Position numbers and translations under genes: made by a program
NCBI RefSeq assembly: GCF_008365315.1
Contig: NZ_CP043506.1
Span: 2,276,001-2,340,000, forward strand
DNA from: Acetobacter vaccinii
Lineage (GTDB): Bacteria; Pseudomonadota; Alphaproteobacteria; Acetobacterales; Acetobacteraceae
Direction: 5' to 3'
DNA: 64,000 nt
Shown here: in pieces, positions 1 through 64,000 of the stretch
Numbering within the stretch: position 1 is the first letter of the stretch
How the letters are laid out: every line of letters begins with the position of its first letter
Notes under the pieces: model-generated
Databases searched by the model: none
The model's input: only the letters and a program-made list of their open reading frames with translations
Told to the model about the DNA's origin: nothing

Positions 1-465
1 CAGGATACGGCCGGGCAGGCGTATGAGGAGGCGCACCGTCTGGCCCGTCTGTCAGCCCTGATCGAGCAGGGGCTGAGCGGGCATGTTGATATCCGCACCG
101 AAATAGCACGGGCGGGCTTTGGCCACATGCCGCTGCGTATGCGCGCCATCCATGTGCCGCCGCGTGTGGTGGTGGATAATGCTGTATCCAACACCTACAC
201 GGTCATAGAAATCAACGGCCGCGACAGACCCGGCCTGCTGTATGATGTGACGGAAGCCATGAGCCGGGAAAACCTCCAGATCGCCTCGGCCCACATCACT
301 ACCTATGGTGTACGGGCGGTGGACGTTTTTTACGTCAAGGATCTGTTTGGTCTCAAAATTACCGACAAGAAGCGGCTGGAAGAAATCCGTGAAAGACTGC
401 TGGCAGGGCTGAAGGAAGCCGAGGCCGAAGCCAGCGCCCAGGCCGAAACGCGCTATTCGGCCTGA
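1..465 (+). CDS. glnD: [protein-PII] uridylyltransferase GlnD, C-terminal part (5' end cut by window)
   Basis: The reading frame is open from the first base and ends in TGA at 463-465, giving the last 154 residues. The final ~85 residues form an ACT domain, recognisable by the segment INGRDRPGLLYDVT, with a second strand set around ITTYGVRAVDVFYV. This is the usual C-terminal ACT repeat of GlnD. Known role of the family: it uridylylates and deuridylylates PII proteins in response to glutamine, which binds the ACT domains. The nucleotidyltransferase and HD domains lie outside the window, so catalytic residues cannot be checked. The gene faces the minus-strand NUDIX gene across a 20 bp gap with no evident terminator. 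Another ACT-domain protein is possible but the match to the GlnD C-terminus is good. Confidence 0.9.
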   Translation, partial: QDTAGQAYEEAHRLARLSALIEQGLSGHVDIRTEIARAGFGHMPLRMRAIHVPPRVVVDNAVSNTYTVIEINGRDRPGLLYDVTEAMSRENLQIASAHITTYGVRAVDVFYVKDLFGLKITDKKRLEEIRERLLAGLKEAEAEASAQAETRYSA

Positions 466-485
466 GGCAGTACGGGGTGTGCCAC

Positions 486-1355
486 TTAACCAGCGGCACC
501 GTAGCCGGGGCTGAGGGGGGATAGCCCCTTGTCCAGCCCGGAACGCAGGGCCGCCCCGACCGGGCTTGTCGGGTCAATCAGCCCTTGGCGCAGGAACAGG
601 TCGATCAGAACCAGGGCGACATTGAACTTGAAGTCGTCCGTGTCCCGCACAATGCGGAAGGCTTCTTCCAGCGGCATGAGCGTGAAGGATTCCACCTCAC
701 CATCGGCGGCAGAGGGTTCAAAGCTTTCGGGCAGGTAGAGGTCGTAGCAATAGAGCACGTCCCGCCGCAGCCCCTCAGGACGGTTGAGCGCGTAGAGGAT
801 ACGCCCTGTCTGGGTGGCCTGTGCGGCCAGAGCGGCTGGTATGCTCGCTTCCTCCGCCGCTTCCTTCAGCAGTGCCTCCTGTGGGGAATGTCCGGCAGGC
901 ACGCCCCCGGCCACCAGATGGTCCAGCTTGGACGGGTCCAGCCGCTTGTTGGCGGCGCGGCGGCCTGTCCACAGGTGCAGGCCATCTGCACGGCGGACCA
1001 GCCCGTTCATATGCACCCCAACGGCCACTAGCCCGAACAGCGGTAACGCCCCCCGGTCAATACGACCCACCACTGGCCCACCCAGATCGGGCACGACATC
1101 AAACAACTCGTGGTGAGATTTGTAGAACCCTTCCTGCGTCAGAACCTCTCCCAATTGCTCCAACTGGGCAGGGACGGGAAGGTCAAAGCCGGTTGCGGGG
1201 GTGCCTAGCCCTTCCTGTTCCAGCCGAGCGAACAGCTCGGGGGTAACCCACCCGGCGGGCTGGCCTGCAAGCGAGAACGAAGCGCGCTCACCCGGCAGGG
1301 TGGCTGTGTTGCAGTGCTGGAGGTGGCGCAGAAAGGAGCTGGTGTCGGATGGCAT
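486..1355 (-). CDS. NUDIX hydrolase with DUF4743 N-terminal domain
   Basis: A 289-residue protein with two parts. The N-terminal ~115 residues resemble DUF4743, the domain in front of the NUDIX fold in fungal and plant thiamine-diphosphate-related NUDIX proteins. The NUDIX fold follows, with the box around GGVPAGHSPQEALLKEAAEE. Compared with the consensus GX5EX7REUXEEXGU, the first Glu is His and the Arg is Lys, while the metal-binding KE..EE core is kept. Substrate is unknown; relatives act on thiamine diphosphate analogues, so a house-cleaning role is an inference. I chose the ATG at 1353-1355, which has AGGA about 6 nt upstream; an in-frame GTG-type extension to 1382 is possible. It is divergent from the ABC exporter with a very short gap. 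Confidence 0.85.
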   Translation of the reverse strand: MPSDTSSFLRHLQHCNTATLPGERASFSLAGQPAGWVTPELFARLEQEGLGTPATGFDLPVPAQLEQLGEVLTQEGFYKSHHELFDVVPDLGGPVVGRIDRGALPLFGLVAVGVHMNGLVRRADGLHLWTGRRAANKRLDPSKLDHLVAGGVPAGHSPQEALLKEAAEEASIPAALAAQATQTGRILYALNRPEGLRRDVLYCYDLYLPESFEPSAADGEVESFTLMPLEEAFRIVRDTDDFKFNVALVLIDLFLRQGLIDPTSPVGAALRSGLDKGLSPLSPGYGAAG

Positions 1356-1471
1356 GAAAGATCCTGTTATCCTGTGCCACAAAGGCCGGGGTGCCCGTTA
1401 TCGGGTGTGGTGGGGGCTGTGGCAAGGTTTGTGGGGCTTGCAAAAATTGCTCGGCATGTCACATCCAAAGC

Positions 1472-3280
1472 ATGTCTCCCCGTCGCGCGGTGTCCGGGCC
1501 GCTTAAGAAACCCGTTTCCGTTACCTTTGTCCGCCTGCTGCCCTATCTGTGGCCGGAGGGAAACCACGCCCTGCGCTGGCGGGTGGTGCTGGTGCTGCTT
1601 GTCATGGCGGCGGGGGAGGTCGCAACCCTTGCCGTGCCGCTGGTATACAGCCGGGTGGTGGACGGGTTTGTCCACCCGGCGAGCCTTGCCATGGCTCCGG
1701 CCCTGCTGATTTTAGGCTACGGGCTGGTGCGGCTTATAGCTGCGGTGCTGACCAACCTGCGCGACGCGCTGTTTGCCCCTGTGCGCTTTCGGGTGGCGCG
1801 GCAGGCGGCGTATCGCAGTTTCCAGCACATGCATGCACTGTCGCTGCGCTTCCACCTCGACAGGCGCACAGGGGGTGTGACCCGCGCTATCGAGCGTGGC
1901 ACGGAAGCGGTGGAAACACTGCTGCGTATGCTCATGTCCATTTCTCCCACCATCTTGCAGGCCGTGCTGGTGATTGTGGTCATCTGGCGCTTTTTCGACT
2001 GGCGCTACGTGGCGCTGATGGTGCTGATGGTGCTGGCCTATATTCTGTTCACGGTGCGCTTTACCACATGGCGGCTGGGGGTGCGCCGCCGCATGAACGA
2101 CACCAGTAGTGAGGCAACAGGCAAGGCACTGGACAGCCTACTGAACTACGAGACCGTCAAATACTTCGGTAATGAGGAGCACGAGGCCAAGCGCTATGAC
2201 AGCGCCCAGGCCCGGTACGAGCAGGCTGCGTTGACAACGCAGTATTCCCTCGGGCTGCTCAACTTCGGGCAGGCGGCCATTATTGCGGTCTCACTTGCGG
2301 CGATCATGCTGCTGGGGGGGCGGGATGTGGAGGTCGGGCGCATAACGGTGGGTGAGTTTGTCATGCTCAACACCTACCTGTTGCAGCTTTACGGGCCGCT
2401 GAACTTTCTGGGATCTGTCTATTCCGGCATCCGCACGGCTCTGGTTGATCTGGAGCACATGCTCGGGCTGGTTGATGAGCCTGTGGAGGTGTCCGACACA
2501 GCCGAGCCGGTGGCTTTGACCACACGCCTGTCTGCCTCACACCCCGCGCGGGTGGAGTTCCGCAATGTCGGATTCGGCTACAGGCCGGACAGGCAGATCC
2601 TGCATGACGTCAGTTTTGTTGTGGAGCCGGGGCACAAGACCGCCATCGTGGGCAGCACCGGGGCGGGTAAATCCACCATCAGCCGGTTGCTGTTCCGCTT
2701 TTACGACGTTACCTCCGGCGCGGTGCTGCTGGATGGGCATGACATCCGTGACTGCCGTCAGGCTGACCTGAGAGCAGCCATAGGCGTTGTCCCGCAGGAT
2801 ACGGTGCTGTTCAACGACACCATTGGCTACAACATCGCCTATGGCCGTATGGACGCCACGCCAGAGGACGTGGAGCAGGCAGCACGGCTGGCCCAGATCC
2901 ACGACTTCATTACGTCCCTGCCGGAAGGCTACGACACCCAGGTGGGTGAACGTGGGCTGAAACTGTCGGGGGGCGAGAAGCAGCGCGTGGCCATTGCCCG
3001 CACGATTTTGAAAGACCCACGGGTTCTTGTGCTTGACGAGGCCACCAGCGCGTTGGACACACATACCGAAAAGGAAATTCAGACGGCGCTGAAAGCTGTT
3101 TCGGCCCGGCGGACGACCCTCGTGATCGCGCATCGGCTTTCCACCATTGTGGATGCGGATGATATTCTGGTCATGAAGCAAGGCCGTGTGGCCGAGCGTG
3201 GCACCCATGCCGACCTGCTGGCCCTGGGTGGGCAGTACGCCGCCATGTGGGCCGCGCAGGCCAGTGACGAGGGCGCCTGA
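1472..3280 (+). CDS. Atm1-type ABC transporter, fused permease and ATPase
   Basis: About 602 residues with an N-terminal six-helix ABC transmembrane domain and a C-terminal nucleotide-binding domain, the layout of the ABCB7/HMT1/Atm1 half-transporters that work as homodimers. The family marker NYETVKYFGNEEHE is present in the membrane domain. The ATPase part has Walker A GSTGAGKST (near residue 394), Q-loop region VVPQDTVLF, signature LSGGEKQR, Walker B VLVLDEATSALD and the switch histidine in IAHRLST. Family members export glutathione-linked sulfur or metal compounds and support Fe-S cluster and metal homeostasis. The frame stays open up to a GTG at 1391, which would add 27 residues; no start has a strong ribosome site, so the 5' end is uncertain. 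Confidence 0.85.
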   Translation: MSPRRAVSGPLKKPVSVTFVRLLPYLWPEGNHALRWRVVLVLLVMAAGEVATLAVPLVYSRVVDGFVHPASLAMAPALLILGYGLVRLIAAVLTNLRDALFAPVRFRVARQAAYRSFQHMHALSLRFHLDRRTGGVTRAIERGTEAVETLLRMLMSISPTILQAVLVIVVIWRFFDWRYVALMVLMVLAYILFTVRFTTWRLGVRRRMNDTSSEATGKALDSLLNYETVKYFGNEEHEAKRYDSAQARYEQAALTTQYSLGLLNFGQAAIIAVSLAAIMLLGGRDVEVGRITVGEFVMLNTYLLQLYGPLNFLGSVYSGIRTALVDLEHMLGLVDEPVEVSDTAEPVALTTRLSASHPARVEFRNVGFGYRPDRQILHDVSFVVEPGHKTAIVGSTGAGKSTISRLLFRFYDVTSGAVLLDGHDIRDCRQADLRAAIGVVPQDTVLFNDTIGYNIAYGRMDATPEDVEQAARLAQIHDFITSLPEGYDTQVGERGLKLSGGEKQRVAIARTILKDPRVLVLDEATSALDTHTEKEIQTALKAVSARRTTLVIAHRLSTIVDADDILVMKQGRVAERGTHADLLALGGQYAAMWAAQASDEGA

Positions 3281-3328
3281 AAGCCCAAACCCCACGCCCC
3301 CAGGCTGGGGCAGAGAAGGAGAGAGACA

Positions 3329-3625
3329 ATGGCCCATACAGAAGGGCAGGATAGCGGCCCAGCCCCCCAGCAGCCTGAAGTGCCCGAGGACCTGGCCCGT
3401 TGCGCCATGGTGGTCGAACACGCCATCGAACACCTGCATAACGAGAAGTTCCCCGACCTTGCCATAGCCTCCGCCCTGTTGGGTGGGTCGCTGGGTGTGC
3501 TGGCCCGTAGCATGGACCCGCAGACAATCCTGCGTATTCTCGACTCTGCGGCAAACAGCGTGCGTATGGGCGATGTCCATGCCTCCGTAACCGCAGCAGA
3601 GAACGCCCAGAGCGAGAAAGACTGA
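3329..3625 (+). CDS. Conserved-looking small protein of unknown function
   Basis: A 98-residue protein I do not recognise. The ATG at 3329 follows AAGGAGAGAGA with good spacing, and the frame has the codon bias of its neighbours, so it is very likely real. It has an acidic, Gln/Pro-rich N-terminus and two predicted amphipathic helices (around LARCAMVVEHAIEHLHNEKF and PQTILRILDSAANSVRMGD). There is no signal peptide, membrane segment or metal motif. It follows the Atm1-type exporter by 48 bp, probably in the same transcript, and precedes the rpmB promoter. A link to the exporter is only positional. Confidence 0.7.
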   Translation: MAHTEGQDSGPAPQQPEVPEDLARCAMVVEHAIEHLHNEKFPDLAIASALLGGSLGVLARSMDPQTILRILDSAANSVRMGDVHASVTAAENAQSEKD

Positions 3626-3634
3626 GCGTAACCC

Positions 3635-3663
3635 TTGACTGTAGGCGATGGCTCAGTCATAAG
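3635..3663 (+). promoter_or_regulatory. Sigma-70-type promoter for rpmB
   Basis: TTGACT (3635-3640), a 17 nt spacer and CATAAG (3658-3663) match the housekeeping consensus 5/6 and 4/6 with ideal spacing. It lies about 80 nt before the rpmB start and just after the unknown small gene, so rpmB probably has its own transcript. Confidence 0.55.
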
Positions 3664-3742
3664 CCGCGCCAAACCCGAGTGTGGTCGCGGGACGTCAGTC
3701 TCGGCCCTCTGTTCCTTTTTTCATCAAGACAAGGATGAGACA

Positions 3743-4048
3743 ATGTCCCGTCGTTGCCAGATCACCGGCAAGGGCGTGCTGACCGGAAATAACGTCAGCC
3801 ATGCCAATAACAAATCCCGCCGTCGTTTCCTGCCCAACCTGCAGGAAGCTTCGCTGGTTTCCGAAATCCTCGGCTTTGCCGTGCGTATGCGCGTCAGCGC
3901 TCGTGGTCTGCGTACCATCGAGCACAATGGCGGGCTTGATGCCTTCCTGCTGAGCACACCCAACCGCAAGCTTCCCACCGAAGCCCAGGTGGTCAAGCGC
4001 CGCGTTCAGCGCGCCCAGGCCAAAAAGCAGGAAGCCGCAGCCGCCTGA
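3743..4048 (+). CDS. rpmB: 50S ribosomal protein L28
   Basis: A 101-residue basic protein opening with [23 protein letters not shown], the typical L28 start of alphaproteobacteria, followed by RRFLPNLQ and [17 protein letters not shown]. It is a structural protein of the large ribosomal subunit. The ATG at 3743 follows AAGGATGAGA; the longer open frame from 3635 overlaps the promoter and is not coding. The C-terminus is an Ala/Lys-rich tail common in this class. The length is normal for the long alphaproteobacterial form. It is monocistronic by appearance, with its own promoter upstream and a possible hairpin terminator downstream. Confidence 0.97.
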
Positions 4049-4072
4049 GCCATTGCTGCCCAGTAAGGTTGC

Positions 4073-4117
4073 GCCGGGCTCCGCCAGTATGGCAACAGGG
4101 CCCGGCCTGTCTGGTTT
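4073..4117 (+). terminator. Possible rpmB terminator hairpin
   Basis: GCCGGGC (4073-4079) pairs with GCCCGGC (4100-4106), with an inner GCCA/TGGC stem, about 25 nt after the rpmB stop. The following sequence has only a TTTT after a short C/T stretch, so this is a weak candidate. Confidence 0.4.
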
Positions 4118-4271
4118 TGGGTGCTTGGCAGTGTGCCAGCATCTTCGTCTATCGGCCGGTGTCCGCCGCCGGGTTGTCTGAGGCTTAGGCCACAGGTGAC
4201 GCAACGGTGTTCCGAGGCCGCAGGCGCGAAGGGTTTTCCGTTCGCGCCTGACCTGTTTTCTGGAGGTTTTC

Positions 4272-6359
4272 GTGTCCGCCCAGTCTGATCTCTCCAAAAT
4301 CCGTAATATTGGTATTACCGCGCATATTGACGCCGGTAAGACGACCACGACCGAGCGTATTCTGTATTACACCGGCGTGTCCCACAAAATTGGTGAAGTG
4401 CACGAAGGCAACACCACCACAGACTACATGGCCCAGGAACGTGAGCGTGGTATTACCATCACCTCCGCCGCCGTGACCTGTGACTGGAAAGATCACCGGA
4501 TCAACATCATCGACACCCCCGGACACATTGACTTCAACATCGAAGTCAACCGTTCGCTGCGCGTGCTCGATGGCGCCGTGTTCATCATCGAAGGTGTGGC
4601 GGGCGTGCAGCCCCAGTCCGAAACCAACTGGCGTCTGGCTGACCGGTACAATGTGCCGCGCATCATCTTCATCAACAAGCTGGACCGTACAGGGGCGGAC
4701 TTCTACCGCGCATTCGACACCCTGAAGGAAAAGCTCGACATCATTGCCATTCCGCTGCAGCTTCCCATCGGTGCGGAAGATCAGTTCCTTGGCGTTGTCG
4801 ATCTGGTGGAAATGAAAGCCATCGTCTGGGAAGGCGGTGAACTGGGCGCGAAGTTCCACGACGAAGAAATTCCTGCCGACCTGAAGGAAAAGGCCGCTGA
4901 AGCGCGCCAGAACCTGCTGGACACGGCCCTGGCAGTTGATGAAGCCGCTATGGAAGAATACTTCGAAAACGGCGACGTCTCTGTTGAGACCCTCAAGCGC
5001 TGCATCAAGAAGGGCGCCATCAGCGGTGAATTCCGCCCCGTCCTGTGCGGCACGGCGTTCAAGAACAAGGGCGTGCAGCCGCTGCTCGATGGCATCATCG
5101 ACTACCTGCCGGCTCCTAACGACGTTGAAGGCATCCGTTGCGCTCCGCCCGAAGGTGAAGACGCGGACGAAAACAACCAGCCGATCCTGCCGGTTGACCC
5201 GGACGGCAAGTTTGCTGGTCTGGCGTTCAAGATCATCAACGACAAATACGGCACGCTGACCTTTGTGCGCGTCTATCGCGGCGTTCTGAAGACGGGTGAC
5301 ACCGTCCTCAACACCACGAAGGGCCATAAGGAACGTATCGGCCGTATCTACCAGATGCATGCCGACAAGCGTGAAGAACTGACGGAAGTGCATGCGGGTG
5401 ATATCGCTGCTTTCGTGGGGCTGAAAGACACCCAGACGGGTGACACGCTGTCCGACAGTTCCGATCCGGTTGTGCTGGAACGTATGTCCTTCCCGGTTCC
5501 GGTTATCGACATCTCCGTCGAGCCGAAGACCAAGGACGCAGTCGAGAAGATGACACTGGCCCTGCAGAAGCTGGCCGGTGAAGATCCCTCCCTGCAGCTC
5601 AAGACCGACCAGGAAACCGGCCAGACCATTCTGTCGGGCATGGGCGAACTGCACCTTGACATCATCATCGACCGTCTGCGTCGTGAATATGGTGTTGAGG
5701 CCAATGTGGGCGCACCGCAGGTGGCTTACCGCGAAACCATTTCGCAGCCGCATACGGAAACCTATACCCACAAGAAGCAGTCTGGTGGTTCGGGCCAGTT
5801 CGCTGAAGTGAAGATCAAGTTCGAGCCGGTTGAGCGGAACGACGGTATCCTCTTCGAAAACCAGGTTGTTGGTGGCACTGTGCCGCGCGAATACATCCCG
5901 GCTGTCGAAAAAGGTATCCGCGTTCAGTCCTCCACGGGCGTTCTGGCTGGCTTCCCGACAGTGGACTTCAAGTTCACGCTGCTTGACGGTAAGTACCATG
6001 ACGTTGACTCGTCCGCTCTGGCGTTCGAAATCGCGGCAAAGGCCTGCTTCCGTGAAGGCATGAAGAAAGCCTCTCCGATCATCCTCGAACCGATCATGGA
6101 CGTGGAAATCACCACGCCGAACGATCACGTGGGTGACGTGGTGGGTGACCTCAACCGTCGTCGTGGGATGATCCAGAGCCAGGAAACATCCGGTTCCACC
6201 GTGATGGTCCGCGCCTTTGTGCCGCTGAAGGAAATGTTCGGCTACATTTCTCACCTGCGGTCCATGACCAAGGGTCGTGCATCCTTCACGATGCAGTTCC
6301 ACCACTACGACCCCGTGCCGCGCAACGTTGCGGAAGAAATCATGGCGCAGTCGCGCTGA
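4272..6359 (+). CDS. fusA: Translation elongation factor G
   Basis: A 695-residue protein with all EF-G landmarks: P-loop AHIDAGKTT (residues 17-25), switch [15 protein letters not shown] of the G4 box, domain II, and the C-terminal domains IV and V ending in [16 protein letters not shown]. It is the GTPase that moves tRNA and mRNA through the ribosome. The start is GTG at 4272, set by TGGAGG ten bases upstream; no in-frame ATG fits. The gene stands alone here rather than in the str operon (rpsL-rpsG-fusA-tuf), and is closed by a strong terminator. Its length and motifs are ordinary and indicate a functional copy. Confidence 0.97.
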
Positions 6360-6389
6360 TTGCTTTCAAAACAGTTCGGCTGATATCAG

Positions 6390-6421
6390 GGCTGCTCCCG
6401 CAAGGGAGCAGCCTTTTTATT
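6390..6421 (+). terminator. Rho-independent terminator of fusA
   Basis: GGCTGCTCCC (6390-6399) and GGGAGCAGCC (6404-6413) form a perfect 10 bp stem with a GCAA tetraloop, followed by TTTTTATTT. It begins 30 nt after the fusA stop. Confidence 0.93.
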
Positions 6422-6757
6422 TGGGGGTAAGGCCAGCATTGTGGGGGGTGCCAGGTAGTGAGGGCAGGTTCTGCCATGCCGCCGTGAGGTTGGGCATACG
6501 GCTCCCTTGGCACACGGAACAGGGTGCTATGCGTCTGTTGGTATTTTAGAAAAAGGGAGCAGGAGGGTGCCCATTGCTTCTGGCGCGCCTCTTGGAATGG
6601 GCAGGCTTTCAGCCTTTCTGACACTCATTTTGGAAGCAGGGGCAGCAGGAGGAAGAGCCGGTCGGTTCGATCCTGACAAGGCAGGATTCCGAACACCATG
6701 CGCAGAACAAGAGGGCTGGCGCGGACCTGAGAGGTAACCCTAAAATGGGGTAACGCT
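6422..6757. other. Gene-free spacer between fusA and ppc
   Basis: About 340 bp without a credible gene. The only plus-strand ORF (6507-6737, 76 codons) has no ribosome site or recognisable sequence, and no tRNA cloverleaf can be drawn. Apart from the fusA terminator on its left and the ppc-side hairpin on its right, I see nothing in it. Confidence 0.5.
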
Positions 6758-6794
6758 ACCTACAGGCCATGGTCAAAGCCATGCGCCTGTAGGT
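6758..6794 (-). repeat. Strong hairpin just downstream of ppc
   Basis: ACCTACAGG (6758-6766) and CCTGTAGGT (6786-6794) pair perfectly, and CATGG (6768-6772) pairs with CCATG (6779-6783) inside, leaving a 6 nt loop. It lies 13 nt beyond the ppc stop. No U-run follows on the minus strand, so it is either a non-canonical terminator or an mRNA-stabilising stem. Confidence 0.6.
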
Positions 6795-6807
6795 GTGTCG
6801 GGGTGTT

Positions 6808-9603
6808 TTAGCCAAATGCTCCGATGTCGTGCATCAGGGCTACGCTCACTTCCCGCAGGAGTTCAAACAACTGGCCCATGGGGGTGAAAATGTCCCTGTG
6901 TTCGCGCAGGTAAATACCTTCATCGCGGGGGCCGCAGGGTTCGTAGAAATCCTGGTTCGACGGTCCGCTGCCAACCGGGAAAATATCGGCCATGTGCTGG
7001 AGAACGGTTGGAATATCCAGACACAGAATCTGCTGCATCATCATGTCATGGCTGAAACCGCCACGGGGCATGAAGAAGGGAATGCGGCACGCCAGCAGCC
7101 ATATCCGCTCAATCAGCATAATGCGGATGGCATGGAGCAGCCGGATGCGCGGCTCGGTCCGTGGGGCATGCTGCCATGCTTCCCGCAGGGCCAGATGGTC
7201 GGCCTGAATACGGCGGAACATGGTGTGCAGTTCGGCGGACAGGTTCAGTTTTTCAAGGTCGCCCATCAGCACCAGAAAAGCCTGCCTGCGCTTGGGGGAG
7301 CTTTCCTCCGTTGCGCGGTCAAGCCAGAAGCCGGGGTCCAGAAGGCACACAACGCTCTTGAGCACCTTGTCGTCCGAACAGGCAAGGCCATGGCGCGCAA
7401 AGTCCAGTGCACGGTGGAAGCGCGGGCTGGATGTGTTCAGCGTTTCAAAGGTTTCAGGGTGGCGGCGGGCAGCGGCCCCCAAGCCTTGCAGTGTGTTGGC
7501 ACACCAGCCCAACTGTTGAAGAATGGCGTTGTTGGGGATGGCGCGGAGCTGGCTGGGATGGGTGATGCGCGTGCGCGTTGCGGATTCAGCACTCTGGCGC
7601 GCCGGTGGGCGGGAGCCTGTGCGGTCGATCAGGGACGGCCCGAAAGCACCCAGCAGGGCGGAGTAGCCGGGGTCTTCCACCAGCCCTTTCATGGCCTCGA
7701 TCATGCTGGAGAAGAAATCAGCCGAAAAATCAGGGTTGTCGTAAATCGGGTCCTCATCCTGCGGGTGGGGCAGGAAGATACTTTCCGCAATGGTGGCCAG
7801 GGTGGCCCCGGCCAGTTCCGGCGTGCCGAACAGCAGGTAGCCGTCCCCCCCCTGGAACGCGGTTTCCTCACGGCAGACAATGCCACATTCCTCAAACCGG
7901 TTGCGGACATGGGCGGGGGACAGATACGCCAGCCTGTCGGACATGCGGAAGGGATGGGCACCACGGCCAATGCTCTCGCCATGGGTGTCGAAGAAAACCA
8001 CTTCGATATCGCCCAGATTCCAGCGGGCCAGCAGGTCGCAGATCCGCAGGCGCAGCCGCTCGATCTGATAGGACGCGGCAAGCTGGCCGATATAGCGGCC
8101 AGAATCGGAATAACCGAATTGGAAGCAGATCCGCCCCATGGCGCGCACATAGGCCCGCCACGCGGGAGAGCGCAGGGCTTCTTCCACAATATGCTCGCCA
8201 TTGACCATGGCGTCATCGGTTTCAAACAGCGGGGAAATTTCGACCCGGTCTGCCACGCCAAAATGCATGGCGGCCCAGAGGGCTGCCAGCAGGGTATAGC
8301 CGGTTTCTGTCTCGGCGATCAGGAAGCGGACGGGGCTGCCGGAATCAACAAATTTGCTAATCTGGGCAATGGTCATCATCAACCGTCCGGCGGTTGAGGA
8401 ATCACTGAGCAGCGCGCCAAAATCGACCGGCACGGGCTCGGCAGTATCAAGCGCTTCGTTCACCCGGCTGAGGAGCGCACGCCGATGCGCCGGGTTGCCG
8501 GGGTCATCCAGCAGGTTCAGCTTCTGGCGGACGAAGTTATGTACCTGCACCGCATTCAGCCGTACATGGGTATGGGCCAGCCCGAGCCCATGCGACAGAA
8601 AGCCAGCCCGTGCCACGGCAAGGGGGAGCTTGGCAGATGGGGCAGCCTGATCAATGGCGTCCTGCAAGGCATCGGCCAGTTCGGAGGCATTGGTCAGCGC
8701 CGTATCCCGGCCATTGACGAGCAGGCGGGCAAAATGCGCCACGGCCTGCAAGTCTGTGCCTGTTGAGGGGGCTGCACTGATCTGCTCTTTTACGCAGGCA
8801 ATCGCGTCACGCAGTCGGCCGGTCAGGTCGGGGGCAAGCACCCCTTCGTGCGTGATCTGCTGTTCCAGCCGCATAAGCTGGAACAGCTTCATACGTAGCC
8901 GTAGCCGCAGTGTGTCCCACCAGCCGATGTCGGTCCGCCCGTCTGTATCATATCCCACCCAGCTTGTGGCGATGACGGGGCTGGGGGCCAGCGTGCTCCA
9001 TGTCTCGGGCCAGGAGTCCGCAGCGGTTTCCAGCAGCGCGGCGGAGAGCAGATCGATGGCGTCACGCGCACGGGTAATGGCCTGTGCTGCCAGCGTGAAT
9101 TCTTCTTCCAGCGTGGGCGGGGCCGTGCGGCGGTGCGTGTCAAAGGCCGGGGCGGTTTCGGGCGGCATGGCGTCCGAGGCACTCTGCGCCAGGGCAGCAT
9201 AGACCGGGTTGCTGAGCGCGAACGTCGGGTGCGCGGTAAACACTGCGGCAAAGCGCACACTGCTTATGGCGTCCCGATAGGCGCTGAGGGAGGGTGCGGG
9301 CAGCGTGGCTAGGATATGGCGTGCGACCTCACGCAGTTTTTCCTGTGCGGAGAGTGTCGTCGCCCCGCCAACATAGCGGTGCAGGCGGCGGGCACGGTTG
9401 AGAAAGCCCCTGTCTCTGAGGGCACGGATGAGGGTGCCGACATCATCCTGGCTCATATCTCCCTTTTCAAAGGCTTCGCCCAGGTGCAGGGCCAGCATCA
9501 TGACAGGGTTGCTGTCCCCGTTTGCTGTGCCAGCGGCACTGCTGGTCACGGACGCCAGAACATTGCCCAGATGAGGAGGGAGGGAGGAAAAATCCAGTGT
9601 CAT
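6808..9603 (-). CDS. ppc: Phosphoenolpyruvate carboxylase, divergent form
   Basis: A 931-residue protein, slightly longer than the ~880 residues of enterobacterial enzymes. The family reaction is PEP plus bicarbonate to oxaloacetate, the anaplerotic supply of the citric acid cycle. Recognisable landmarks are TAHPT with the catalytic His (residue 125), SWVGYDTDG in place of GGDRDGNP, SPLFET with its Glu (461), GYSDSGRY (498-504) in place of YSDSAKD, and THGESIGRG (540-548) in place of HGRGGTIGRGG. GSRPPAR and LRAIP follow, and the C-terminus is DIGAFG rather than QNTG. Several residues normally held invariant therefore differ. The ATG at 9603 is used; the open frame extends upstream without sense. 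It is divergent from the DUF445 gene. Fold assignment is firm; activity is less sure. Confidence 0.85.
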   Translation of the reverse strand: MTLDFSSLPPHLGNVLASVTSSAAGTANGDSNPVMMLALHLGEAFEKGDMSQDDVGTLIRALRDRGFLNRARRLHRYVGGATTLSAQEKLREVARHILATLPAPSLSAYRDAISSVRFAAVFTAHPTFALSNPVYAALAQSASDAMPPETAPAFDTHRRTAPPTLEEEFTLAAQAITRARDAIDLLSAALLETAADSWPETWSTLAPSPVIATSWVGYDTDGRTDIGWWDTLRLRLRMKLFQLMRLEQQITHEGVLAPDLTGRLRDAIACVKEQISAAPSTGTDLQAVAHFARLLVNGRDTALTNASELADALQDAIDQAAPSAKLPLAVARAGFLSHGLGLAHTHVRLNAVQVHNFVRQKLNLLDDPGNPAHRRALLSRVNEALDTAEPVPVDFGALLSDSSTAGRLMMTIAQISKFVDSGSPVRFLIAETETGYTLLAALWAAMHFGVADRVEISPLFETDDAMVNGEHIVEEALRSPAWRAYVRAMGRICFQFGYSDSGRYIGQLAASYQIERLRLRICDLLARWNLGDIEVVFFDTHGESIGRGAHPFRMSDRLAYLSPAHVRNRFEECGIVCREETAFQGGDGYLLFGTPELAGATLATIAESIFLPHPQDEDPIYDNPDFSADFFSSMIEAMKGLVEDPGYSALLGAFGPSLIDRTGSRPPARQSAESATRTRITHPSQLRAIPNNAILQQLGWCANTLQGLGAAARRHPETFETLNTSSPRFHRALDFARHGLACSDDKVLKSVVCLLDPGFWLDRATEESSPKRRQAFLVLMGDLEKLNLSAELHTMFRRIQADHLALREAWQHAPRTEPRIRLLHAIRIMLIERIWLLACRIPFFMPRGGFSHDMMMQQILCLDIPTVLQHMADIFPVGSGPSNQDFYEPCGPRDEGIYLREHRDIFTPMGQLFELLREVSVALMHDIGAFG

Positions 9604-9753
9604 GGCGCCCGTTCTGTCCTTGCCGGATTGGTTTGAAAAGGAAACGTATTGTTGCGCGAACAACTCGTTTCCTGTCTTTCCACGTCTGCAACCAGTGCGC
9701 AACTGCCCGGCGGACACTTGGGGGGGAGGCAGCGGAGTGCTATTTGCAGGAGC

Positions 9754-11052
9754 ATGACAGCAAACAGGCATACAGACGCGGACCACGAGGCCCGGCAGGC
9801 GCTCAGGCGTTACCGCAATGCAGCAACGGGGCTGCTGGGGCTTATGGGGGGTGTGACCTTGCTGGGGTATGTTGCCCCTGCCGCCGGATGGGTCAGGGAT
9901 GGCTTCTGGCTGGAAACATTGCGTGCTGGTGCGCGTGCAGGTGTTGTGGGCGGCATAGCGGACTGGTTTGCCGTGGTCGCGCTGTTCCGCAGGCCCATGG
10001 GGCTGCCGATCCCGCATACTGCGATCTTGCCTGCCCAGAAGGAACGGCTTGGCCGTGCCCTGGGGCGTTTTGTCGCAGGGCAGGTGCTGACCGAACGGGA
10101 GGTGGAGCGGGTTCTCCAGCAGGTGGACCTGCCCGGCTTTATTGCCAATCTTCTCGATGACCCGGCCACACAGGACGCCATTGTTGCGGCACTGGCACGG
10201 GCAACGCCCCAAATGCTTGATCGCATGTCGGACGGTCGGGCCAGCGGCGCGGTATCGCGCATTCTGCCGCGTCTGCTGGGCGGGAATGATCTTGCCCCCG
10301 TTATTGCCAAGGCGCTGCGCAGCTTGGTGGATGATGACAGACATCAGGAGGTGCTGTCCTATCTGCTGGGCCAGATCAAGGACGGGCTTCAGTCAAAGGA
10401 AGGCGTTTTGCGCGCCATGATTGAGGAACGTGTGCGTGAGCAGGGCGGGCGTTTGCTGGGCTGGGCCATAGGTGGCTCTATTGCCACCAAGGTTCTGCTG
10501 TCGGCCGGGCGGGAGTTGGATCGAATCGATCCTGAAAACTCCAGCCTGCGGGAAGGGTTTACCACCTGGGTGCGTGCGCAGATCGACCGTATCGAAACTG
10601 ACCCGGAGCGCGGGCGGGAGTTTACGCAGGCGGTTATGTCGGTGCTATCGCACGAGAGTGTGGTGGGCTGGTGGGGGGACATCTGGCAGCGGTTCCGCCG
10701 GATGGTGGAAGCCGATGTGGAAGACCCGCAGGGCCGGGTGTCCTGCATTGTGCGTGACGGTCTGGGGCATCTGGCCCAGCAGGCCCGCCATGATGAGGTC
10801 CTGCGCGGGCGGATCATGAACAGTGTCAACGGGATGGTGCTACGGGTGCTGCCGTTCATGCGCGAGCGTGTGGCGGAGTTTATCGCCAAGGTTATTTCGG
10901 GCTGGAATGCGGTGGAAATGGCCGACAGGCTGGAACTGCGGGTCGGCAAGGACCTCCAGTTCATCCGCTTTAGCGGCACACTGGTTGGGTTTGGTGTGGG
11001 GGCGCTGCTGTTTGTCATCCTGCGGCTGCTGTTTGGCATCAACGCCCAGTAG
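9754..11052 (+). CDS. DUF445 (YjiN-type) membrane-anchored protein
   Basis: A 432-residue protein with a membrane helix near residues 18-36 (TGLLGLMGGVTLLGYVAPAAG), then the DUF445 hallmark ARAGVVGGIADWFAVVALFRRP. A long helical middle part follows, and a second membrane helix stands at the very C-terminus (around LVGFGVGALLFVILRLLFGI). DUF445 proteins are widespread inner-membrane proteins of unknown role. The ATG at 9754 follows GCAGGAG. The frame opens earlier (9649), but that extension overlaps the divergent ppc promoter region. The gene appears to be a single-gene unit, ending about 50 bp before the SUF promoter. Confidence 0.85.
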   Translation: MTANRHTDADHEARQALRRYRNAATGLLGLMGGVTLLGYVAPAAGWVRDGFWLETLRAGARAGVVGGIADWFAVVALFRRPMGLPIPHTAILPAQKERLGRALGRFVAGQVLTEREVERVLQQVDLPGFIANLLDDPATQDAIVAALARATPQMLDRMSDGRASGAVSRILPRLLGGNDLAPVIAKALRSLVDDDRHQEVLSYLLGQIKDGLQSKEGVLRAMIEERVREQGGRLLGWAIGGSIATKVLLSAGRELDRIDPENSSLREGFTTWVRAQIDRIETDPERGREFTQAVMSVLSHESVVGWWGDIWQRFRRMVEADVEDPQGRVSCIVRDGLGHLAQQARHDEVLRGRIMNSVNGMVLRVLPFMRERVAEFIAKVISGWNAVEMADRLELRVGKDLQFIRFSGTLVGFGVGALLFVILRLLFGINAQ

Positions 11053-11101
11053 CCGCTGCATCACAGATATGTCGGCAGGCGATGAATCCTGCTGATTTGG
11101 G

Positions 11102-11131
11102 TTGACGTGCTGTGATCTTGAAGCCATGTAT
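11102..11131 (+). promoter_or_regulatory. Candidate promoter of the SUF operon
   Basis: TTGACG (11102-11107) is followed after 17-18 nt by CATGTAT (11125-11131). The -35 is a 5/6 match and the -10 is imperfect, as is common for activator- or repressor-controlled promoters. It lies about 45 nt before the regulator's start codon. Confidence 0.5.
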
Positions 11132-11144
11132 CCGAAACAGGACC

Positions 11145-11159
11145 ATTAAGGTCTTTAAT
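11145..11159 (+). promoter_or_regulatory. AT-rich dyad, possible Rrf2 operator
   Basis: ATTAA (11145-11149) and TTAAT (11155-11159) form a symmetric 15 bp element in an otherwise GC-rich region. It sits between the -10 and the regulator's ATG, a position suited to autorepression. Binding by the adjacent Rrf2 protein is an inference; the site does not match the classical E. coli IscR boxes well. Confidence 0.35.
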
Positions 11160-11176
11160 TGCGGTGAGGCCGGATC

Positions 11177-11641
11177 ATGCTGAAACTCTCCCGCCTGGCG
11201 GACTACGCCGTTGTCATCCTCGTCCGACTGGGCGAGATGGAAGGAGTAACCACTTCTCCTTCTCTGGCGGCGGAAACAGGCGTGCCCGAACCGACGGTGG
11301 CCAAGGTGCTCAAGGCGCTTTCCGGACAGGGGTTTGTCCTGTCCCAGCGCGGCGCCAAGGGGGGCTACAGGCTGGCCCGGCCGTTGGCCGAAATTTCGGT
11401 TGCCAGCGTTATTACCGCCATGGATGGCAGGATCGCGCTGACAGCCTGTGTGGATGGCGGCGGGTGTGACAATGGTGTGTCCTGTAGCCTGTGCGGCAGT
11501 TGGGATGCCATCAACCACGCCATACGGACGACGCTTGAAGGTATTTCTTTGGAAAACATGCGCCTGAACGACAAGGGCTTCATGCCACGGGCGCGGAATG
11601 GCGTGCAGGGTCTCGCCACTCTTATTGGTGAGGGAACCTGA
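11177..11641 (+). CDS. Rrf2-family Fe-S regulator of the SUF operon
   Basis: A 154-residue Rrf2 protein: an N-terminal winged helix (LSRLADYAVVILVRLG, then VPEPTVAKVLKALSGQGFV and the wing SQRGAKGGYRLARP), followed by a cysteine cluster with four Cys in CVDGGGCDNGVSCSLC. That arrangement corresponds to the Fe-S-binding cysteines of IscR/SufR-type regulators of suf operons. The protein would sense cluster supply and control the genes that follow. The ATG at 11177 follows GGTGAGGCC. It is 3 bp upstream of sufB, so cotranscription is clear. I avoid a gene symbol because SufR and IscR names are used inconsistently for this family. Confidence 0.9.
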   Translation: MLKLSRLADYAVVILVRLGEMEGVTTSPSLAAETGVPEPTVAKVLKALSGQGFVLSQRGAKGGYRLARPLAEISVASVITAMDGRIALTACVDGGGCDNGVSCSLCGSWDAINHAIRTTLEGISLENMRLNDKGFMPRARNGVQGLATLIGEGT

Positions 11642-11644
11642 GCC

Positions 11645-13135
11645 ATGCCAGCGACCACAGATACCAGAAATGCGGTAGAAACTCTCGGACAGTCCACCTA
11701 CAAATGGGGCTTCGAGACGGATATCGAGATGGATATGGCCCCCAAAGGGCTGAATGAGGACATCATCCGCCTGATTTCCGCCCGCAAGGAAGAGCCGGAA
11801 TGGATGCTGGAATGGCGTCTGGCCGCGTTTAAAACCTGGCAGGCCATGGAAGAGCCCAAGTGGGCCAAGGTGTCCCACCCCCCGATTGACTACCAGGACC
11901 TGCATTATTACGCGGCCCCGCGCCGTAAGCCTGGCCCCAAGTCCTTGGACGAGGTGGACCCTGAGCTGCTGCGGACCTACGAAAAACTGGGTATTCCACT
12001 GCACGAGCAGGCGCTGCTGGCCGGTGTTGAAGTGCCCGAGGGCGAAACCGCCCGCCCACCTGTGGCGGTGGACGCGGTGTTTGACAGCGTTTCCGTGGCC
12101 ACGACTTTCCGCAAGACCTTGCAGGAAGCGGGCGTTATTTTCTGCCCTATATCCGAAGCGGTGCGTGAATACCCCGATCTGGTACGCCGCTACCTCGGGA
12201 CCGTGGTGCCTGCGGGGGATAATTTCTTCTCTGCACTCAATTCAGCGGTCTTTACCGATGGCTCGTTTGTTTACGTGCCAAAGGGTGTGCGCTGCCCGAT
12301 GGAGCTTTCCACCTATTTCCGCATCAATGCCCGCAACACAGGGCAGTTTGAGCGGACACTGATTGTTGTGGAAGACGGTGCCTCGGTCTCCTACCTGGAA
12401 GGCTGCACAGCCCCCATGCGGGACGAAAACCAGTTGCATGCGGCTGTGGTCGAACTGGTGGCCATGGACGATGCCTCCATCAAATACTCCACAGTCCAGA
12501 ACTGGTACCCAGGGGACGAGGAAGGGCGCGGAGGCATTTATAACTTCGTGACCAAGCGCGGAGCTTGCCGTGGGGCACGTTCGCGCATTTCCTGGACACA
12601 GGTGGAAACCGGTTCGGCCATTACCTGGAAGTATCCGTCCTGCATCCTGCAAGGCGAGGGCTCTGTGGGGGAGTTCTATTCCGTCGCGGTGACCAATAAC
12701 TGCCAGCAGGCCGATACCGGCACCAAGATGATCCATATCGGGCGCAACACGCGCTCGACCATTATTGCCAAGACCATCAGCGCGGGCCGTTCGGACAGCA
12801 CGTATCGCGGTCTGGTGCGGGTGCTGCCCAAGGCCTCGGGCGCGCGCAACTTTACACAGTGCGACAGCCTGCTGATCGGTGACCAGTGTGGTGCCCATAC
12901 CGTGCCTTACATTGAAAGCCGCAACATGGCGGCCCGGATTGAGCACGAAGCCACAACATCCAAAATTTCAGAAGATCAGCTCTTCTACTGCCGCCAGCGC
13001 GGTCTGTCGGAAGAAGACGCCGTGGGTCTGATCGTCAACGGCTTCTGCCGTGATGTTCTCAAGGAACTGCCCATGGAGTTCGCGGTGGAAGCACAGAAGC
13101 TTCTGCAGATCAGCCTTGAAGGCAGTGTTGGGTAA
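11645..13135 (+). CDS. sufB: Fe-S cluster assembly scaffold SufB
   Basis: A 496-residue SufB, the normal length, with the conserved beta-helix core (segments such as [19 protein letters not shown] and SYLEGCTAP) and the C-terminal [19 protein letters not shown] that contains the functionally important Cys and Glu. SufB is the scaffold subunit of the SufBC2D complex, where clusters are built from sulfur delivered by the cysteine desulfurase. The ATG at 11645 is 3 bp after the regulator stop. Nothing is missing or unusual. Confidence 0.97.
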
Positions 13136-13148
13136 GGGAGTGCGGACT

Positions 13149-13919
13149 ATGAGCCAGTTTTTGGAAATTTCAGGCCTGTGCGCCCGGATCGATGCGGATG
13201 GGCAGGAAAAGCAGATTCTCAATGGTGTGGACCTGAGCATCCCCGCGGGTGAAGTCCATGTCATCATGGGGCCCAATGGGTCTGGCAAATCCACCCTGTC
13301 CTACGTATTGGCAGGGCGGGATGATTATGAGGTGACGGCAGGTACGGCCACCTTCCAGGGGCAGGACCTGCTGGCTATGGAGCCAGAGGAGCGGGCCGCA
13401 GCAGGGCTGTTCCTTGCGTTCCAGAGCCCGATTGAACTACCGGGCGTGAACAACGCCAACTTCCTGCGTACCGCAGTCAACGCGGTGCGCCGTGCCCGTG
13501 GGCAGGAAGAGCTGGATGCCGTGGCGTTTCTGAAAGCTGCGCGTGAGGCTGCCCGCTCCCTGTCCATGGCGCCTGACATGCTCAAGCGGAACGTGAATGT
13601 CGGCTTTTCCGGTGGGGAGAAGAAGCGTAACGAAGTCCTGCAGATGACTTTGCTGCAACCCTCTCTGGCTATTCTGGACGAGACAGACAGCGGGCTGGAT
13701 GTGGACGCCCTGCGCGTTGTGGCTGAAGGGGTGAACCGCCTACGGTCACCGAAGTTCTCGGCGCTGGTCATCACCCATCATCAGAAGCTGCTTGATTATC
13801 TGGTGCCTGACCGCATCCACGTCATGGCAAAAGGGCGTATTCTTCTGTCAGGTGGGCCGGAACTGGCCCGCCAGATTGATCAGGAAGGCTATGCCAAGTT
13901 CATGGTGGAGGCAGCGTGA
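13149..13919 (+). CDS. sufC: Fe-S assembly ATPase SufC
   Basis: A 256-residue ABC-type ATPase without membrane part: Walker A GPNGSGKST, Q-loop AFQSPIELPG (typical for SufC), signature FSGGEKKRNE, Walker B LAILDETDSGLD and the switch His in ITHHQKLLDY. SufC energises the SufBCD scaffold in the cytoplasm. The ATG at 13149 follows AAGGGAG and lies 13 bp after sufB. The gene ends with a 4 bp overlap into sufD, implying translational coupling of the subunits. Confidence 0.97.
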   Translation: MSQFLEISGLCARIDADGQEKQILNGVDLSIPAGEVHVIMGPNGSGKSTLSYVLAGRDDYEVTAGTATFQGQDLLAMEPEERAAAGLFLAFQSPIELPGVNNANFLRTAVNAVRRARGQEELDAVAFLKAAREAARSLSMAPDMLKRNVNVGFSGGEKKRNEVLQMTLLQPSLAILDETDSGLDVDALRVVAEGVNRLRSPKFSALVITHHQKLLDYLVPDRIHVMAKGRILLSGGPELARQIDQEGYAKFMVEAA

Positions 13920-15190
13920 ACGCGATCAACCAGCCCCGCTCTGGCGGTCTAGCCCTGTTCGCAGACCGCCTACAGGCAGCCAGTGCCGCCGGGCAGCAGG
14001 AGGCTGTCGCCCTGCTGGAGCGCACAGGTCTGCCCGACAGGCATGTCGAGGAATGGAAATACACAGCCCTGCGCCCGCTAGGCAACGTGCCGTATCAAGC
14101 AGCACCTGTTGTTTATGATGCAGGCCGTGCCACAGCTCTTTTGCAAACCCTGCCGGGGTGGGCAGAGGCTCTGGCTCCGTTGCCAAAGCTGGTGCTGGTC
14201 AATGGGGTCTATGCCCCGGCCCTCAGCCAGTTGCCGGAGGGGGTTGAGGTCACACCGGTTTCCGCGACAGCACCTGCGGCTGCCATTCCGCTTTCCGTAC
14301 AACAACCGTTGGTGGCGTTGAATGCAGCCATGACACATGGCGGACTTAACCTGCATGTGCGTGAGGGTGTGGATGCAGGGCAGGTTTTGCTGGTGTCGCT
14401 GGGGTTGGGGGAGGGAGAGCCTACGTCCTTCCATCCTCGCCACACCATAACACTGGACAAGGGCGCGCGGCTGTCTGTGCTGGCCCTCAATCTGGGGGAT
14501 GGGGCGTATTTCCATAACCCGGTGTTGGATATCCATGTCGCAGAACGTGCGGAACTGAAGCACCTGACAGTCCAGCAGGAAAGCGCACAGGCTGTTGTGC
14601 TGGGTACGGTCCATGCTCACGTTGCTGAACATGGCGTGTATGACAGCTTCACCCTCACATTGGGCGGCTTGCTGACCCGGTATGAGGCCCATGCGACACT
14701 GGCTGCTCCACGGGCTGCGGTGCATATCAATGGCGCACAGCGTCTCTCAGGGCGGCAGGTGGGCGATATCACCAGTGTGATTACCCATGCCGCGCCGGAC
14801 TGTGTGTCCCGCCAGACGGTGCGTAATGTGCTGGATGGTCATGCGCGTGGGGTTTTTCAGGGCAAGGTGCTGGTCAAGCAGGTGGCCCAGAAAACTGATG
14901 GCTACCAGATGAATCAGGCGCTGCTGCTGTCTGCCGATGCGGAAATTGACGCCAAGCCAGAGCTGGAAATCTACGCCGATGACGTGCGTTGCAGCCATGG
15001 GGCCACAGTCGGCGCGCTGGATGACGAGCAGCTTTTCTATCTGCGTAGTCGCGGTGTGCCAGAAGCCGATGCCCGACAGATTCTGATCGACGCCTTTTTG
15101 GAAGAATCCCTGTCGCTGGTGGGTGACGATGTTGCCCGTGATCTGTGCCGTAGCATGATCGCGCAGCACTTCCGCGCAGAGGAGGCATAA
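13916..15190 (+). CDS. sufD: Fe-S assembly scaffold subunit SufD
   Basis: A 424-residue SufD, paralogue of SufB. It carries HVEEWKYTALRPL near the N-terminus, a beta-helix core, and the C-terminal signature DDVRCSHGATVGALDDEQLFYLRSRGV, shared with the SufB/SufD family, with the conserved Cys-Ser-His. It starts with GTG at 13916, sharing GTGA with the sufC stop. It is the partner of SufB in the SufBC2D complex and is needed for iron acquisition during assembly in characterised systems. Confidence 0.96.
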   Translation: MNAINQPRSGGLALFADRLQAASAAGQQEAVALLERTGLPDRHVEEWKYTALRPLGNVPYQAAPVVYDAGRATALLQTLPGWAEALAPLPKLVLVNGVYAPALSQLPEGVEVTPVSATAPAAAIPLSVQQPLVALNAAMTHGGLNLHVREGVDAGQVLLVSLGLGEGEPTSFHPRHTITLDKGARLSVLALNLGDGAYFHNPVLDIHVAERAELKHLTVQQESAQAVVLGTVHAHVAEHGVYDSFTLTLGGLLTRYEAHATLAAPRAAVHINGAQRLSGRQVGDITSVITHAAPDCVSRQTVRNVLDGHARGVFQGKVLVKQVAQKTDGYQMNQALLLSADAEIDAKPELEIYADDVRCSHGATVGALDDEQLFYLRSRGVPEADARQILIDAFLEESLSLVGDDVARDLCRSMIAQHFRAEEA

Positions 15191-16444
15191 ATGAGCGTGC
15201 AGACACAGGCTGCAACACAGCCTAAGGACCTGGATGTACAGGCTATCCGTGCGCAGTTTCCCATCCTTGGGGAAACCGTGCATGGTCGCCCCTTTGTGTT
15301 TCTGGACAGTGCCGCATCGGCGCAGAAGCCAGTTGCAGTCATTGATGGTATGGCTGACGTCCTGCGGACCCAGTATGCCAACATCCATCGTGGCCTTTAT
15401 TGGATGAGCGACCGCGCCACAGAGGCGTATGAGGCTGTCCGGGGCAAGGTTGCGCGCTTCCTCAATGCGCCCGCGCGTGAGGAAATTATTTTCACGCACA
15501 ACAGCACCGAGGCCATCAATCTGGTGGCCCATTCCTTCGGGACGCTGCTCAAGCCGGGGCAGGCTGTGGTGATTTCCGAAATGGAACACCATGCCAACCT
15601 GATCCCGTGGCAGATGCTGCGTGACCGGGCAGGTATAGAACTGCGCGTTGCACCGATTACTGACGTCGGTGATCTGGATATGGAGGCGCTGGAGCGCCTG
15701 CTGTCCGACGGCAAAGTGGGTCTTGTCGCGATTACGCATATGTCCAACGTGTTGGGCAGCATGGTGCCTGCCCGACAGGTGGCGGATATGGCACATGCGG
15801 CGGGCGCGCTGGTGCTGTTTGATGGCAGTCAGGCCGTTGTGCACCAGCGTACGGATGTGCAGGCGCTGGACGCTGATTTTTATACGTTTACGGGCCACAA
15901 GCTGTATGGGCCAACCGGCATAGGTGTGCTGTGGGCGCGCGCAGCCCTGTTGGATGCCATGCCGCCCTTTATGGGTGGCGGGGACATGATCTCGACCGTC
16001 ACCTTTGAAAAGGCGACCTGGGCTGCCATCCCGCACAAGTTTGAGGCAGGCACCCCGGCCATTGTTGAAGCCATAGGTCTTGGCATTGCCATCGACTGGG
16101 TTGAGGCCATTGGTCTGGATACCATCGCCCGGCACGAGCAGGCTTTGACACGGCATGCCTTGGCCCGTCTGGCTGATGTGCCGGGCCTGCAGGTTGTGGG
16201 CGCTCCTGCAAAGCGTGGTGGGGTGGTGTCGTTTACCATGGCAGATGTGCACCCTCATGATATCGCCACGTTGCTGGACAAAAATGGCATAGCAGTCAGG
16301 GCAGGGCACCATTGTGCCGAACCGTTGATGCGGCGTCTGGGGCTGACCGCCACAGCCCGCGCCAGCTTTGGTATTTATACGGTGCCTGAAGAGATTGATG
16401 CTCTGGCTGACACGCTGGTTCGTATCCGGGATTTTTTTGTGTGA
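15191..16444 (+). CDS. sufS: Cysteine desulfurase SufS
   Basis: A 417-residue class-V aminotransferase-fold desulfurase. The PLP lysine is Lys237 in FTGHKLYGPTG, the PLP-stacking His lies in EMEHHANLIPW, and the persulfide-carrying cysteine is Cys375 in AGHHCAEPLM, followed by the short type-II loop typical of SufS rather than IscS. It releases sulfur from cysteine and passes it to the SufBCD scaffold. The ATG directly follows the sufD stop. Type-II enzymes usually need SufE or SufU; neither is encoded in this operon. Confidence 0.96.
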   Translation: MSVQTQAATQPKDLDVQAIRAQFPILGETVHGRPFVFLDSAASAQKPVAVIDGMADVLRTQYANIHRGLYWMSDRATEAYEAVRGKVARFLNAPAREEIIFTHNSTEAINLVAHSFGTLLKPGQAVVISEMEHHANLIPWQMLRDRAGIELRVAPITDVGDLDMEALERLLSDGKVGLVAITHMSNVLGSMVPARQVADMAHAAGALVLFDGSQAVVHQRTDVQALDADFYTFTGHKLYGPTGIGVLWARAALLDAMPPFMGGGDMISTVTFEKATWAAIPHKFEAGTPAIVEAIGLGIAIDWVEAIGLDTIARHEQALTRHALARLADVPGLQVVGAPAKRGGVVSFTMADVHPHDIATLLDKNGIAVRAGHHCAEPLMRRLGLTATARASFGIYTVPEEIDALADTLVRIRDFFV

Positions 16445-16530
16445 GCAGGCACGCCAGTTCCATGTCGGCATGTCCCGCATGTATGGGGCATGTGCGGCCC
16501 CCCGCATTGCGCTGAAGGAGGCACTTTCCC

Positions 16531-17010
16531 ATGTTAACGTCAGAAGATGTGCGTATTCAGGAGCAATCGGTGACAGACAACGCGCCCAACCCTGCCGAGG
16601 GCATGCTGCACGCGGACCACGCGGCTGAGGGTGAGCACCCTGCCAAGGTGGAAAGCTGGACCCCGGAGGGGGATGCCCCTCTGCAGGATCAGCCCCACCC
16701 CGCTGGTGCCGCATCGGAAGAGGATGTGATTGCTGCCATTGCGACAGTGCATGATCCTGAAATTCCGGTGAACATTTATGAACTCGGCCTGATCTACGCC
16801 ATTGACCTGTATGATGATGGCCGCGTTCATGTGGAAATGACCCTGACGGCCCCTAACTGCCCAAGTGCGCAGGAACTCCCCGCACAGGTGAAAGAGGCAG
16901 TTGAGAAAGTGCCGGGTGTGCAGTCAGCTGAGGTAGATATCGTCTGGGATCCGCCATGGGATATGTCCCGCATGAGCGACGAAGCCCGCCTTGCCCTGAA
17001 TATGTTCTGA
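16531..17010 (+). CDS. sufT: SufT / DUF59 (MIP18-type) Fe-S maturation protein
   Basis: A 159-residue protein with a ~65-residue acidic, low-complexity N-terminus and a C-terminal DUF59 domain (VIAAIATVHDPEIPVNIYELGLIY, then MTLTAPNCPSAQELP with the conserved Cys, ending WDPPWDMSRMS). The DUF59 protein of suf operons, SufT, helps cluster maturation or carriage under high demand. The start ATG at 16531 follows AAGGAGGCAC, a strong ribosome site, 86 bp after sufS. A later start is possible because the N-terminal part is poorly conserved. Confidence 0.92.
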   Translation: MLTSEDVRIQEQSVTDNAPNPAEGMLHADHAAEGEHPAKVESWTPEGDAPLQDQPHPAGAASEEDVIAAIATVHDPEIPVNIYELGLIYAIDLYDDGRVHVEMTLTAPNCPSAQELPAQVKEAVEKVPGVQSAEVDIVWDPPWDMSRMSDEARLALNMF

Positions 17011-17030
17011 ACACAGGAAGGAGCACTCTA

Positions 17031-17399
17031 ATGGCATCCACCACGTCCACAGCACCTCAGCCCAGAACCCTGCCGCCCCTTATGCGCCTGACAGACACTG
17101 CCGCAGCCCGGTTGCGGCACCTGTATGCCACGGCGCATGCGGGTCAGTTGCTGCGCATCTCTGTGACAACCCGAGGCTGCTCCGGTCAGGCTTACGACAT
17201 GACCTTTGTTGCCGAACCCGGTCAGGGTGATGAGATTGTGAAGGATGGGGACCTCACCCTTCTGGTTGACCGCAAGGCCACGCTGTTTCTGATCGGTTCG
17301 CAGATGGATTATCAGGAAAGCGATCTGGAAGCAGGGTTTGTGTTCAGGAACCCGAACGAGAAAGGCCGTTGCGGCTGCGGCGAGAGCTTTCACGTTTGA
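17031..17399 (+). CDS. sufA: SufA/ErpA-like A-type Fe-S carrier
   Basis: A 122-residue HesB/IscA-family protein. The three cysteines of the family are present: one in TTRGCSGQAYDM and two in GRCGCGESFHV at the C-terminus. A-type carriers deliver clusters from the scaffold to client proteins. The ATG at 17031 follows AGGAAGGAG, 20 bp after sufT. The last 56 bases overlap the 3' end of the convergent methyltransferase gene, so the transcripts are antisense to each other at their ends. It is the last SUF gene; no terminator hairpin is seen behind it. Confidence 0.93.
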   Translation: MASTTSTAPQPRTLPPLMRLTDTAAARLRHLYATAHAGQLLRISVTTRGCSGQAYDMTFVAEPGQGDEIVKDGDLTLLVDRKATLFLIGSQMDYQESDLEAGFVFRNPNEKGRCGCGESFHV

Positions 17400-18651
17400 A
17401 GGCGCAGACAGTTTCTGTCTCGGTGGACCACAGAAACTGGTCAATCACATGCAGCCTGTCCAGGCTGTAGCCAGCGCTGGCAAGGGCTGCGGCGTCCTTG
17501 GCCAGTGATGCCGGGTTGCAACTGACATAAATGACCCAGGCAGGCAGGCCCCGCACAATCTGGTCCATTTGCTCCCGCGCTCCGGCGTGGGGCGGGTCCA
17601 GCACAACGATATCCACTTTTGTGATGTCTTTTGCCAGCACGGGCTGGCGATACAGGTCACGGCAGAAGGGTGTTATCCGGGTGTTGTTTGTCGCCGCTTT
17701 CATGGCGGCATAAGCCGGGGCAGAGCTTTCGTAGGTGTGCACCTGGCAGTGCTTGGCCAGCGGGAACGACAATGTTCCGCAGCCCGCAAACAATTCAACA
17801 AGAATACTGCGACGCGACAGTTTGCCCGGCAGGCAATCCAGCACGGCCTGTTGGATTGCCTGTTCACTTTCCGCAGTCGCTTGCAGGAATGCTCCCGGTG
17901 GGGGCGTTATGCGTTGCCCGGCGATGGTCTGGTAAACAGGGGCTGTCTGCACGGCGGTTTCTGTGGGGGTGTCCGCTTTGAGCGATTGCCAGCTTATCCG
18001 GGCAATCCCTGCCTGTTCGGCCATACGTGCCAGTTTTTGCCTGTCGGTCGTGGTGAGAGCGGCGTCAGTCCGCAGCAGAATATCAGGCCCGGAATCGAGC
18101 AGGTTGATAATCACGCTGCCTTCCTTGCGAAGTGCCTGGAGGCTTTCGGCTACCTGACGGAGTGCTGGGAGCACCCGCTCAATATCCGGGTGCAGCACAG
18201 GGCAGGCTGCCATGTCGGTAACAATTTTGCTGCCACGGGTATGCAGGCCCAGGTGCAGGCCATCAGCCACGCGCCGCAAGGCAAGATCAGCCCTGCGACG
18301 GGTGTGGGGGGCTACCTGAAACGTGGTGGCAACCGGAATATCCGTAAAACCCGCCTTGGCTAGCGCGTGGCGGACAAGGTCGACCTTCCAGGCCATAATG
18401 GCCTCGGGCTGCATGTGCTGGACAGAGCAGCCCCCACAATCACCAAACAGCGTGCAGGATGGAGGAACCCGTTGGGGGGAGGGGATGAGAATATCAGCAA
18501 GCTGCCAGTGGCCTGCGGCATCTTCTTCCAGACGGACAGTTTCCGCTGGCAATGTGTCCGCACAGTAAACAGTGCTGCCATCAGGCAGATGGACAGCGCC
18601 GTTTCCCTGTGTGCTCAGGTAAGCAACAACACCCTCAAAGCTACGTGTCAC
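17344..18651 (-). CDS. Class I SAM-dependent RNA uracil-C5 methyltransferase, RlmD/TrmA type
   Basis: A 435-residue protein. An N-terminal TRAM-like part is followed by a [4Fe-4S] motif CTLFGDCGGCSVQHMQ plus a later Cys in ACPVLHPDIE. The SAM-binding domain includes VELFAGCGTLSFPLA and VVLDPPHAG, and the catalytic cysteine lies in YVSCNPASLAKD. The Fe-S motif and TRAM domain point to the RlmD (23S rRNA m5U) branch; the exact target base is inferred. The C-terminus runs about 17 residues past the usual end (ESSRRSRNGLSRSGS), and that basic tail is the part overlapping the SufA-like gene. Confidence 0.9.
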   Translation of the reverse strand: MTRSFEGVVAYLSTQGNGAVHLPDGSTVYCADTLPAETVRLEEDAAGHWQLADILIPSPQRVPPSCTLFGDCGGCSVQHMQPEAIMAWKVDLVRHALAKAGFTDIPVATTFQVAPHTRRRADLALRRVADGLHLGLHTRGSKIVTDMAACPVLHPDIERVLPALRQVAESLQALRKEGSVIINLLDSGPDILLRTDAALTTTDRQKLARMAEQAGIARISWQSLKADTPTETAVQTAPVYQTIAGQRITPPPGAFLQATAESEQAIQQAVLDCLPGKLSRRSILVELFAGCGTLSFPLAKHCQVHTYESSAPAYAAMKAATNNTRITPFCRDLYRQPVLAKDITKVDIVVLDPPHAGAREQMDQIVRGLPAWVIYVSCNPASLAKDAAALASAGYSLDRLHVIDQFLWSTETETVCAFKRESSRRSRNGLSRSGS

Positions 18652-18678
18652 GCTGACAGTTCCGTCTTTGTACAGAGG

Positions 18679-20601
18679 TCAGGACGCATCCACAGGAGTG
18701 GTGTCTGAGTGAACATCCGTCTGTGCTGCCATGCCAGGTGTTGCAGGGCGGTCCGATTCCCGTCGCGGCAGCATCATGAAGGCTGGCATGAGGTCACCAA
18801 ACCCAAGGCTGTCACCCGCAGGCACGGGGGGAATATCATCGCGCTGGTGGCGTGGCCCGCGTGCCGGGTGGGCAGACTGAGGGGGCAGGGCAGGGCGCTG
18901 CTGCTCCGCACGCGGTTCGCGCGGGGTATCATGGCGGGCAGAGTCTTTCCGGCCTGTCGGCTTCTCCCGTTCCTTGTCCTTACGGTTCCGCTCGGCAGGG
19001 GGGCGTTTGCCTTCGGCCCAGTCCAGATTTTCCACATTATCCAGCGTCATGCGCGGGATAGGCTTGCCTGTCAGCTGCTCGATAGCTTCGGCCAGAGTCT
19101 TATCGTACGGGCAGGCCAGGCTGTATGCATGCCCTTCGCGTCCGGCACGACCTGTGCGGCCAATACGGTGCACATAGTCCTCCGCATGGAAGGGCAGGTC
19201 GAAGTTGAAGACATGGGACAGGCCGCCAATATCAATCCCGCGTGCGGCCACGTCGGAGCAGACAAGGACCTTCAATTCACCATTCTTGAAGCGTTCCAGA
19301 GTGGCGAATCGGACAGACTGCGGCAGGTCCCCATGCAGGGCGCCAGCAGAAAAACCATGCTGGACCAGCGAACGGGACAGAATATCCACATCACGCTTGC
19401 GGTTGCAGAAGACAATGGCGTTTTGCAACGTCGGGTCTTTCAGCAGCAGCCGCAGTGTGTCGCGCTTTTTATATTCGTCCACAACCAGCAGTCCGGTCGT
19501 GATGGTGCTGGCGACGGAGGACTGGCGGGCAACGGTAATTTCCTTCGGGGAATGAAGGAATGCGTCAGCCAGCTTCCGGATTGTGGGGGCCATGGTCGCG
19601 GAAAAGAAAAGCGTCTGCCGTGTTGGGGGCAGCAGCGCGACAATCTTCTCAATGTCTGGAATAAAGCCCATGTCCAGCATGCGGTCGGCTTCGTCAATCA
19701 CCAGAATTTTGGTGTGCGTCAGTAGCAGGCCACCGCGACCAAACAGGTCCAGCAGGCGCCCAGGTGTGGCAATCAGAACATCGACACCACGGTTCAGCAC
19801 CTCTTTCTGCTCGGCCATGCTTTCGCCACCAATCAGCAGCGCATGGTTGAGCTTGAGGTGTTTTCCGTAGTTGACGAAATTTTCGGCTACCTGCAGTGCC
19901 AGTTCCCGCGTGGGCTCCAGAATGAGCGAGCGGGGCATACGGGCGCGAGCGCGGGAATCGCTCAGAATTTCGAGCATCGGCAGCGTGAAGGAGGCTGTCT
20001 TGCCTGTGCCTGTCTGTGCAACGCCCAGCACATCTCGCGCCATCAGCACGGCGGGAATCGCCTGTTCCTGAATGGGGGTGGGGTGCACATAGCCCATGTC
20101 ATTAATGGCGCGCAGGATTGGCTCGGACAGCTCCAGATCCGCGAATGTGGTTGCCTTGGCTGCGGGCTCTACTGGCTCTGCTTCTTCCGGGGCGGAGTCG
20201 GCAGGTGTTGAGTCCTCAACAGCTTCGGGGGGCGCGATAATCTCAACAGCCTCTACCGGCGCGGCTTTGGGGGCTGCCTTCCTGCGGCGTGTTGCAGGCT
20301 TGCGGGCCGGTTTTTCTGCGGGTGCAGTATCGCCGGAATCAGCGGCGGCCTCGGCAACAGGGGCGGGGGCTTCTTCCGCTACAGCTTCGACCGTTTTGGC
20401 GCGGGTTGTTCGTTTCCGGGGCGTTGTTGCCCGTGCCCGCGTTTTGGCGGCGGGCTTGGATGCTACAACATCCTGCTCGGGGGCGACGGCAGCATCTGCC
20501 CCACCATCAGTGTCCACCACCGCCACGGCGTCGGGCTGGGCGGCCGGCTTGCGGCTGCGAGTGGTCGTCTTGCGGGGGCGGGCTGGCGTTTTCGCGGTCA
20601 A
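18679..20601 (-). CDS. DEAD-box ATP-dependent RNA helicase with long basic N-terminal extension
   Basis: A 640-residue protein. Residues 1 to ~155 are a low-complexity Ala/Pro/Lys/Arg/Glu extension. The helicase core follows: Q motif PTPIQEQAIP, motif I AQTGTGKT, PTRELALQ, DEAD in DEADRMLDMGF, SAT, and motif VI HRIGRTGRAG. A ~120-residue basic C-terminal tail ends it. It is closest to the RhlE-like group used in ribosome assembly and RNA decay. The apparent start is TTG at 20601, since no ATG or GTG stands before the coding extension. It lies 27 bp downstream of nothing on its own strand except the CopD-like gene 180 bp upstream, so a separate promoter is likely. Confidence 0.93.
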   Translation of the reverse strand: MTAKTPARPRKTTTRSRKPAAQPDAVAVVDTDGGADAAVAPEQDVVASKPAAKTRARATTPRKRTTRAKTVEAVAEEAPAPVAEAAADSGDTAPAEKPARKPATRRRKAAPKAAPVEAVEIIAPPEAVEDSTPADSAPEEAEPVEPAAKATTFADLELSEPILRAINDMGYVHPTPIQEQAIPAVLMARDVLGVAQTGTGKTASFTLPMLEILSDSRARARMPRSLILEPTRELALQVAENFVNYGKHLKLNHALLIGGESMAEQKEVLNRGVDVLIATPGRLLDLFGRGGLLLTHTKILVIDEADRMLDMGFIPDIEKIVALLPPTRQTLFFSATMAPTIRKLADAFLHSPKEITVARQSSVASTITTGLLVVDEYKKRDTLRLLLKDPTLQNAIVFCNRKRDVDILSRSLVQHGFSAGALHGDLPQSVRFATLERFKNGELKVLVCSDVAARGIDIGGLSHVFNFDLPFHAEDYVHRIGRTGRAGREGHAYSLACPYDKTLAEAIEQLTGKPIPRMTLDNVENLDWAEGKRPPAERNRKDKEREKPTGRKDSARHDTPREPRAEQQRPALPPQSAHPARGPRHQRDDIPPVPAGDSLGFGDLMPAFMMLPRRESDRPATPGMAAQTDVHSDTTPVDAS

Positions 20602-20783
20602 TATGCTCTCGGAACTCGGTTTGTCGTTGGGGTATCTCGGGACGGAACCGGGTCAGGGCACATCCCGCGCTTCAGTCATCTATGCCTGAAGCGCCGCAGA
20701 AACACGGGCAGCCACTCAGGCGCTTGTTCCGATAAAGGGCTTTGTGCGCAAAATCAAGTTTTTGGCAGTCATCCCTCATTTTT

Positions 20784-21239
20784 TCATACAAACGGGTGGC
20801 CAAGGCAGGCGCAGAGTATGGCCAGAACCCCAAGTGCAAGAATGATCAGCATCTGAGAGCGGATCGAGTCGAAAAGTGAGGCCTGCGGGCGGATGGAACG
20901 GCGTGCCTTCTGGTAAGGCCCCTGATGCAGACGCACGAACAGCAGCACGATGATAATGCCAAGGGCCTGCATGACGTTGGTTGTCCATGGCGCGTTGGCA
21001 AATCCACCTTCATGAATAATCAGCAGCCAGCCTGAAATCAGCAGGGTCGGCAGTCCGTGGGTCAGCCCCCGGAAAAAGCGGGACAGTGTCTGCAGGTGGA
21101 TGGAGTTGCGCTGCGTGGCATCCAGCAGGCTCAGGCTGGGCCGCAGGATCAGCAGTGCGTAGGCGATTCCACCAATCAGCAGGGTGACGCAGACAAGGTG
21201 AAGCGCCAGAACGAGGCTCCAGAGAATGGAATGGGGCAT
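20784..21239 (-). CDS. Small four-helix membrane protein, CopD-like
   Basis: A 151-residue inner-membrane protein with four predicted helices: ILWSLVLALHLVCVTLLIGG, LTHGLPTLLISGWLLI, VMQALGIIIVLLFV and MLIILALGVLAILCA. The arrangement and the His-containing first helix resemble the CopD/YhhN-like superfamily, but no copper motif is clear, so function is unassigned. The ATG at 21239 follows GGAG; the frame upstream of it overlaps the divergent NAD(P)HX gene's leader and is not coding. It is divergent from the NAD(P)HX repair gene with a 166 bp shared promoter region. Confidence 0.75.
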   Translation of the reverse strand: MPHSILWSLVLALHLVCVTLLIGGIAYALLILRPSLSLLDATQRNSIHLQTLSRFFRGLTHGLPTLLISGWLLIIHEGGFANAPWTTNVMQALGIIIVLLFVRLHQGPYQKARRSIRPQASLFDSIRSQMLIILALGVLAILCACLGHPFV

Positions 21240-21405
21240 GGTCAACTCCGCTGGGGCACACAGGGCCACGATAGGTTTGGCTAGGCGCCGGGCAGGCTCT
21301 GGTGTGCATCCCTGCGCGACTGCCTGCCCTGATTGCCAATGGCGGGCGGTGGGTGCAAGGAATATGTTGCTCCAAAAGTGGGGCACAGCATGGCGGAGGT
21401 TGGAT

Positions 21406-22845
21406 ATGTCCGAGCCTGGGCAGGCGTCTTCTCTTGCACTCTACACCCCTGAGGAGATGGGGCGTGTGGACGCGTTTGCCGCGCGCCAGATCCCTGTTTC
21501 CACGTTGATGGAGCATGCCGGGCGTGCTGTTGCGCGCGCAATCCGCCGTTATTTTTCGCCCATGCGAGTGCTGGTGCTGTGTGGGCCGGGCAATAATGGT
21601 GGGGACGGCTATGTGGTGGCTCGCTACCTGCGGAATGCGGGTTGGCCGGTGCGCATAGCGGCGCTGGCCGTGCCTCGGCCCGGTGGTGCAGCAGCATGGG
21701 CTGCAGAACAGTGTGGCGGGGCGGGTGTTCCTTTTACACCGGAAGAAGCGGCGCGTGCCGATCTGGTGGTCGATGCCATTTTCGGAGCAGGCTTGGGGCG
21801 TGATGTGGCAGAGGATGTCGCGCGCGTGCTGCATGCCGCCCGGCGGATTGTGGCGGTTGATATGCCATCGGGCGTGGATGGCGCGACCGGTCAGGTGCGT
21901 GGTTATGCGCCCCAGGCTGAGATGACAGTCACATTCTGCGCCCTCAAGCTAGGGCACCTGCTTTATCCGGGGCGTGAACTGGTCGGGCGTCTCGTGCTTG
22001 CTGACATCGGTATGCCGCCCGCAGCTCTTGCTTCAGTGGAGGTCAGGGCGTGGCGCAATGAGCCCGGTTTGTGGCAACTGCCCGTGCCGGGGCCACAGAG
22101 CCATAAATACACCAGAGGGGTTGTCAGTATCTGTGCTGGGGAAAGCATGCCTGGCGCTGCGCGGCTTTGTGCCTCTGCTGCACGTGCGACGGGAGCAGGG
22201 TTGGTGCGGGTGGCCGCTGGGGCTGCGGCCGCAGCGTACAGGCTGGGCGCGCCGGGCCTGATTGTCGATTCCGAGCCGCTGCCAGAGCTTCTGGCCGACA
22301 CGCGCCGTCAGGTTTGGGTGTGTGGGCCGGGGTTGGCAGAGGCTGAAGTGGAACAGGCCTTGCCACTTTTGCTGGCGGCAGGGCGCTGTGTGTTGGCGGA
22401 TGCCGGAGCATTGTCGGCCATGGCGGGGCAGCCCGAGCGTTTGCGGGGTGTCTCGGTCATTACGCCCCATGCCGGGGAGTTTGCGCGACTGTTTGGCCCT
22501 GTCGGGACTGATCTGCCTGCGCAGGCAAGGGCAGCAGCGCAGCAGATTAATGCTGTTGTGGTGCTCAAAGGGGCATCCACCCTGATTGCCGCGCCGGATG
22601 GGCGTTTGGCGATTAACACTCACGCTACCCCTGCATTGGGCACTGCAGGCTCGGGGGATACGCTGTCGGGCGTTATTGCTGCGCTGCTGGCCGCTGGCAT
22701 GCCCGCATGGGATGCCGCCTGTGCAGGGGTATGGCTGCATGGGGAGGCTGGAATGCAGGCCGGAGCATGGCCGATTGCCGAGGATCTGGACCAATATTTA
22801 GGTTCTGCCCGGCAGGAAGCGACCTTGCGGCAGAATGATAGATAG
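21406..22845 (+). CDS. nnr: Bifunctional NAD(P)HX epimerase / ADP-dependent dehydratase
   Basis: A 479-residue two-domain protein. The N-terminal YjeF_N epimerase domain has GPGNNGGDGYVVARYL and DAIFGAGLGRDV and VDMPSGVDG. The C-terminal ribokinase-like dehydratase domain has TPHAGEFARLFG, VLKGASTLI and GSGDTLSGVIAALLA with the catalytic Asp. The enzyme repairs hydrated NADH and NADPH, the epimerase interconverting the two epimers and the dehydratase restoring the cofactor with ADP. The ATG at 21406 follows GGAGGT; an earlier open frame from 21226 runs into the divergent gene. tRNA-Leu follows 77 bp downstream. Confidence 0.95.
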   Translation: MSEPGQASSLALYTPEEMGRVDAFAARQIPVSTLMEHAGRAVARAIRRYFSPMRVLVLCGPGNNGGDGYVVARYLRNAGWPVRIAALAVPRPGGAAAWAAEQCGGAGVPFTPEEAARADLVVDAIFGAGLGRDVAEDVARVLHAARRIVAVDMPSGVDGATGQVRGYAPQAEMTVTFCALKLGHLLYPGRELVGRLVLADIGMPPAALASVEVRAWRNEPGLWQLPVPGPQSHKYTRGVVSICAGESMPGAARLCASAARATGAGLVRVAAGAAAAAYRLGAPGLIVDSEPLPELLADTRRQVWVCGPGLAEAEVEQALPLLLAAGRCVLADAGALSAMAGQPERLRGVSVITPHAGEFARLFGPVGTDLPAQARAAAQQINAVVVLKGASTLIAAPDGRLAINTHATPALGTAGSGDTLSGVIAALLAAGMPAWDAACAGVWLHGEAGMQAGAWPIAEDLDQYLGSARQEATLRQNDR

Positions 22846-22922
22846 GCTTTATGGTGCCTGTCTCTTGCCGTGCCGTTCGCTTTGGGTTAAGTGCAGCCCA
22901 CTTGCGACGGTGAGCAATGTAC

Positions 22923-23007
<85 letters not shown>

Positions 23008-23100
23008 ATTCGGTTTCATTCTCCCGTCCTGCTCCGCGACGGCCTTTCGGCGTGACGTGGCGGGGAGTCTGAGTTTTATACCGAGAGGAAGGCCTGGCCG

Positions 23101-24435
23101 ATGCAGGTAACCGAGACCCTTTCCGAAGGGCTGAAGCGTGGTTTCACCGTTACAGTTCCGGCTGCGGAGCTTGAAGCCAAGCGCGATGCGCGCCTTAAGG
23201 ATGTTGCTGCCAATCTGAACCTGCCGGGTTTCCGTCCGGGTAAGGTGCCTGTGTCTCTGGCCCGTCAGCGCTATGGCGCCGCCGTGTGGGGCGAAGTGGT
23301 CGAGCAGGCTGTGTCTGAGGCCGTTCAGGCAGCGTTTGAAGAGCGCGGTCTGCGCCCTGCCGGTCAGCCTAAGGTTGATCTGGTGACCGGTCAGGAAGAT
23401 GACGGCAAGGGTCTGGAATTTACCGTCGAGAGCGAAATTCTGCCTGAAGTGACGCTGCCCGATCTGTCCGCTCTGGAACTGACCCGCCTGAAGGCGCAGG
23501 CCAGTGACGAAGCGGTTGAAAAGGCGCTGGAAGACATTGCCCGCCGTGGCCGCACCTTCGAAGTGATCGAGGAAGTGCGCCCCGCAGGTAAGGGTGATGT
23601 GCTGGCGATCGACTTTGTCGGCAAGCGCGATGGTGTGCCCTTCGACGGTGGCACGGCTGAAGATGTGAACGTGGAAATTGGTGGTGAAGGCTTCATCCCC
23701 GGTTTTGCCGAGCAGATCGAAGGCATGTCCCCCGGTGAAGAAAAAATCATCACCGTGACATTCCCCGAAGATTACGGCGCGGCCGAGCTGGCAGGCAAGG
23801 AAGCCACCTTCGACATCAAGGCAAAGCAGCTGAAGAAAGCCGCTGATGCCGCTCTTGATGACGAACTGGCCAAGAAAGTCGGCTTCGAAAGCCTCGAGCA
23901 GCTTAAGGACCTGATCCGCAAGCAGATCGAAGGGGAATACGAGCAGCTTTCCCGCCTGCGGATCAAGCGCGACCTGCTGGACATTCTGGCCACCAAGACG
24001 GATTTTGAAGCTCCGGCTGGTATGGTCGAAGCCGAATTCCAGCAGATCTGGAGCCGTGTCGAAGCCGATCGTCAGGCTGGTCAGCTTGATGACGAAGACA
24101 AGGACAAGGACGAGGATACCCTCAAGGCCGACTACCGCCGTATTGCGGAACGTCGCGTAAAACTGGGTCTCCTGCTGGCTGAAATCGGGCGCAAGAACAA
24201 CATTGTTGTCACGCCGGAAGAACTGAGCCGCGCCGTCCGGGCTGAAGCCATGCGCTACTCCGGCCAGGAGCGTGAAGTTTTCGAGTTCTTCCAGAAGAAC
24301 CCGCAGGCGACAGAATCTCTCCGCGGTCCGATCTTTGAGAACAAGGTCGTCGATTATCTGATCGAACTGGCCAAGGTTACAGACCGAGAGGTCTCTCCTG
24401 AAGAACTTTCAGATATTCCTCCAGCAAATATCTGA
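23101..24435 (+). CDS. tig: Trigger factor (ribosome-associated chaperone, peptidyl-prolyl isomerase)
   Basis: A 444-residue trigger factor. The N-terminal ribosome-binding domain has the signature LNLPGFRPGKVPVSL. The central FKBP-type domain contains GDVLAIDFVGKRDGVPFDGG and FIPGFAEQIEGM. The helical C-terminal substrate-binding domain ends in a short tail. It binds nascent chains at the ribosome exit and passes them to folding or to ClpXP. The ATG at 23101 follows GAGAGGAAGG. The order tig-clpP-clpX-lon is conserved in many bacteria. A strong terminator behind it shows that tig and clpP are transcribed separately here. Confidence 0.97.
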   Translation: MQVTETLSEGLKRGFTVTVPAAELEAKRDARLKDVAANLNLPGFRPGKVPVSLARQRYGAAVWGEVVEQAVSEAVQAAFEERGLRPAGQPKVDLVTGQEDDGKGLEFTVESEILPEVTLPDLSALELTRLKAQASDEAVEKALEDIARRGRTFEVIEEVRPAGKGDVLAIDFVGKRDGVPFDGGTAEDVNVEIGGEGFIPGFAEQIEGMSPGEEKIITVTFPEDYGAAELAGKEATFDIKAKQLKKAADAALDDELAKKVGFESLEQLKDLIRKQIEGEYEQLSRLRIKRDLLDILATKTDFEAPAGMVEAEFQQIWSRVEADRQAGQLDDEDKDKDEDTLKADYRRIAERRVKLGLLLAEIGRKNNIVVTPEELSRAVRAEAMRYSGQEREVFEFFQKNPQATESLRGPIFENKVVDYLIELAKVTDREVSPEELSDIPPANI

Positions 24436-24450
24436 AGCCGCAAAATGGCT

Positions 24451-24488
24451 ATGTCCCGCCAGTGTGAACTGGCGGGACATTCTTTTTT
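24451..24488 (+). terminator. Rho-independent terminator of tig
   Basis: ATGTCCCGCCAGT (24451-24463) and ACTGGCGGGACAT (24468-24480) form a perfect 13 bp stem with a GTGA loop, followed by TCTTTTTT. Confidence 0.95.
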
Positions 24489-24611
24489 GGGCATGTTTTT
24501 CTTTTACAGGGTGGCATCTTGCCACTTTATCTCTATCTTGAAGCTAAGGCCTTCGTTGACTTCCACGCCAGCGTGGGAGGCTGGGGGCCGGAATTCGGCT
24601 TTTGAACGGGA

Positions 24612-25262
24612 ATGAGTGGTATGAGGGATCGTGATCCCGTTGAGATTTTCAACAATGCGCTGGTGCCCATGGTGGTCGAGCAGACCTCCCGCGGGGAACG
24701 GGCGTTTGATATCTATTCCCGCCTGCTGCAGGAGAGAATTATCTTTCTGACAGGGCCGGTGTACGATCAGGTGTCATCGCTGATTTCAGCACAGCTTCTG
24801 TATCTGGAAAGCGTTAACCCAAGCAAGGAAATCTCGTTCTATATCAATAGCCCCGGTGGCGTGGTTTCTGCCGGTCTGGCTATTTACGACACCATGCAGT
24901 ACATCCGCAGCCCGGTCAGCACCGTGTGCATCGGGCAGGCTGCGTCCATGGGGTCGCTGCTGATGGCAGGTGGTGAGAAGGGGCGCAGGTTTGCGCTGCC
25001 CAACGCCCGTATCATGGTGCATCAGCCTTCTGGCGGTGCCCAGGGGCAGGCCAGTGATATCGAAATCCAGGCGCGGGAAATCCTGATTATCCGCCAGCGG
25101 TTGAACGAGATCTATCGTGAACATACAGGGCGCACGCTTGAGGAAATCGAGCAGAAGCTGGAGCGTGATACCTACATGTCCGCCGAGGAAGCGCGGTCTT
25201 TCGGTATCGTTGACGAAGTGATCAGCCAGCATAAAGCTACAGAAGCAGGTAAGAAGGATTAA
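24612..25262 (+). CDS. clpP: ATP-dependent Clp protease proteolytic subunit
   Basis: A 216-residue ClpP with the catalytic Ser in [14 protein letters not shown], the His in [10 protein letters not shown] and the Asp in the following helix region. The oligomer-forming handle is also present, and the total length is normal. It forms the double-heptamer peptidase that works with ClpX, encoded next. The ATG at 24612 has only a weak ribosome site, and ATG 24621 ([10 protein letters not shown]) is an alternative, so the exact N-terminus is open; processing of a short propeptide is usual. I found no clear heat-shock sigma-factor promoter in the 120 bp before it. Confidence 0.96.
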
Positions 25263-25394
25263 GATCATCCCTGATCTGGCGTACTTTGAACTTCCTGTTA
25301 CAATAAGGAAGACCCCCGCCTGCCCATGGGCGGGGCATATCCGGGGCTGCGTACCTGGCGCCGTGATGCTTGGAATGATCGAAGGGATGGGCCG

Positions 25395-26660
25395 ATGAAT
25401 ACAAAAACCGGAGATTCCAAGAATACGCTGTATTGCTCGTTCTGTGGAAAGTCGCAGCACGAGGTGCGCAAGCTTATTGCCGGCCCCACCGTGTTCATCT
25501 GCGATGAATGTGTGGAACTCTGCATGGATATCATCCGTGAGGAGAACAAAACCACACTCGTTAAATCGCGTGAAGGTGTGCCTACCCCGCGCGAGATCTG
25601 CAAAGTGCTGGATGATTATGTCATCGGGCAGATGCAGGCGAAGAAGGTCCTGTCCGTTGCGGTGCACAACCACTACAAGCGGCTGACGCAGGTATCCAAG
25701 GCGGGTGATGTCGAGATTGCAAAATCCAACATCCTGCTGGTTGGTCCCACGGGTTCGGGCAAGACCCTGCTGGCGCAGACCCTGGCTCGTATTCTTGACG
25801 TGCCCTTTACCATGGCAGACGCCACGACTCTGACAGAGGCGGGCTATGTTGGTGAGGATGTCGAGAACATCATTCTCAAGCTGTTGCAGGCGTCTGATTA
25901 TAATGTCGAACGCGCCCAGCGCGGCATTGTCTACATCGACGAAATCGACAAGATTTCCAAGAAGTCGGACAACCCTTCGATCACGCGTGATGTGAGCGGG
26001 GAGGGGGTTCAGCAGGCTCTGCTTAAGCTGATGGAAGGCACAGTGGCTTCCGTTCCGCCCCAGGGGGGACGCAAGCACCCGCAGCAGGAATTCCTGCAGG
26101 TGGACACCACGAACATGCTGTTCATCTGTGGTGGCGCTTTTGCAGGTCTGGACAAGATTATCTCCGCGCGCGGTAAAGGCACGGGTATCGGCTTTGGTGC
26201 TGATGTTCGCTCGCCCGATGAACGCCGCACGGGAGAAATCCTGCACGATGTGGAGCCAGAAGACCTGATGAAGTTCGGGCTTATCCCTGAATTCATTGGT
26301 CGTCTCCCGGTTCTTGCAACGCTGGGTGATCTGGATGAGGCCGCTCTGATCAAGATTCTGACCGAGCCAAAGAATGCTCTGGTCAAGCAGTATCAGCGGC
26401 TGTTCCAGATGGAAAACGTGGAACTGACGTTTACGGACGATGCACTCAAGGCCATTGCCGACAGGGCTATTGTCCGTAAAACAGGCGCCCGTGGGCTGCG
26501 GTCGATCATGGAAAGCATTCTTATGTCCACCATGTTTGACCTGCCTGGCCTCGACAATGTTGAGGAAGTGGTCGTCAACCGTGAAGTGGCTGATAACAAG
26601 ACAGCCCCTGTCTATGTTTACGGCCAGAAAAAAGAACTGCCTGCGGAGCAGTCAGCCTGA
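25395..26660 (+). CDS. clpX: ClpX, ATP-dependent unfoldase of the ClpXP protease
   Basis: A 421-residue AAA+ protein. The N-terminal zinc-binding domain has CSFC and CDEC cysteine pairs. The ATPase part carries Walker A GPTGSGKT, Walker [11 protein letters not shown], the pore-loop region [11 protein letters not shown] and the ClpP-binding IGF loop ([10 protein letters not shown]), and then sensor-II ARGLRSI. It unfolds tagged substrates and feeds them to ClpP. The ATG at 25395 follows GAAGGGATGG; the longer open frame has no support. It lies 132 bp after clpP. Confidence 0.97.
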
Positions 26661-26852
26661 ACTCCCAGGCATTGCCGCACCCCCGGTCGAAAACCATTCG
26701 TACCGGGGGCATTGCGCCAGACGGCAGGCGCTACAACATACATAACAAAGCAACAGACTATCTTGCCCCAGATGGGGGGAAGAGACGCGGACAGAGGGCA
26801 TGCCGCCTAGCGGGTGCCCCTGCCGGATCGTCCTTTTCGGGAGGTCATACCT

Positions 26853-29345
26853 ATGGATGAAAATGAACGGCCCGCCGCCCGGCGCAGGCGTAAAGCAGAC
26901 GTAAAGCCGCAGGTGGAGGCAACCGCCCCCGATACGGCGCAGGATAATGCCCCCAAAGCAGGGACAACCCGCGTTGCAGTGTTGCCACTGCGCGATATTG
27001 TTGTGTTCCCACACATGATTGTGCCGCTGTTCGTCGGGCGTGAAAAATCTGTGCGGGCGCTGGAATCGGTCACGCGGGATGACCGGCATATTTTGCTGGT
27101 TGCTCAGAAAGATGCGGCGCAGGATGATCCTTCAGCCGACGACATCTATCGTGTTGGTACGCTCTCCACCATTCTGCAGTTGCTCAAACTGCCCGATGGC
27201 ACGGTCAAGGTGCTGGTCGAGGGCGTCAAGCGCGTTAAGCTGACAGCGCTGCATGATGTTGACGGGCACTTTGAAGCCGATGTCGAGCCGATGTCGGAAG
27301 AGCCAGCCCATGGCCCTGAGGCCGAGGCACTGGGGCGCTCCATTGTTGCTCAGTTCGAGCAGTATATGAAGCTCAACAAGAAGATCGCCTCAGAGGTTCT
27401 GGTCTCCCTGAACCAGATCAGTGATCTGTCAAAGCTGGCTGATACTGTGACGAGTCACCTCAGCCTCAAGATTTCTGAAAAGCAGGATATTCTTGAAGCG
27501 CCGACGGTGCAGGCGCAGCTCGAAAAAATCTTCGGCCATATCGAGGCCGAGATTGATGTGCTGCAGGTGGAAAAGAAAATCCGTAACCGCGTTAAGCGGC
27601 AGATGGAGCGCACCCAACGCGAGTACTATCTGAATGAGCAGTTGAAGGCCATTCAGAAAGAGCTGGGCGAAGGTGAAGACGGCAAGGACGAGACCTCCGA
27701 AATTGAGGAGCGAATCGCCAATACCAAGCTGTCCAAGGAAGCCCGCGAAAAAGCGGTTAGTGAACTGAAGAAACTCCGCGGCATGAGCATGATGTCCGCC
27801 GAGTCGACAGTCGTGCGGAATTATCTCGACTGGCTGCTGAGCGTGCCGTGGAAAAAGCGCACGAAGGTCCGTCATGACCTGCCGGAAGCGGAAAAGATCC
27901 TCGATGCCGATCACTATGGCCTAGAAAAGGTCAAGGAACGGATTTTAGAGTATCTGGCCGTTCAGAGTCGCTCCCAGAAGCTCAAGGGGCCGATTCTGTG
28001 CCTTGTTGGGCCGCCGGGTGTGGGCAAGACGTCACTGGCACGTTCCATTGCCAAGGCAACAGGGCGGCAGTACGTGCGCATGTCCCTGGGCGGCGTGCGG
28101 GACGAAGCCGAGATTCGCGGTCATCGCCGGACGTATATCGGTTCCATGCCTGGCAAGATCATACAGGGGATGAAGAAGGCCAAGGTCTCCAATCCTCTGT
28201 TCCTGCTGGATGAAATCGACAAGCTGGGGGCTGACTGGCGGGGTGACCCGGCCTCGGCCCTGCTTGAGGTACTTGACCCCGAGCAGAACGCGACATTCGC
28301 CGATCATTATCTGGAAGTGGATTATGATCTGTCGGATGTCATGTTCGTGACAACGGCTAACAGTCTGGACATGCCCCAGCCTCTGCTGGACAGGATGGAG
28401 ATCATCCGCCTGTCTGGGTACACAGAGGATGAAAAGCTCCAGATTGTTCGCAAGCATCTGATCAGCAAGCAGGTTGAGGCGCATAACCTCAAGCCGGACG
28501 AATGGTCGGTTACGGACGATGCCCTGCGTGACCTTATCCGTTACTACACGCGTGAAGCTGGTGTCCGTAGCCTTGAGCGCGAACTGGCAAAGCTTGCCCG
28601 TAAGGCGGTGAAGGAGATCGTAACCGGCAAGGCTACCAGCGTGACGGTTACGGCTGAAAACCTGGAAGATTATGCCGGTGTGCGCCGCTTCCGCTACGGT
28701 GAGACCGAGGCGGAGGATATGGTCGGTGTTGTGACCGGTCTAGCCTGGACTGAAGTGGGGGGAGAAATCCTGACCATTGAAAGTGTTATGGTGCCGGGCA
28801 AGGGCGGCATTGTTGAAACCGGCAAGCTGGGTGACGTGATGAAGGAGAGTATTTCTGCTGCATTCTCCTTTGTGCGGAGTCGGGCCACCAGCTTTGGTAT
28901 TGTGCCGACCCTGTTTGAAAAGCGGAGCTTCCATGTGCACGTGCCGGAAGGGGCAACCCCCAAGGACGGCCCTTCGGCCGGTGTGGGCATGGTGACATCG
29001 CTTGTCAGTGTTCTGACTGGTATTCCGGTGCGCAAGGATGTCGCCATGACGGGTGAAATTACCCTGCGTGGGCGTGTGCTTGCGATTGGTGGCCTGAAGG
29101 AAAAACTGCTCGCAGCCCTGCGTTCAGGCATCCGCACGGTCTTCATCCCCGAAGAAAACGCCAAGGATCTTGTCGATATCCCTGACAGCGTGAAGGAGGG
29201 GCTGGAAATCGTGCCTGTCAGCCATGTGGACCAGGTTCTGGCCCGTGCGCTGGTACGCCAGCCGCAGCCGATCGAGTGGGAAGATACACCCGATCCTGTG
29301 CCCGGACACGAGGTGGTCGTGCCCGCACAGCCCCTGCCGCACTGA
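26853..29345 (+). CDS. lon: ATP-dependent protease Lon
   Basis: An 830-residue Lon of the bacterial LonA type. A ~45-residue charged N-terminal lead is followed by the LAN substrate domain from VLPLRDIVVFPHM, a coiled coil around REYYLNEQLKAIQKELGE, AAA+ Walker A GPPGVGKTSLA and Walker B FLLDEIDKLG. The protease domain has the catalytic Ser in PKDGPSAGVGM and the Lys in GGLKEKLLAALR. It degrades misfolded and regulatory proteins. The ATG at 26853 follows GGGAGGT. It sits 192 bp after clpX and just before the HU gene, the classical lon-hupB pair. Confidence 0.97.
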   Translation: MDENERPAARRRRKADVKPQVEATAPDTAQDNAPKAGTTRVAVLPLRDIVVFPHMIVPLFVGREKSVRALESVTRDDRHILLVAQKDAAQDDPSADDIYRVGTLSTILQLLKLPDGTVKVLVEGVKRVKLTALHDVDGHFEADVEPMSEEPAHGPEAEALGRSIVAQFEQYMKLNKKIASEVLVSLNQISDLSKLADTVTSHLSLKISEKQDILEAPTVQAQLEKIFGHIEAEIDVLQVEKKIRNRVKRQMERTQREYYLNEQLKAIQKELGEGEDGKDETSEIEERIANTKLSKEAREKAVSELKKLRGMSMMSAESTVVRNYLDWLLSVPWKKRTKVRHDLPEAEKILDADHYGLEKVKERILEYLAVQSRSQKLKGPILCLVGPPGVGKTSLARSIAKATGRQYVRMSLGGVRDEAEIRGHRRTYIGSMPGKIIQGMKKAKVSNPLFLLDEIDKLGADWRGDPASALLEVLDPEQNATFADHYLEVDYDLSDVMFVTTANSLDMPQPLLDRMEIIRLSGYTEDEKLQIVRKHLISKQVEAHNLKPDEWSVTDDALRDLIRYYTREAGVRSLERELAKLARKAVKEIVTGKATSVTVTAENLEDYAGVRRFRYGETEAEDMVGVVTGLAWTEVGGEILTIESVMVPGKGGIVETGKLGDVMKESISAAFSFVRSRATSFGIVPTLFEKRSFHVHVPEGATPKDGPSAGVGMVTSLVSVLTGIPVRKDVAMTGEITLRGRVLAIGGLKEKLLAALRSGIRTVFIPEENAKDLVDIPDSVKEGLEIVPVSHVDQVLARALVRQPQPIEWEDTPDPVPGHEVVVPAQPLPH

Positions 29346-29360
29346 AGGAAATGCAGGTTG

Positions 29361-29385
29361 CCAGGCAAACTTTGCGTTTGCTTGG
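29361..29385 (+). repeat. Hairpin between lon and the hupB promoter
   Basis: CCAGGCAAAC (29361-29370) pairs with GTTTGCTTGG (29376-29385), ten pairs including one G-U, around a TTTGC loop. It ends one base before the hupB -35 box and has no T-run, so it may be the lon transcript's 3' stem or part of hupB control. Confidence 0.5.
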
Positions 29386-29413
29386 TTGACGTAGCAAAAA
29401 ACGGCTTCATAGT
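29386..29413 (+). promoter_or_regulatory. Sigma-70-type promoter of hupB
   Basis: TTGACG (29386-29391), 16 nt spacer, CATAGT (29408-29413). It matches the consensus 5/6 and 4/6 and lies about 75 nt before the hupB start. Confidence 0.6.
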
Positions 29414-29487
29414 GCGAGCGGGTATCGGGGCGGCACCCATGAACTGGTGGCCGCCCCCCGCAAATTGAAAAAAAAGAAAGGCGTAAC

Positions 29488-29775
29488 ATGGAGAAGCCGC
29501 TCAACAAGCAGGAACTCGTCTCGGCAGTAGCTGAGGCTGCGGACCTGCCCAAGGCAAAGGCCGGGGAAGTGGTCGACGCCGTATTTGATACGATTGAGAA
29601 AGCACTTTCCACCAAGCAGGAAGTGCGTCTGGTTGGTTTCGGTACGTTCGTGACTGCAACACGTAAGGCTGCCAAGGGGCGTAACCCCCGCACGGGTGAG
29701 GAAATTGATATTCCGGCCTCGACCTCCGTGCGTTTCAAGCCTGGTAAGGCTCTGAAAGACGCCGTGAGCTCCTAA
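29488..29775 (+). CDS. hupB: DNA-binding protein HU
   Basis: A 95-residue HU/IHF-family protein: NKQELVSAVAEAADL at the start, the core VRLVGFGTFVTATRKAAKGRNPRTGEEIDIP with the DNA-intercalating arm and Pro, and VRFKPGKALKDAV at the end. It is a nucleoid-structuring protein that bends DNA. The start ATG at 29488 follows GAAAGGCG. It has its own promoter and a hairpin terminator and is followed by tRNA-Val. HU rather than IHF is inferred from the position behind lon. Confidence 0.96.
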   Translation: MEKPLNKQELVSAVAEAADLPKAKAGEVVDAVFDTIEKALSTKQEVRLVGFGTFVTATRKAAKGRNPRTGEEIDIPASTSVRFKPGKALKDAVSS

Positions 29776-29794
29776 GGGCTTTACGGTTTTATGG

Positions 29795-29843
29795 ACGACC
29801 GGTGGCTCTTATTGCAAAAAGAGGGTTGTCGGTCGTTTCTGTT
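29795..29843 (+). terminator. Hairpin terminator after hupB
   Basis: ACGACCG (29795-29801) pairs with CGGTCGT (29830-29836), and CTCTT pairs with AAGAG inside the imperfect stem. TTTCTGTTT follows. Confidence 0.65.
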
Positions 29844-29862
29844 TGTGACACATAGCGGTCAG

Positions 29863-29937
29863 GGGCGATTAGCTCAGCGGTAGAGCGTCTCGTTTACACC
29901 GAGAGGGTCGGCGGTTCAATCCCGTCATCGCCCACCA
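29863..29937 (+). tRNA. tRNA-Val (anticodon UAC)
   Basis: A 75 nt cloverleaf: acceptor GGGCGAT pairs with ATCGCCC, the D arm contains AGCTCAGCGGTAGAGC, the anticodon stem TCTCG/CGAGA encloses TTTACAC (anticodon TAC), the T arm has GGTTCAATCC, and ACCA closes the 3' end. Confidence 0.97.
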
Positions 29938-30162
29938 TATCCCTTATGTAAAATCAGCAGTTTATAAAATTAAGTTGTACACCGGTACGTTAGGGTGCCG
30001 GATCCAGGTGCTTTGCCGGTCATTTTGCATAGTTTAAAGAGTTCACAATAAAGTGGCTACCGCGCAACAGGGTTAAGGCATGGCCGTATCGGCCTTGGGC
30101 GTTTAGGGTAACCGCATCGGCAGGGCTTTTATGGCTTTCAGTTAGGTGCAGGAAACCCGTCA

Positions 30163-30528
30163 ATGCAATCTGTTCTCGGCGACTATGCCCCAATCCTTGT
30201 CTTTGGGGTTGTATCGGTTGTTATCGCGGCAGCTATGCTCGGCATGGCATTGCTGTGCGGGCACCAAAAGCCTTATCCAGAAAAACTGACAGCGTATGAA
30301 TGCGGTTTCGGCGCATTTGATGATGCACGCCGCAGGTTTGATGTCCGTTTTTATCTGGTGGCCATTCTTTTCATTATTTTCGATCTGGAAGTTGCGTTCC
30401 TGTTCCCATGGGCGGTCAGCCTGGGGCGGATTGGAATATTCGGGTTTTTGTCCATGCTCGGGTTCCTGGCGGTGCTTGGCGTTGGCTTCCTTTACGAATG
30501 GCGCAAGGGTGCGCTGGATTGGGATTGA
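30163..30528 (+). CDS. nuoA: NADH-quinone oxidoreductase subunit A
   Basis: A 121-residue membrane protein with three predicted helices and the NuoA/ND3 loop containing [21 protein letters not shown], with its conserved Cys, then [16 protein letters not shown]. It is part of the membrane arm near the quinone site. The ATG at 30163 is the first start in the operon, behind a 225 bp leader. In that leader TTGCAT (30025-30030) and AATAAA (30047-30052) are a weak promoter candidate. It heads the nuo operon. Confidence 0.97.
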
Positions 30529-30540
30529 GGGAACGTAGCT

Positions 30541-31104
30541 GTGAGCATAGATCACAACGAGAACGCCATCATGTGGAACCGGGAGGCACTGCCCCCCGGG
30601 CCTGAGCAGGATGCGGTCGTGCGTGGCATTACAGGTGTCCTGGCGGAAAAGGGCTTTGTCGTGGCGAGCCTCGACAAGCTTGTGAACTGGGGCCGCACAG
30701 GCAGCCTCTGGCCGATGTCCTTCGGTCTTGCTTGTTGCGCTGTGGAAATGATCCATGCTTACATGCCCAGGTACGATCTGGATCGCATGGGCATTATCCC
30801 GCGCGGGTCGCCCCGGCAGTCTGATGTCATGATTGTTGCAGGTACTCTGACAAACAAGATGGCCCCCGTTCTGCGGCGGCTGTACGAGCAGATGGCCGAG
30901 CCACGGTGGGTTATTTCCATGGGGTCATGCGCCAACGGTGGTGGGTATTACCATTACTCCTACTCGGTCGTGCGCGGTTGTGACCGTATTGTGCCGGTGG
31001 ATGTCTATGTGCCGGGCTGCCCGCCGACAGCAGAAGCACTGATTTACGGCATTATGCTGCTCCAGAAAAAAATCCGTCGGACAGGGACAATTCTCCGTGG
31101 CTGA
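30541..31104 (+). CDS. nuoB: NADH-quinone oxidoreductase subunit B
   Basis: A 187-residue subunit that binds cluster N2, the last Fe-S centre before quinone. Its ligands are visible as the Cys-Cys pair in [12 protein letters not shown], Cys in [11 protein letters not shown] and Cys in [11 protein letters not shown]. The GTG at 30541 is taken as start; an ATG at 30571 (MWNREALPP) is an alternative because the ribosome site before the GTG is weak. It overlaps nuoC by 8 bp at its 3' end. Confidence 0.97.
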
Positions 31105-31756
31105 TCTTTGTGCAAATCCTCGTCAGGCTGCGCTGGATGGCCAGCTTGGCGCGCTGGCGTTTACATTCCTGGCGACCCAGCCGCATGTCTCTTACGCGGC
31201 GGTGGAGAAGGGGGAGTTGGTTGTGCACACCACACGTGCGCATCTGGTGCCATTCCTGACCCTGCTGCGTGATGACCCGCGCTACCGTTTTGAGCAGTTG
31301 ATGGATCTGTGCGGTGTCGATTATCCGCAGCGGGCTGAACGCTTTGACGTTGTCTATAACCTGCTGTCCGTGACCTACAACCGCCGGATCCGGGTTATTG
31401 TCACGACGGATGAGGCGCAGCCGGTTCCTTCCGTGCATCAGTTGTGGCCGTGCGCGACCTGGTGGGAGCGTGAGTGTTACGATCTGTTTGGTGTGCTGTT
31501 CTCTGGTCAGCCTGACCTGCGGCGTATCCTGACGGATAACGGGTTTGAGGGGCACCCCCTCCGCAAGGACTTCCCCCTGACCGGGTATGAGGAAGTTCGC
31601 TACGATGTGGAGCGCAGGCAGGTCGTTAAAGAGCCTGTTTCCCTTACACAGGATTTTCGTGACTTTGACTTTGTTTCTCCATGGGAGGGCATCCTGACCC
31701 TGCCGGGAGACGAAAAAGCCCATGAAGTCCGGCAGGGTATGAAAAGGTCGATCTGA
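31097..31756 (+). CDS. nuoC: NADH-quinone oxidoreductase subunit C
   Basis: A 219-residue 30-kDa subunit of the connecting module, with the signature [20 protein letters not shown] and [20 protein letters not shown]. It starts at GTG 31097 inside the end of nuoB. C and D are separate genes, not the fused NuoCD of E. coli. The stop shares one base with the nuoD start. Confidence 0.97.
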
Positions 31757-33039
31757 TGACTGAAGCACAGGACAAGGACTCGCTCTTGTTTGCGCAGACC
31801 GTGCTGCGGGAGGATATTCCCGAAAGTCTGCTGCCTGAGAGCCAGCTCCAGAACCGTGAAAACCGGATTGTTGAAATTGACTCCCACGCCCTTAATTTCG
31901 GGCCCCAGCATCCGTCAGCCCATGGTGTGCTGCGTCTGGTGCTCGAAATGGAGGGCGAGGTTGTAGCCCGTGCCGTCCCCCATATCGGTCTGCTGCACCG
32001 TGGTACAGAAAAGCTGATCGAATACAAAACCTATCAAAAAGCCCTGCCGTATTTTGACCGGCTCGATTACGTCTCCCCCATGTGTGAGGAGCAGGCGTTC
32101 GCGCTGGCAACGGAAAAACTGCTGGGCATTGATATTCCAGAGCGTGCCAAATGGCTGCGCGTTCTTTTTTCCGAAATCACGCGTATTCTTAACCATATTC
32201 TCAATCTCACAGCGATGGGGCTGGATTGTGGCGCGGTTACGCCTGCATTGTGGGGATATGAAGAACGCGAGAAACTGCTGGAGTTTTATGAAGCAGCGTC
32301 TGGTGCCCGCTTCCATGCCAATTACTTCCGCCCCGGTGGTGTCGCTCGTGATATTCCCGCAGCTCTGGAAGATAGAATTGGTGTCTGGGCAAAAGAGTTT
32401 CCAGCATGGATTGATGAGCTGGAAGGTCTGCTGACCGAAAACAGAATTTGGAAGCAGCGTACAGTCGGTATTGGTGTTTTCAGCACCGAGCAGGCGTTGG
32501 CATGGGGCTTTAGCGGTCCTTGTCTGCGTGCCTCCGGTGTGCCGTGGGACCTGCGTCGTAACCAGCCTTATGACAACTATCATAAGGTGGAGTTTAATGT
32601 GCCTGTCGCCCGGCAGGGTGACTGTTACGACCGTTATCTGGTCCGCGTTGCTGAAATGCGCGAAAGCGTAAAAATTATCGAGCAGTGCCTGACACAAATG
32701 CAGCCTGGTGCTGTCAAGGTGCAGGACCCCAAGTTCAGCCCGCCACCACGGGCGGATATGAAGCGCTCAATGGAAGCCCTTATCCACCACTTCAAGCTGT
32801 TCAGCGAAGGTTACCACGTGCCTGCGGGTGCGACCTATACCGCGGTGGAAAGCCCTAAGGGTGAATTTGGTGTCTATCTGGTGGCTGATGGCAGCAACAG
32901 GCCGTATCGCTGCAAGATCCGCCCCACAGGGTTCTCCCATCTTCAGGCGATTGATGAGCTGTCTCGCCGGGGCATGCTGGCGGACATGGTGGCTATTATC
33001 GGATCGCTTGATCTTGTGTTCGGGGAAGTAGATCGATGA
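31756..33039 (+). CDS. nuoD: NADH-quinone oxidoreductase subunit D
   Basis: A 427-residue 49-kDa subunit. It shows [22 protein letters not shown] and the quinone-pocket region [15 protein letters not shown], and ends with [11 protein letters not shown]. Together with NuoB it forms the quinone-reduction site. A ~40-residue N-terminal lead precedes the core and is somewhat long. It starts one base before the nuoC stop ends and overlaps nuoE by 4 bp (ATGA). Confidence 0.97.
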
Positions 33040-33674
33040 ACTCTGTCTGGACCTCGCCTCAGCAGCCTGAAGACTTTGTTTTCGATACGGACTCTGAAGC
33101 CGAAATCGCCGGTGTGCTTGCCAAATATCCGGCAGAACGCAAGGCCAGCGCGGTTATGCCGATGCTCTACATTGCCCAGCGGCAGATGGGGCGGCGTACA
33201 GGCTGTGCCTGGCTGCCACTGCTGGCCATGGATGAAATTGCCAAGCGGCTGGAAATTCCCTCGATCCGTGTGTACGAGGTGGCCTCCTTCTACACAATGT
33301 TCAATACCCGGCCGATCGGGCGCTATCACCTGCAGGTCTGCACCACAACGCCGTGCTGGCTGCGTGGTTCTGATGATGTGGTGTCGGCCTGTCAAAAGGC
33401 AACGGGGATCAGCCATTTTGGTGAAACCAGCGAAGACGGCCTGTTTACATTGACCGAGGTTGAATGCTTGGGCGCATGCGCTAATGCCCCGATCCTTCAG
33501 GTTGATGATGATTTTTACGAAGACATGACCGCAGACAGCACGGAAAAACTGATTGCTGAACTGCGCGCCGGTCGGCGGCCCACACCGGGTTCCGCTGTCA
33601 ACCGGCTTGCCTCTGCGCCAGAGGGCGGATGCAAGACACTGCTGGCTGTTTCCGCCACGTCGGACAAGCAATAG
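33036..33674 (+). CDS. nuoE: NADH-quinone oxidoreductase subunit E
   Basis: A 212-residue 24-kDa subunit of the NADH-input module. The [2Fe-2S] ligands are seen as CTTTPC and, about 40 residues on, CLGACANAP. The fold marker [20 protein letters not shown] precedes them. The C-terminal ~45 residues are a variable tail ([13 protein letters not shown] onward). It overlaps nuoD by 4 bp and nuoF follows after 12 bp. Confidence 0.97.
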
Positions 33675-33686
33675 GGAGATACGGGC

Positions 33687-35015
33687 ATGCTGCAGGACAA
33701 GGACCGCATCTTCACAAACCTGTACGGGCAGGACGACTGGCATCTGGCAGGGGCGCGCAAGCGTGGTGACTGGGACAATACCGCCGCCATTCTGGCCAAG
33801 GGGCGTGAGACCATCATTGCGGAAATGAAGGCCTCCGGCCTGCGCGGCCGCGGTGGGGCAGGGTTCTCCACGGGTATGAAATGGTCTTTCATGCCCAAGA
33901 CTTTTGATGGCAGGCCGCATTATCTGGTCATCAACGGTGATGAATCCGAGCCCGGCACCTGCAAGGACCGTGAGGTTATGCGGCATGAGCCGCATAAGCT
34001 GATCGAAAGCGCACTTATTGCCTCCTTCGCGCTGGGGGCTCATGCAGCCTATATCTACATCCGGGGTGAGTTCTACCGCGAGGCCGAACACCTTCAGATT
34101 GCTATTGATGAGGCTTACGCAGCCGGACTGATTGGCAAAAATGCAGCCGGTAGCGGCTGGGATTTTGACTTCTACATCCATCGCGGCGCGGGCGCTTATA
34201 TCTGTGGTGAAGAAACCGCGCTGCTGGAAAGCCTGGAAGGCAAAAAAGGTCAGCCCCGTATGAAGCCACCATTCCCCGCCGGGGTGGGGCTGTATGGCTG
34301 CCCGACAACAGTCAATAATGTTGAAAGCATTGCTGTTGCCTCGACCATTCTGCGGCGTGGACCATCTTGGTTTGCTGGGCTTGGGCGGCCTAACAATGCG
34401 GGCACAAAGCTCATGGCCATTTCCGGCCACGTCAATACGCCGTGTGTGTTTGAGGAAGAACTGGGTGTTCCCCTCAAGGAGATCATAGAAAAACACGGTG
34501 GTGGTGTACGTGGCGGGTGGGACAACCTGCTGGCTGTTATTCCGGGCGGATGTTCCGTGCCGCTGTTGCCCAAATCCATCTGCGAAACTGTGTTGATGGA
34601 TTATGACAGCCTGCGGGCTGAACGCTCTGGACTTGGCACGGCGTGCATGATCGTCATGGACAAGTCGACCGACATTATCAAAGCCATTGCTCGGTTCTCC
34701 AAGTTTTTCAAACATGAAAGCTGTGGTCAGTGCACGCCCTGCCGCGAAGGCACGGGCTGGATGATGCGCATGATGGACCGCATGGTGGAAGGCCGGGCGG
34801 ACCTTGAAGAAATTGATCTGCTGGAACAGGTGACCCGACAGGTTGAAGGCCATACGATCTGCGCGCTGGGTGATGCCGCAGCCTGGCCGATCCAGGGCCT
34901 GATACGCCATTTCCGCCCGGAAATGGAAGAGCGTATCCGGCAGTATAAAGCCGCACATGGCGGAACCGGGCTGGTGCAGGTGCCTGCCGGTGGCGTTCCG
35001 GTAGCGGCGGAGTAA
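33687..35015 (+). CDS. nuoF: NADH-quinone oxidoreductase subunit F
   Basis: A 442-residue NADH- and FMN-binding subunit. The glycine-rich nucleotide site is [16 protein letters not shown], the FMN region is [18 protein letters not shown], and the [4Fe-4S] ligands are in [13 protein letters not shown] plus a Cys further on in [13 protein letters not shown]. It accepts hydride from NADH. The start ATG 33687 follows AGGGAGATACGGGC. Confidence 0.98.
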
Positions 35016-35020
35016 GCGCG

Positions 35021-37090
35021 ATGGTGAAGGTAATTGTTGACGGCACACCGGTGGATGTTCCCTCCGGTTCCAGTGCTCTGCAGGCCTGTGAAGCAGCCGG
35101 GAAGGAAATCCCACGCTTTTGCTATCATGAACGCCTGTCCGTAGCGGGTAACTGCCGCATGTGCCTGGTTGAGGTGGCACGGGCCCCCAAGCTGGTGGCA
35201 TCCTGCGGTTTCCCCGTGGCTGATGGTATGCAGATTTTTACGGATACAGAGGTGGTCCGCCGTGCCCGCCGTGCCGTGATGGAATTTCTGCTGATCAATC
35301 ATCCGCTGGACTGCCCGATCTGTGATCAGGGTGGGGAGTGCGACCTGCAGGACCAGGCCTATGGCTATGGTTCGGGTTTTTCCCGCTATCAGGAAGACAA
35401 GCGCGCCGTTACGGACAAAGATCTTGGGCCGCTGGTCAAAACGGTTATGACCCGTTGCATCCAGTGCACCCGCTGTGTGCGGTTTAGCACGGAAGTGGCG
35501 GGCACTCCGGAACTGGGGCTGGTGTCTCGTGGCGAAAATGCTGAAATTACCACCTATGTGGAAAAAGCACTGACGTCGGAGCTTTCAGGTAACCTCATTG
35601 ATGTCTGCCCTGTCGGGGCGCTGACAGCCAAGCCTGCTGCGTTTCATGCCCGGTCGTGGGAATACAAAAAGACCGACAGCATTGATGTCATGGATGCGCT
35701 GGGTACCAATATCCAGGTCCATGCGCGCGGTGGCGAGGTCATGCGGATTGTGCCGCGTGTGAATGATGATGTGAATGAAGAATGGCTGTCTGACAAAGGC
35801 CGTTTTTCAATCGATGGTCTCAAGCGGCGGCGGCTTGATCGTCCATGGGTGCGGGTGAATGGCAAGCTGATCTCCGTGCCCTGGAAAGATGCTCTGGTTG
35901 CTTTGGCCCGGCGGCTTGACGGTGTGCCGGGTGAGAAGATTGGCGCGATCGCTGGTGACCTGTGCGATGTTGAAAGCATGTGCGCCCTTAAGGACCTTTT
36001 GGTTGCACTGGGTTCGTCTAGCTTCGATTGCAGGCAGGATGGCGCATGGTATGACACCAGCAGCCGGTCGGGTTATCTGTTCAACAGTGACATCACCGGG
36101 ATTGATCAGGCGGATGCCCTCCTGATTGTTGGCAGCATGCCGCGGCATGAAGCCCCGGTGCTGAACGCCCGTATCCGTAAGCGCTTTCTGGATGCAGGGC
36201 GCGGTAACTTTCCGGTTGGCGTTATCGGCACGCCCACGCGGGATTTGACATACGCAGCAGAGGTTCTGGGCGCAGGGCCCGATGTGCTTGCCCAGTTGGT
36301 TAACGGCACACACCCGTTTGCCGAAACCCTGAAAAATGCCCGTCGGCCCATGATCATTGTTGGTCATGCGGCGTTGACCCGGCGTGATGCTCCGGCTGTG
36401 TATGCTCTGTGCAAGCAACTGGCAGACACCTGTGGCGCGCTGACAGCGGACTGGAACGGGCTGAATGTGCTGCATACGGCAGCATCGCGTGTTGGTGGGC
36501 TGGACCTTGGTTTCCTGCCCGGAGCGCATGGCGTTGCAACCGCGAGCATGCTGCGCGGTGGTGTGGAGGTTCTGTGGCTTCTTGGAGCTGATGACCTGCC
36601 TATTGACCGTATCCCGGCTGAAACATTTGTGGTCTATCAGGGTCATCATGGTGATCAGGCTGCAAGCCGGGCGGATATCATTCTGCCAGGGGCTGCCTAT
36701 ACGGAAAAACCGGGCACCTATGTCAATATGGCCGGGCGGGTGCAGCAGTCATTCCGCGCTGTTTTTGCCCCAGGTGAGGCGCGGGAAGACTGGCGTATTA
36801 TCCGCGCTTTTTCCGAAGTGGTTAGCCACACACTGCCTTACGACACGCTGGAACAACTGCGTGACCGCATGGCAGATATCAATCCGGTGTTTGCAGAGCA
36901 GAGTGGGGAGACCCCGCGTCTTCCCGGTCGTGCCGCCCCGGCGGTTACCACGGCCTCCGCTCCGGGGGATCTGCTGGATGCGCCATTCCGTCCAACCATA
37001 CAGGATTATTACCTGACCAATCCCATCAGCCGTGCCAGTCAGACAATGGCTGAGTGTTCAGCGGTTTATGGCGCGAACGCGGCGGAGTAA
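35021..37090 (+). CDS. nuoG: NADH-quinone oxidoreductase subunit G
   Basis: A 689-residue 75-kDa subunit. The N-terminal [2Fe-2S] ferredoxin part ([19 protein letters not shown]), the His-Cys3 cluster ([18 protein letters not shown]) and the [4Fe-4S] cluster ([12 protein letters not shown]) form the electron wire. The rest is the molybdopterin-like domain without cofactor. Its length is that of the alphaproteobacterial and mitochondrial type. It starts 5 bp after nuoF and is intact. Confidence 0.98.
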
Positions 37091-37095
37091 GGGGC

Positions 37096-38124
37096 ATGGA
37101 ACAGTTTTTTTACCATACGCTTGTAGGGCAGGTCTGCCTGATGCTGCTGGAGACCCTGGCAGTGCTGGTGCCCCTGTTGATAGGCGTGGCTTACCTGACC
37201 CTTATGGAGCGTAAGGTGATGGCCGCCATGCAGCGGCGGCGTGGCCCGAACGTGAATGGTCCTTTCGGGCTGTTGCAGGCCTTTGCTGATGCTATCAAGA
37301 TGATTGTGAAGGAAACGGTCATCCCTGCCGGGGCGAATAGGGCGCTGTTCCTGTTTGCGCCGTTTCTGACCTTCTCGCTGGCTATGGTGGCATGGGCCGT
37401 GATCCCGACAGGGAATGGCCTGGCGGTTGCCAACATCAATGTTGGTATTCTCTACCTTCTGGCGATTTCGTCCCTCGGGGTTTACGGCATTCTGGTGGCG
37501 GGTTGGGCTTCCAACTCCAAATACGCATTTCTGGGCGGTTTGCGCTCGGCCGCGCAGATGGTGTCTTACGAGGTTTCCATCGGGCTTGTGATTGTTTCAG
37601 TCCTGCTGGCGGTTGGCAGCCTGAACCTGAATGACATTGTGCTGGCGCAGCGGCATGTGTGGTTCTGCGTGCCGATGTTCCCGATGTTCATCGTGTTCGT
37701 CATCTCGGCACTGGCTGAAACAAACCGTGCACCTTTTGACCTTCCCGAAGGGGAGAGCGAGCTGGTGGCGGGCTTTTTTGTTGAATATTCGTCACTGGCG
37801 TTCGGCCTGTTCTTCCTTGGCGAATACGCAAACATGATCCTGATGTCCTCCATGATCAGCATCCTGTTTCTGGGCGGGTGGTTGCCCCCGCTGGGCATTG
37901 CCCCGCTGACATGGGTGCCAGGTCCGCTGTGGCTGATTTTTAAAATTCTGTTCTGCCTGTTCGTGTTCATCTGGGTGCGTGCGACATTCCCGCGCTACCG
38001 TTATGACCAGCTCATGCGGCTGGGCTGGAAGGTGTTTCTGCCTTTCTCCCTGCTGTGGATGATCGGGACAGCGGGCTTTCTGATGGCAACAGGCCTGTTG
38101 CCACATGCGGGAGGTATGAACTGA
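37096..38124 (+). CDS. nuoH: NADH-quinone oxidoreductase subunit H
   Basis: A 342-residue membrane subunit (ND1 family, about eight helices) with [24 protein letters not shown] and [21 protein letters not shown], the two signature loops near the quinone tunnel. The ATG at 37096 follows GTAAGGGGC; the open frame further upstream lies inside nuoG. The stop shares one base with the nuoI start. Confidence 0.98.
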
Positions 38125-38612
38125 TGGGCGCGTTGGGTACTACGCTGCGATCCTTCCTGCTGAAGGAACTGGTTGCAGGCATGGCTTCCACTTTTGGGAT
38201 GATGTTTCGGCCCAAGGTCACGCTGAACTATCCGTATGAGAAAGGCCCACTTTCTCACCGCTTCCGTGGGGAACACGCTTTGCGCCGCTACCCCAATGGG
38301 GAGGAGCGCTGCATTGCCTGCAAGCTGTGCGAAGCAACGTGCCCGGCGGAGGCCATAACCATTGAAGCGCAGGAACGTGATGATGGTTCCCGCCGTACAA
38401 CCCGCTACGACATAGACATGACCAAATGCATTTACTGCGGTCTGTGCGAGGAAGCCTGCCCGGTGGATGCCATTGTCGAAGGCCCGAATTACGAATTCGC
38501 CACGGAAACCCGTGAAGAGCTGATGTACGACAAGGCCAAGCTTCTGGCCAATGGAGACCGGTGGGAAGCCCTGCTTGCCCGGCGGCTTGAACTTGATGCG
38601 CCGTATCGCTGA
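38124..38612 (+). CDS. nuoI: NADH-quinone oxidoreductase subunit I
   Basis: A 162-residue 23-kDa subunit with two [4Fe-4S] motifs, [12 protein letters not shown] and [12 protein letters not shown] (clusters N6a and N6b). It passes electrons toward NuoB. Upstream open sequence belongs to the nuoH end. It overlaps nuoH by one base. Confidence 0.98.
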
Positions 38613-38648
38613 GCGGATGCAGACGACGCTAAGGCAGGGGGTTGGCCC

Positions 38649-39362
38649 ATGATGGCACAGCTTGTTTTTTATGTTTTCGCGGGAGTGCTGCTGTTTTCCG
38701 CCGCCATGGTCATCACGGCGCGCAATCCGGTGCACTCGGTTTTGTTTCTCATTCTGGGTTTCTTCAACGCGGCCGGGCTTTTCCTTGTCGCGGGGGCGGA
38801 ATTCCTGGCCATGCTGCTGGTCATTGTCTATGTCGGCGCGGTGGCGGTTCTGTTCCTGTTTGTCGTCATGATGCTGGATATTGATTTCAGCCGCCTGCGC
38901 GAAGGCTTTCAGAAATACACGCCGCTGGGCGCATGTGTGGGCCTTGTCCTGTTTGCTGAACTGCTGATGGCGTTCAGCCATTGGCAGATGGCTCCCTCAG
39001 CCCTGTCCGCCCCTCTGACGGGTGTTGCCGGGCTGAGCAATACCGCAGCCTTGGGCACGGTTATTTACACGCATTACGTGCTGCTGTTTCAGGCGTGCGG
39101 CATGGTGCTGCTGGTGGCCATGATGGGGGCAATCGTGCTGACACTGCGCGAGCAGCCGACAGGTCGCCGCCAGAATATCACGCGCCAGCATGCCCGCACC
39201 GGTGCCGATACGCTGGAGCTTGTGACCGTGGCGCTGGGTGAAAGCGTTGCCGAGCACGGCGGCGTTCTGCGCCCCAAAGGGACCTATAACGAAATTGCGG
39301 TGCCAGGCTCCTACGGTGCCGAGGAACCCGACTACCCGCGTACAGAGGAGAAAGGGGCATGA
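38649..39362 (+). CDS. nuoJ: NADH-quinone oxidoreductase subunit J
   Basis: A 237-residue membrane subunit (ND6 family) with five helices and the marker [24 protein letters not shown]. The C-terminal ~75 residues after the last helix form a hydrophilic tail (from [10 protein letters not shown]), longer than in E. coli but common in this class. Two adjacent ATGs (38649 and 38652) could serve. It overlaps nuoK by 4 bp. Confidence 0.97.
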
Positions 39363-39682
39363 ACCCGGCTCTTGCTGCCATCGGGCTTGGCCCGTACCTG
39401 TTTGTCAGCGCCGCTCTGCTGGTGCTGGGCGTGTTCGGTATTTTCCTGAACCGCAAGAACATCATTATTCTGCTGATGTCGATGGAACTGATCCTGCTGT
39501 CGGCAAACCTCAATCTTGTCGCGTTTTCTTCCGCTCTGGGCGATCTGTCCGGTCAGGTCATGGTGCTGTTTGTCCTGACCATTGCGGCGGCTGAGGCGGC
39601 AATCGGCCTTGCGATTGTCACGGTCTATTTCCGGAACCGTGGCTCCATCCAGGTCGAAGACGTGACGATGATGAAGGGCTGA
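39359..39682 (+). CDS. nuoK: NADH-quinone oxidoreductase subunit K
   Basis: A 107-residue three-helix subunit (ND4L family) with [21 protein letters not shown], which contains the conserved buried Glu, and [22 protein letters not shown] with the second Glu. Both are needed for proton movement in characterised complexes. It begins in ATGA shared with nuoJ, and nuoL follows after 7 bp. Confidence 0.97.
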
Positions 39683-39689
39683 GCGCGCC

Positions 39690-41630
39690 ATGCAGACCGA
39701 TCTTACACTTTTTTCCGCAGCGGTTCTGACACCGCTGGCTGGCTCGGTGGTGGCTGGCCTTGGGGGGCGCCTGATAGGCGATACCCTGGCAAAGGCGGTT
39801 ACCCTCGTCTGTATGGGTGTTGCTGTCCTGTGCGGTATTGGTGCCCTGTGTGGTGCCTGGCAGGCGGGCTTTCCGCACCTGAGCGTGCCATTGGCTGAAT
39901 GGGTGCATGCTGGCGGGTTTGAGGCAACATGGACCCTGCGGTTTGACACGCTCTCGGTCACCATGGTGGCCATGGTGCTCAGTGTCTCCCTGCTCGTGCA
40001 TTGCTATAGCGTGGGGTACATGAGCCACGAGAGCATGCCGACGTATCGCTTTTTCTCGTATCTGTCGCTGTTCACCTTCGCCATGCTGATGCTGGTGACC
40101 TCCAACGACCTCATCCAGTTGTTCTTCGGCTGGGAAGGTGTTGGCTTGGCTAGCTACCTGCTGATTGGATACTGGTACGACCGCCCCGCAGCTACGGCCG
40201 CAGCTATCAAGGCATTTGTCGTCAACCGCGTGGCAGATCTATTTTTCATTGTCGGTATCGGCCTGGTGTATGTCCTGTTTCATTCCGTGCAGTACGACAC
40301 CATTTTTGCCGCAGTGCCCCAGGCGTTGACCGCGACCTATACAGTGTGCGGGTTTTCTTTCCGGATGCTGGAGGTTATCTGCTTCCTGCTGTTTGTCGGG
40401 GCCATGGGCAAGTCGGCCCAGCTTTTCCTGCACACATGGCTGCCTGACGCCATGGAAGGTCCAACGCCGGTTTCCGCCCTTATTCATGCCGCCACCATGG
40501 TGACGGCCGGTGTGTTCCTGATGACGCGGATGTCCCCCTTGCTGGAGTTCGCGCCTGCAACCCGTGTCGTGGTGGTGGTGATCGGGGCGACAACCTGCTT
40601 CTTCGCCGCGACCGTGGGCATGGTGCAGCCGGACATCAAGCGGACCATTGCGTATTCCACCTGCTCCCAGCTTGGCTACATGTTTGCCGCGATCGGGGTC
40701 GGGGCTTATCAGGCAGCGGTCTTCCACCTGACAACACATGCCTTCTTCAAGGCGTTGCTGTTTCTGGCGGCTGGCTCTGTCATTCACGCCATGCATGACG
40801 AGCAGAATATGTTCCGCATGGGCGGGCTGTGGAAGAAGCTCCCGATCACCTATGTGGCCGTATGGGCGGGCAGTCTGGCTCTGGCAGGGGTGTTCCCTTT
40901 CGCGGGGTACTGGTCGAAAGATGCAATTCTTGACACGCTATGGGCATCGGGCCTGTCGTTCAGCCACTATGGCTGGGTGCTGGGGACTGTGACGGCGTTC
41001 CTGACGGCCTTCTATAGCTGGCGTCTGATTTTTCTGGTGTTCCACGGCCGTGCCGCCGACCAGCATGCGCTTGATGCCGCGCATGAAAGCCCGGCTGTCA
41101 TGACCATGCCGTTGCTTATCCTGTCTTGCGGTGCGGTGTTTGCCGGTATTCTGCTGGCACCGTTCTACATCGGTGCGCATCAGGTGGCGTTCTGGAACGG
41201 GGCCATTTTCAACGCGCCTGAGAACGGGATCATGGAGCAGTTTGAGCATGTCCCGGCTCTGGTGTCCCTGCTGCCGTCTGTGGCTGGGCTTGCAGGTATT
41301 GTTCTTGCCCTGCTGTTCTATGTTGTCAGCCCCGCAGCGCCTGCGGCTCTGGCAAAGATGACCGGCCCTGTTTACCGCTTCCTGCTCAACAAATGGTATT
41401 TTGACGAGCTGTATGACGTCATTTTCGTCCGCCCCTATGGCGCGTTGGCGCGTCTGCTGTGGAAGCAGGGTGACGAAGCCGTTGTAGGTGGCATGCCGTT
41501 GGAAGCTGTCCATGCCACCCAGGCGGGTGCGCTGGAAGCTGTCAAGGCGCAGACCGGTTCCATTGCTATGTATGCGTTTACCATGCTGGCAGGGCTGGTT
41601 GTGCTGCTGACCGTAGCACTGTGTGGATAA
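39690..41630 (+). CDS. nuoL: NADH-quinone oxidoreductase subunit L
   Basis: A 646-residue antiporter-like subunit (ND5 family). It shows FFGWEGVGLASYLLIGYWY, KSAQLFLHTWLPDAMEGPTPVSALIHAATMV, and the C-terminal part with KWYFDELYD leading into the long lateral helix and the final membrane helix (AFTMLAGLVVLLTVALCG). It is full length, so there is no sign of a NuoL/NuoM chimera. Normally nuoM follows; here only 62 bp separate it from nuoN. Confidence 0.98.
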   Translation: MQTDLTLFSAAVLTPLAGSVVAGLGGRLIGDTLAKAVTLVCMGVAVLCGIGALCGAWQAGFPHLSVPLAEWVHAGGFEATWTLRFDTLSVTMVAMVLSVSLLVHCYSVGYMSHESMPTYRFFSYLSLFTFAMLMLVTSNDLIQLFFGWEGVGLASYLLIGYWYDRPAATAAAIKAFVVNRVADLFFIVGIGLVYVLFHSVQYDTIFAAVPQALTATYTVCGFSFRMLEVICFLLFVGAMGKSAQLFLHTWLPDAMEGPTPVSALIHAATMVTAGVFLMTRMSPLLEFAPATRVVVVVIGATTCFFAATVGMVQPDIKRTIAYSTCSQLGYMFAAIGVGAYQAAVFHLTTHAFFKALLFLAAGSVIHAMHDEQNMFRMGGLWKKLPITYVAVWAGSLALAGVFPFAGYWSKDAILDTLWASGLSFSHYGWVLGTVTAFLTAFYSWRLIFLVFHGRAADQHALDAAHESPAVMTMPLLILSCGAVFAGILLAPFYIGAHQVAFWNGAIFNAPENGIMEQFEHVPALVSLLPSVAGLAGIVLALLFYVVSPAAPAALAKMTGPVYRFLLNKWYFDELYDVIFVRPYGALARLLWKQGDEAVVGGMPLEAVHATQAGALEAVKAQTGSIAMYAFTMLAGLVVLLTVALCG

Positions 41631-41642
41631 AGGGTGCGTGTG

Positions 41643-41696
41643 ATGTCTGACGCCTTTGGCTCCTTTCTTCCCTTTTCTCTGCGGAGTGCTGCGTGA
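41643..41696 (+). pseudogene. 17-codon ORF at the nuoM position, putative nuoM deletion remnant
   Basis: Between nuoL and nuoN lies a tiny ORF (MSDAFGSFLPFSLRSAA). It has a good ribosome site (AAAGGGT, 7 nt before the ATG), starts 12 bp after the nuoL stop, and its TGA overlaps the nuoN ATG as TGATG, the coupling seen at other nuo junctions. These are the start and stop positions expected of nuoM, but the ~500 codons of the subunit are absent. I infer an internal in-frame deletion that kept the first and last codons, or an assembly error. A native leader peptide is less likely. Confidence 0.5.
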
Positions 41697-43138
41697 TGGG
41701 TGTGTCCACCTTTAACTGGGCGGTTGCTCTGCCTGAAATCGTGCTTGCGCTTGCAGGGGTTGTTATTCTTGTAGCGGGGGTTCTCCAGCGCAAAGGGGAG
41801 GGGTTCTTCTCTGTCGCCATGCTGAGCGTGGCGGCCTTGGTGCTGACGGGCTTTCTGGTTCTGCTGGCTCCTGATGGCGCGGGTTATGCCGCAACATTTG
41901 TGAATGACGGGTTTGCCCGGTTCATGAAAATCCTCATTCTTGTGGGTGGCGTTGCGGCAATCGTGCTGAGCGTCAGCTACAGGACGGATGAAAAAAAGCC
42001 CCTGCCTTTTGAAGCGCCGGTGCTCATGCTGTTTTCCACACTGGGTGCGATGTTGATGGCGTCGTCTGCCAACCTGATGACGCTGTTTGTCGGGTTGGAG
42101 CTTTCTTCACTGTCCATTTATATTCTGTGTGCGGTCGAGCGTGACAACGTTCTGTCGTCCGAAGCAGGGCTGAAATACTTCATCCTAGGGTCACTGGCGT
42201 CCGGGTTGCTGCTGTATGGTATCTCGCTGGCCTATGGCTATGCAGGCACCATGGAATATGCCGGCCTGGTGGCCGCCGTGCGGTCGGTTGCTACGCCGCC
42301 CATGGGGCTGGTTGTCGGCATTGTCTTTATTATTGTCGGGCTGTGCTTCAAGCTTTCGGTTGTGCCCTTTCATATGTGGACGCCCGATGTCTATCAGGGT
42401 TCCCCCACACCTGTGACGGCTTACATGGCGGGTGCGCCCAAGTTTGCCGCCTTTGCGCTGTTCCTCCGTGTCATGGCCGGGCCGTTTGGCAGCGTTGCCC
42501 CACGTTGGCAGCTTCTGGTGGAGGCTGTTTCCGTCCTGTCCATGGTTTATGGTGCATTTGCCGCTATTCCCCAGACCAATATCAAGCGCCTGATGGCATA
42601 TTCCTCCATCGGGCACATGGGGTATGCAATGATGGGGCTGGTTTCGGCCTCTGTTGCAGGGGTGCAGGCAACGCTTATTTATCTTGCCGCCTATCTTGTC
42701 ATGAATGCCGGTGTGTTTGCTTGCATCGGGGCCATGCGCCGCAATGGGCGGGAAGTGTCCGGCATTGCTGATCTGGCGGGTCTTTCCCGCACCAACCCTG
42801 GCATGGCGGCAGCCTTGGCCATTTTCATGTTCAGCATGGCGGGTGTACCGCCTCTGGCCGGTTTTTTTGGCAAGTTCATGGTGTTTGCTGCGGCTTGGCA
42901 CTCAGGGCTTTATGCGCTTGTGGCCATTGGCGCGGTGTCCAGCGTTGTCGGTGCCTATTATTACCTGCGTGTTGTGAAGGTCATGTATTTTGATGAACCG
43001 GCGCAGGCGTTTGACCGCCCGGCTTCAAGCCTGCTGTTTGTGTCAGGTGGCATGGGCTTGGCGACGGTCCTGTTTGTTGCCCTGCTGGGGCCGTTGATGA
43101 CGGTGGCGAAACAGGCTGCTCTTGCTCTGGCTGGATGA
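41696..43138 (+). CDS. nuoN: NADH-quinone oxidoreductase subunit N
   Basis: A 480-residue antiporter-like subunit (ND2 family) with FEAPVLMLFSTLGAMLMASS, LFVGLELSSLSIYIL, KLSVVPFHMWTPDVYQGSPTPVTAYMA, and SMAGVPPLAGFFGKF. It is NuoN and not NuoM by these motifs and by length. The ATG at 41696 is coupled to the stop of the small upstream ORF; the GTG one codon earlier is an alternative. It ends in ATGA shared with birA. Confidence 0.97.
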   Translation: MGVSTFNWAVALPEIVLALAGVVILVAGVLQRKGEGFFSVAMLSVAALVLTGFLVLLAPDGAGYAATFVNDGFARFMKILILVGGVAAIVLSVSYRTDEKKPLPFEAPVLMLFSTLGAMLMASSANLMTLFVGLELSSLSIYILCAVERDNVLSSEAGLKYFILGSLASGLLLYGISLAYGYAGTMEYAGLVAAVRSVATPPMGLVVGIVFIIVGLCFKLSVVPFHMWTPDVYQGSPTPVTAYMAGAPKFAAFALFLRVMAGPFGSVAPRWQLLVEAVSVLSMVYGAFAAIPQTNIKRLMAYSSIGHMGYAMMGLVSASVAGVQATLIYLAAYLVMNAGVFACIGAMRRNGREVSGIADLAGLSRTNPGMAAALAIFMFSMAGVPPLAGFFGKFMVFAAAWHSGLYALVAIGAVSSVVGAYYYLRVVKVMYFDEPAQAFDRPASSLLFVSGGMGLATVLFVALLGPLMTVAKQAALALAG

Positions 43139-43875
43139 GCAGACAGGTACTAACGTGGCAGTTGGAATGCCACGATGAACTCCCCTCCACCTCCGACTAC
43201 TGCCTGAACCATATCAGGCAGGGCGGGGGGGCAGGTTTGGCTGTCATGGCCCAAAGGCAGACAAAAGGGCGTGGTAGCCGTGGCCGCCAATGGCTTGATG
43301 CCGGGCAGGCGTTGGCGTTGTCTGTTGTGCTGGATGCAGCACAGGATCATGCGCTGGGTGGATGGCCGTTTGTGGCCTCTCTCGCTTTTTATGAAGGTCT
43401 GATTCAGGCCGTTCCACAGGCAGCTGTCAGGCTGACGATCAAGTGGCCTAACGATATTCTGCTTGATGGCCACAAACTTGGCGGTATCCTTATAGAGCGG
43501 GAAGGTGCTTGTGTCGTCATAGGCATGGGTGCCAATCTGCTGTGCGCGCCGGATGAGGCAGACATCGGGCGCAGGGCTGCAAGCCTTGGTGCCTGTGGGC
43601 CGGTGCCTGACACTGCGGATGTCGCCCGGTTCATCCTGTCCCGTCTGGCATTCTGGACGGGTATCTGGCAGGAAAAAGGCTTCGAGGCTATACGCTTGGC
43701 CTGGCTTGAGCGGGCACATCCGTTGGGTACGCCCCTTGTCGTTCGCGGCGGCAGTACTTATGAGGAAGGACATTTTGCCGGTCTTGCGGTAGATGGCCGC
43801 CTGCTGCTGGATACGGCAACAGGGATGAAGATCATTGCGACAGGGGATATCCTGCTGCCCGAAGGGAGAGTATAG
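43135..43875 (+). CDS. birA: Biotin--[acetyl-CoA-carboxylase] ligase
   Basis: A 246-residue biotin protein ligase of the class without the N-terminal DNA-binding domain. Recognisable segments are [25 protein letters not shown] (the biotinyl-AMP loop), [22 protein letters not shown] with the catalytic Lys, and VIGMGANLL. It attaches biotin to the carboxyl carrier protein. It cannot be a biotin-operon repressor, as the helix-turn-helix is missing. The start overlaps the nuoN stop by 4 bp, so it is translated with the nuo operon; coaX follows after 2 bp. Confidence 0.95.
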
Positions 43876-43877
43876 GC

Positions 43878-44687
43878 TTGCTGCTCGTCATTGATGCGGG
43901 GAACACCAATGTCGTTTTTGCCGTTCATGACGGAGCAAAGTGGCGCGGTGTCTGGCGCCTGACCATGCAGGCCCAGCGCACGTCAGACGAATATGGTGTC
44001 TGGCTGTCGGCGCTGCTGAAAACACAGGGCATTGCTGCGGACGATATTGAAGGTGCTGTTATTGGCACGGTTGTGCCTGCTGCCCTGTATCATTTGCGCG
44101 CATTATGTCGGCAGTGGTTTGCTGTCGAGCCACTTCTGGCGTCTACCCGGTTGGACTGGGGCTTTGCCATCAAGGTGGATAACCCTGATGAAGTCGGGGT
44201 GGACCGCCTGCTCAATGGACTTGCAGCGCACTATACCTACGGTGGCCCGCTAACTGTTATCGATTTTGGCACCGCGACCACGTTCGATGTGGTCGATCGG
44301 GAAGGCTGCTATTGCGGCGGGGTTATCGCCCCTGGGATCAATCTGTCGGTCGAGGCGTTACATCAGGCAGCGGCGCGTCTGCCTCGTATTGGTGTAGGTC
44401 GGCCGGTAGGGGATTCTGCCATCGGGCGCAACACGGTCTCGGCCATGCGCTCGGGCGTGTTCTGGGGGTATATCGGGTTGATTGAGGGGATCGTCGAGAG
44501 GATCAGGCGGGAAGTGGGGCCTATGAAGGTGCTCGCAACCGGTGGTCTGGCTCCGCTCTTCTCGGAAGGAACGACTGTTTTTGATCATGTGGATTCAATG
44601 CTGACCCTTGATGGGCTGCGCTTGCTGGCGGGGCGTAACCCCCTGCCAAAACTGACTGTGGACCGAGATTTTCTGGCGGAAGGATAA
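43878..44687 (+). CDS. coaX: Type III pantothenate kinase
   Basis: A 269-residue ASKHA-fold kinase: P-loop [15 protein letters not shown] at the very start, [34 protein letters not shown] and the C-terminal ATGGLAPL. It phosphorylates pantothenate, the first step of CoA synthesis, and the type III form needs a monovalent cation. The start appears to be TTG at 43878, two bases after birA, with GGGAGAG upstream; no ATG fits before the P-loop. Confidence 0.95.
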
Positions 44688-44696
44688 AACGACATT

Positions 44697-46340
44697 ATGA
44701 CAGAACACACCGGCGATCTGGCCTTTCTGCCCTTGGGTGGAACGGGTGAGATTGGCATGAATCTCAACCTTTATCGGCTGAATGGCACATGGCTGGCTAT
44801 TGATTGCGGTATTGGCTTTAGCGGTAACGACACACCCGAAGCCGAGATCCTTATCCCCGATCCGGCCTTTATTGTTGAGCGCAAGAAAGACCTTGCCGGG
44901 CTGGTTGTCACCCACGCGCATGAAGACCACATTGGCGCCATCGCCCATGTCTGGCCCATGCTGGGGTGCCCGATTTATGTGACCCCGTTTGCCGGTATTG
45001 TGCTGCGCCGCAAACTGGCCGAGGCACGGCTGTCGGATGTGCCGATCAAGGTGATCATGCCGGGTAGCCGTTTTGATGTCGGGCCTTTTGACATTGAATT
45101 TGTGCCGGTTACGCACTCCGTGCCCGAAGCGCAGTCCCTTGTCCTGCGGACACCAGCAGGCATTGTGGTGCACACAGGCGACTGGAAGTTTGACCCTGAG
45201 CCGCAGGTTGGCCCGCCAACCGACCTGGACCGACTGGCCGCCATCGGGCAGGAAGGTGTGCTGGCGCTGGTGTGTGACAGCACCAATGTCATGAAGCCCG
45301 GCCCCTCCCAGTCGGAAGCGGAAGTCCGGCGCAGCATGGCCGAACTGATCGGCGGGCTCAAAGGCCGTATTGCTGTAACGTGCTTTGCGTCCAACGTTGC
45401 GCGGGTGGAAACCATTGCTCTGGCCGCGCAGGCTGCGGGGCGGACTGTGGTGCTGGTTGGGCGCTCACTCCGCAACCTCGATACCGCAGCGCGGGAATGT
45501 GGCTATCTGTCGGGTGTGCTGCCCTTTATGGGCGAGCAGGATGTTAATTCCATCCCCGATGACCAGTTGCTGATGATCATCACCGGCAGCCAGGGTGAAC
45601 CCCGCTCGGCGCTGTCCCGTATCTCGCTGGATATGCACCCCAATATCTCGCTGGGTGAGGGCGATACGGTCATTTATTCCAGCCGTATGATCCCGGGGAA
45701 TGAGCGGGCCATCATGGCGGTGCAGGATAACCTGACCAAGCGTGGTGTTTGTGTCATTACCGACCGTGAGCATTTTGTGCATGTGTCTGGCCATGCCACG
45801 GGCGGTGATGTGCAGAAGATGTATGATCTGCTCAAGCCCCAGCATGTAGTGCCCGTGCATGGTGAATGGCGACACCTGACAGCCCAGGCTGCTCTGGCGC
45901 AGGAAAAAGGGATTACCCCCATTCTGCTGGAGGATGGTGACATCCTGCGTCTGGCCCCAGGTCGGCTTGAGGTCATTGATACTGCCCCGACAGGTCGTTT
46001 GGCACTGGATGGCAACCGCCTGCTGCCGATGAACGGGGGCGTTCTGGCGGCACGCCGTAAGATGCTGTTCAATGGCGTGGTGATTGGCAGCTTCGCAGTG
46101 GATGACGAAGGGTATGTCATCGGTGCTCCCAAGATCAGCGCACCAGGGCTGCTTGAGCCTGATGATCTGGAAAGCGTGCGCGTGAATGAAGAATTCGCCA
46201 ACGCGCTTGATGTCATTCCTGATGAACTGCGGACGGATGACGTGGCTTTCCGCGATGCCGCCAAAACAGCATTGCGGCGCGCTCTGAGCCGCAAACTGCA
46301 AAAGCGCCCGCTGGTGGACGTGCATCTGCTACGCGTATAA
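44697..46340 (+). CDS. rnj: Ribonuclease J
   Basis: A 547-residue metallo-beta-lactamase/beta-CASP ribonuclease. Metal motif HAHEDH is in VVTHAHEDHIGAI, with later ligands in HTGDWKF and the beta-CASP motifs TGSQGEPRSALSRI and HVSGHATGGDVQKM; the C-terminal domain is present. RNase J has 5'-to-3' exonuclease and endonuclease activity in RNA processing and decay. It is 9 bp after coaX and ends the long nuo-birA-coaX-rnj unit before a terminator. Confidence 0.95.
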   Translation: MTEHTGDLAFLPLGGTGEIGMNLNLYRLNGTWLAIDCGIGFSGNDTPEAEILIPDPAFIVERKKDLAGLVVTHAHEDHIGAIAHVWPMLGCPIYVTPFAGIVLRRKLAEARLSDVPIKVIMPGSRFDVGPFDIEFVPVTHSVPEAQSLVLRTPAGIVVHTGDWKFDPEPQVGPPTDLDRLAAIGQEGVLALVCDSTNVMKPGPSQSEAEVRRSMAELIGGLKGRIAVTCFASNVARVETIALAAQAAGRTVVLVGRSLRNLDTAARECGYLSGVLPFMGEQDVNSIPDDQLLMIITGSQGEPRSALSRISLDMHPNISLGEGDTVIYSSRMIPGNERAIMAVQDNLTKRGVCVITDREHFVHVSGHATGGDVQKMYDLLKPQHVVPVHGEWRHLTAQAALAQEKGITPILLEDGDILRLAPGRLEVIDTAPTGRLALDGNRLLPMNGGVLAARRKMLFNGVVIGSFAVDDEGYVIGAPKISAPGLLEPDDLESVRVNEEFANALDVIPDELRTDDVAFRDAAKTALRRALSRKLQKRPLVDVHLLRV

Positions 46341-46363
46341 ATGCGGGTAACCCGATCATTGAC

Positions 46364-46397
46364 GCAGAAAGCCCGGCCTAGCCGGGTTTTCTTCTGC
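46364..46397 (+). terminator. Terminator of the nuo-birA-coaX-rnj unit
   Basis: CCCGGC (46372-46377) pairs with GCCGGG (46381-46386) around CTA, followed by TTTTCTTCT. The stem can be extended because GCAGAA (46364-46369) is complementary to TTCTGC (46392-46397). Confidence 0.85.
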
Positions 46398-46491
46398 CAT
46401 GGGCCGGGTTAGAGCAGAAAATCAGGATACTACACACTGAACGCGCCGGGCGGTGGTCTGGCGCTGTTCCTCATACAAGGCTGAATGCACC

Positions 46492-47844
46492 ATGCGTCTT
46501 TCGCGCAGCTTCCTTCCTACCCTTAAGGAAAACCCGGCAGAGGCACAGATTGTCTCGCACAGGCTCATGCTGCGTGCGGGGCTTATCCGCCAGACAGCCT
46601 CTGGCATTTATGCCTGGCTGCCTGCCGGATTGCGGGTGCTGCGCAATATCAGCCAGATTGTGCGCGAGGAGCAGGATCGCATCAACGCACAGGAAGTGCT
46701 GATGCCAACCCTGCAGTCTGCCGATCTGTGGCGTCGTTCAGGCCGTTATGATGCCTACGGCCCCGAAATGCTGCGGATACAGGATCGTCACAAGCGCGAA
46801 CTGCTGTATGGGCCGACCAATGAGGAAATGATTACCGACCTGTTCGGTCAGTCGGTCAAATCCTACAAGGATATGCCGCAGACACTGTACCATATCCAGT
46901 GGAAGTTCCGTGACGAAGTGCGGCCGCGGTTTGGGGTCATGCGTGGGCGTGAATTCCTGATGAAGGATGCCTACAGCTTTGATGTGGACTACACATCTGC
47001 AGTCGCAAGCTATCGTCGTATGATGCTGGCCTACCTGCGGACGTTCCAGCGGCTTGGGGTGCAGGCCGTGCCAATGCGGGCTGACACCGGACCGATTGGT
47101 GGGGATCTGAGCCACGAGTTCCTTATTCTTGCCCCCACCGGGGAAAGCGGCGTGTTTTACGATGCCGCCCTGGAAGAGCAGGATTGGCTGGACACACCCG
47201 TTGACACCGAGAGCAACGACGCGCTGGAAGCATTCTTTAACCGCGTAACTGCCCCTTATGCGGCCACAGATGAAATGCACGACACCCAGGCATGGGAAGC
47301 CGTGCCGGAAGACCGCCGACGTGAAGGGCGTGGCGTTGAGGTGGGGCATATTTTCTACTTTGGCACCAAATACACGCAGGCCATGGGGGTCACGGTCAGC
47401 GGGCCAGACGGCGCGCCTCTGCACCCGGAAATGGGGTCCTACGGGATTGGTGTTTCCCGCCTGGCCGGAGCGATTATTGAGGCCAGCCATGATGAAAACG
47501 GTATTATCTGGCCGGATTCCGTTGCGCCCTTCCGTGCGGCGATCCTGAACCTGAAAATGGGTGATGCCCAGTGCGATGCTCTGTGTGAAGAGCTGTACGC
47601 CGCAGCGCCCGAATATTTCCTGTATGATGACAGACCCGAGCGGGCAGGGGTGAAGTTTGCCGATGCTGACCTGATGGGTCACCCATGGCAGATTGTGGTC
47701 GGCCCGCGTGGTGCCAAGGAAGGCATTGTTGAACTCAAGCGCCGGGCAACGGGTGAGCGGTCTGAGGTGAGCGTTCAGGACGCCCTTACGCGCGTGCTGC
47801 AGAGTGATGATGGTGAGCGTGCTCCCACTAACGGGCAGAAATAA
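46492..47844 (+). CDS. proS: Prolyl-tRNA synthetase, short alphaproteobacterial form
   Basis: A 450-residue class II synthetase. Motif 1 is around [21 protein letters not shown], motif 2 around [25 protein letters not shown], motif 3 around [16 protein letters not shown]. The anticodon-binding domain closes it. The INS editing domain (about 180 residues in E. coli) is absent, as is usual in this class, so Ala-tRNA-Pro must be cleared by a separate factor. The ATG at 46492 matches the family start; earlier open frame is leader. It abuts the next gene without spacing. Confidence 0.97.
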
Positions 47845-49092
47845 ATGTTTGGTCCGTTTGAACGGGCAGTAGCAGGCCGATACCTCCGCGCAAGGCGGGG
47901 GGAGCGGTTTGTTTCTATTATAGCCATTTTCTCACTCATAGGCATTGCATTGGGGGTTGCGACCCTCATCATTGTCATGGCGGTGATGAATGGCTTTCAG
48001 GCGGACCTGATGGGCCGTATTCTGGGCCTGAATGGTGATATGACCATTTATGGCGCAGGGCGGACCATTTCGAGCTACGAGGACGTCGCCCGCAAAGTCC
48101 GCACAGTGCCGGGTGTTGTCAGCGCCACACCTATGATCGAAGGGCAGGTGCTGCTGAGTGCGGATGGATACAGTGCTGGCGGCATTGTCCATGGTCTGAC
48201 GCCGGACGGTCTGAAAGACCTCAAAGCGGTCAGTTCCTCGATTATCGCAGGCTCTCTGGATCAGTTCCGGGGCGATGATGCCATTGTGGTTGGTGTTACT
48301 CTGGCGGAACACGCAGGGCTGTCGATCGGCTCAAAGGTGACCCTGGTATCGCCCGATGGTGCAGCCACGGCCTTTGGGACAGTCCCACGGGTGCGGACGT
48401 ACCATGTCGTGGCGATTTTTGATGCCGGGGTTAACGACTATAATTCCGGGGTCGTCTTTCTGCCCATGCATGCGGCCCAAGTGTATTTTCAGATGCCGGA
48501 GCAGGTTACCCAACTGCTGGTCATGACGACCGATGCCGAGCATGTCCGGGCCGTAACGCTGGCCATTGTTCGCGCACTGGATGACCCTGGCTTGCGGGTC
48601 ATGGACTGGACGCGGGCTAATAACGCCCTGTTTGGCGCGGTGCAGGTGGAACAGAACGTGATGTTCCTGATCCTGACCCTGATTATTCTTGTTGCGGCTT
48701 TCAATGTCATTTCGTCCCTGATCATGATGGTGAAGGACAAAACAGCAGATATTGCCGTTTTGCGTACCATTGGGGCCAGTCGTGGGGCCATCCTGCGTAT
48801 TTTCCTGATGTGTGGGGCTTCGGTGGGCGTTACCGGCACTGTTGCGGGCACAGCGCTGGGTGTTGTGTTCTGCCTTAATATCGAGCGGATACGTCAACTC
48901 CTGCAAAAGCTGACGGGTACAAACCTGTTCAACCCCGAGGTGTATTATCTGGAGCACCTTCCGGCAAAGCTGGTCTGGGGGCAGGTGCTGGAAGTGATTG
49001 CCATGGCCCTGCTGCTGTCCCTTCTCGCCACGCTGTATCCCTCATGGCGTGCGGCCCGGACTGACCCTGTGGAGGCTTTGCGGCATGAGTGA
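47845..49092 (+). CDS. Lipoprotein-releasing ABC transporter permease (LolC/LolE family)
   Basis: A 415-residue permease with four helices: an N-terminal helix ([21 protein letters not shown]), a ~230-residue periplasmic domain, and three C-terminal helices, within which [27 protein letters not shown] is the FtsX-family signature. It starts directly at the proS stop. With LolD it would extract outer-membrane lipoproteins from the inner membrane. Only one permease gene is present, so the complex is probably a homodimer of a combined LolC/E (LolF-like) subunit. Confidence 0.93.
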
Positions 49093-49771
49093 GACTGTCG
49101 TGCTGGAACTGCGGAGTGTCAAAAAGACATATCGCAGCGGTGATGAGGCTCTGCTGCCTGTATTGCAGGGTGCTAACCTGCGACTGCATGCCGGGGAGAT
49201 TGTAGCGCTGGTCGCGCCATCAGGCACCGGTAAGTCCACTCTCTTGCATCTGGCGGGTCTGCTGGACACCCCTGATGAAGGGGAGGTGACCATTTGCGGG
49301 CAGTCAACTCAAGGGCTGCCGGATTCCGGGCGCACGGCGCTGCGGCGAGACAGGATTGGCTTTGTCTATCAGTTCCACCATCTGCTGGGTGAATTCACAG
49401 CCAGAGAAAATGTGGTGCTGCCCCAGCTTATCAGGAATGTTCCCAAAGCCCGCGCACGGGCTGAGGCGGACCGGCTCTTAGGCATGTTCGGGCTTGGCCA
49501 CCGTATTAACCATCTGCCGGGCAAGCTGTCTGGTGGAGAGCAGCAGCGTGTGGCCATAGCACGCGCGTTGGCAAATGGCCCTGCCGTGCTGCTGGCGGAT
49601 GAGCCAACGGGCAATCTGGACGTGCAGACGGCCGATATCGTGTTTTCTCAACTGCTGGAGGCCGTGCGTCAGACCGGGCTGGCAGCACTTGTGGCCACAC
49701 ATAATGAGGAACTTCTGTCACGTATGGACAGGGTGCTGACATTACGTGACGGCCAGCTTGTCGCCCGCTAG
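49085..49771 (+). CDS. lolD: Lipoprotein-releasing ABC transporter ATPase LolD
   Basis: A 228-residue ATPase: Walker [11 protein letters not shown]-loop [17 protein letters not shown] (typical of LolD), signature [15 protein letters not shown], Walker [14 protein letters not shown] and switch His in VATHNEELL. It pairs with the overlapping permease gene (8 bp overlap), powering transfer of lipoproteins to the carrier LolA. The ATG at 49085 fits both the overlap and the family N-terminus. Confidence 0.95.
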
Positions 49772-49794
49772 GCGTGTGCTGGCCGTATCAGGTT

Positions 49795-50319
49795 TCAAAA
49801 CCCGCGTAGAGCACCTTCAATAGACTGACGGACCCGCCAGGCGGTTGGTGGTGTCAGGCTGCTGTACCAGGTCGTCGGCTGGCCATGGCTGTTGATGAGG
49901 TATTTGAAGAAGTTCCAACGCGGGCGAGCCAAAAAGCCAAGGCGGGAATCCAGCCACTGAAAAAGAGGAATCGCCTGCGGGCCTTTAACATGGCTCCGGG
50001 CTGCCAGAGGGAAGGTGACGCCAAAGTTTTTCTGGCAGAAGCTGGCAATTTCCTCGGCTGAACCGGGTTCCTGCTCCCCAAAGTCGTTGCTTGGCACCCC
50101 GATCACAACCAGACCTGCTTTTTCATACTGTTCCCACAGGGCCTGTAACCCTTCGTATTGTGGGGTAAACCCGCAGCGGGATGCTGTGTTGACAACAAGC
50201 AGCGGTCTGCCCCGGTACGCGGCAAGGTCAATGCTGCCACCATCAAGCGCGGGCAGAATAAAATTATAAGCTGAATCCAAGGTGCTGTCCTTTTGCGACT
50301 TTTGTGGCAGGAAAGGCAT
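49795..50319 (-). CDS. Glutathione peroxidase family protein
   Basis: A 174-residue thioredoxin-fold peroxidase: the peroxidatic Cys is in VNTASRCGFTPQYEGLQ, the second motif is VIGVPSNDFGEQEPGS, and WNFFKYLI carries the active-site Trp-Asn. The family reduces peroxides using glutathione or thioredoxin; which is used here cannot be told. The ATG at 50319 is chosen; a TTG-initiated extension to 50370 is open but unlikely. It is convergent with lolD and divergent from the IclR gene. Confidence 0.93.
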   Translation of the reverse strand: MPFLPQKSQKDSTLDSAYNFILPALDGGSIDLAAYRGRPLLVVNTASRCGFTPQYEGLQALWEQYEKAGLVVIGVPSNDFGEQEPGSAEEIASFCQKNFGVTFPLAARSHVKGPQAIPLFQWLDSRLGFLARPRWNFFKYLINSHGQPTTWYSSLTPPTAWRVRQSIEGALRGF

Positions 50320-50535
50320 CCTGTCTAGCGCAATGGAGCGTAAGGAGCGAGGGTTATGGATAGACGCCAAGGTGGAAGTCTGTTGCCCTGTTGCGGGTTC
50401 TTTTTCCAGACTTCCACCTGTTTTTGCGCGGCAAGATCGTGCTCTGATTATTGTTGTTCATTATATTGAACTCGATCCTGTATGTGGAATATGAAGAGAG
50501 ACGCCCCTCCTGTCAACAAGGAAAACAATAAAAAC

Positions 50536-51336
50536 ATGTCCAAGCCACAGGATACGGTGCCAGCACTCCGTAAGGCCGTACGCATTCTTGACCTCGTCAA
50601 AGCATCCAGCCGCCCGCCACTGGCGGCCGATATTACGCGCCAGCTCGACCTGCCACGCAGTACGGCGCACGGGTTGTTGGCTGTCATGGTGGAACTGGGG
50701 CTTCTGGAAAAGACAGTGGCTCAGGGCTACAGGCTGGGCACACGCCTGCTGGGTTGGGCAGGTGGGGCGACCGAAAAGCGCGATCTGGTGAGTGAGTTTT
50801 ATCATGAGCTTGAAAGCAATCCGGATCATGATGCCTTCACCATTACGCTCACCATGTTGGAAGGGGCGGAGGTTGTGTATCTGGCCTGCCGCAACAGTGC
50901 GACCGTGCTGGGGGCCAGCTTTAGGGTAGGCATGCGCCTGCCTGCCATTTTCACCGCAACAGGAAACGCCATGCTGGCCGGTATGACCGATGCCCAGTTT
51001 GATGAATGGCTGGCGTTGCACCCGGTCTCGCTCTGGCCCAAACCGTTAACCCCGAATGGGATATGCTCGGTCACAACCCTGGTGCGTGAAATTGCCGAGA
51101 TCAGAGAGCGGGGCTACGCGGTGGATGATGAGCAGATCCATGACGGCTTGTGGTGCTTTGGCTCGGTTGTCAGGGACCATGCGGGCCAGGTAGTCGCTGG
51201 CGTGGGTGTGAGCCTGCCGCAGACCGAGCTTGGACGTTATGACATGCAAGCCCTGGGTGACAGGGCTGTGAGGCTGGCCCGTGCGGTTTCCTTCAGACTT
51301 GGGTATCGGGAGGTTGGTGGTCAGCAAGTGGCCTGA
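50536..51336 (+). CDS. IclR-family transcriptional regulator
   Basis: A 266-residue regulator. The N-terminal winged helix has AVRILDLVKASSRPPLAADI and LDLPRSTAHGLLAVMVELGLL; the C-terminal ligand-binding GAF-like domain has VGMRLPAIFTATGNAMLAGM and ERGYAVDDEQIHDGLWCFGSVVRD. IclR proteins usually control catabolic genes for small organic acids, but no such genes lie next to it, so the target is unknown. AAGGA precedes the ATG at 50536 by 12 nt. In-frame ATGs at 50482 and 50491 are possible starts. Confidence 0.9.
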   Translation: MSKPQDTVPALRKAVRILDLVKASSRPPLAADITRQLDLPRSTAHGLLAVMVELGLLEKTVAQGYRLGTRLLGWAGGATEKRDLVSEFYHELESNPDHDAFTITLTMLEGAEVVYLACRNSATVLGASFRVGMRLPAIFTATGNAMLAGMTDAQFDEWLALHPVSLWPKPLTPNGICSVTTLVREIAEIRERGYAVDDEQIHDGLWCFGSVVRDHAGQVVAGVGVSLPQTELGRYDMQALGDRAVRLARAVSFRLGYREVGGQQVA

Positions 51337-51348
51337 CAAGGGGGCGGA

Positions 51349-52158
51349 ATGGCAGGAACGGTAGGCTTGAAATGGTGCAGTGCTTTTGTGCTGCTGGGGC
51401 TACTGTGCGGGGTAGGCAGGGCGGCGGCCGATCCTTTGCCTCAGACTGCCGCCCGCTACGATGTTTTTGTGCATGGCCTGCGGGCTATGGTGCTTGATGC
51501 AGCGTATCGGAATGGCGATGGTCGTTACGCTGTAGCGGTGGAGGGGAAAACATCCGGCCTGGTGGGGCTGTTTTTGCCGGGTAACCTGCATTTACGTGGT
51601 GTTGGCACGTTTACACCCGCAGGGGCTGTCCAGCCTGCGCTTTATGACAGCGCGGGCCGCTCGCACCATCAGAACTGGCTGTTGGACATGGTGTACAAGG
51701 GGGCGCTGCCAGTGGTGCAGCGGCAACAGCCACCAGACCCTCAGCGTGAGGATGTGCCTGATCAAGCCCGGATGGGGGCCGTTGATCTCCTTGCCGTGTT
51801 CATGCAGCTTCTGTCACAGGTGGGGGCGACGCAGCGCTGCACAGATGCAACAAGCCGGATTTTTGATGGAGAACGCCTGAGTACCCTGAGCATCCACTCT
51901 GCTGGTTGGGGGCCACTTCCGGCTGGGTTTGTAGAAACCCGCGGCAAGGACAGTCTGAAGTGTGATTTTGTGTTCCAGCAGGTGCAGGGCTTCAAGCTGT
52001 CCTCAAAATCCACCGCTTTGCGCAAACCTCAGCCTGGGCATGTGTGGTTTCAAAACCTGCCGGGTGTTGGCATGGCTGTTGTCAGGCTGGAACTGGAACA
52101 CCCAAAAATGGGTCATATTGTCCTGACCCTGAACGCTTTGCCGCAGCGCCGCGACTAG
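51349..52158 (+). CDS. DUF3108 domain-containing exported protein
   Basis: A 269-residue protein with a signal peptide (hydrophobic CSAFVLLGLLCGVGRAAADP, likely cut after AAA) and the DUF3108 pattern: YDVFVHGLRAMVLDA near the N-terminus and VRLELEHPKMGHIVLTL near the end. DUF3108 is found in envelope proteins of Gram-negative bacteria; the function is unknown. The ATG at 51349 follows AAGGGGGCGGA, 12 bp after the IclR stop, so cotranscription is likely. Confidence 0.85.
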   Translation: MAGTVGLKWCSAFVLLGLLCGVGRAAADPLPQTAARYDVFVHGLRAMVLDAAYRNGDGRYAVAVEGKTSGLVGLFLPGNLHLRGVGTFTPAGAVQPALYDSAGRSHHQNWLLDMVYKGALPVVQRQQPPDPQREDVPDQARMGAVDLLAVFMQLLSQVGATQRCTDATSRIFDGERLSTLSIHSAGWGPLPAGFVETRGKDSLKCDFVFQQVQGFKLSSKSTALRKPQPGHVWFQNLPGVGMAVVRLELEHPKMGHIVLTLNALPQRRD

Positions 52159-52251
52159 CGTTACGTAGTGGAAGTGCTTTTCTGGTTGCGTGGTGCGCGG
52201 GCTTGGTGTTCGAATACCAAGGTTATACTGCGTGCCATGAGGAGAAACAGA

Positions 52252-52719
52252 ATGCCCCGCTATACAACGGGACTGCGCGTGTGTGGCGTGCTGTCGATGT
52301 TGGCGATCCTGCCATCGTGCGAGAGCACCAAAGAGATCATTACTCAAAAAGAGGATCATCTGACTGCCGCCGGTTTTGCTTACAAGCCTGCCAGCACGCC
52401 CAAATTGCAGGCCATGCTTGACCACCTGCCTGCCCATCGCTTTCTGCGCCGGGTGCATGGCACGTCAGTTTTCTATATTTATGCTGACCCGACTGTCTGT
52501 GACTGCCTGTATGTTGGCGATCAGGCTGCGTTTTCCAAGTATCAGCAATATCGGCAGGCCAAGGCTCTGGCCAATGAAGAAACCGATGCTGCTGTCATGG
52601 ATTATCAGGACACCACATGGGATTGGAGCCCCTGGCAGCCGTGGGGGCCAGGCTGGTATGCGTGGAATCCGGGCTGGAACGCATGGGGCACTGGCCCTGG
52701 CATCGAAGTGGGCTGGTAA
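52252..52719 (+). CDS. Predicted lipoprotein with Trp-rich C-terminus
   Basis: A 155-residue protein I do not recognise. The N-terminus is basic and then hydrophobic (GLRVCGVLSMLAILPSC), with the Cys in an approximate lipobox, suggesting a lipoprotein. The middle holds VFYIYADPTVCDCLYVGDQ. The last ~35 residues are extraordinarily rich in Trp, Gly and Pro (nine Trp; for example WSPWQPWGPGWYAWNPGW). AGGAG stands 7 nt before the ATG at 52252, which decides the start over the longer frame. It follows the DUF3108 gene and ends before a strong terminator. Confidence 0.75.
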   Translation: MPRYTTGLRVCGVLSMLAILPSCESTKEIITQKEDHLTAAGFAYKPASTPKLQAMLDHLPAHRFLRRVHGTSVFYIYADPTVCDCLYVGDQAAFSKYQQYRQAKALANEETDAAVMDYQDTTWDWSPWQPWGPGWYAWNPGWNAWGTGPGIEVGW

Positions 52720-52735
52720 AACAGACCCAACTTTT

Positions 52736-52757
52736 CGGGTTGCATGAAAGCAACCCG
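52736..52757 (+). repeat. Perfect 8 bp hairpin after the lipoprotein gene
   Basis: CGGGTTGC (52736-52743) and GCAACCCG (52750-52757) pair around ATGAAA, 10 bp ahead of the terminator. No T-run follows. Confidence 0.6.
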
Positions 52758-52766
52758 GAGAGGCTG

Positions 52767-52804
52767 GCCGTTCCGCAGTGGGTATTGCGGAACGGCTTTT
52801 TTAT
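52767..52804 (+). terminator. Rho-independent terminator
   Basis: GCCGTTCCGCA (52767-52777) and TGCGGAACGGC (52786-52796) form an 11 bp stem with an 8 nt loop, then TTTTTTAT. It ends the IclR-DUF3108-lipoprotein stretch on the plus strand and stands before the convergent glmS end. Confidence 0.93.
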
Positions 52805-52810
52805 AGGCGA

Positions 52811-54634
52811 CTATTCAACTGTAACAGATTTGGCGAGGTTGCGTGGCTGGTCCACGTCCGTGCCTTTTAGCACGGCCACTTCATAAGCCAGCATCTGCAC
52901 AGGAATGGCCTGTAAGATCGGGCTTACAAAATCATGCACATGCGGCAAGACAACGCTCTGCTCTGCAATTTTTGAAACCCGCTCCGCGCCTTCCGTATCG
53001 GTGAAGATCAACAGCCTGCCGCCACGGGCCTTAGCTTCCTGCAGGTTGGACAATGTCTTGTCAAAAAGGGCAGTGCTGGGCAGGGTCGCAACAATGGGCA
53101 CCGAACGGTCGATGAGTGAAATCGGACCGTGCTTCATTTCACCCGCGGCATAGGCCTCGGCATGGATATAGGAAATTTCCTTAAGCTTCAGAGCACCTTC
53201 CATTGCAATGGGGAAGAGGCTGCCACGGCCCAGGTACAGCACATCGCGAGCTTCGGCCACGATTTTGGCCATGTTGCGAATGGCTTCGCCCTGTTTGAAA
53301 ATTTCGGCTGTACGGCTCGGCAGGTCCAGAAGGGCAGAGACAAGCTCTTCTTCCTTCAACGGGTCCAGCACACCACGGCTGCGGGCTGTCGCAATGGCCA
53401 GACAGGCCAGAACAGTCAACTGCGCTGTAAAGGCTTTGGTAGAGGCAACAGAAATTTCAGGCCCGGCAACGGTGCCCAGCACAACATCGCTTTCGCGTGC
53501 CATGCTGCTGTGCTCAACGTTCAGAACGGACAGGATATGGACAGATTTTTCACGCAGGGCACGCAGTGCTGCCAGAGTATCTGCCGTTTCGCCTGATTGT
53601 GAAATCAGCAGCCCAAGGGAGCCGGGTGTTAGCGGCGGGTTGCGGTAGCGCATTTCGCTGGCGACATCGATATCAACCGGCAGGCGGGCCACTTCCTCCA
53701 ACCAGTAGCGGCCAACCATGGCGGCATAAAAGGCCGAGCCACAGGCTGTCATGACAGCCCGCGGCACGGTTGCCAGATCAAACGGCAACTCGGGTAGGAC
53801 AACTCGGCGCGTGGCCGGGTCGATCATGCGCTGGAGGGTCTGCCCGATCACCAGCGGGTGTTCGTGCAGTTCTTTTTCCATGTAGTGGCGATAGCCATCC
53901 TTGCCGATGGCACCGGCCGTCAGCGTTGTGCGCTGGACTGTGCGTTCCACAGGGGTACCATCAAAGGTCATGAAGTCAGCGCCCTGAGCGCTTAACAGCA
54001 CGCAATCCCCGTTGTTCATGTAGGCAATACTCTGGGTCAGTGGTGCAAGAGCAAGGGAGTCGGAGCCAAGGAACATTTCCTGCTCCCCAAACCCGACCGC
54101 CAGAGGGGCATTGTGGCAGGCCCCGATAATCAGCCCGTCATGCCCGGCAAAGATCATGGCGACTGCGTAGGCACCCTCAAGGCGGCGGAGGGCCTGCAAG
54201 GCGGCATCCTTGGGCGGCAGGCCTTGCTGGAGGTGATAGTCAACCAGCAGGGCTATGGTTTCACTGTCGGTTTCGGTTTCGAAAACCTGCCCGACATTTT
54301 CCAGCTCTCGCCGCAGGGTCTCAAAATTTTCAATAATGCCGTTATGCACAATGGCCACCCGGCTGGTGCCATGGGGGTGGGCGTTGCAGGTTGTGGGCGC
54401 ACCATGCGTGGCCCAGCGTGTGTGGCCAATCCCTGTCGTGCCGGTCAGGGGGGAGTTTTCAAGCAGGGCATGCAGGTTGTCCAGCTTGCCCGATGCACGC
54501 CTGCGCTCCACGCTGCCGTCAACAAGGGTTGCAATCCCTGCGGAATCATAGCCCCGGTATTCCAGCCGACGCAGGCCTTCAAAAACAACGGGGGCTGCCT
54601 GCCGTATGCCTACGGCGCCACAAATTCCGCACAT
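52811..54634 (-). CDS. glmS: Glutamine--fructose-6-phosphate aminotransferase (isomerizing)
   Basis: A 607-residue two-domain enzyme. The N-terminal glutaminase starts with catalytic Cys2 (MCGICGAVG) and has HTRWATHGAPT and NGIIENF. Two SIS domains follow, with SQSGETADTLAALR and the C-terminal QPRNLAKSVTVE. It makes glucosamine-6-phosphate from fructose-6-phosphate and glutamine, the entry to UDP-GlcNAc for peptidoglycan and lipopolysaccharide. The start ATG overlaps the glmU stop by one base. Normal length, all motifs present. Confidence 0.98.
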   Translation of the reverse strand: MCGICGAVGIRQAAPVVFEGLRRLEYRGYDSAGIATLVDGSVERRRASGKLDNLHALLENSPLTGTTGIGHTRWATHGAPTTCNAHPHGTSRVAIVHNGIIENFETLRRELENVGQVFETETDSETIALLVDYHLQQGLPPKDAALQALRRLEGAYAVAMIFAGHDGLIIGACHNAPLAVGFGEQEMFLGSDSLALAPLTQSIAYMNNGDCVLLSAQGADFMTFDGTPVERTVQRTTLTAGAIGKDGYRHYMEKELHEHPLVIGQTLQRMIDPATRRVVLPELPFDLATVPRAVMTACGSAFYAAMVGRYWLEEVARLPVDIDVASEMRYRNPPLTPGSLGLLISQSGETADTLAALRALREKSVHILSVLNVEHSSMARESDVVLGTVAGPEISVASTKAFTAQLTVLACLAIATARSRGVLDPLKEEELVSALLDLPSRTAEIFKQGEAIRNMAKIVAEARDVLYLGRGSLFPIAMEGALKLKEISYIHAEAYAAGEMKHGPISLIDRSVPIVATLPSTALFDKTLSNLQEAKARGGRLLIFTDTEGAERVSKIAEQSVVLPHVHDFVSPILQAIPVQMLAYEVAVLKGTDVDQPRNLAKSVTVE

Positions 54635-55980
54635 CAGCTGTTTTCCTTTTTTGCCCGCCGGGCATCCTTGAAGCGTTTGCCGTAGCCGTCCCGGTTTTGC
54701 TGCCTGGCCCGACCAAAAGCCAGCGCATCTGCGGGGACATCGCTGGTAATCGTGCTGCCAGCGGCAACAAGCGCATTGTCCCCTATGGTCAGGGGGGAGA
54801 CCAGAACAGAATCCGAGCCGATGAAGACATTGCTGCCAATATCTGTGTGGTATTTGAATGTGCCGTCGTAATTACACACGATCGTGCCCGCACCGATATT
54901 GGTCTGGGCTCCGACATCGGCATCTCCGACATAGGACAGGTGGTTGACCTTTGTGCCATCGCCAAGGGTTGCGTTTTTGAGTTCCACAAAATTACCAACT
55001 CTGGCATCTGGCCCCACCACTGTGCCGGGGCGTAGGCGCGCATAAGGGCCGATAATGGCCCCAGGCAGAACATCACAGCCTTCCAGATGGCTGAAAGCGC
55101 GGATGCTTGCCCCTTCATGCACCGTAACGCCGGGGCCGAAGATAACATGGGGTTCCACCACCACATCCGGGGCAAGGACGGTGTCGGTGCTTAAAAATAC
55201 GGTCTCGGGGGCAACAAGGGTTGCGCCACCGTCCAGCGCTTTGGCGCGCAGGCGCTGCTGCAAGGCGGCCTCGGCCTGGGCGAGTTCTGCCCGGGAATTA
55301 ACGCCGCGTAGTTCTTCTTCGGCAGCCTCAACCGCGCGGACATGAGCGTTTTCAGCCACAGCCAGGTCCACCACGTCGGTCAGGTAGAATTCACCCTTGG
55401 CGTTGTCATTGCCGACAGCATGGAGCCAACGGCGGAAATGACCGGCATCGGCACAGAGTACGCCTGCATTGCACAGGTCGATCGTCCGTTCCTCAGGGGT
55501 TGCGTCGGCCCATTCCACAATGCGGGTAACGGCACCATCTTCCGTCATGACCCGGCCATAACGACCGGGGTTGGCCGGGCGCATGGCCAGCAGCGCCAAA
55601 CCAACATCAGGCTGGCGGCGCTCCTCCAGCAGGCGGGCCATGGTCTGGGCAGAAATGAGCGGGTTGTCGGCGTAGAGTACGGCGACATCACCCTCCCCAA
55701 ACCAGTCTTCTGCCTGTAGGGCCGCATGGGCTGTGCCCAGCCGCTCGGTCTGGACAACAACAGGGAAGGGGGCTGCCAGTTGGGCGACATCCTCCATATC
55801 TGGCCCGACCACCACAACCAGCCTGTCAAAGACTTCGGCCGCATTGGCCAGCAGATGTGCCAGCATGGGTTGGCCAGCAATAGGCTGCATGGCCTTGGGG
55901 CGGGAGGATTTCATACGTGTGCCAAGCCCGGCGGCCAGAAGAACCGCCGTGGCAGGACGGGAGGGGGATAAGCCTGTCAT
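54634..55980 (-). CDS. glmU: Bifunctional N-acetylglucosamine-1-phosphate uridyltransferase / glucosamine-1-phosphate acetyltransferase
   Basis: A 448-residue protein. The N-terminal uridyltransferase domain has LLAAGLGTRMKSSRPKAMQPI and VAVLYADNPL. The C-terminal left-handed beta-helix acetyltransferase has VGNFVELKNATLGDGTKVNHLSYVGDA and GTIVCNYDG. It makes UDP-GlcNAc in two steps. The operon order glmU-glmS on the minus strand is conserved. Divergent from the HAD phosphatase gene with ~110 bp between. Confidence 0.97.
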   Translation of the reverse strand: MTGLSPSRPATAVLLAAGLGTRMKSSRPKAMQPIAGQPMLAHLLANAAEVFDRLVVVVGPDMEDVAQLAAPFPVVVQTERLGTAHAALQAEDWFGEGDVAVLYADNPLISAQTMARLLEERRQPDVGLALLAMRPANPGRYGRVMTEDGAVTRIVEWADATPEERTIDLCNAGVLCADAGHFRRWLHAVGNDNAKGEFYLTDVVDLAVAENAHVRAVEAAEEELRGVNSRAELAQAEAALQQRLRAKALDGGATLVAPETVFLSTDTVLAPDVVVEPHVIFGPGVTVHEGASIRAFSHLEGCDVLPGAIIGPYARLRPGTVVGPDARVGNFVELKNATLGDGTKVNHLSYVGDADVGAQTNIGAGTIVCNYDGTFKYHTDIGSNVFIGSDSVLVSPLTIGDNALVAAGSTITSDVPADALAFGRARQQNRDGYGKRFKDARRAKKENS

Positions 55981-56092
55981 ATCCCCATGCGGTAAGGCAC
56001 GCTCCGGCCTGTGTCAAATGTCTCGCGGTGGGTCTGGGGGCATGGCAGTATCATAAAGTTTTTCAGAAATTTACATGCAGGGGAGCAGGGGC

Positions 56093-56791
56093 ATGGTGGC
56101 GCAGCGGCTGGCGGTTTTTGACATGGATGGAACCTTGCTGGATTCCTTGCCCGACCTGGCGGAGTGCTGCCGTAGCCTGCTTGCGCGCTACGCTCTACCG
56201 TTGCTGTCCGATAGTGATGTCCGGGGCATGGTAGGGCTGGGTGTGCAGGTGCTGGTACACCGCGCTCTGGCTGAATCCCGGAGGCGTTATGAAGAGCAGG
56301 AAGGGCGACCAGCGCCCGTACTGGTCACAGAGGCTGAGGCCGCAACAGAGTTTATGGCGCTCTATGCCCCCAGAGCGACACGCCTGTCCCGCCTGTTCCC
56401 TGGCACAGAGAAGACGCTTCAGACCTTGCGGGCGCAGGGGTGGCTGCTGGCCATTTGTACCAACAAGCCTGTCGCAGCGGCTAACAGTATTGTCGATGCT
56501 TTTGGTCTGAGCGGGCTTTTTACGGCAATCTGCGGAGGGGATAGTTTTGAAGGTCGCAAACCTGATCCACGGCATTTAACCGGGACAATAGATCAGGCTG
56601 GCGGGCAGATTGCACGCAGTGTCATGATTGGAGACATGGCTCCCGACTGGCAGGCGGCGGAGGCATCGGGCTGCCGTTTTCTTTATGCGGGCTGGGGCTA
56701 TGGCCAGCAGGGGCCAGCAGGGGGTGGCGCAGTCGCTGATGCTATGGCCAATGTCCCGGCAAGCCTGAACATGCTTCTGCCAGCGACGTGA
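56093..56791 (+). CDS. HAD-family phosphatase, phosphoglycolate phosphatase-like
   Basis: A 232-residue HAD hydrolase (subfamily IA). Motif I is FDMDGTLLDSLPDL with the nucleophile Asp, motif II is AICTNKP, the Lys is in GRKPDP, and motif IV is MIGDMAPDW. The cap domain resembles Gph, which clears 2-phosphoglycolate, but substrate assignment in this family is unreliable. Here the last motif reads GDMAPD where Gph enzymes usually have GDS..D. The ATG at 56093 follows GGGGAGCAGGGG; a start 18 bp earlier is possible. Confidence 0.88.
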   Translation: MVAQRLAVFDMDGTLLDSLPDLAECCRSLLARYALPLLSDSDVRGMVGLGVQVLVHRALAESRRRYEEQEGRPAPVLVTEAEAATEFMALYAPRATRLSRLFPGTEKTLQTLRAQGWLLAICTNKPVAAANSIVDAFGLSGLFTAICGGDSFEGRKPDPRHLTGTIDQAGGQIARSVMIGDMAPDWQAAEASGCRFLYAGWGYGQQGPAGGGAVADAMANVPASLNMLLPAT

Positions 56792-56814
56792 AAGACGGCT
56801 GTGGAGGGGCAGGT

Positions 56815-57609
56815 TCAGGCAGGCGGGAAATTTTGGGTTCTGGCAATATCTTCTGCCAACAGGACGTCGGAGGGCTTGTCCACATCCACCGCAGCCCGAC
56901 CATCGGATAAGGGCACAAGCTGTGCTCTGGCCCCGGTGCGAGCAAAAATATGTTTGTAGAGTGCTTTGGAGCTTAACAGACCCAGCACAGCACGCAGCAG
57001 CACACCAGGCCCGAGCGTCCAGGCGACACGCAGGGGGCGCTTGCGGTTTTTTTCAACAGAACACCAGAGCGACGCGACGCGGGCAGAAACGGGTGTGCGG
57101 AAAAGAAAGAGGTTACAGCCGGAAAAAACCATGTCCGTCAGGCGGATATAGGTCCGCTTGGTGTTGGGCACAGCCTGACGGATCGCACTTTCAAGCGCCA
57201 CAGCGGCGGCAATGTCACGATCGGGTGCAATAGTTTGCAGAAACTCCTCAACCCATGCGGGTTGTAGCAGGGCATTGTCCGCAGTGGTGACAAGCAGGGG
57301 TGTGCCAAACTGTTCCAGACCGGCTAGCACGCTGGCGCTGGGGCCATCGGCCTGTGCGGGCAGGACCAGCACATCGGCGGGTAGAATGCACGCCAGCGAA
57401 TCGGGGTTGGAGGCGCAGACAACAATACGGCCGACTGCGGGAACAGCCTTGAGGCAGGTAACCACACGCAGCAGCATGGGAACACCCGCGATGGGGAGGA
57501 GTGCTTTGTGGGCAACGCCCCCCGCAACCGCTACGGGGTCTGGGGTGCCGGGCCGCTCACCTGCCAGCACCAGGGCGGTTAAGCCCTGCGGATGGGCGGG
57601 AGTATTCAC
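56815..57609 (-). CDS. MobA-like nucleotidyltransferase family protein in the sphingolipid locus
   Basis: A 264-residue NTP-transferase-fold protein. The nucleotide loop is LVLAGERPG (residues 13-21) with Lys35 in HKALLPIAGVPML, and the metal Asp is in TTADNALL (near 111). The C-terminal part (from SLWCSVEKNRKRPL) is unlike MobA or sugar-nucleotide enzymes. It overlaps the membrane hydroxylase gene by 4 bp, so the two are cotranscribed. From its place beside a lipid kinase and serine palmitoyltransferase I infer activation of a head-group precursor, analogous to the phosphoglycerate cytidylyltransferase reported for Caulobacter ceramide phosphoglycerate. The substrate is not shown. Confidence 0.75.
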   Translation of the reverse strand: MNTPAHPQGLTALVLAGERPGTPDPVAVAGGVAHKALLPIAGVPMLLRVVTCLKAVPAVGRIVVCASNPDSLACILPADVLVLPAQADGPSASVLAGLEQFGTPLLVTTADNALLQPAWVEEFLQTIAPDRDIAAAVALESAIRQAVPNTKRTYIRLTDMVFSGCNLFLFRTPVSARVASLWCSVEKNRKRPLRVAWTLGPGVLLRAVLGLLSSKALYKHIFARTGARAQLVPLSDGRAAVDVDKPSDVLLAEDIARTQNFPPA

Positions 57610-58388
57610 GCCGGACGGCGGCTATCGGGGCGGGCACCATCGGGGCGGTCACGCGGGGGGGCCCCTGTCAGGCGCATCACCCACGGGTAACGGTCTGCGG
57701 CTTTGAGGTCGTAACCGAGGTTGAACACCGTGGGGCTGCGCGGACGGGCTTTGGCATCAGCGTAGTAGGACCCAAAAACACGGTCCACGACAAAGCTTGT
57801 AATGCCGTAATTGCCATCTTCATCATGGAAGTGGTGCAGGACATGCCGGGCTTTCATGCGCTGGATCCAGGCCGAGCGGGGCTTGTAGTTCAGATGCTGG
57901 ATGCAGTGAAAAAACTCGTAGATGCAGGTAATGGTAATGCCCGTGCAAACCCCGGTGAAGGCTGCCCCGATACCACCGATCAGATACCCGATAGGTGCTG
58001 TGATAAGGATGATGGTGGGTAGTGTCGTTGCGGGCGACCCAAACAGGACATCCAGCAAGTGCGGGTCCTGATGATGGTCAAAGTGGATGCGCTTCCAGAG
58101 GGAGGATGTCCATTTGTTCTTGTACAGCAGGTGTCCGTGCAGCACGTAACGGTGCAGCAGATACCAGGCCAGCGGATACACTACGATCACGGCCAGAGCA
58201 GTCAGCAGGGTTACTGTCCAACCTGCGAAGAAGAGGCACACCCCGATAAAGCTTGCGGCAATCAGCGCAAAATACAGCAAGATCGTAGGGTAGGTCAGAT
58301 AGGCCACCCAGAGCTGCTGAAGGTTCATTTTGCCGAGGTCAAAACTGCGACCAGTCTTAAGGGAGGCGTTATTTAGTGTTCCACTCAT
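57606..58388 (-). CDS. Fatty acid hydroxylase superfamily membrane protein (probable ceramide hydroxylase)
   Basis: A 260-residue integral membrane di-iron enzyme. The histidine boxes are HRYVLH (79-84), HFDHHQDPH (102-110), HCIQH (161-165) and HVLHHFH (182-188), with four hydrophobic segments around them. This is the sterol desaturase / fatty acid hydroxylase superfamily. Acetic acid bacteria carry hydroxylated ceramides, so hydroxylation of the sphingoid base or acyl chain is the best inference. The last 20 residues are basic and proline-rich. The start ATG at 58388 is at the edge of a 430 bp gene-free stretch that must hold the promoter. Confidence 0.85.
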   Translation of the reverse strand: MSGTLNNASLKTGRSFDLGKMNLQQLWVAYLTYPTILLYFALIAASFIGVCLFFAGWTVTLLTALAVIVVYPLAWYLLHRYVLHGHLLYKNKWTSSLWKRIHFDHHQDPHLLDVLFGSPATTLPTIILITAPIGYLIGGIGAAFTGVCTGITITCIYEFFHCIQHLNYKPRSAWIQRMKARHVLHHFHDEDGNYGITSFVVDRVFGSYYADAKARPRSPTVFNLGYDLKAADRYPWVMRLTGAPPRDRPDGARPDSRRPA

Positions 58389-58818
58389 CGTGTTTTATTC
58401 CTCAGGAGCACGCTCAGGCCTCCCCGCGTAAAAGTAACCAGTCCGGTGAGTGTCACGACCGGAGGGGGAAGAAACCCTGAAATGCCCGTGGTTCCTAACA
58501 GGCCATACATCAGGATGGAGGGTAGCCTGACCGCACACGCTCAGCCTGTTACCCGCATCGTATATCCGCTTGGGCAGGAATATAGGTTGCCAGCATGGCA
58601 AGCAACAGGAGAACGTGTGGCAAAAGTGAGCACCGTGGCTTGGACGGCAGCTTCTCGGCCATGGTGAAAGGGGGCCGCAGAGAAGAAAGCGGCACGAAGA
58701 AAGTCGGATGCGACACTAAGTGCATAACACTCATGTATGGGATGCATACTCTCTGACAACCCATCTGCCTGCATGATGGCGCAGGCGGACGGGCTGCGAC
58801 TCTTGGGTGGCTTTTCTG
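58389..58818. other. Gene-free region between the hydroxylase and phosphoesterase genes
   Basis: About 430 bp without a credible gene on either strand; the ORFs present are short, without ribosome sites or recognisable products. It contains the upstream region of the hydroxylase-nucleotidyltransferase pair and a 6 bp stem (GCCTGC 58767-58772 with GCAGGC 58781-58786) after the phosphoesterase stop, with no T-run. I see no tRNA or IS trace. A small RNA cannot be excluded. Confidence 0.5.
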
Positions 58819-59724
58819 TCAGCCGTCGGAGGCTTCTGGCCGAGGTCTTGTGAAAATATGGGAGCTTCCGTGTGCGTGCATCTGGCCATTGGCAGCCAGA
58901 GCCCGCCTTTGCACTGTAATCCTCCAGCTTTTGGTTTGCGGCTCAATGTCGATGCAGTTCCATCCCGCAGCTTTTTCAGGACTGTCCGGGATATGAGATG
59001 CAGAGGTTGTGCCGATAACGGGAATATCTGTCCCCGGGATGGTTGTTGTTGTTGCCCGGTGGGAATGTCCATGCAGCACAAGCTCAGCCCCGGTATTGCG
59101 CAGCACATCCTGCAGGGCTTCCAGGTCGGTCAACGCCTTTCTGTCCTGCACCATGTGGCGGAGGGGCGGGTGGTGCAGCAGCACGACACGGCACAGGCCT
59201 GCGGCCCTTGTTGTCTCAAGGCAGTCTGCCAGTCGACTGAGCTGGAGCAGGCCTGTGCGGCCCGTTGCAAAAAACGGGAGCGATGGCACAGCCGTATTCA
59301 GCCCGATCAGGGCAACGCCTTTGTCCACCAGCAGGGGCGGATGGTTCTGGCTGGTGTCCTGGTGCAGCCAGGGGGCCCAGATTTCTTCTTTTGCGGCACT
59401 GCTTTCGCGCACGACAGCTTCGTGGTTGCCGGGCACAAGCAGGGTCGGGGGTAGGTTTTGGTCCTGTAGCCAACGGCGGGCCTGAAGGAACTCTGACAGC
59501 AGCCCGAGGTTAGTGAGGTCACCTGTCAGAGCGACAAGGTCGGGATGGGTGCTATGAATGTCGCGCATGACTGCGCAAAGAGGGGCCCATTTGTGCAGCT
59601 GCCGACGGTTCAGCCCCCATGACAGCAGGCTGAGGATGCGTTTGAAGCGGACCTCGCGCAAATGGGGTAAGGCTGGGAGTGGAAGATGAGGGTCTGAGAA
59701 ATGAGCAAGCCGGAGACAGGACAA
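58819..59724 (-). CDS. Calcineurin-like metallophosphoesterase
   Basis: A 301-residue phosphoesterase with the full metal-binding set: DPH (11-13), GDLTN (68-72), GNHE (99-102), HHPP (184-187) and HGHSH (218-222). The length fits the cyclic-phosphodiesterase/UDP-sugar hydrolase-like group, but the substrate is unknown. No membrane segment is seen. The start appears to be TTG at 59724, decided by GGAAGGGAG 8 nt upstream. It is divergent from the lipid kinase and stands inside the sphingolipid neighbourhood, so dephosphorylation of a lipid intermediate is possible but unproven. Confidence 0.88.
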   Translation of the reverse strand: MSCLRLAHFSDPHLPLPALPHLREVRFKRILSLLSWGLNRRQLHKWAPLCAVMRDIHSTHPDLVALTGDLTNLGLLSEFLQARRWLQDQNLPPTLLVPGNHEAVVRESSAAKEEIWAPWLHQDTSQNHPPLLVDKGVALIGLNTAVPSLPFFATGRTGLLQLSRLADCLETTRAAGLCRVVLLHHPPLRHMVQDRKALTDLEALQDVLRNTGAELVLHGHSHRATTTTIPGTDIPVIGTTSASHIPDSPEKAAGWNCIDIEPQTKSWRITVQRRALAANGQMHAHGSSHIFTRPRPEASDG

Positions 59725-59786
59725 AAGAACACTCCCTTCCGCAGTGGGCAGTATGGCGTATCAGAACTGCGATGAAGTATCGATAT

Positions 59787-59815
59787 GTGACAATTTTATG
59801 AGGTCTGCGTATATC
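59787..59815 (+). promoter_or_regulatory. Candidate promoter of the lipid kinase and Tam41-like pair
   Basis: GTGACA (59787-59792), 17 nt spacer, TATATC (59810-59815). The -35 is 5/6 and the -10 is 4/6 of consensus. Transcription from here would begin after the upstream in-frame ATGs and favours the GTG start at 59876. Confidence 0.45.
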
Positions 59816-59875
59816 AGCGAATCAGTGTCGGAGCGAATATCCGGCATATACACACCCAGCAGCCAAGGCAGCCTA

Positions 59876-60859
59876 GTGTCGGATCGTTTTGCACTTATCC
59901 ATAATCCGCGTAGCCGTCGCAATCTTAAGGTCGACGCACAGTATATGGATATGCTTGCCGCTATGCCGGACCATGTCCTCCATATTCCCCAGACTCACGA
60001 CGATCTGCAACGCACGCTCGATGCGCTGGCGCGCGATCCGGTGGCCTGTCTTGTGGTGGATGGTGGCGATGGCACCGTATGCAGTGTGCTCAGCGCACTG
60101 AATGCATCGGCCTGGCCACGAGATTCGTGGCCCCTCATCGTTGTGCTGCCATCCGGCAACACCAATCTGATTGCATCGGATGTCGGCTTTGCAAGCCGGG
60201 GGGTCAAAGCGCTTGATCTTGTGCAGGACCGTTTGCGCGCATGGCGTGCGGGAACAGCTAAGGTGAGCGTGCGTCGGCCGCTGCTTGTGTCCTGCCAGCA
60301 GGACAAGGGGCGGGATCTGTTGGGCTTTTTTGGTGGCTTTGGGGCGTTTACCCACGGGGTCGGCATTGCCCACCAGCCGACCATTCTTTCCCACTGTTCC
60401 CACGACGCCGCAGTGTTGGTGACATTGCTGGTGGCTTTTGCCCAGATGCTCAGCCCGACACGGCGGCAAAGCTGGCTTGAAGGGGTGGAAGCCCTGATCA
60501 GTGCCGATGGCGTCACCAGCCTTGGGCGGTCCCATTTTATGCTGCTGTGCACGGCGCTGCATAGCTTGCCCCATGGAGTCTGGCCGTTCTGGAGCAAGAA
60601 TGGTGTTGCGCACAAAGGGGTCAGTTACCTTGATGTTGCAGCCATGCCCGAGCGTCTGTTCGCAGCATGCTGGCATCTTTTGCGTGGGCGCGTGCCTGAG
60701 TGGCTCCGCCGCTCGTCGGCTTATAAAAGTGGCAATGCGGAAATTTTGACTGTTTGCACCAACCAACCCTTCGTTCTGGATGGTGAGATTATCCAGCCTG
60801 CCGAGAATGACTGCCTGACTGTCAAAGCCGGGCCTGAAGTCTCTTTCCTGCGGGTATGA
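59876..60859 (+). CDS. Diacylglycerol/ceramide kinase-like lipid kinase
   Basis: A ~327-residue DAGK-catalytic-domain protein. The N-terminal strand FALIHNPRSRRN is the usual opening of the family, the glycine-rich ATP loop is VVDGGDGTVCS (GGDGT at 63-67), and LPSGNTNLIASDVG (91-104) is the second motif. A beta-rich second domain ends in VLDGEIIQ. Known relatives phosphorylate diacylglycerol, sphingosine or ceramide; beside serine palmitoyltransferase, ceramide is the likely substrate (inference, cf. the ceramide kinase of Caulobacter). The GTG at 59876 follows AAGG and matches the family start; in-frame starts at 59744, 59753 and 59798 are open but would add a tail without similarity. It overlaps the next gene by 4 bp. 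Confidence 0.85.
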   Translation: MSDRFALIHNPRSRRNLKVDAQYMDMLAAMPDHVLHIPQTHDDLQRTLDALARDPVACLVVDGGDGTVCSVLSALNASAWPRDSWPLIVVLPSGNTNLIASDVGFASRGVKALDLVQDRLRAWRAGTAKVSVRRPLLVSCQQDKGRDLLGFFGGFGAFTHGVGIAHQPTILSHCSHDAAVLVTLLVAFAQMLSPTRRQSWLEGVEALISADGVTSLGRSHFMLLCTALHSLPHGVWPFWSKNGVAHKGVSYLDVAAMPERLFAACWHLLRGRVPEWLRRSSAYKSGNAEILTVCTNQPFVLDGEIIQPAENDCLTVKAGPEVSFLRV

Positions 60860-61836
60860 TGGCACAGACCTCGCACTCCCAAACGACGTCTGGTGCGCAA
60901 GCTTATGCCGCAGTTGCTCAATGGGTGTCGCAGGAGCTCCAGCAACCGGTACAGCCTGATATTACAGCATTTGTCAGGCAGATTTTGAACAGCGCCAACC
61001 CATTAGGCGTGTTGTTCTACGGTTCAGGACTTCGCGGAGGGGTGGATGCGGACACCCTGTTGGATTTCTATATTGTTGTGGACAAACAACGGGATTGGCC
61101 CAGATCGTGGCTATCTGCCGCATGCAATGCGCTGCTGCCCCCGAATGTTGAATATCATGAGTATCAGCAGGGCACGCACACCATGCGTGCCAAAGTGGCT
61201 GTTCTTTCTCTGGCACAGTTCAGGCAACTGACAGGCCAGCAGACCTACGATACCACAGTATGGGCGCGCTTTTCCCAGCCAGCGCGGCTGGTCTGGGTCA
61301 GGAACGAGGCGGCTGCTCAGGCTGTCAGCGCGTGTGTTGCCCGGGCCTGTGTGACAGCGGCCCGGTGGGCGGCTCTATTAGGTCCACAGCAAGGGCAGGC
61401 TCGTAGATTCTGGGACACACTCTATCGTCAGACCTATGGTGCAGAACTGCGGGTAGAACGGCAGGGAAGACCGCAAAGCCTCGTTGAGAAAGACCCAGGC
61501 CGGTACGAAAGCCTGCTACTGCCATGTTGGCAGGCGGCAGGGATCGACTGGTCCGCTCAGGGTGATGTTATCAGCCCAGCCCTGAGCGTGAGTGACCGTG
61601 CAAAAGGGCAGAAACGCTGGGCGTTGTGTAAAGCCCTGGGGCGGCCCCTTAACATGATACGGCTGTTAAAAGCGGCCTACACATTTACAGGTGCAGCCCG
61701 TTATGCAGCATGGAAAGTACAGCGGCATAGTGGGCTGGAAATAACGGTAACACCGTTTGCGGAAAAACATCCGCTGCTGGCCGCGCCGCCAGTGCTTTGG
61801 TCACTGTGGCGGCGCGGAGCATTCACACGGCATTAG
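60856..61836 (+). CDS. Tam41/Mmp37-like nucleotidyltransferase, candidate lipid cytidylyltransferase
   Basis: A 326-residue protein. Its N-terminal third resembles the mitochondrial CDP-diacylglycerol synthase Tam41: a nucleotidyltransferase loop GVLFYGSGLRGGVDADTLLDFYIVVD (YGSG at 55-58, Asp70 and Asp76 as likely metal ligands), then a conserved Trp-rich stretch, NVEYHEY and RAKVAVLSLAQF, and WARFSQPARLVW, matching the order of Tam41 motifs. It starts in the ATGA overlap with the lipid kinase, a strong sign of a shared pathway. I infer that it activates the phospholipid product of the kinase, for example ceramide-phosphate to CDP-ceramide, or acts on phosphatidate. Neither activity is demonstrated. 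Its stop overlaps the convergent serine palmitoyltransferase stop. Confidence 0.6.
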   Translation: MMAQTSHSQTTSGAQAYAAVAQWVSQELQQPVQPDITAFVRQILNSANPLGVLFYGSGLRGGVDADTLLDFYIVVDKQRDWPRSWLSAACNALLPPNVEYHEYQQGTHTMRAKVAVLSLAQFRQLTGQQTYDTTVWARFSQPARLVWVRNEAAAQAVSACVARACVTAARWAALLGPQQGQARRFWDTLYRQTYGAELRVERQGRPQSLVEKDPGRYESLLLPCWQAAGIDWSAQGDVISPALSVSDRAKGQKRWALCKALGRPLNMIRLLKAAYTFTGAARYAAWKVQRHSGLEITVTPFAEKHPLLAAPPVLWSLWRRGAFTRH

Positions 61837-63038
61837 CGTGCGCCGTGGACACCTGCTTTGGTGGCGGCCTGGCGGAAAATCTCAACAGCCTTATCAATCT
61901 GCTGCGCTGTGTGCGTTGCCATGACAGAGCAGCGCAGCAGGGGGCGTGAATCCGGCGTTGCAGGCGGCAGGCTCAGGTTGACGTAAACCCCAAGGTCCAG
62001 CAGGTAATTCCACATGGGAATGGCCTGTTCCTCGGTTTCCAGCGTAACCGCAATGACCGGGCTGACCTGCTTGCTGGCATTCAGGCCGATTTTGACAAAA
62101 CCGGCATGCAGCCGTGCGGCATTATCCATCAACTGCGTGCGCAGTTCAGGATGGGCCTGCATGTCTTCCAAAGCGGCTGTCGTTGCTGCAATAATTTCCG
62201 GCGGCAAGGAGGCTGTAAACATGTAGGGACGGCAGTTAAGCCGCAGCAGTTCCAGCTCCGGATGGTCAGAGACGCAGTAGCCACCTACCGTGCCAAGGCT
62301 TTTGGAGAACGTGCCAACAACAAAATCGACATCCTGCTCCACGCCTGCGGCCTCTGCCGCACCCCGGCCGTTGTCACCCAGAACACCGAAGGAATGGGCT
62401 TCATCGACTAGCAGGTAAGAGCCGGTTTCCTTTTTGACGGCAACAAACTCAGCCACAGGGGCTACGTTGCCTGTCATGGAATAAATACCTTCCACAACAA
62501 TCAGTTTGGCTCGGTCCGGGGCATCCAGCCTGCGGATACGCTTGTACAGGTCGTCCGGGTCATTATGCCTGAAGCGGATAACCTGTGCGGCACTCAGGCG
62601 GCTGCCATCGTAAATGCTGGCATGGCTGTCAGCGTCAAGGATCAGGTAGTCATCCTTGCCTGCCAGAGCCGAGATCATGCCAAGGTTGGCTTGGTACCCG
62701 GTGGAAAATACCATGGCATCACGCCGCCCGAAAAAGCGGGCAATCTGGCCTTCAAGCTGCCGGTGCAGGGACTGGGTGCCATTGGCAATGCGCGAGCCTG
62801 TCGTGCCAACACCACAGGCGGCGGCGGCATCCTGCGCGGCCTTGATCGCACGCGGGGACTGGCTGAGGCCAAGGTAGTTATTGGTGCCAAACAGCAGGGT
62901 TTCCCGGCCCTCGATCACACCAACGGTGGAGGAAACCGGCTTTTCGATAATGACCGAGAAGGGGTTGCGACCACCTGCGGCCACAACCGAACCGAGAGCA
63001 CTGGCAATGCCTTCGTATTTGGAAAACAGTGAGGCCAT
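61833..63038 (-). CDS. spt: Serine palmitoyltransferase
   Basis: A 401-residue PLP enzyme of the alpha-oxoamine synthase family. The stacking His is in DADSHASIYDG (His139), the Asp and His of VDEAHSFG (212-215) bind the cofactor, and the Schiff-base Lys is Lys246 in GTFSKSLG. Sequence and the adjacent acyl carrier protein indicate Spt rather than BioF or KBL. It condenses serine with a fatty acyl group to 3-ketosphinganine, the first step of sphingolipid synthesis. It lies 6 bp after the acp gene, with no terminator behind it. Confidence 0.92.
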   Translation of the reverse strand: MASLFSKYEGIASALGSVVAAGGRNPFSVIIEKPVSSTVGVIEGRETLLFGTNNYLGLSQSPRAIKAAQDAAAACGVGTTGSRIANGTQSLHRQLEGQIARFFGRRDAMVFSTGYQANLGMISALAGKDDYLILDADSHASIYDGSRLSAAQVIRFRHNDPDDLYKRIRRLDAPDRAKLIVVEGIYSMTGNVAPVAEFVAVKKETGSYLLVDEAHSFGVLGDNGRGAAEAAGVEQDVDFVVGTFSKSLGTVGGYCVSDHPELELLRLNCRPYMFTASLPPEIIAATTAALEDMQAHPELRTQLMDNAARLHAGFVKIGLNASKQVSPVIAVTLETEEQAIPMWNYLLDLGVYVNLSLPPATPDSRPLLRCSVMATHTAQQIDKAVEIFRQAATKAGVHGAR

Positions 63039-63044
63039 GCGGTC

Positions 63045-63296
63045 TTACCCTCGGTTTTTCAGATCGACGATGCAGGAGGCAAGATCATTGATCGTGCGGA
63101 TATCAGCCAGCTTGTCCAGCGGGACAGAAACATCGAGGCTGTCTTCCACTTCCATGACAAAATTCATGACCGCCAGAGAATCAAAGGCAAGGTCTTCCAT
63201 GATCTTGCAGTTGCCATCGATGTTCCGGGGAACCTTCGGGTTGGCGAGCAGCTTTTGGATGATCAGCGCGGAAACGCCTTCAACGGTTTCGCTCAT
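63045..63296 (-). CDS. Acyl carrier protein dedicated to sphingolipid synthesis
   Basis: An 83-residue carrier protein with the phosphopantetheine site AFDSLAVMNF (Ser40), acidic helix VMEVEDSLDVSVPLDKL, and typical length. It is distinct from a housekeeping AcpP by the IMEDLAFDSLAVM sequence and by location directly in front of serine palmitoyltransferase, and would present the acyl thioester to that enzyme. The ATG at 63296 is chosen, as the frame upstream overlaps the intergenic region with a terminator. Confidence 0.92.
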   Translation of the reverse strand: MSETVEGVSALIIQKLLANPKVPRNIDGNCKIMEDLAFDSLAVMNFVMEVEDSLDVSVPLDKLADIRTINDLASCIVDLKNRG

Positions 63297-63368
63297 GTCG
63301 GATCTTTCATTTCTGTCAGGCATCAAGGCACATCAGGTCTTTGCCCATTTAAAGACGCCTTATGGGAG

Positions 63369-63389
63369 AAAAAAGCTGGTTTGACCAGC
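63369..63389 (-). terminator. Rho-independent terminator behind the acyl ligase gene
   Basis: On the minus strand GCTGGT (63389-63384), loop CAA, ACCAGC (63380-63375) and then TTTTTT (63374-63369). The 6 bp stem is short but the U-run is perfect, 40 nt after the ligase stop. It should partly separate the ligase from acp-spt. Confidence 0.7.
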
Positions 63390-63428
63390 CTTCCTCCCAT
63401 CAGGTCACGGGTGCTTTGGCACCGTGTG

Positions 63429-64000
63429 TCAGGCTACTTCCTGTTCCTGCGTGAACAGGCCGTTCAGGTACATGGCGCGTGCCTTGGCCCGTGTCAGTTT
63501 GCCAGAGGATGTCTGGGGCAGTGTGTGGGGCGGGACCAGCACGACAGACACCTCAACCCCATGTAACCGGCGGAAGAGGCTGACAGCCTCGGCCCGCAGG
63601 TTTTCACGCACAACCGGGTCGGAGGCACGGCACTGGATCAGTGCCACAACCTCTTCATGGTCACCTGTCTCAAGCGAGAACACAGCAACATCACGGCTGC
63701 GCAGGGCAGGGATATGGGTTTCAGCCGACCATTCCAGATCCTGCGGCCAGATATTGCGACCGTTGATGATGATAAGGTCTTTGGCACGCCCGGTTACAAC
63801 AACCTGGCCATCCAGCATGTAACCAAGGTCACCCGTGTCCAGCCAGCCATTGCTGTCCAGAACCTTGCTGGTTTCCTCATCCATGCGGAAATAGCCGTTC
63901 ATCAGGCTGGGGCCGCGCACATAGATGGTGCCGATTTCACGGTCCTTCAGGGGGGTGCCCATCGGGTCACGCACTTCCAGACCATGGCCGGGCAGCACCT
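63429..64000 (-). CDS. Acyl-CoA/acyl-ACP ligase, C-terminal part (start beyond window)
   Basis: The last ~190 residues of an AMP-forming ligase; the rest lies past the window's right end. It shows GTIYVRGPSLMNGYFR, GWLDTGDLGYM, the hinge GRAKDLIIINGRNIWPQDLE and the C-terminal catalytic Lys in TSSGKLTRAKARA. Enzymes of this kind charge fatty acids onto ACP or CoA. Beside the dedicated ACP and serine palmitoyltransferase it most likely loads the acyl chain onto that ACP, as in the Caulobacter sphingolipid locus; this is inferred. Confidence 0.9.
   Translation of the reverse strand, partial: VLPGHGLEVRDPMGTPLKDREIGTIYVRGPSLMNGYFRMDEETSKVLDSNGWLDTGDLGYMLDGQVVVTGRAKDLIIINGRNIWPQDLEWSAETHIPALRSRDVAVFSLETGDHEEVVALIQCRASDPVVRENLRAEAVSLFRRLHGVEVSVVLVPPHTLPQTSSGKLTRAKARAMYLNGLFTQEQEVA

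What the first reader, a model, noticed from the sequence alone, without database searches (positions are those of the whole stretch)
56815..63296. A ceramide head-group module around serine palmitoyltransferase
Within 7 kb lie spt, its ACP, an acyl ligase end, a membrane hydroxylase, a MobA-like nucleotidyltransferase, a DAGK/ceramide-kinase-like enzyme, a Tam41-like nucleotidyltransferase and a metallophosphoesterase. Two nucleotidyltransferases plus a lipid kinase suggest a phosphodiester-linked head group on a hydroxylated ceramide, reminiscent of but not the same as the Caulobacter ceramide phosphoglycerate genes. I know of no described pathway combining these families in acetic acid bacteria.
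Basis: partly seen in the sequence, partly recalled or inferred. Interest (0 to 1): 0.8.

Follow-up and report, generated by a model that had tools for sequence, protein, structure and literature searches.

The report
Reduced ceramide-phosphate head-group gene cluster
Vinegar bacteria carry a cut-down relative of the Caulobacter gene set that puts a charged phosphate head group on ceramide, apparently with a teichoic-acid-type enzyme in place of two Caulobacter steps.

Summary
In detail: all eight named genes are in the window at the stated places (the acyl ligase only as its end). They form a conserved unit: of 54 sampled Acetobacteraceae genomes with the Tam41-like gene, 53 also have spt, and 47 of those 53 have the two within 3 kb. 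The interpretation (a phosphodiester head group on hydroxylated ceramide) is likely right, but "not the same as Caulobacter" is only half right. Related alphaproteobacterial clusters closely follow the gene order published for the Caulobacter ceramide-phosphoglycerate (CPG) region. The Acetobacter cluster is that region's core: lipid kinase, Tam41-fold enzyme, MobA-like nucleotidyltransferase, phosphoesterase. It lacks the CpgA + CpgD pair implicated in the second phosphoglycerate. That pair occurs together in six of 200 family genomes, not in this one. Instead, a TagF-like-fold gene heads the spt operon just outside the window; all 38 family genomes where it was found carry the Tam41-like gene. 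The window strain has also lost the cluster's LptF2/LptG2 genes, keeping a 43-codon remnant. Best reading: a new variant of the CPG pathway, via CDP-ceramide, ending in a shorter or differently extended anionic ceramide. The head group is not shown. Caulobacter proteins themselves were not compared.

The parts
56815..57609 (-). MobA-like / cytidylyltransferase-type nucleotidyltransferase (264 aa), in the relative position of Caulobacter CC_1153; overlaps the hydroxylase gene by 4 bp
   Evidence: Pfam NTP_transf_3 57.5 bits; CTP_transf_3 in 10 and IspD in 8 of 15 homologues at E 0.01, no CofC hit; PDB profile hits TTHA0179 (134 bits), then IspD, GlmU and KDO cytidylyltransferases
57606..58388 (-). 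membrane fatty-acid/ceramide hydroxylase (FA_hydroxylase, 260 aa)
   Evidence: PF04116 71.7 bits; in 27 of 30 Acetobacteraceae and 12 of 20 other alphaproteobacterial Tam41-like loci
58388..58516 (-). 43-codon C-terminal remnant of LptG2; LptF2 and the rest of LptG2 are missing from this locus
   Evidence: tblastn 49% identity over 43 aa, E 2.7e-10, to LptG2 of same-genus L019, 47% to L020; LptF/LptG in 28 of 30 family loci, one of the two exceptions being this one
58819..59724 (-). calcineurin-like metallophosphoesterase (301 aa; start codon uncertain), the family given for Caulobacter CC_1158
   Evidence: PF00149 52.1 bits; DxH, GDxxN, GNH, HH and GHxH positions invariant in 15 homologues
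59744..60859 (+). lipid kinase of the DAGK family, candidate ceramide kinase (CpgB-like); true start probably the GTG at 59876
   Evidence: PF00781 38.6 bits; GDGT invariant in 15 homologues, and several relatives start at the position of residue 45, a GTG in the window; same-strand neighbour of the Tam41-like gene in 30 of 30 family loci
60856..61836 (+). Tam41-fold nucleotidyltransferase, candidate CTP:ceramide-1-phosphate cytidylyltransferase (CpgC-like); 4 bp overlap with the kinase gene
61833..63038 (-). serine palmitoyltransferase (spt), convergent with the Tam41-like gene and overlapping it by 4 bp
   Evidence: NF047599 622 bits, cut-off 500
63045..63326 (-). acyl carrier protein of the spt operon (AcpR-like; start uncertain)
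   Evidence: PF00550 35.1 bits; present in each of the 26 family Tam41-like loci that show spt
63429..64000 (-). C-terminal part of the fatty acyl-AMP/ACP ligase (AasR-like); the gene continues to genome position 2341198, and upstream of it, at 2341195-2342328 (outside the window), lies a TagF-like-fold gene in the same orientation
   Evidence: NF006624 892 bits on the whole protein; L009:14429-16198 and L009:16195-17328; fold of the second protein

Best explanation
The locus is the Acetobacteraceae version of the Caulobacter ceramide-phosphoglycerate pathway, reduced to its core and probably extended by a different enzyme. Proposed course: the acyl ligase, ACP and spt make 3-oxo-sphinganine; a CerS-like enzyme coded elsewhere completes the ceramide and the hydroxylase hydroxylates it; the DAGK-type enzyme makes ceramide-1-phosphate; the Tam41-fold enzyme activates it with CTP to CDP-ceramide; a head-group alcohol displaces CMP, giving an anionic ceramide phosphodiester. 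The MobA-like enzyme makes a CDP-activated polyol phosphate (CDP-glycerate or a relative), and the TagF-like transferase coded upstream of the ligase adds that unit, in the role that CpgD + CpgA have in Caulobacter. The phosphoesterase trims or recycles an intermediate. In relatives LptF2/LptG2 carry the product outward. Shown by sequence and structure prediction: gene families, folds, conservation, linkage, absence of CpgA/CpgD, loss of LptF2/G2 in this strain. Inferred: every substrate and product, the reaction order, the nature of the polyol.
For: Nearly the same families in the same order as published for CC_1165-CC_1152 occur in other Alphaproteobacteria. Tam41 fold, a CDP-lipid synthase fold; the Caulobacter authors also suggested that CC_1161 might make an NDP-activated ceramide (PMC11324152). 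Kinase and Tam41-like genes are paired in 30 of 30 family loci and 18 of 20 others. CpgA occurs in 6 of 200 family genomes, all with the Tam41-like gene, and CpgD-like in the same six plus G075; neither in the window genome. The MobA-like gene stays in 25 of the 27 family loci without CpgA, the phosphoesterase in 26 of 27. The Caulobacter CC_1153 mutant piles up ceramide as well as CPG, which fits a role near the core. TagF-like protein: PF04464 in 7 of 11 homologues at E 0.1, best 1.8e-7; capsule polymerase (one form CMP-bound) and TagF rank first by Z (22.7-23.3); found in 38 of 200 family genomes, all 38 Tam41-like-positive, in 27 within 6 kb of spt; outside the family 7 of 8 carriers in the class sample are Tam41-like-positive. 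CerS-like gene in the own genome, 37% identical to the one at locus L047.
Against: No lipid data. Caulobacter proteins were not compared directly; orthology rests on family and gene order. CC_1153 is reported as CofC-like, but none of 15 MobA-like homologues hit a CofC model, so that pairing rests on position. In Caulobacter, CC_1153 and CC_1158 mutants still make CPG and fail or falter at CPG2, so if function is conserved these two act after CPG, and in genomes without CpgA/CpgD their role is unclear. Thirteen Tam41-like-positive genomes show neither CpgA nor the TagF-like gene, an upper bound because of masked stretches. By Foldseek E-value UDP-GlcNAc 2-epimerases outrank TagF for that model, by Z they are within 1 (22.3 against 23.3); the window genome's own copy gives no Pfam hit, and many sources name the family 'sensor domain-containing protein'. 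The own CerS-like protein has no Pfam hit. The window strain lost LptF2/LptG2, so its pathway may be decaying. The Acetobacter sphingolipid listed in a review table is ceramide (PMC10626005 passages).
Confidence: 0.6

Rival explanations
1. CDP-ceramide made by the Tam41-like enzyme is used by housekeeping CDP-alcohol transferases (PgsA or PssA), giving ceramide phosphoglycerol or phosphoserine/phosphoethanolamine; the phosphoesterase is then the phosphatase that finishes ceramide phosphoglycerol.
For: No CpgA-type CDP-alcohol transferase is left in this genome; the weak CpgA-profile match at C1:281932 (25 bits) may be a generic one (not examined further). The phosphoesterase is in 29 of 30 family loci. 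Genomes without CpgA and without a detected TagF-like gene need some transferase.
Against: Leaves the MobA-like enzyme without a role although it is present in 26 of 30 family loci and in the most reduced locus, L045, which lacks the phosphoesterase.
Confidence: 0.2
2. The cluster makes the same CPG2 as Caulobacter, with CpgA and CpgD replaced one for one by the TagF-like and the MobA-like enzymes.
For: The MobA-like protein resembles cytidylyltransferases, TagF-type enzymes use CDP-polyols (established knowledge; fold), and both lie at the locus.
Against: Three genomes have CpgA and the TagF-like gene together (G121, G138, G172), and L076 outside the family has both in one stretch, so they are not simple substitutes. 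Clusters with CpgA keep the MobA-like gene too, for example L064, L066, L068 and L076.
Confidence: 0.12
3. Kinase and Tam41-like enzyme act on glycerolipids (diacylglycerol recycling, CDP-diacylglycerol) and merely neighbour spt.
For: Tam41 is a CDP-diacylglycerol synthase and the kinase falls in the DAGK/YegS family.
Against: 53 of 54 genomes with the Tam41-like gene have spt, and 47 of 53 hold them within 3 kb; CC_1160, the kinase of the matching Caulobacter cluster, is reported as a ceramide kinase by enzyme assay (PMC10331486, passages seen).
Confidence: 0.06

Closest known systems
Caulobacter crescentus ceramide phosphoglycerate / diphosphoglycerate (CPG, CPG2) region CC_1168-CC_1152, cpgABC and cpgD
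   Same: spt with ACP and acyl ligase, DAGK-type kinase, CDP-DAG-synthase-type enzyme, a nucleotidyltransferase in the place of CC_1153, phosphoesterase; in relatives also an LptF/LptG pair
   Different: No CpgA and no CpgD in the window genome; the CerS-like gene is elsewhere and no CerR-like gene was seen at the locus; LptF2/LptG2 deleted in this strain; hydroxylase inside the cluster, while in Caulobacter the reported one is CC_0202; TagF-like gene heads the spt operon
Tam41, mitochondrial and bacterial CDP-diacylglycerol synthase
   Different: 13% sequence identity, no Pfam match; expected substrate ceramide-1-phosphate, not phosphatidic acid (inferred)
TagF/TarL-type CDP-glycerol or CDP-ribitol phosphotransferases (PF04464)
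   Different: 377 aa, sits in an spt operon, 12-13% identity; acceptor would be a ceramide lipid (inferred)
Gluconobacter oxydans aasR-acpR-spt operon GOX2058-GOX2056 (PMC9386255, section 13 read)
   Same: Same three sphingoid-base genes in an acetic acid bacterium
   Different: That section lists no head-group genes beside them

Membership tests
Caulobacter-type CPG pathway | ceramide kinase of the DAGK family (CpgB) | tested here: met
   DAGK_cat over cut-off, GDGT kept, neighbour of the Tam41-like gene in 30 of 30 family loci; substrate not tested
Caulobacter-type CPG pathway | CDP-DAG-synthase-type enzyme (CpgC) | tested here: met
   Tam41 fold; agrees with the CDP-DAG synthase InterPro domain reported for CC_1161
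Caulobacter-type CPG pathway | CDP-alcohol transferase CpgA | tested here: not met
   6 of 200 family genomes over 430 bits; window genome only a 25-bit match. The query is CpgA by position and by its CDP-alcohol transferase matches
Caulobacter-type CPG pathway | COG1213-type cytidylyltransferase CpgD | tested here: not met
   7 of 200 over 300 bits, window genome none at 1e-20; the query pair was chosen by neighbourhood (best PDB match CTP:phosphocholine cytidylyltransferase), not checked against CpgD itself
Caulobacter-type CPG pathway | CofC-like nucleotidyltransferase CC_1153 | tested here: inconclusive
   right position and NTP_transf_3 domain, but no CofC hit in 15 homologues
Caulobacter-type CPG pathway | second LptF/LptG pair at the locus | tested here: not met
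   Remnant only in the window, present in 28 of 30 family loci
Caulobacter-type CPG pathway | direct sequence orthology to Caulobacter proteins | not tested
   No Caulobacter Cpg sequence was obtained; none among the 80 loci kept
Caulobacter-type CPG pathway | product ceramide phosphoglycerate | not testable with these tools
   needs lipidomics
Tam41 CDP-diacylglycerol synthase | fold | tested here: met
Tam41 CDP-diacylglycerol synthase | sequence match to a Pfam family | tested here: not met
   no relevant hit up to E 5; the works-like claim rests on fold
PF04464 CDP-glycerol glycerophosphotransferase | profile match and TagF fold | tested here: inconclusive
   7 of 11 homologues match, the window genome's own copy does not; TagF is at the top by Z but epimerases are within 1 Z and lead by Foldseek E-value
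Serine palmitoyltransferase | curated equivalog score | tested here: met
   NF047599 622 over 500 bits
MobA-like / cytidylyltransferase | NTP_transf_3 domain | tested here: met
   57.5 over 27 bits, 15 of 15 homologues match; nucleotide and second substrate unknown

The most novel reading that the evidence does not exclude
Acetic acid bacteria build a teichoic-acid-like head group on ceramide: CDP-ceramide from a Tam41-fold enzyme gives the first phosphodiester, and a CDP-polyol from the MobA-like enzyme is added, once or repeatedly, by a TagF-type transferase that belongs to the spt operon and has tandem copies in some relatives.
Probability: 0.28. Interest if true: 0.8.

Novelty: new variant of a known kind. 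Interest (0 to 1): 0.55.

Why it matters
CPG2 helps Caulobacter survive without lipopolysaccharide (PMC12275187 abstract) and is the presumed polymyxin target there (PMC11324152 conclusions). A natural version lacking CpgA and CpgD separates the pathway into a core and an extension. It makes testable claims about the unsolved CpgC step (CDP-ceramide) and about CC_1153 and CC_1158, which the Caulobacter work places mainly at the second addition. It would also mean that food-fermenting Acetobacter, listed for ceramide, may make unrecognised anionic sphingolipids that bear on the cell envelope and on host contact.

Tried and rejected
Generic-lipid reading (DAGK and Tam41-like enzyme serving glycerophospholipids): rejected as main reading because of the tight link to spt.

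The gap between phosphoesterase and hydroxylase as a mere spacer: rejected; relatives code LptF and LptG there and the window keeps an LptG2 tail.

Relocation of LptF2/LptG2 within the genome: unresolved. The own genome has two LptF/G pairs. On the cluster profiles the pair at 2.035-2.037 Mb scores lower than the pair at 32-34 kb, which speaks against it being the cluster's pair. But its LptF finds, in each of 7 relatives, the cluster LptF as best match, at 25-33% identity, and only weakly the other kind. No close copy of this pair was found in those 7. Functional replacement stays open.

Retrieval of Caulobacter crescentus proteins: the genome-contig scan kept the best 80 loci, none titled Caulobacter; PDB profile searches showed no entry named as a Cpg protein, although PMC13228409 gives PDB codes for CpgD (passages). 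So no direct comparison.

CpgA by locus clustering: the neighbour clustering (and the u3 row) missed CpgA in L051, L052 and L054, and in L070, because of overlapping frames; corrected. One search is the count used for genomes.

TagF-like gene absent in small genomes: not trusted. G040 is negative, yet a hit named Commensalibacter nepenthis has the same longest-contig length as G040's first contig, and masked runs cover the expected place in L023, L032 and L042.

Literature, held open library only: 'CDP-ceramide' in 0 papers; 'ceramide phosphoglycerate' with 'Acetobacteraceae' in 0; 'phosphosphingolipid' with 'Acetobacter' in 3 reviews, listing seen only; 'ceramide' with 'Tam41' in 24, of which the 10 listed have no title on bacteria, listing only. 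Zik et al. 2022 was not among the 10 papers listed and was not read.

Rows dropped before counts: G098 from the Tam41-like set (44-residue match, E 6.6e-4); five spt hits of at most 240 bits. The Fisher values are not corrected for kinship, and its class table assumes that the sample holds no further members of the window's family; I quote none of them. Names CerS, CerR, CpgA and CpgD for loci outside Caulobacter are by position and family, not by comparison with Caulobacter.

On re-check I mended: the kinase start (59876), the statement on plasmid matches, the Foldseek order for the TagF-like model, the missing CofC hit, and the LptF comparison.


Full report
What is there. The window lies at G000:C1:2276001-2340000 of a 3.08-Mb genome. 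The genus is most likely Acetobacter: its genus-mate G117 has contigs of 11977 and 33149 bases, the lengths given for Acetobacter sp. AN02 proteins. Pieces of the two smaller contigs match plasmid records mostly named Acetobacter (28 of 46 and 58 of 126, the largest group in each), largely through mobile elements in the rows listed, a weak pointer. The genes are tightly packed: MobA-like and hydroxylase genes overlap by 4 bp, kinase and Tam41-like by 4 bp, and the Tam41-like gene and spt end in each other by 4 bp. Past the window's edge the acyl ligase completes and is preceded in the same orientation, with 4 bp overlap, by a 377-residue gene.

Conservation. In 200 Acetobacteraceae genomes (102 genera) the Tam41-like gene is found in 55, one of them only a fragment, and spt over 400 bits in 64. 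Fifty-three of 54 Tam41-like genomes have spt; in 47 of 53 they lie within 3 kb; 11 of 64 spt genomes lack the Tam41-like gene. In the 30 Acetobacteraceae loci read that hold it (of 41 read), kinase is present in 30, phosphoesterase in 29, LptF and LptG in 28 each, hydroxylase in 27 and MobA-like in 26, three of the four MobA-like gaps lying at stretch ends. In a sample of the class the Tam41-like gene is in 38 of 337 genomes, 33 of them outside the family.

Relation to Caulobacter. Loci from other Alphaproteobacteria, for example L064 and L068, read acyl ligase, CerR, ACP, spt, then Tam41-like, kinase, CpgA, then phosphoesterase, LptF, LptG, hydroxylase, CerS, MobA-like, with one or two further genes between (CerR and CerS named by position; CpgA profile matches CDP-alcohol transferases). 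Olea-Ozuna et al. 2024 (PMC11324152; sections 8, 9 and 13 read, section 8 in its first of two parts) give for CC_1165 to CC_1152: aasR, cerR, acpR, spt; CC_1161 with a CDP-DAG synthase domain; CC_1160 ceramide kinase; CC_1159 displacing CMP from a CDP-alcohol; CC_1158 phosphoesterase; CC_1157 thought unrelated; LptF2, LptG2; cerS; CC_1153 CofC-like nucleotidyltransferase; CC_1152 (CpgD). The match in family and order is close, hydroxylase aside. They propose that CC_1161 may make an NDP-activated ceramide, so that idea is not new here; the Tam41 fold supports it. Their survey of other bacteria names no Acetobacteraceae in the section I read. The paper on rhodobacterial AcpR (PMC9386255, section 13 read) lists aasR, acpR and spt of Gluconobacter oxydans without head-group genes.

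What is missing and what is added. CpgA is found in six of 200 family genomes and CpgD-like in the same six plus G075; the window genome has neither. They thus behave as one removable module. In the 27 family loci without CpgA the MobA-like gene is kept in 25 and the phosphoesterase in 26. Outside the family six loci (L069, L071, L072, L074, L075, L080) have the MobA-like gene without CpgA in the stretch read. The most reduced family locus, L045, keeps beside spt, ACP and ligase only kinase, Tam41-like, hydroxylase and MobA-like. So the MobA-like enzyme is tied to the core rather than to CpgA/CpgD. Caulobacter genetics is mixed on this: CC_1153 mutants make more CPG and no detectable CPG2, which places the enzyme after CPG, yet they also pile up ceramide; CC_1158 mutants make slightly more CPG and slightly less CPG2. 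Either the substrate differs in acetic acid bacteria or another extension uses these enzymes.

Strain-specific loss. Between phosphoesterase and hydroxylase, relatives including same-genus L019 and L020 code LptF and LptG. The window has about 430 bp there and a 43-codon LptG2 tail. The own genome has two other LptF/G pairs, of which the one at 2.03 Mb is not found closely in 7 relatives; whether it stands in is open.

Judgement. Confirmed observation, partly supported interpretation. The pathway type is known; the Acetobacter form is a new variant. The head group itself is not determined by these data.

Noticed in passing
window 58388-58818: Deletion of LptF2 and most of LptG2 in this strain, with an LptG2 tail left; same-genus L019, L020 and L022 keep both genes.
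   Followed up: yes
L168:8795-12030 (G000:C1 about 2.035-2.038 Mb): A further LptF_LptG pair next to an ABC ATPase gene. No close copy in 7 relatives searched; a possible substitute exporter or an unrelated glycan exporter.
   Followed up: partly
L169:9040-11940 (G000:C1 about 2.593-2.596 Mb): CerS-like gene divergent from a short-chain dehydrogenase, followed by an Asp_Arg_Hydrox (PF05118, 153.5 bits) gene. Possible ketosphinganine reductase and second acyl hydroxylase; functions inferred.
   Followed up: partly
G130:C85:34856-41048, G056:C41:1557-4704: Three and two TagF-like genes in a row near the ceramide locus, suggesting several additions.
   Followed up: no
L019:11952-13037 and 9 other Acetobacteraceae loci: A group-1 glycosyltransferase gene (PF00534) recurs in the Tam41-like stretches (10 of 30) and is absent from the window's locus.
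   Followed up: no
L047:12810-13415 and other loci: A small DUF2141 gene (PF09912) recurs in 5 of 30 family and 4 of 20 other loci, in L047 between phosphoesterase and LptF.
   Followed up: no
L009:17501-20000 and L020, L023, L029, L032, L034, L038, L042: Withheld (N) runs in or just beyond the spt operon; they hide neighbours and depress presence counts.
   Followed up: partly
window 59744-59876: The kinase frame starts early; several relatives start at the position of residue 45, a GTG at 59876, so the listed frame is probably 44 codons too long.
   Followed up: yes
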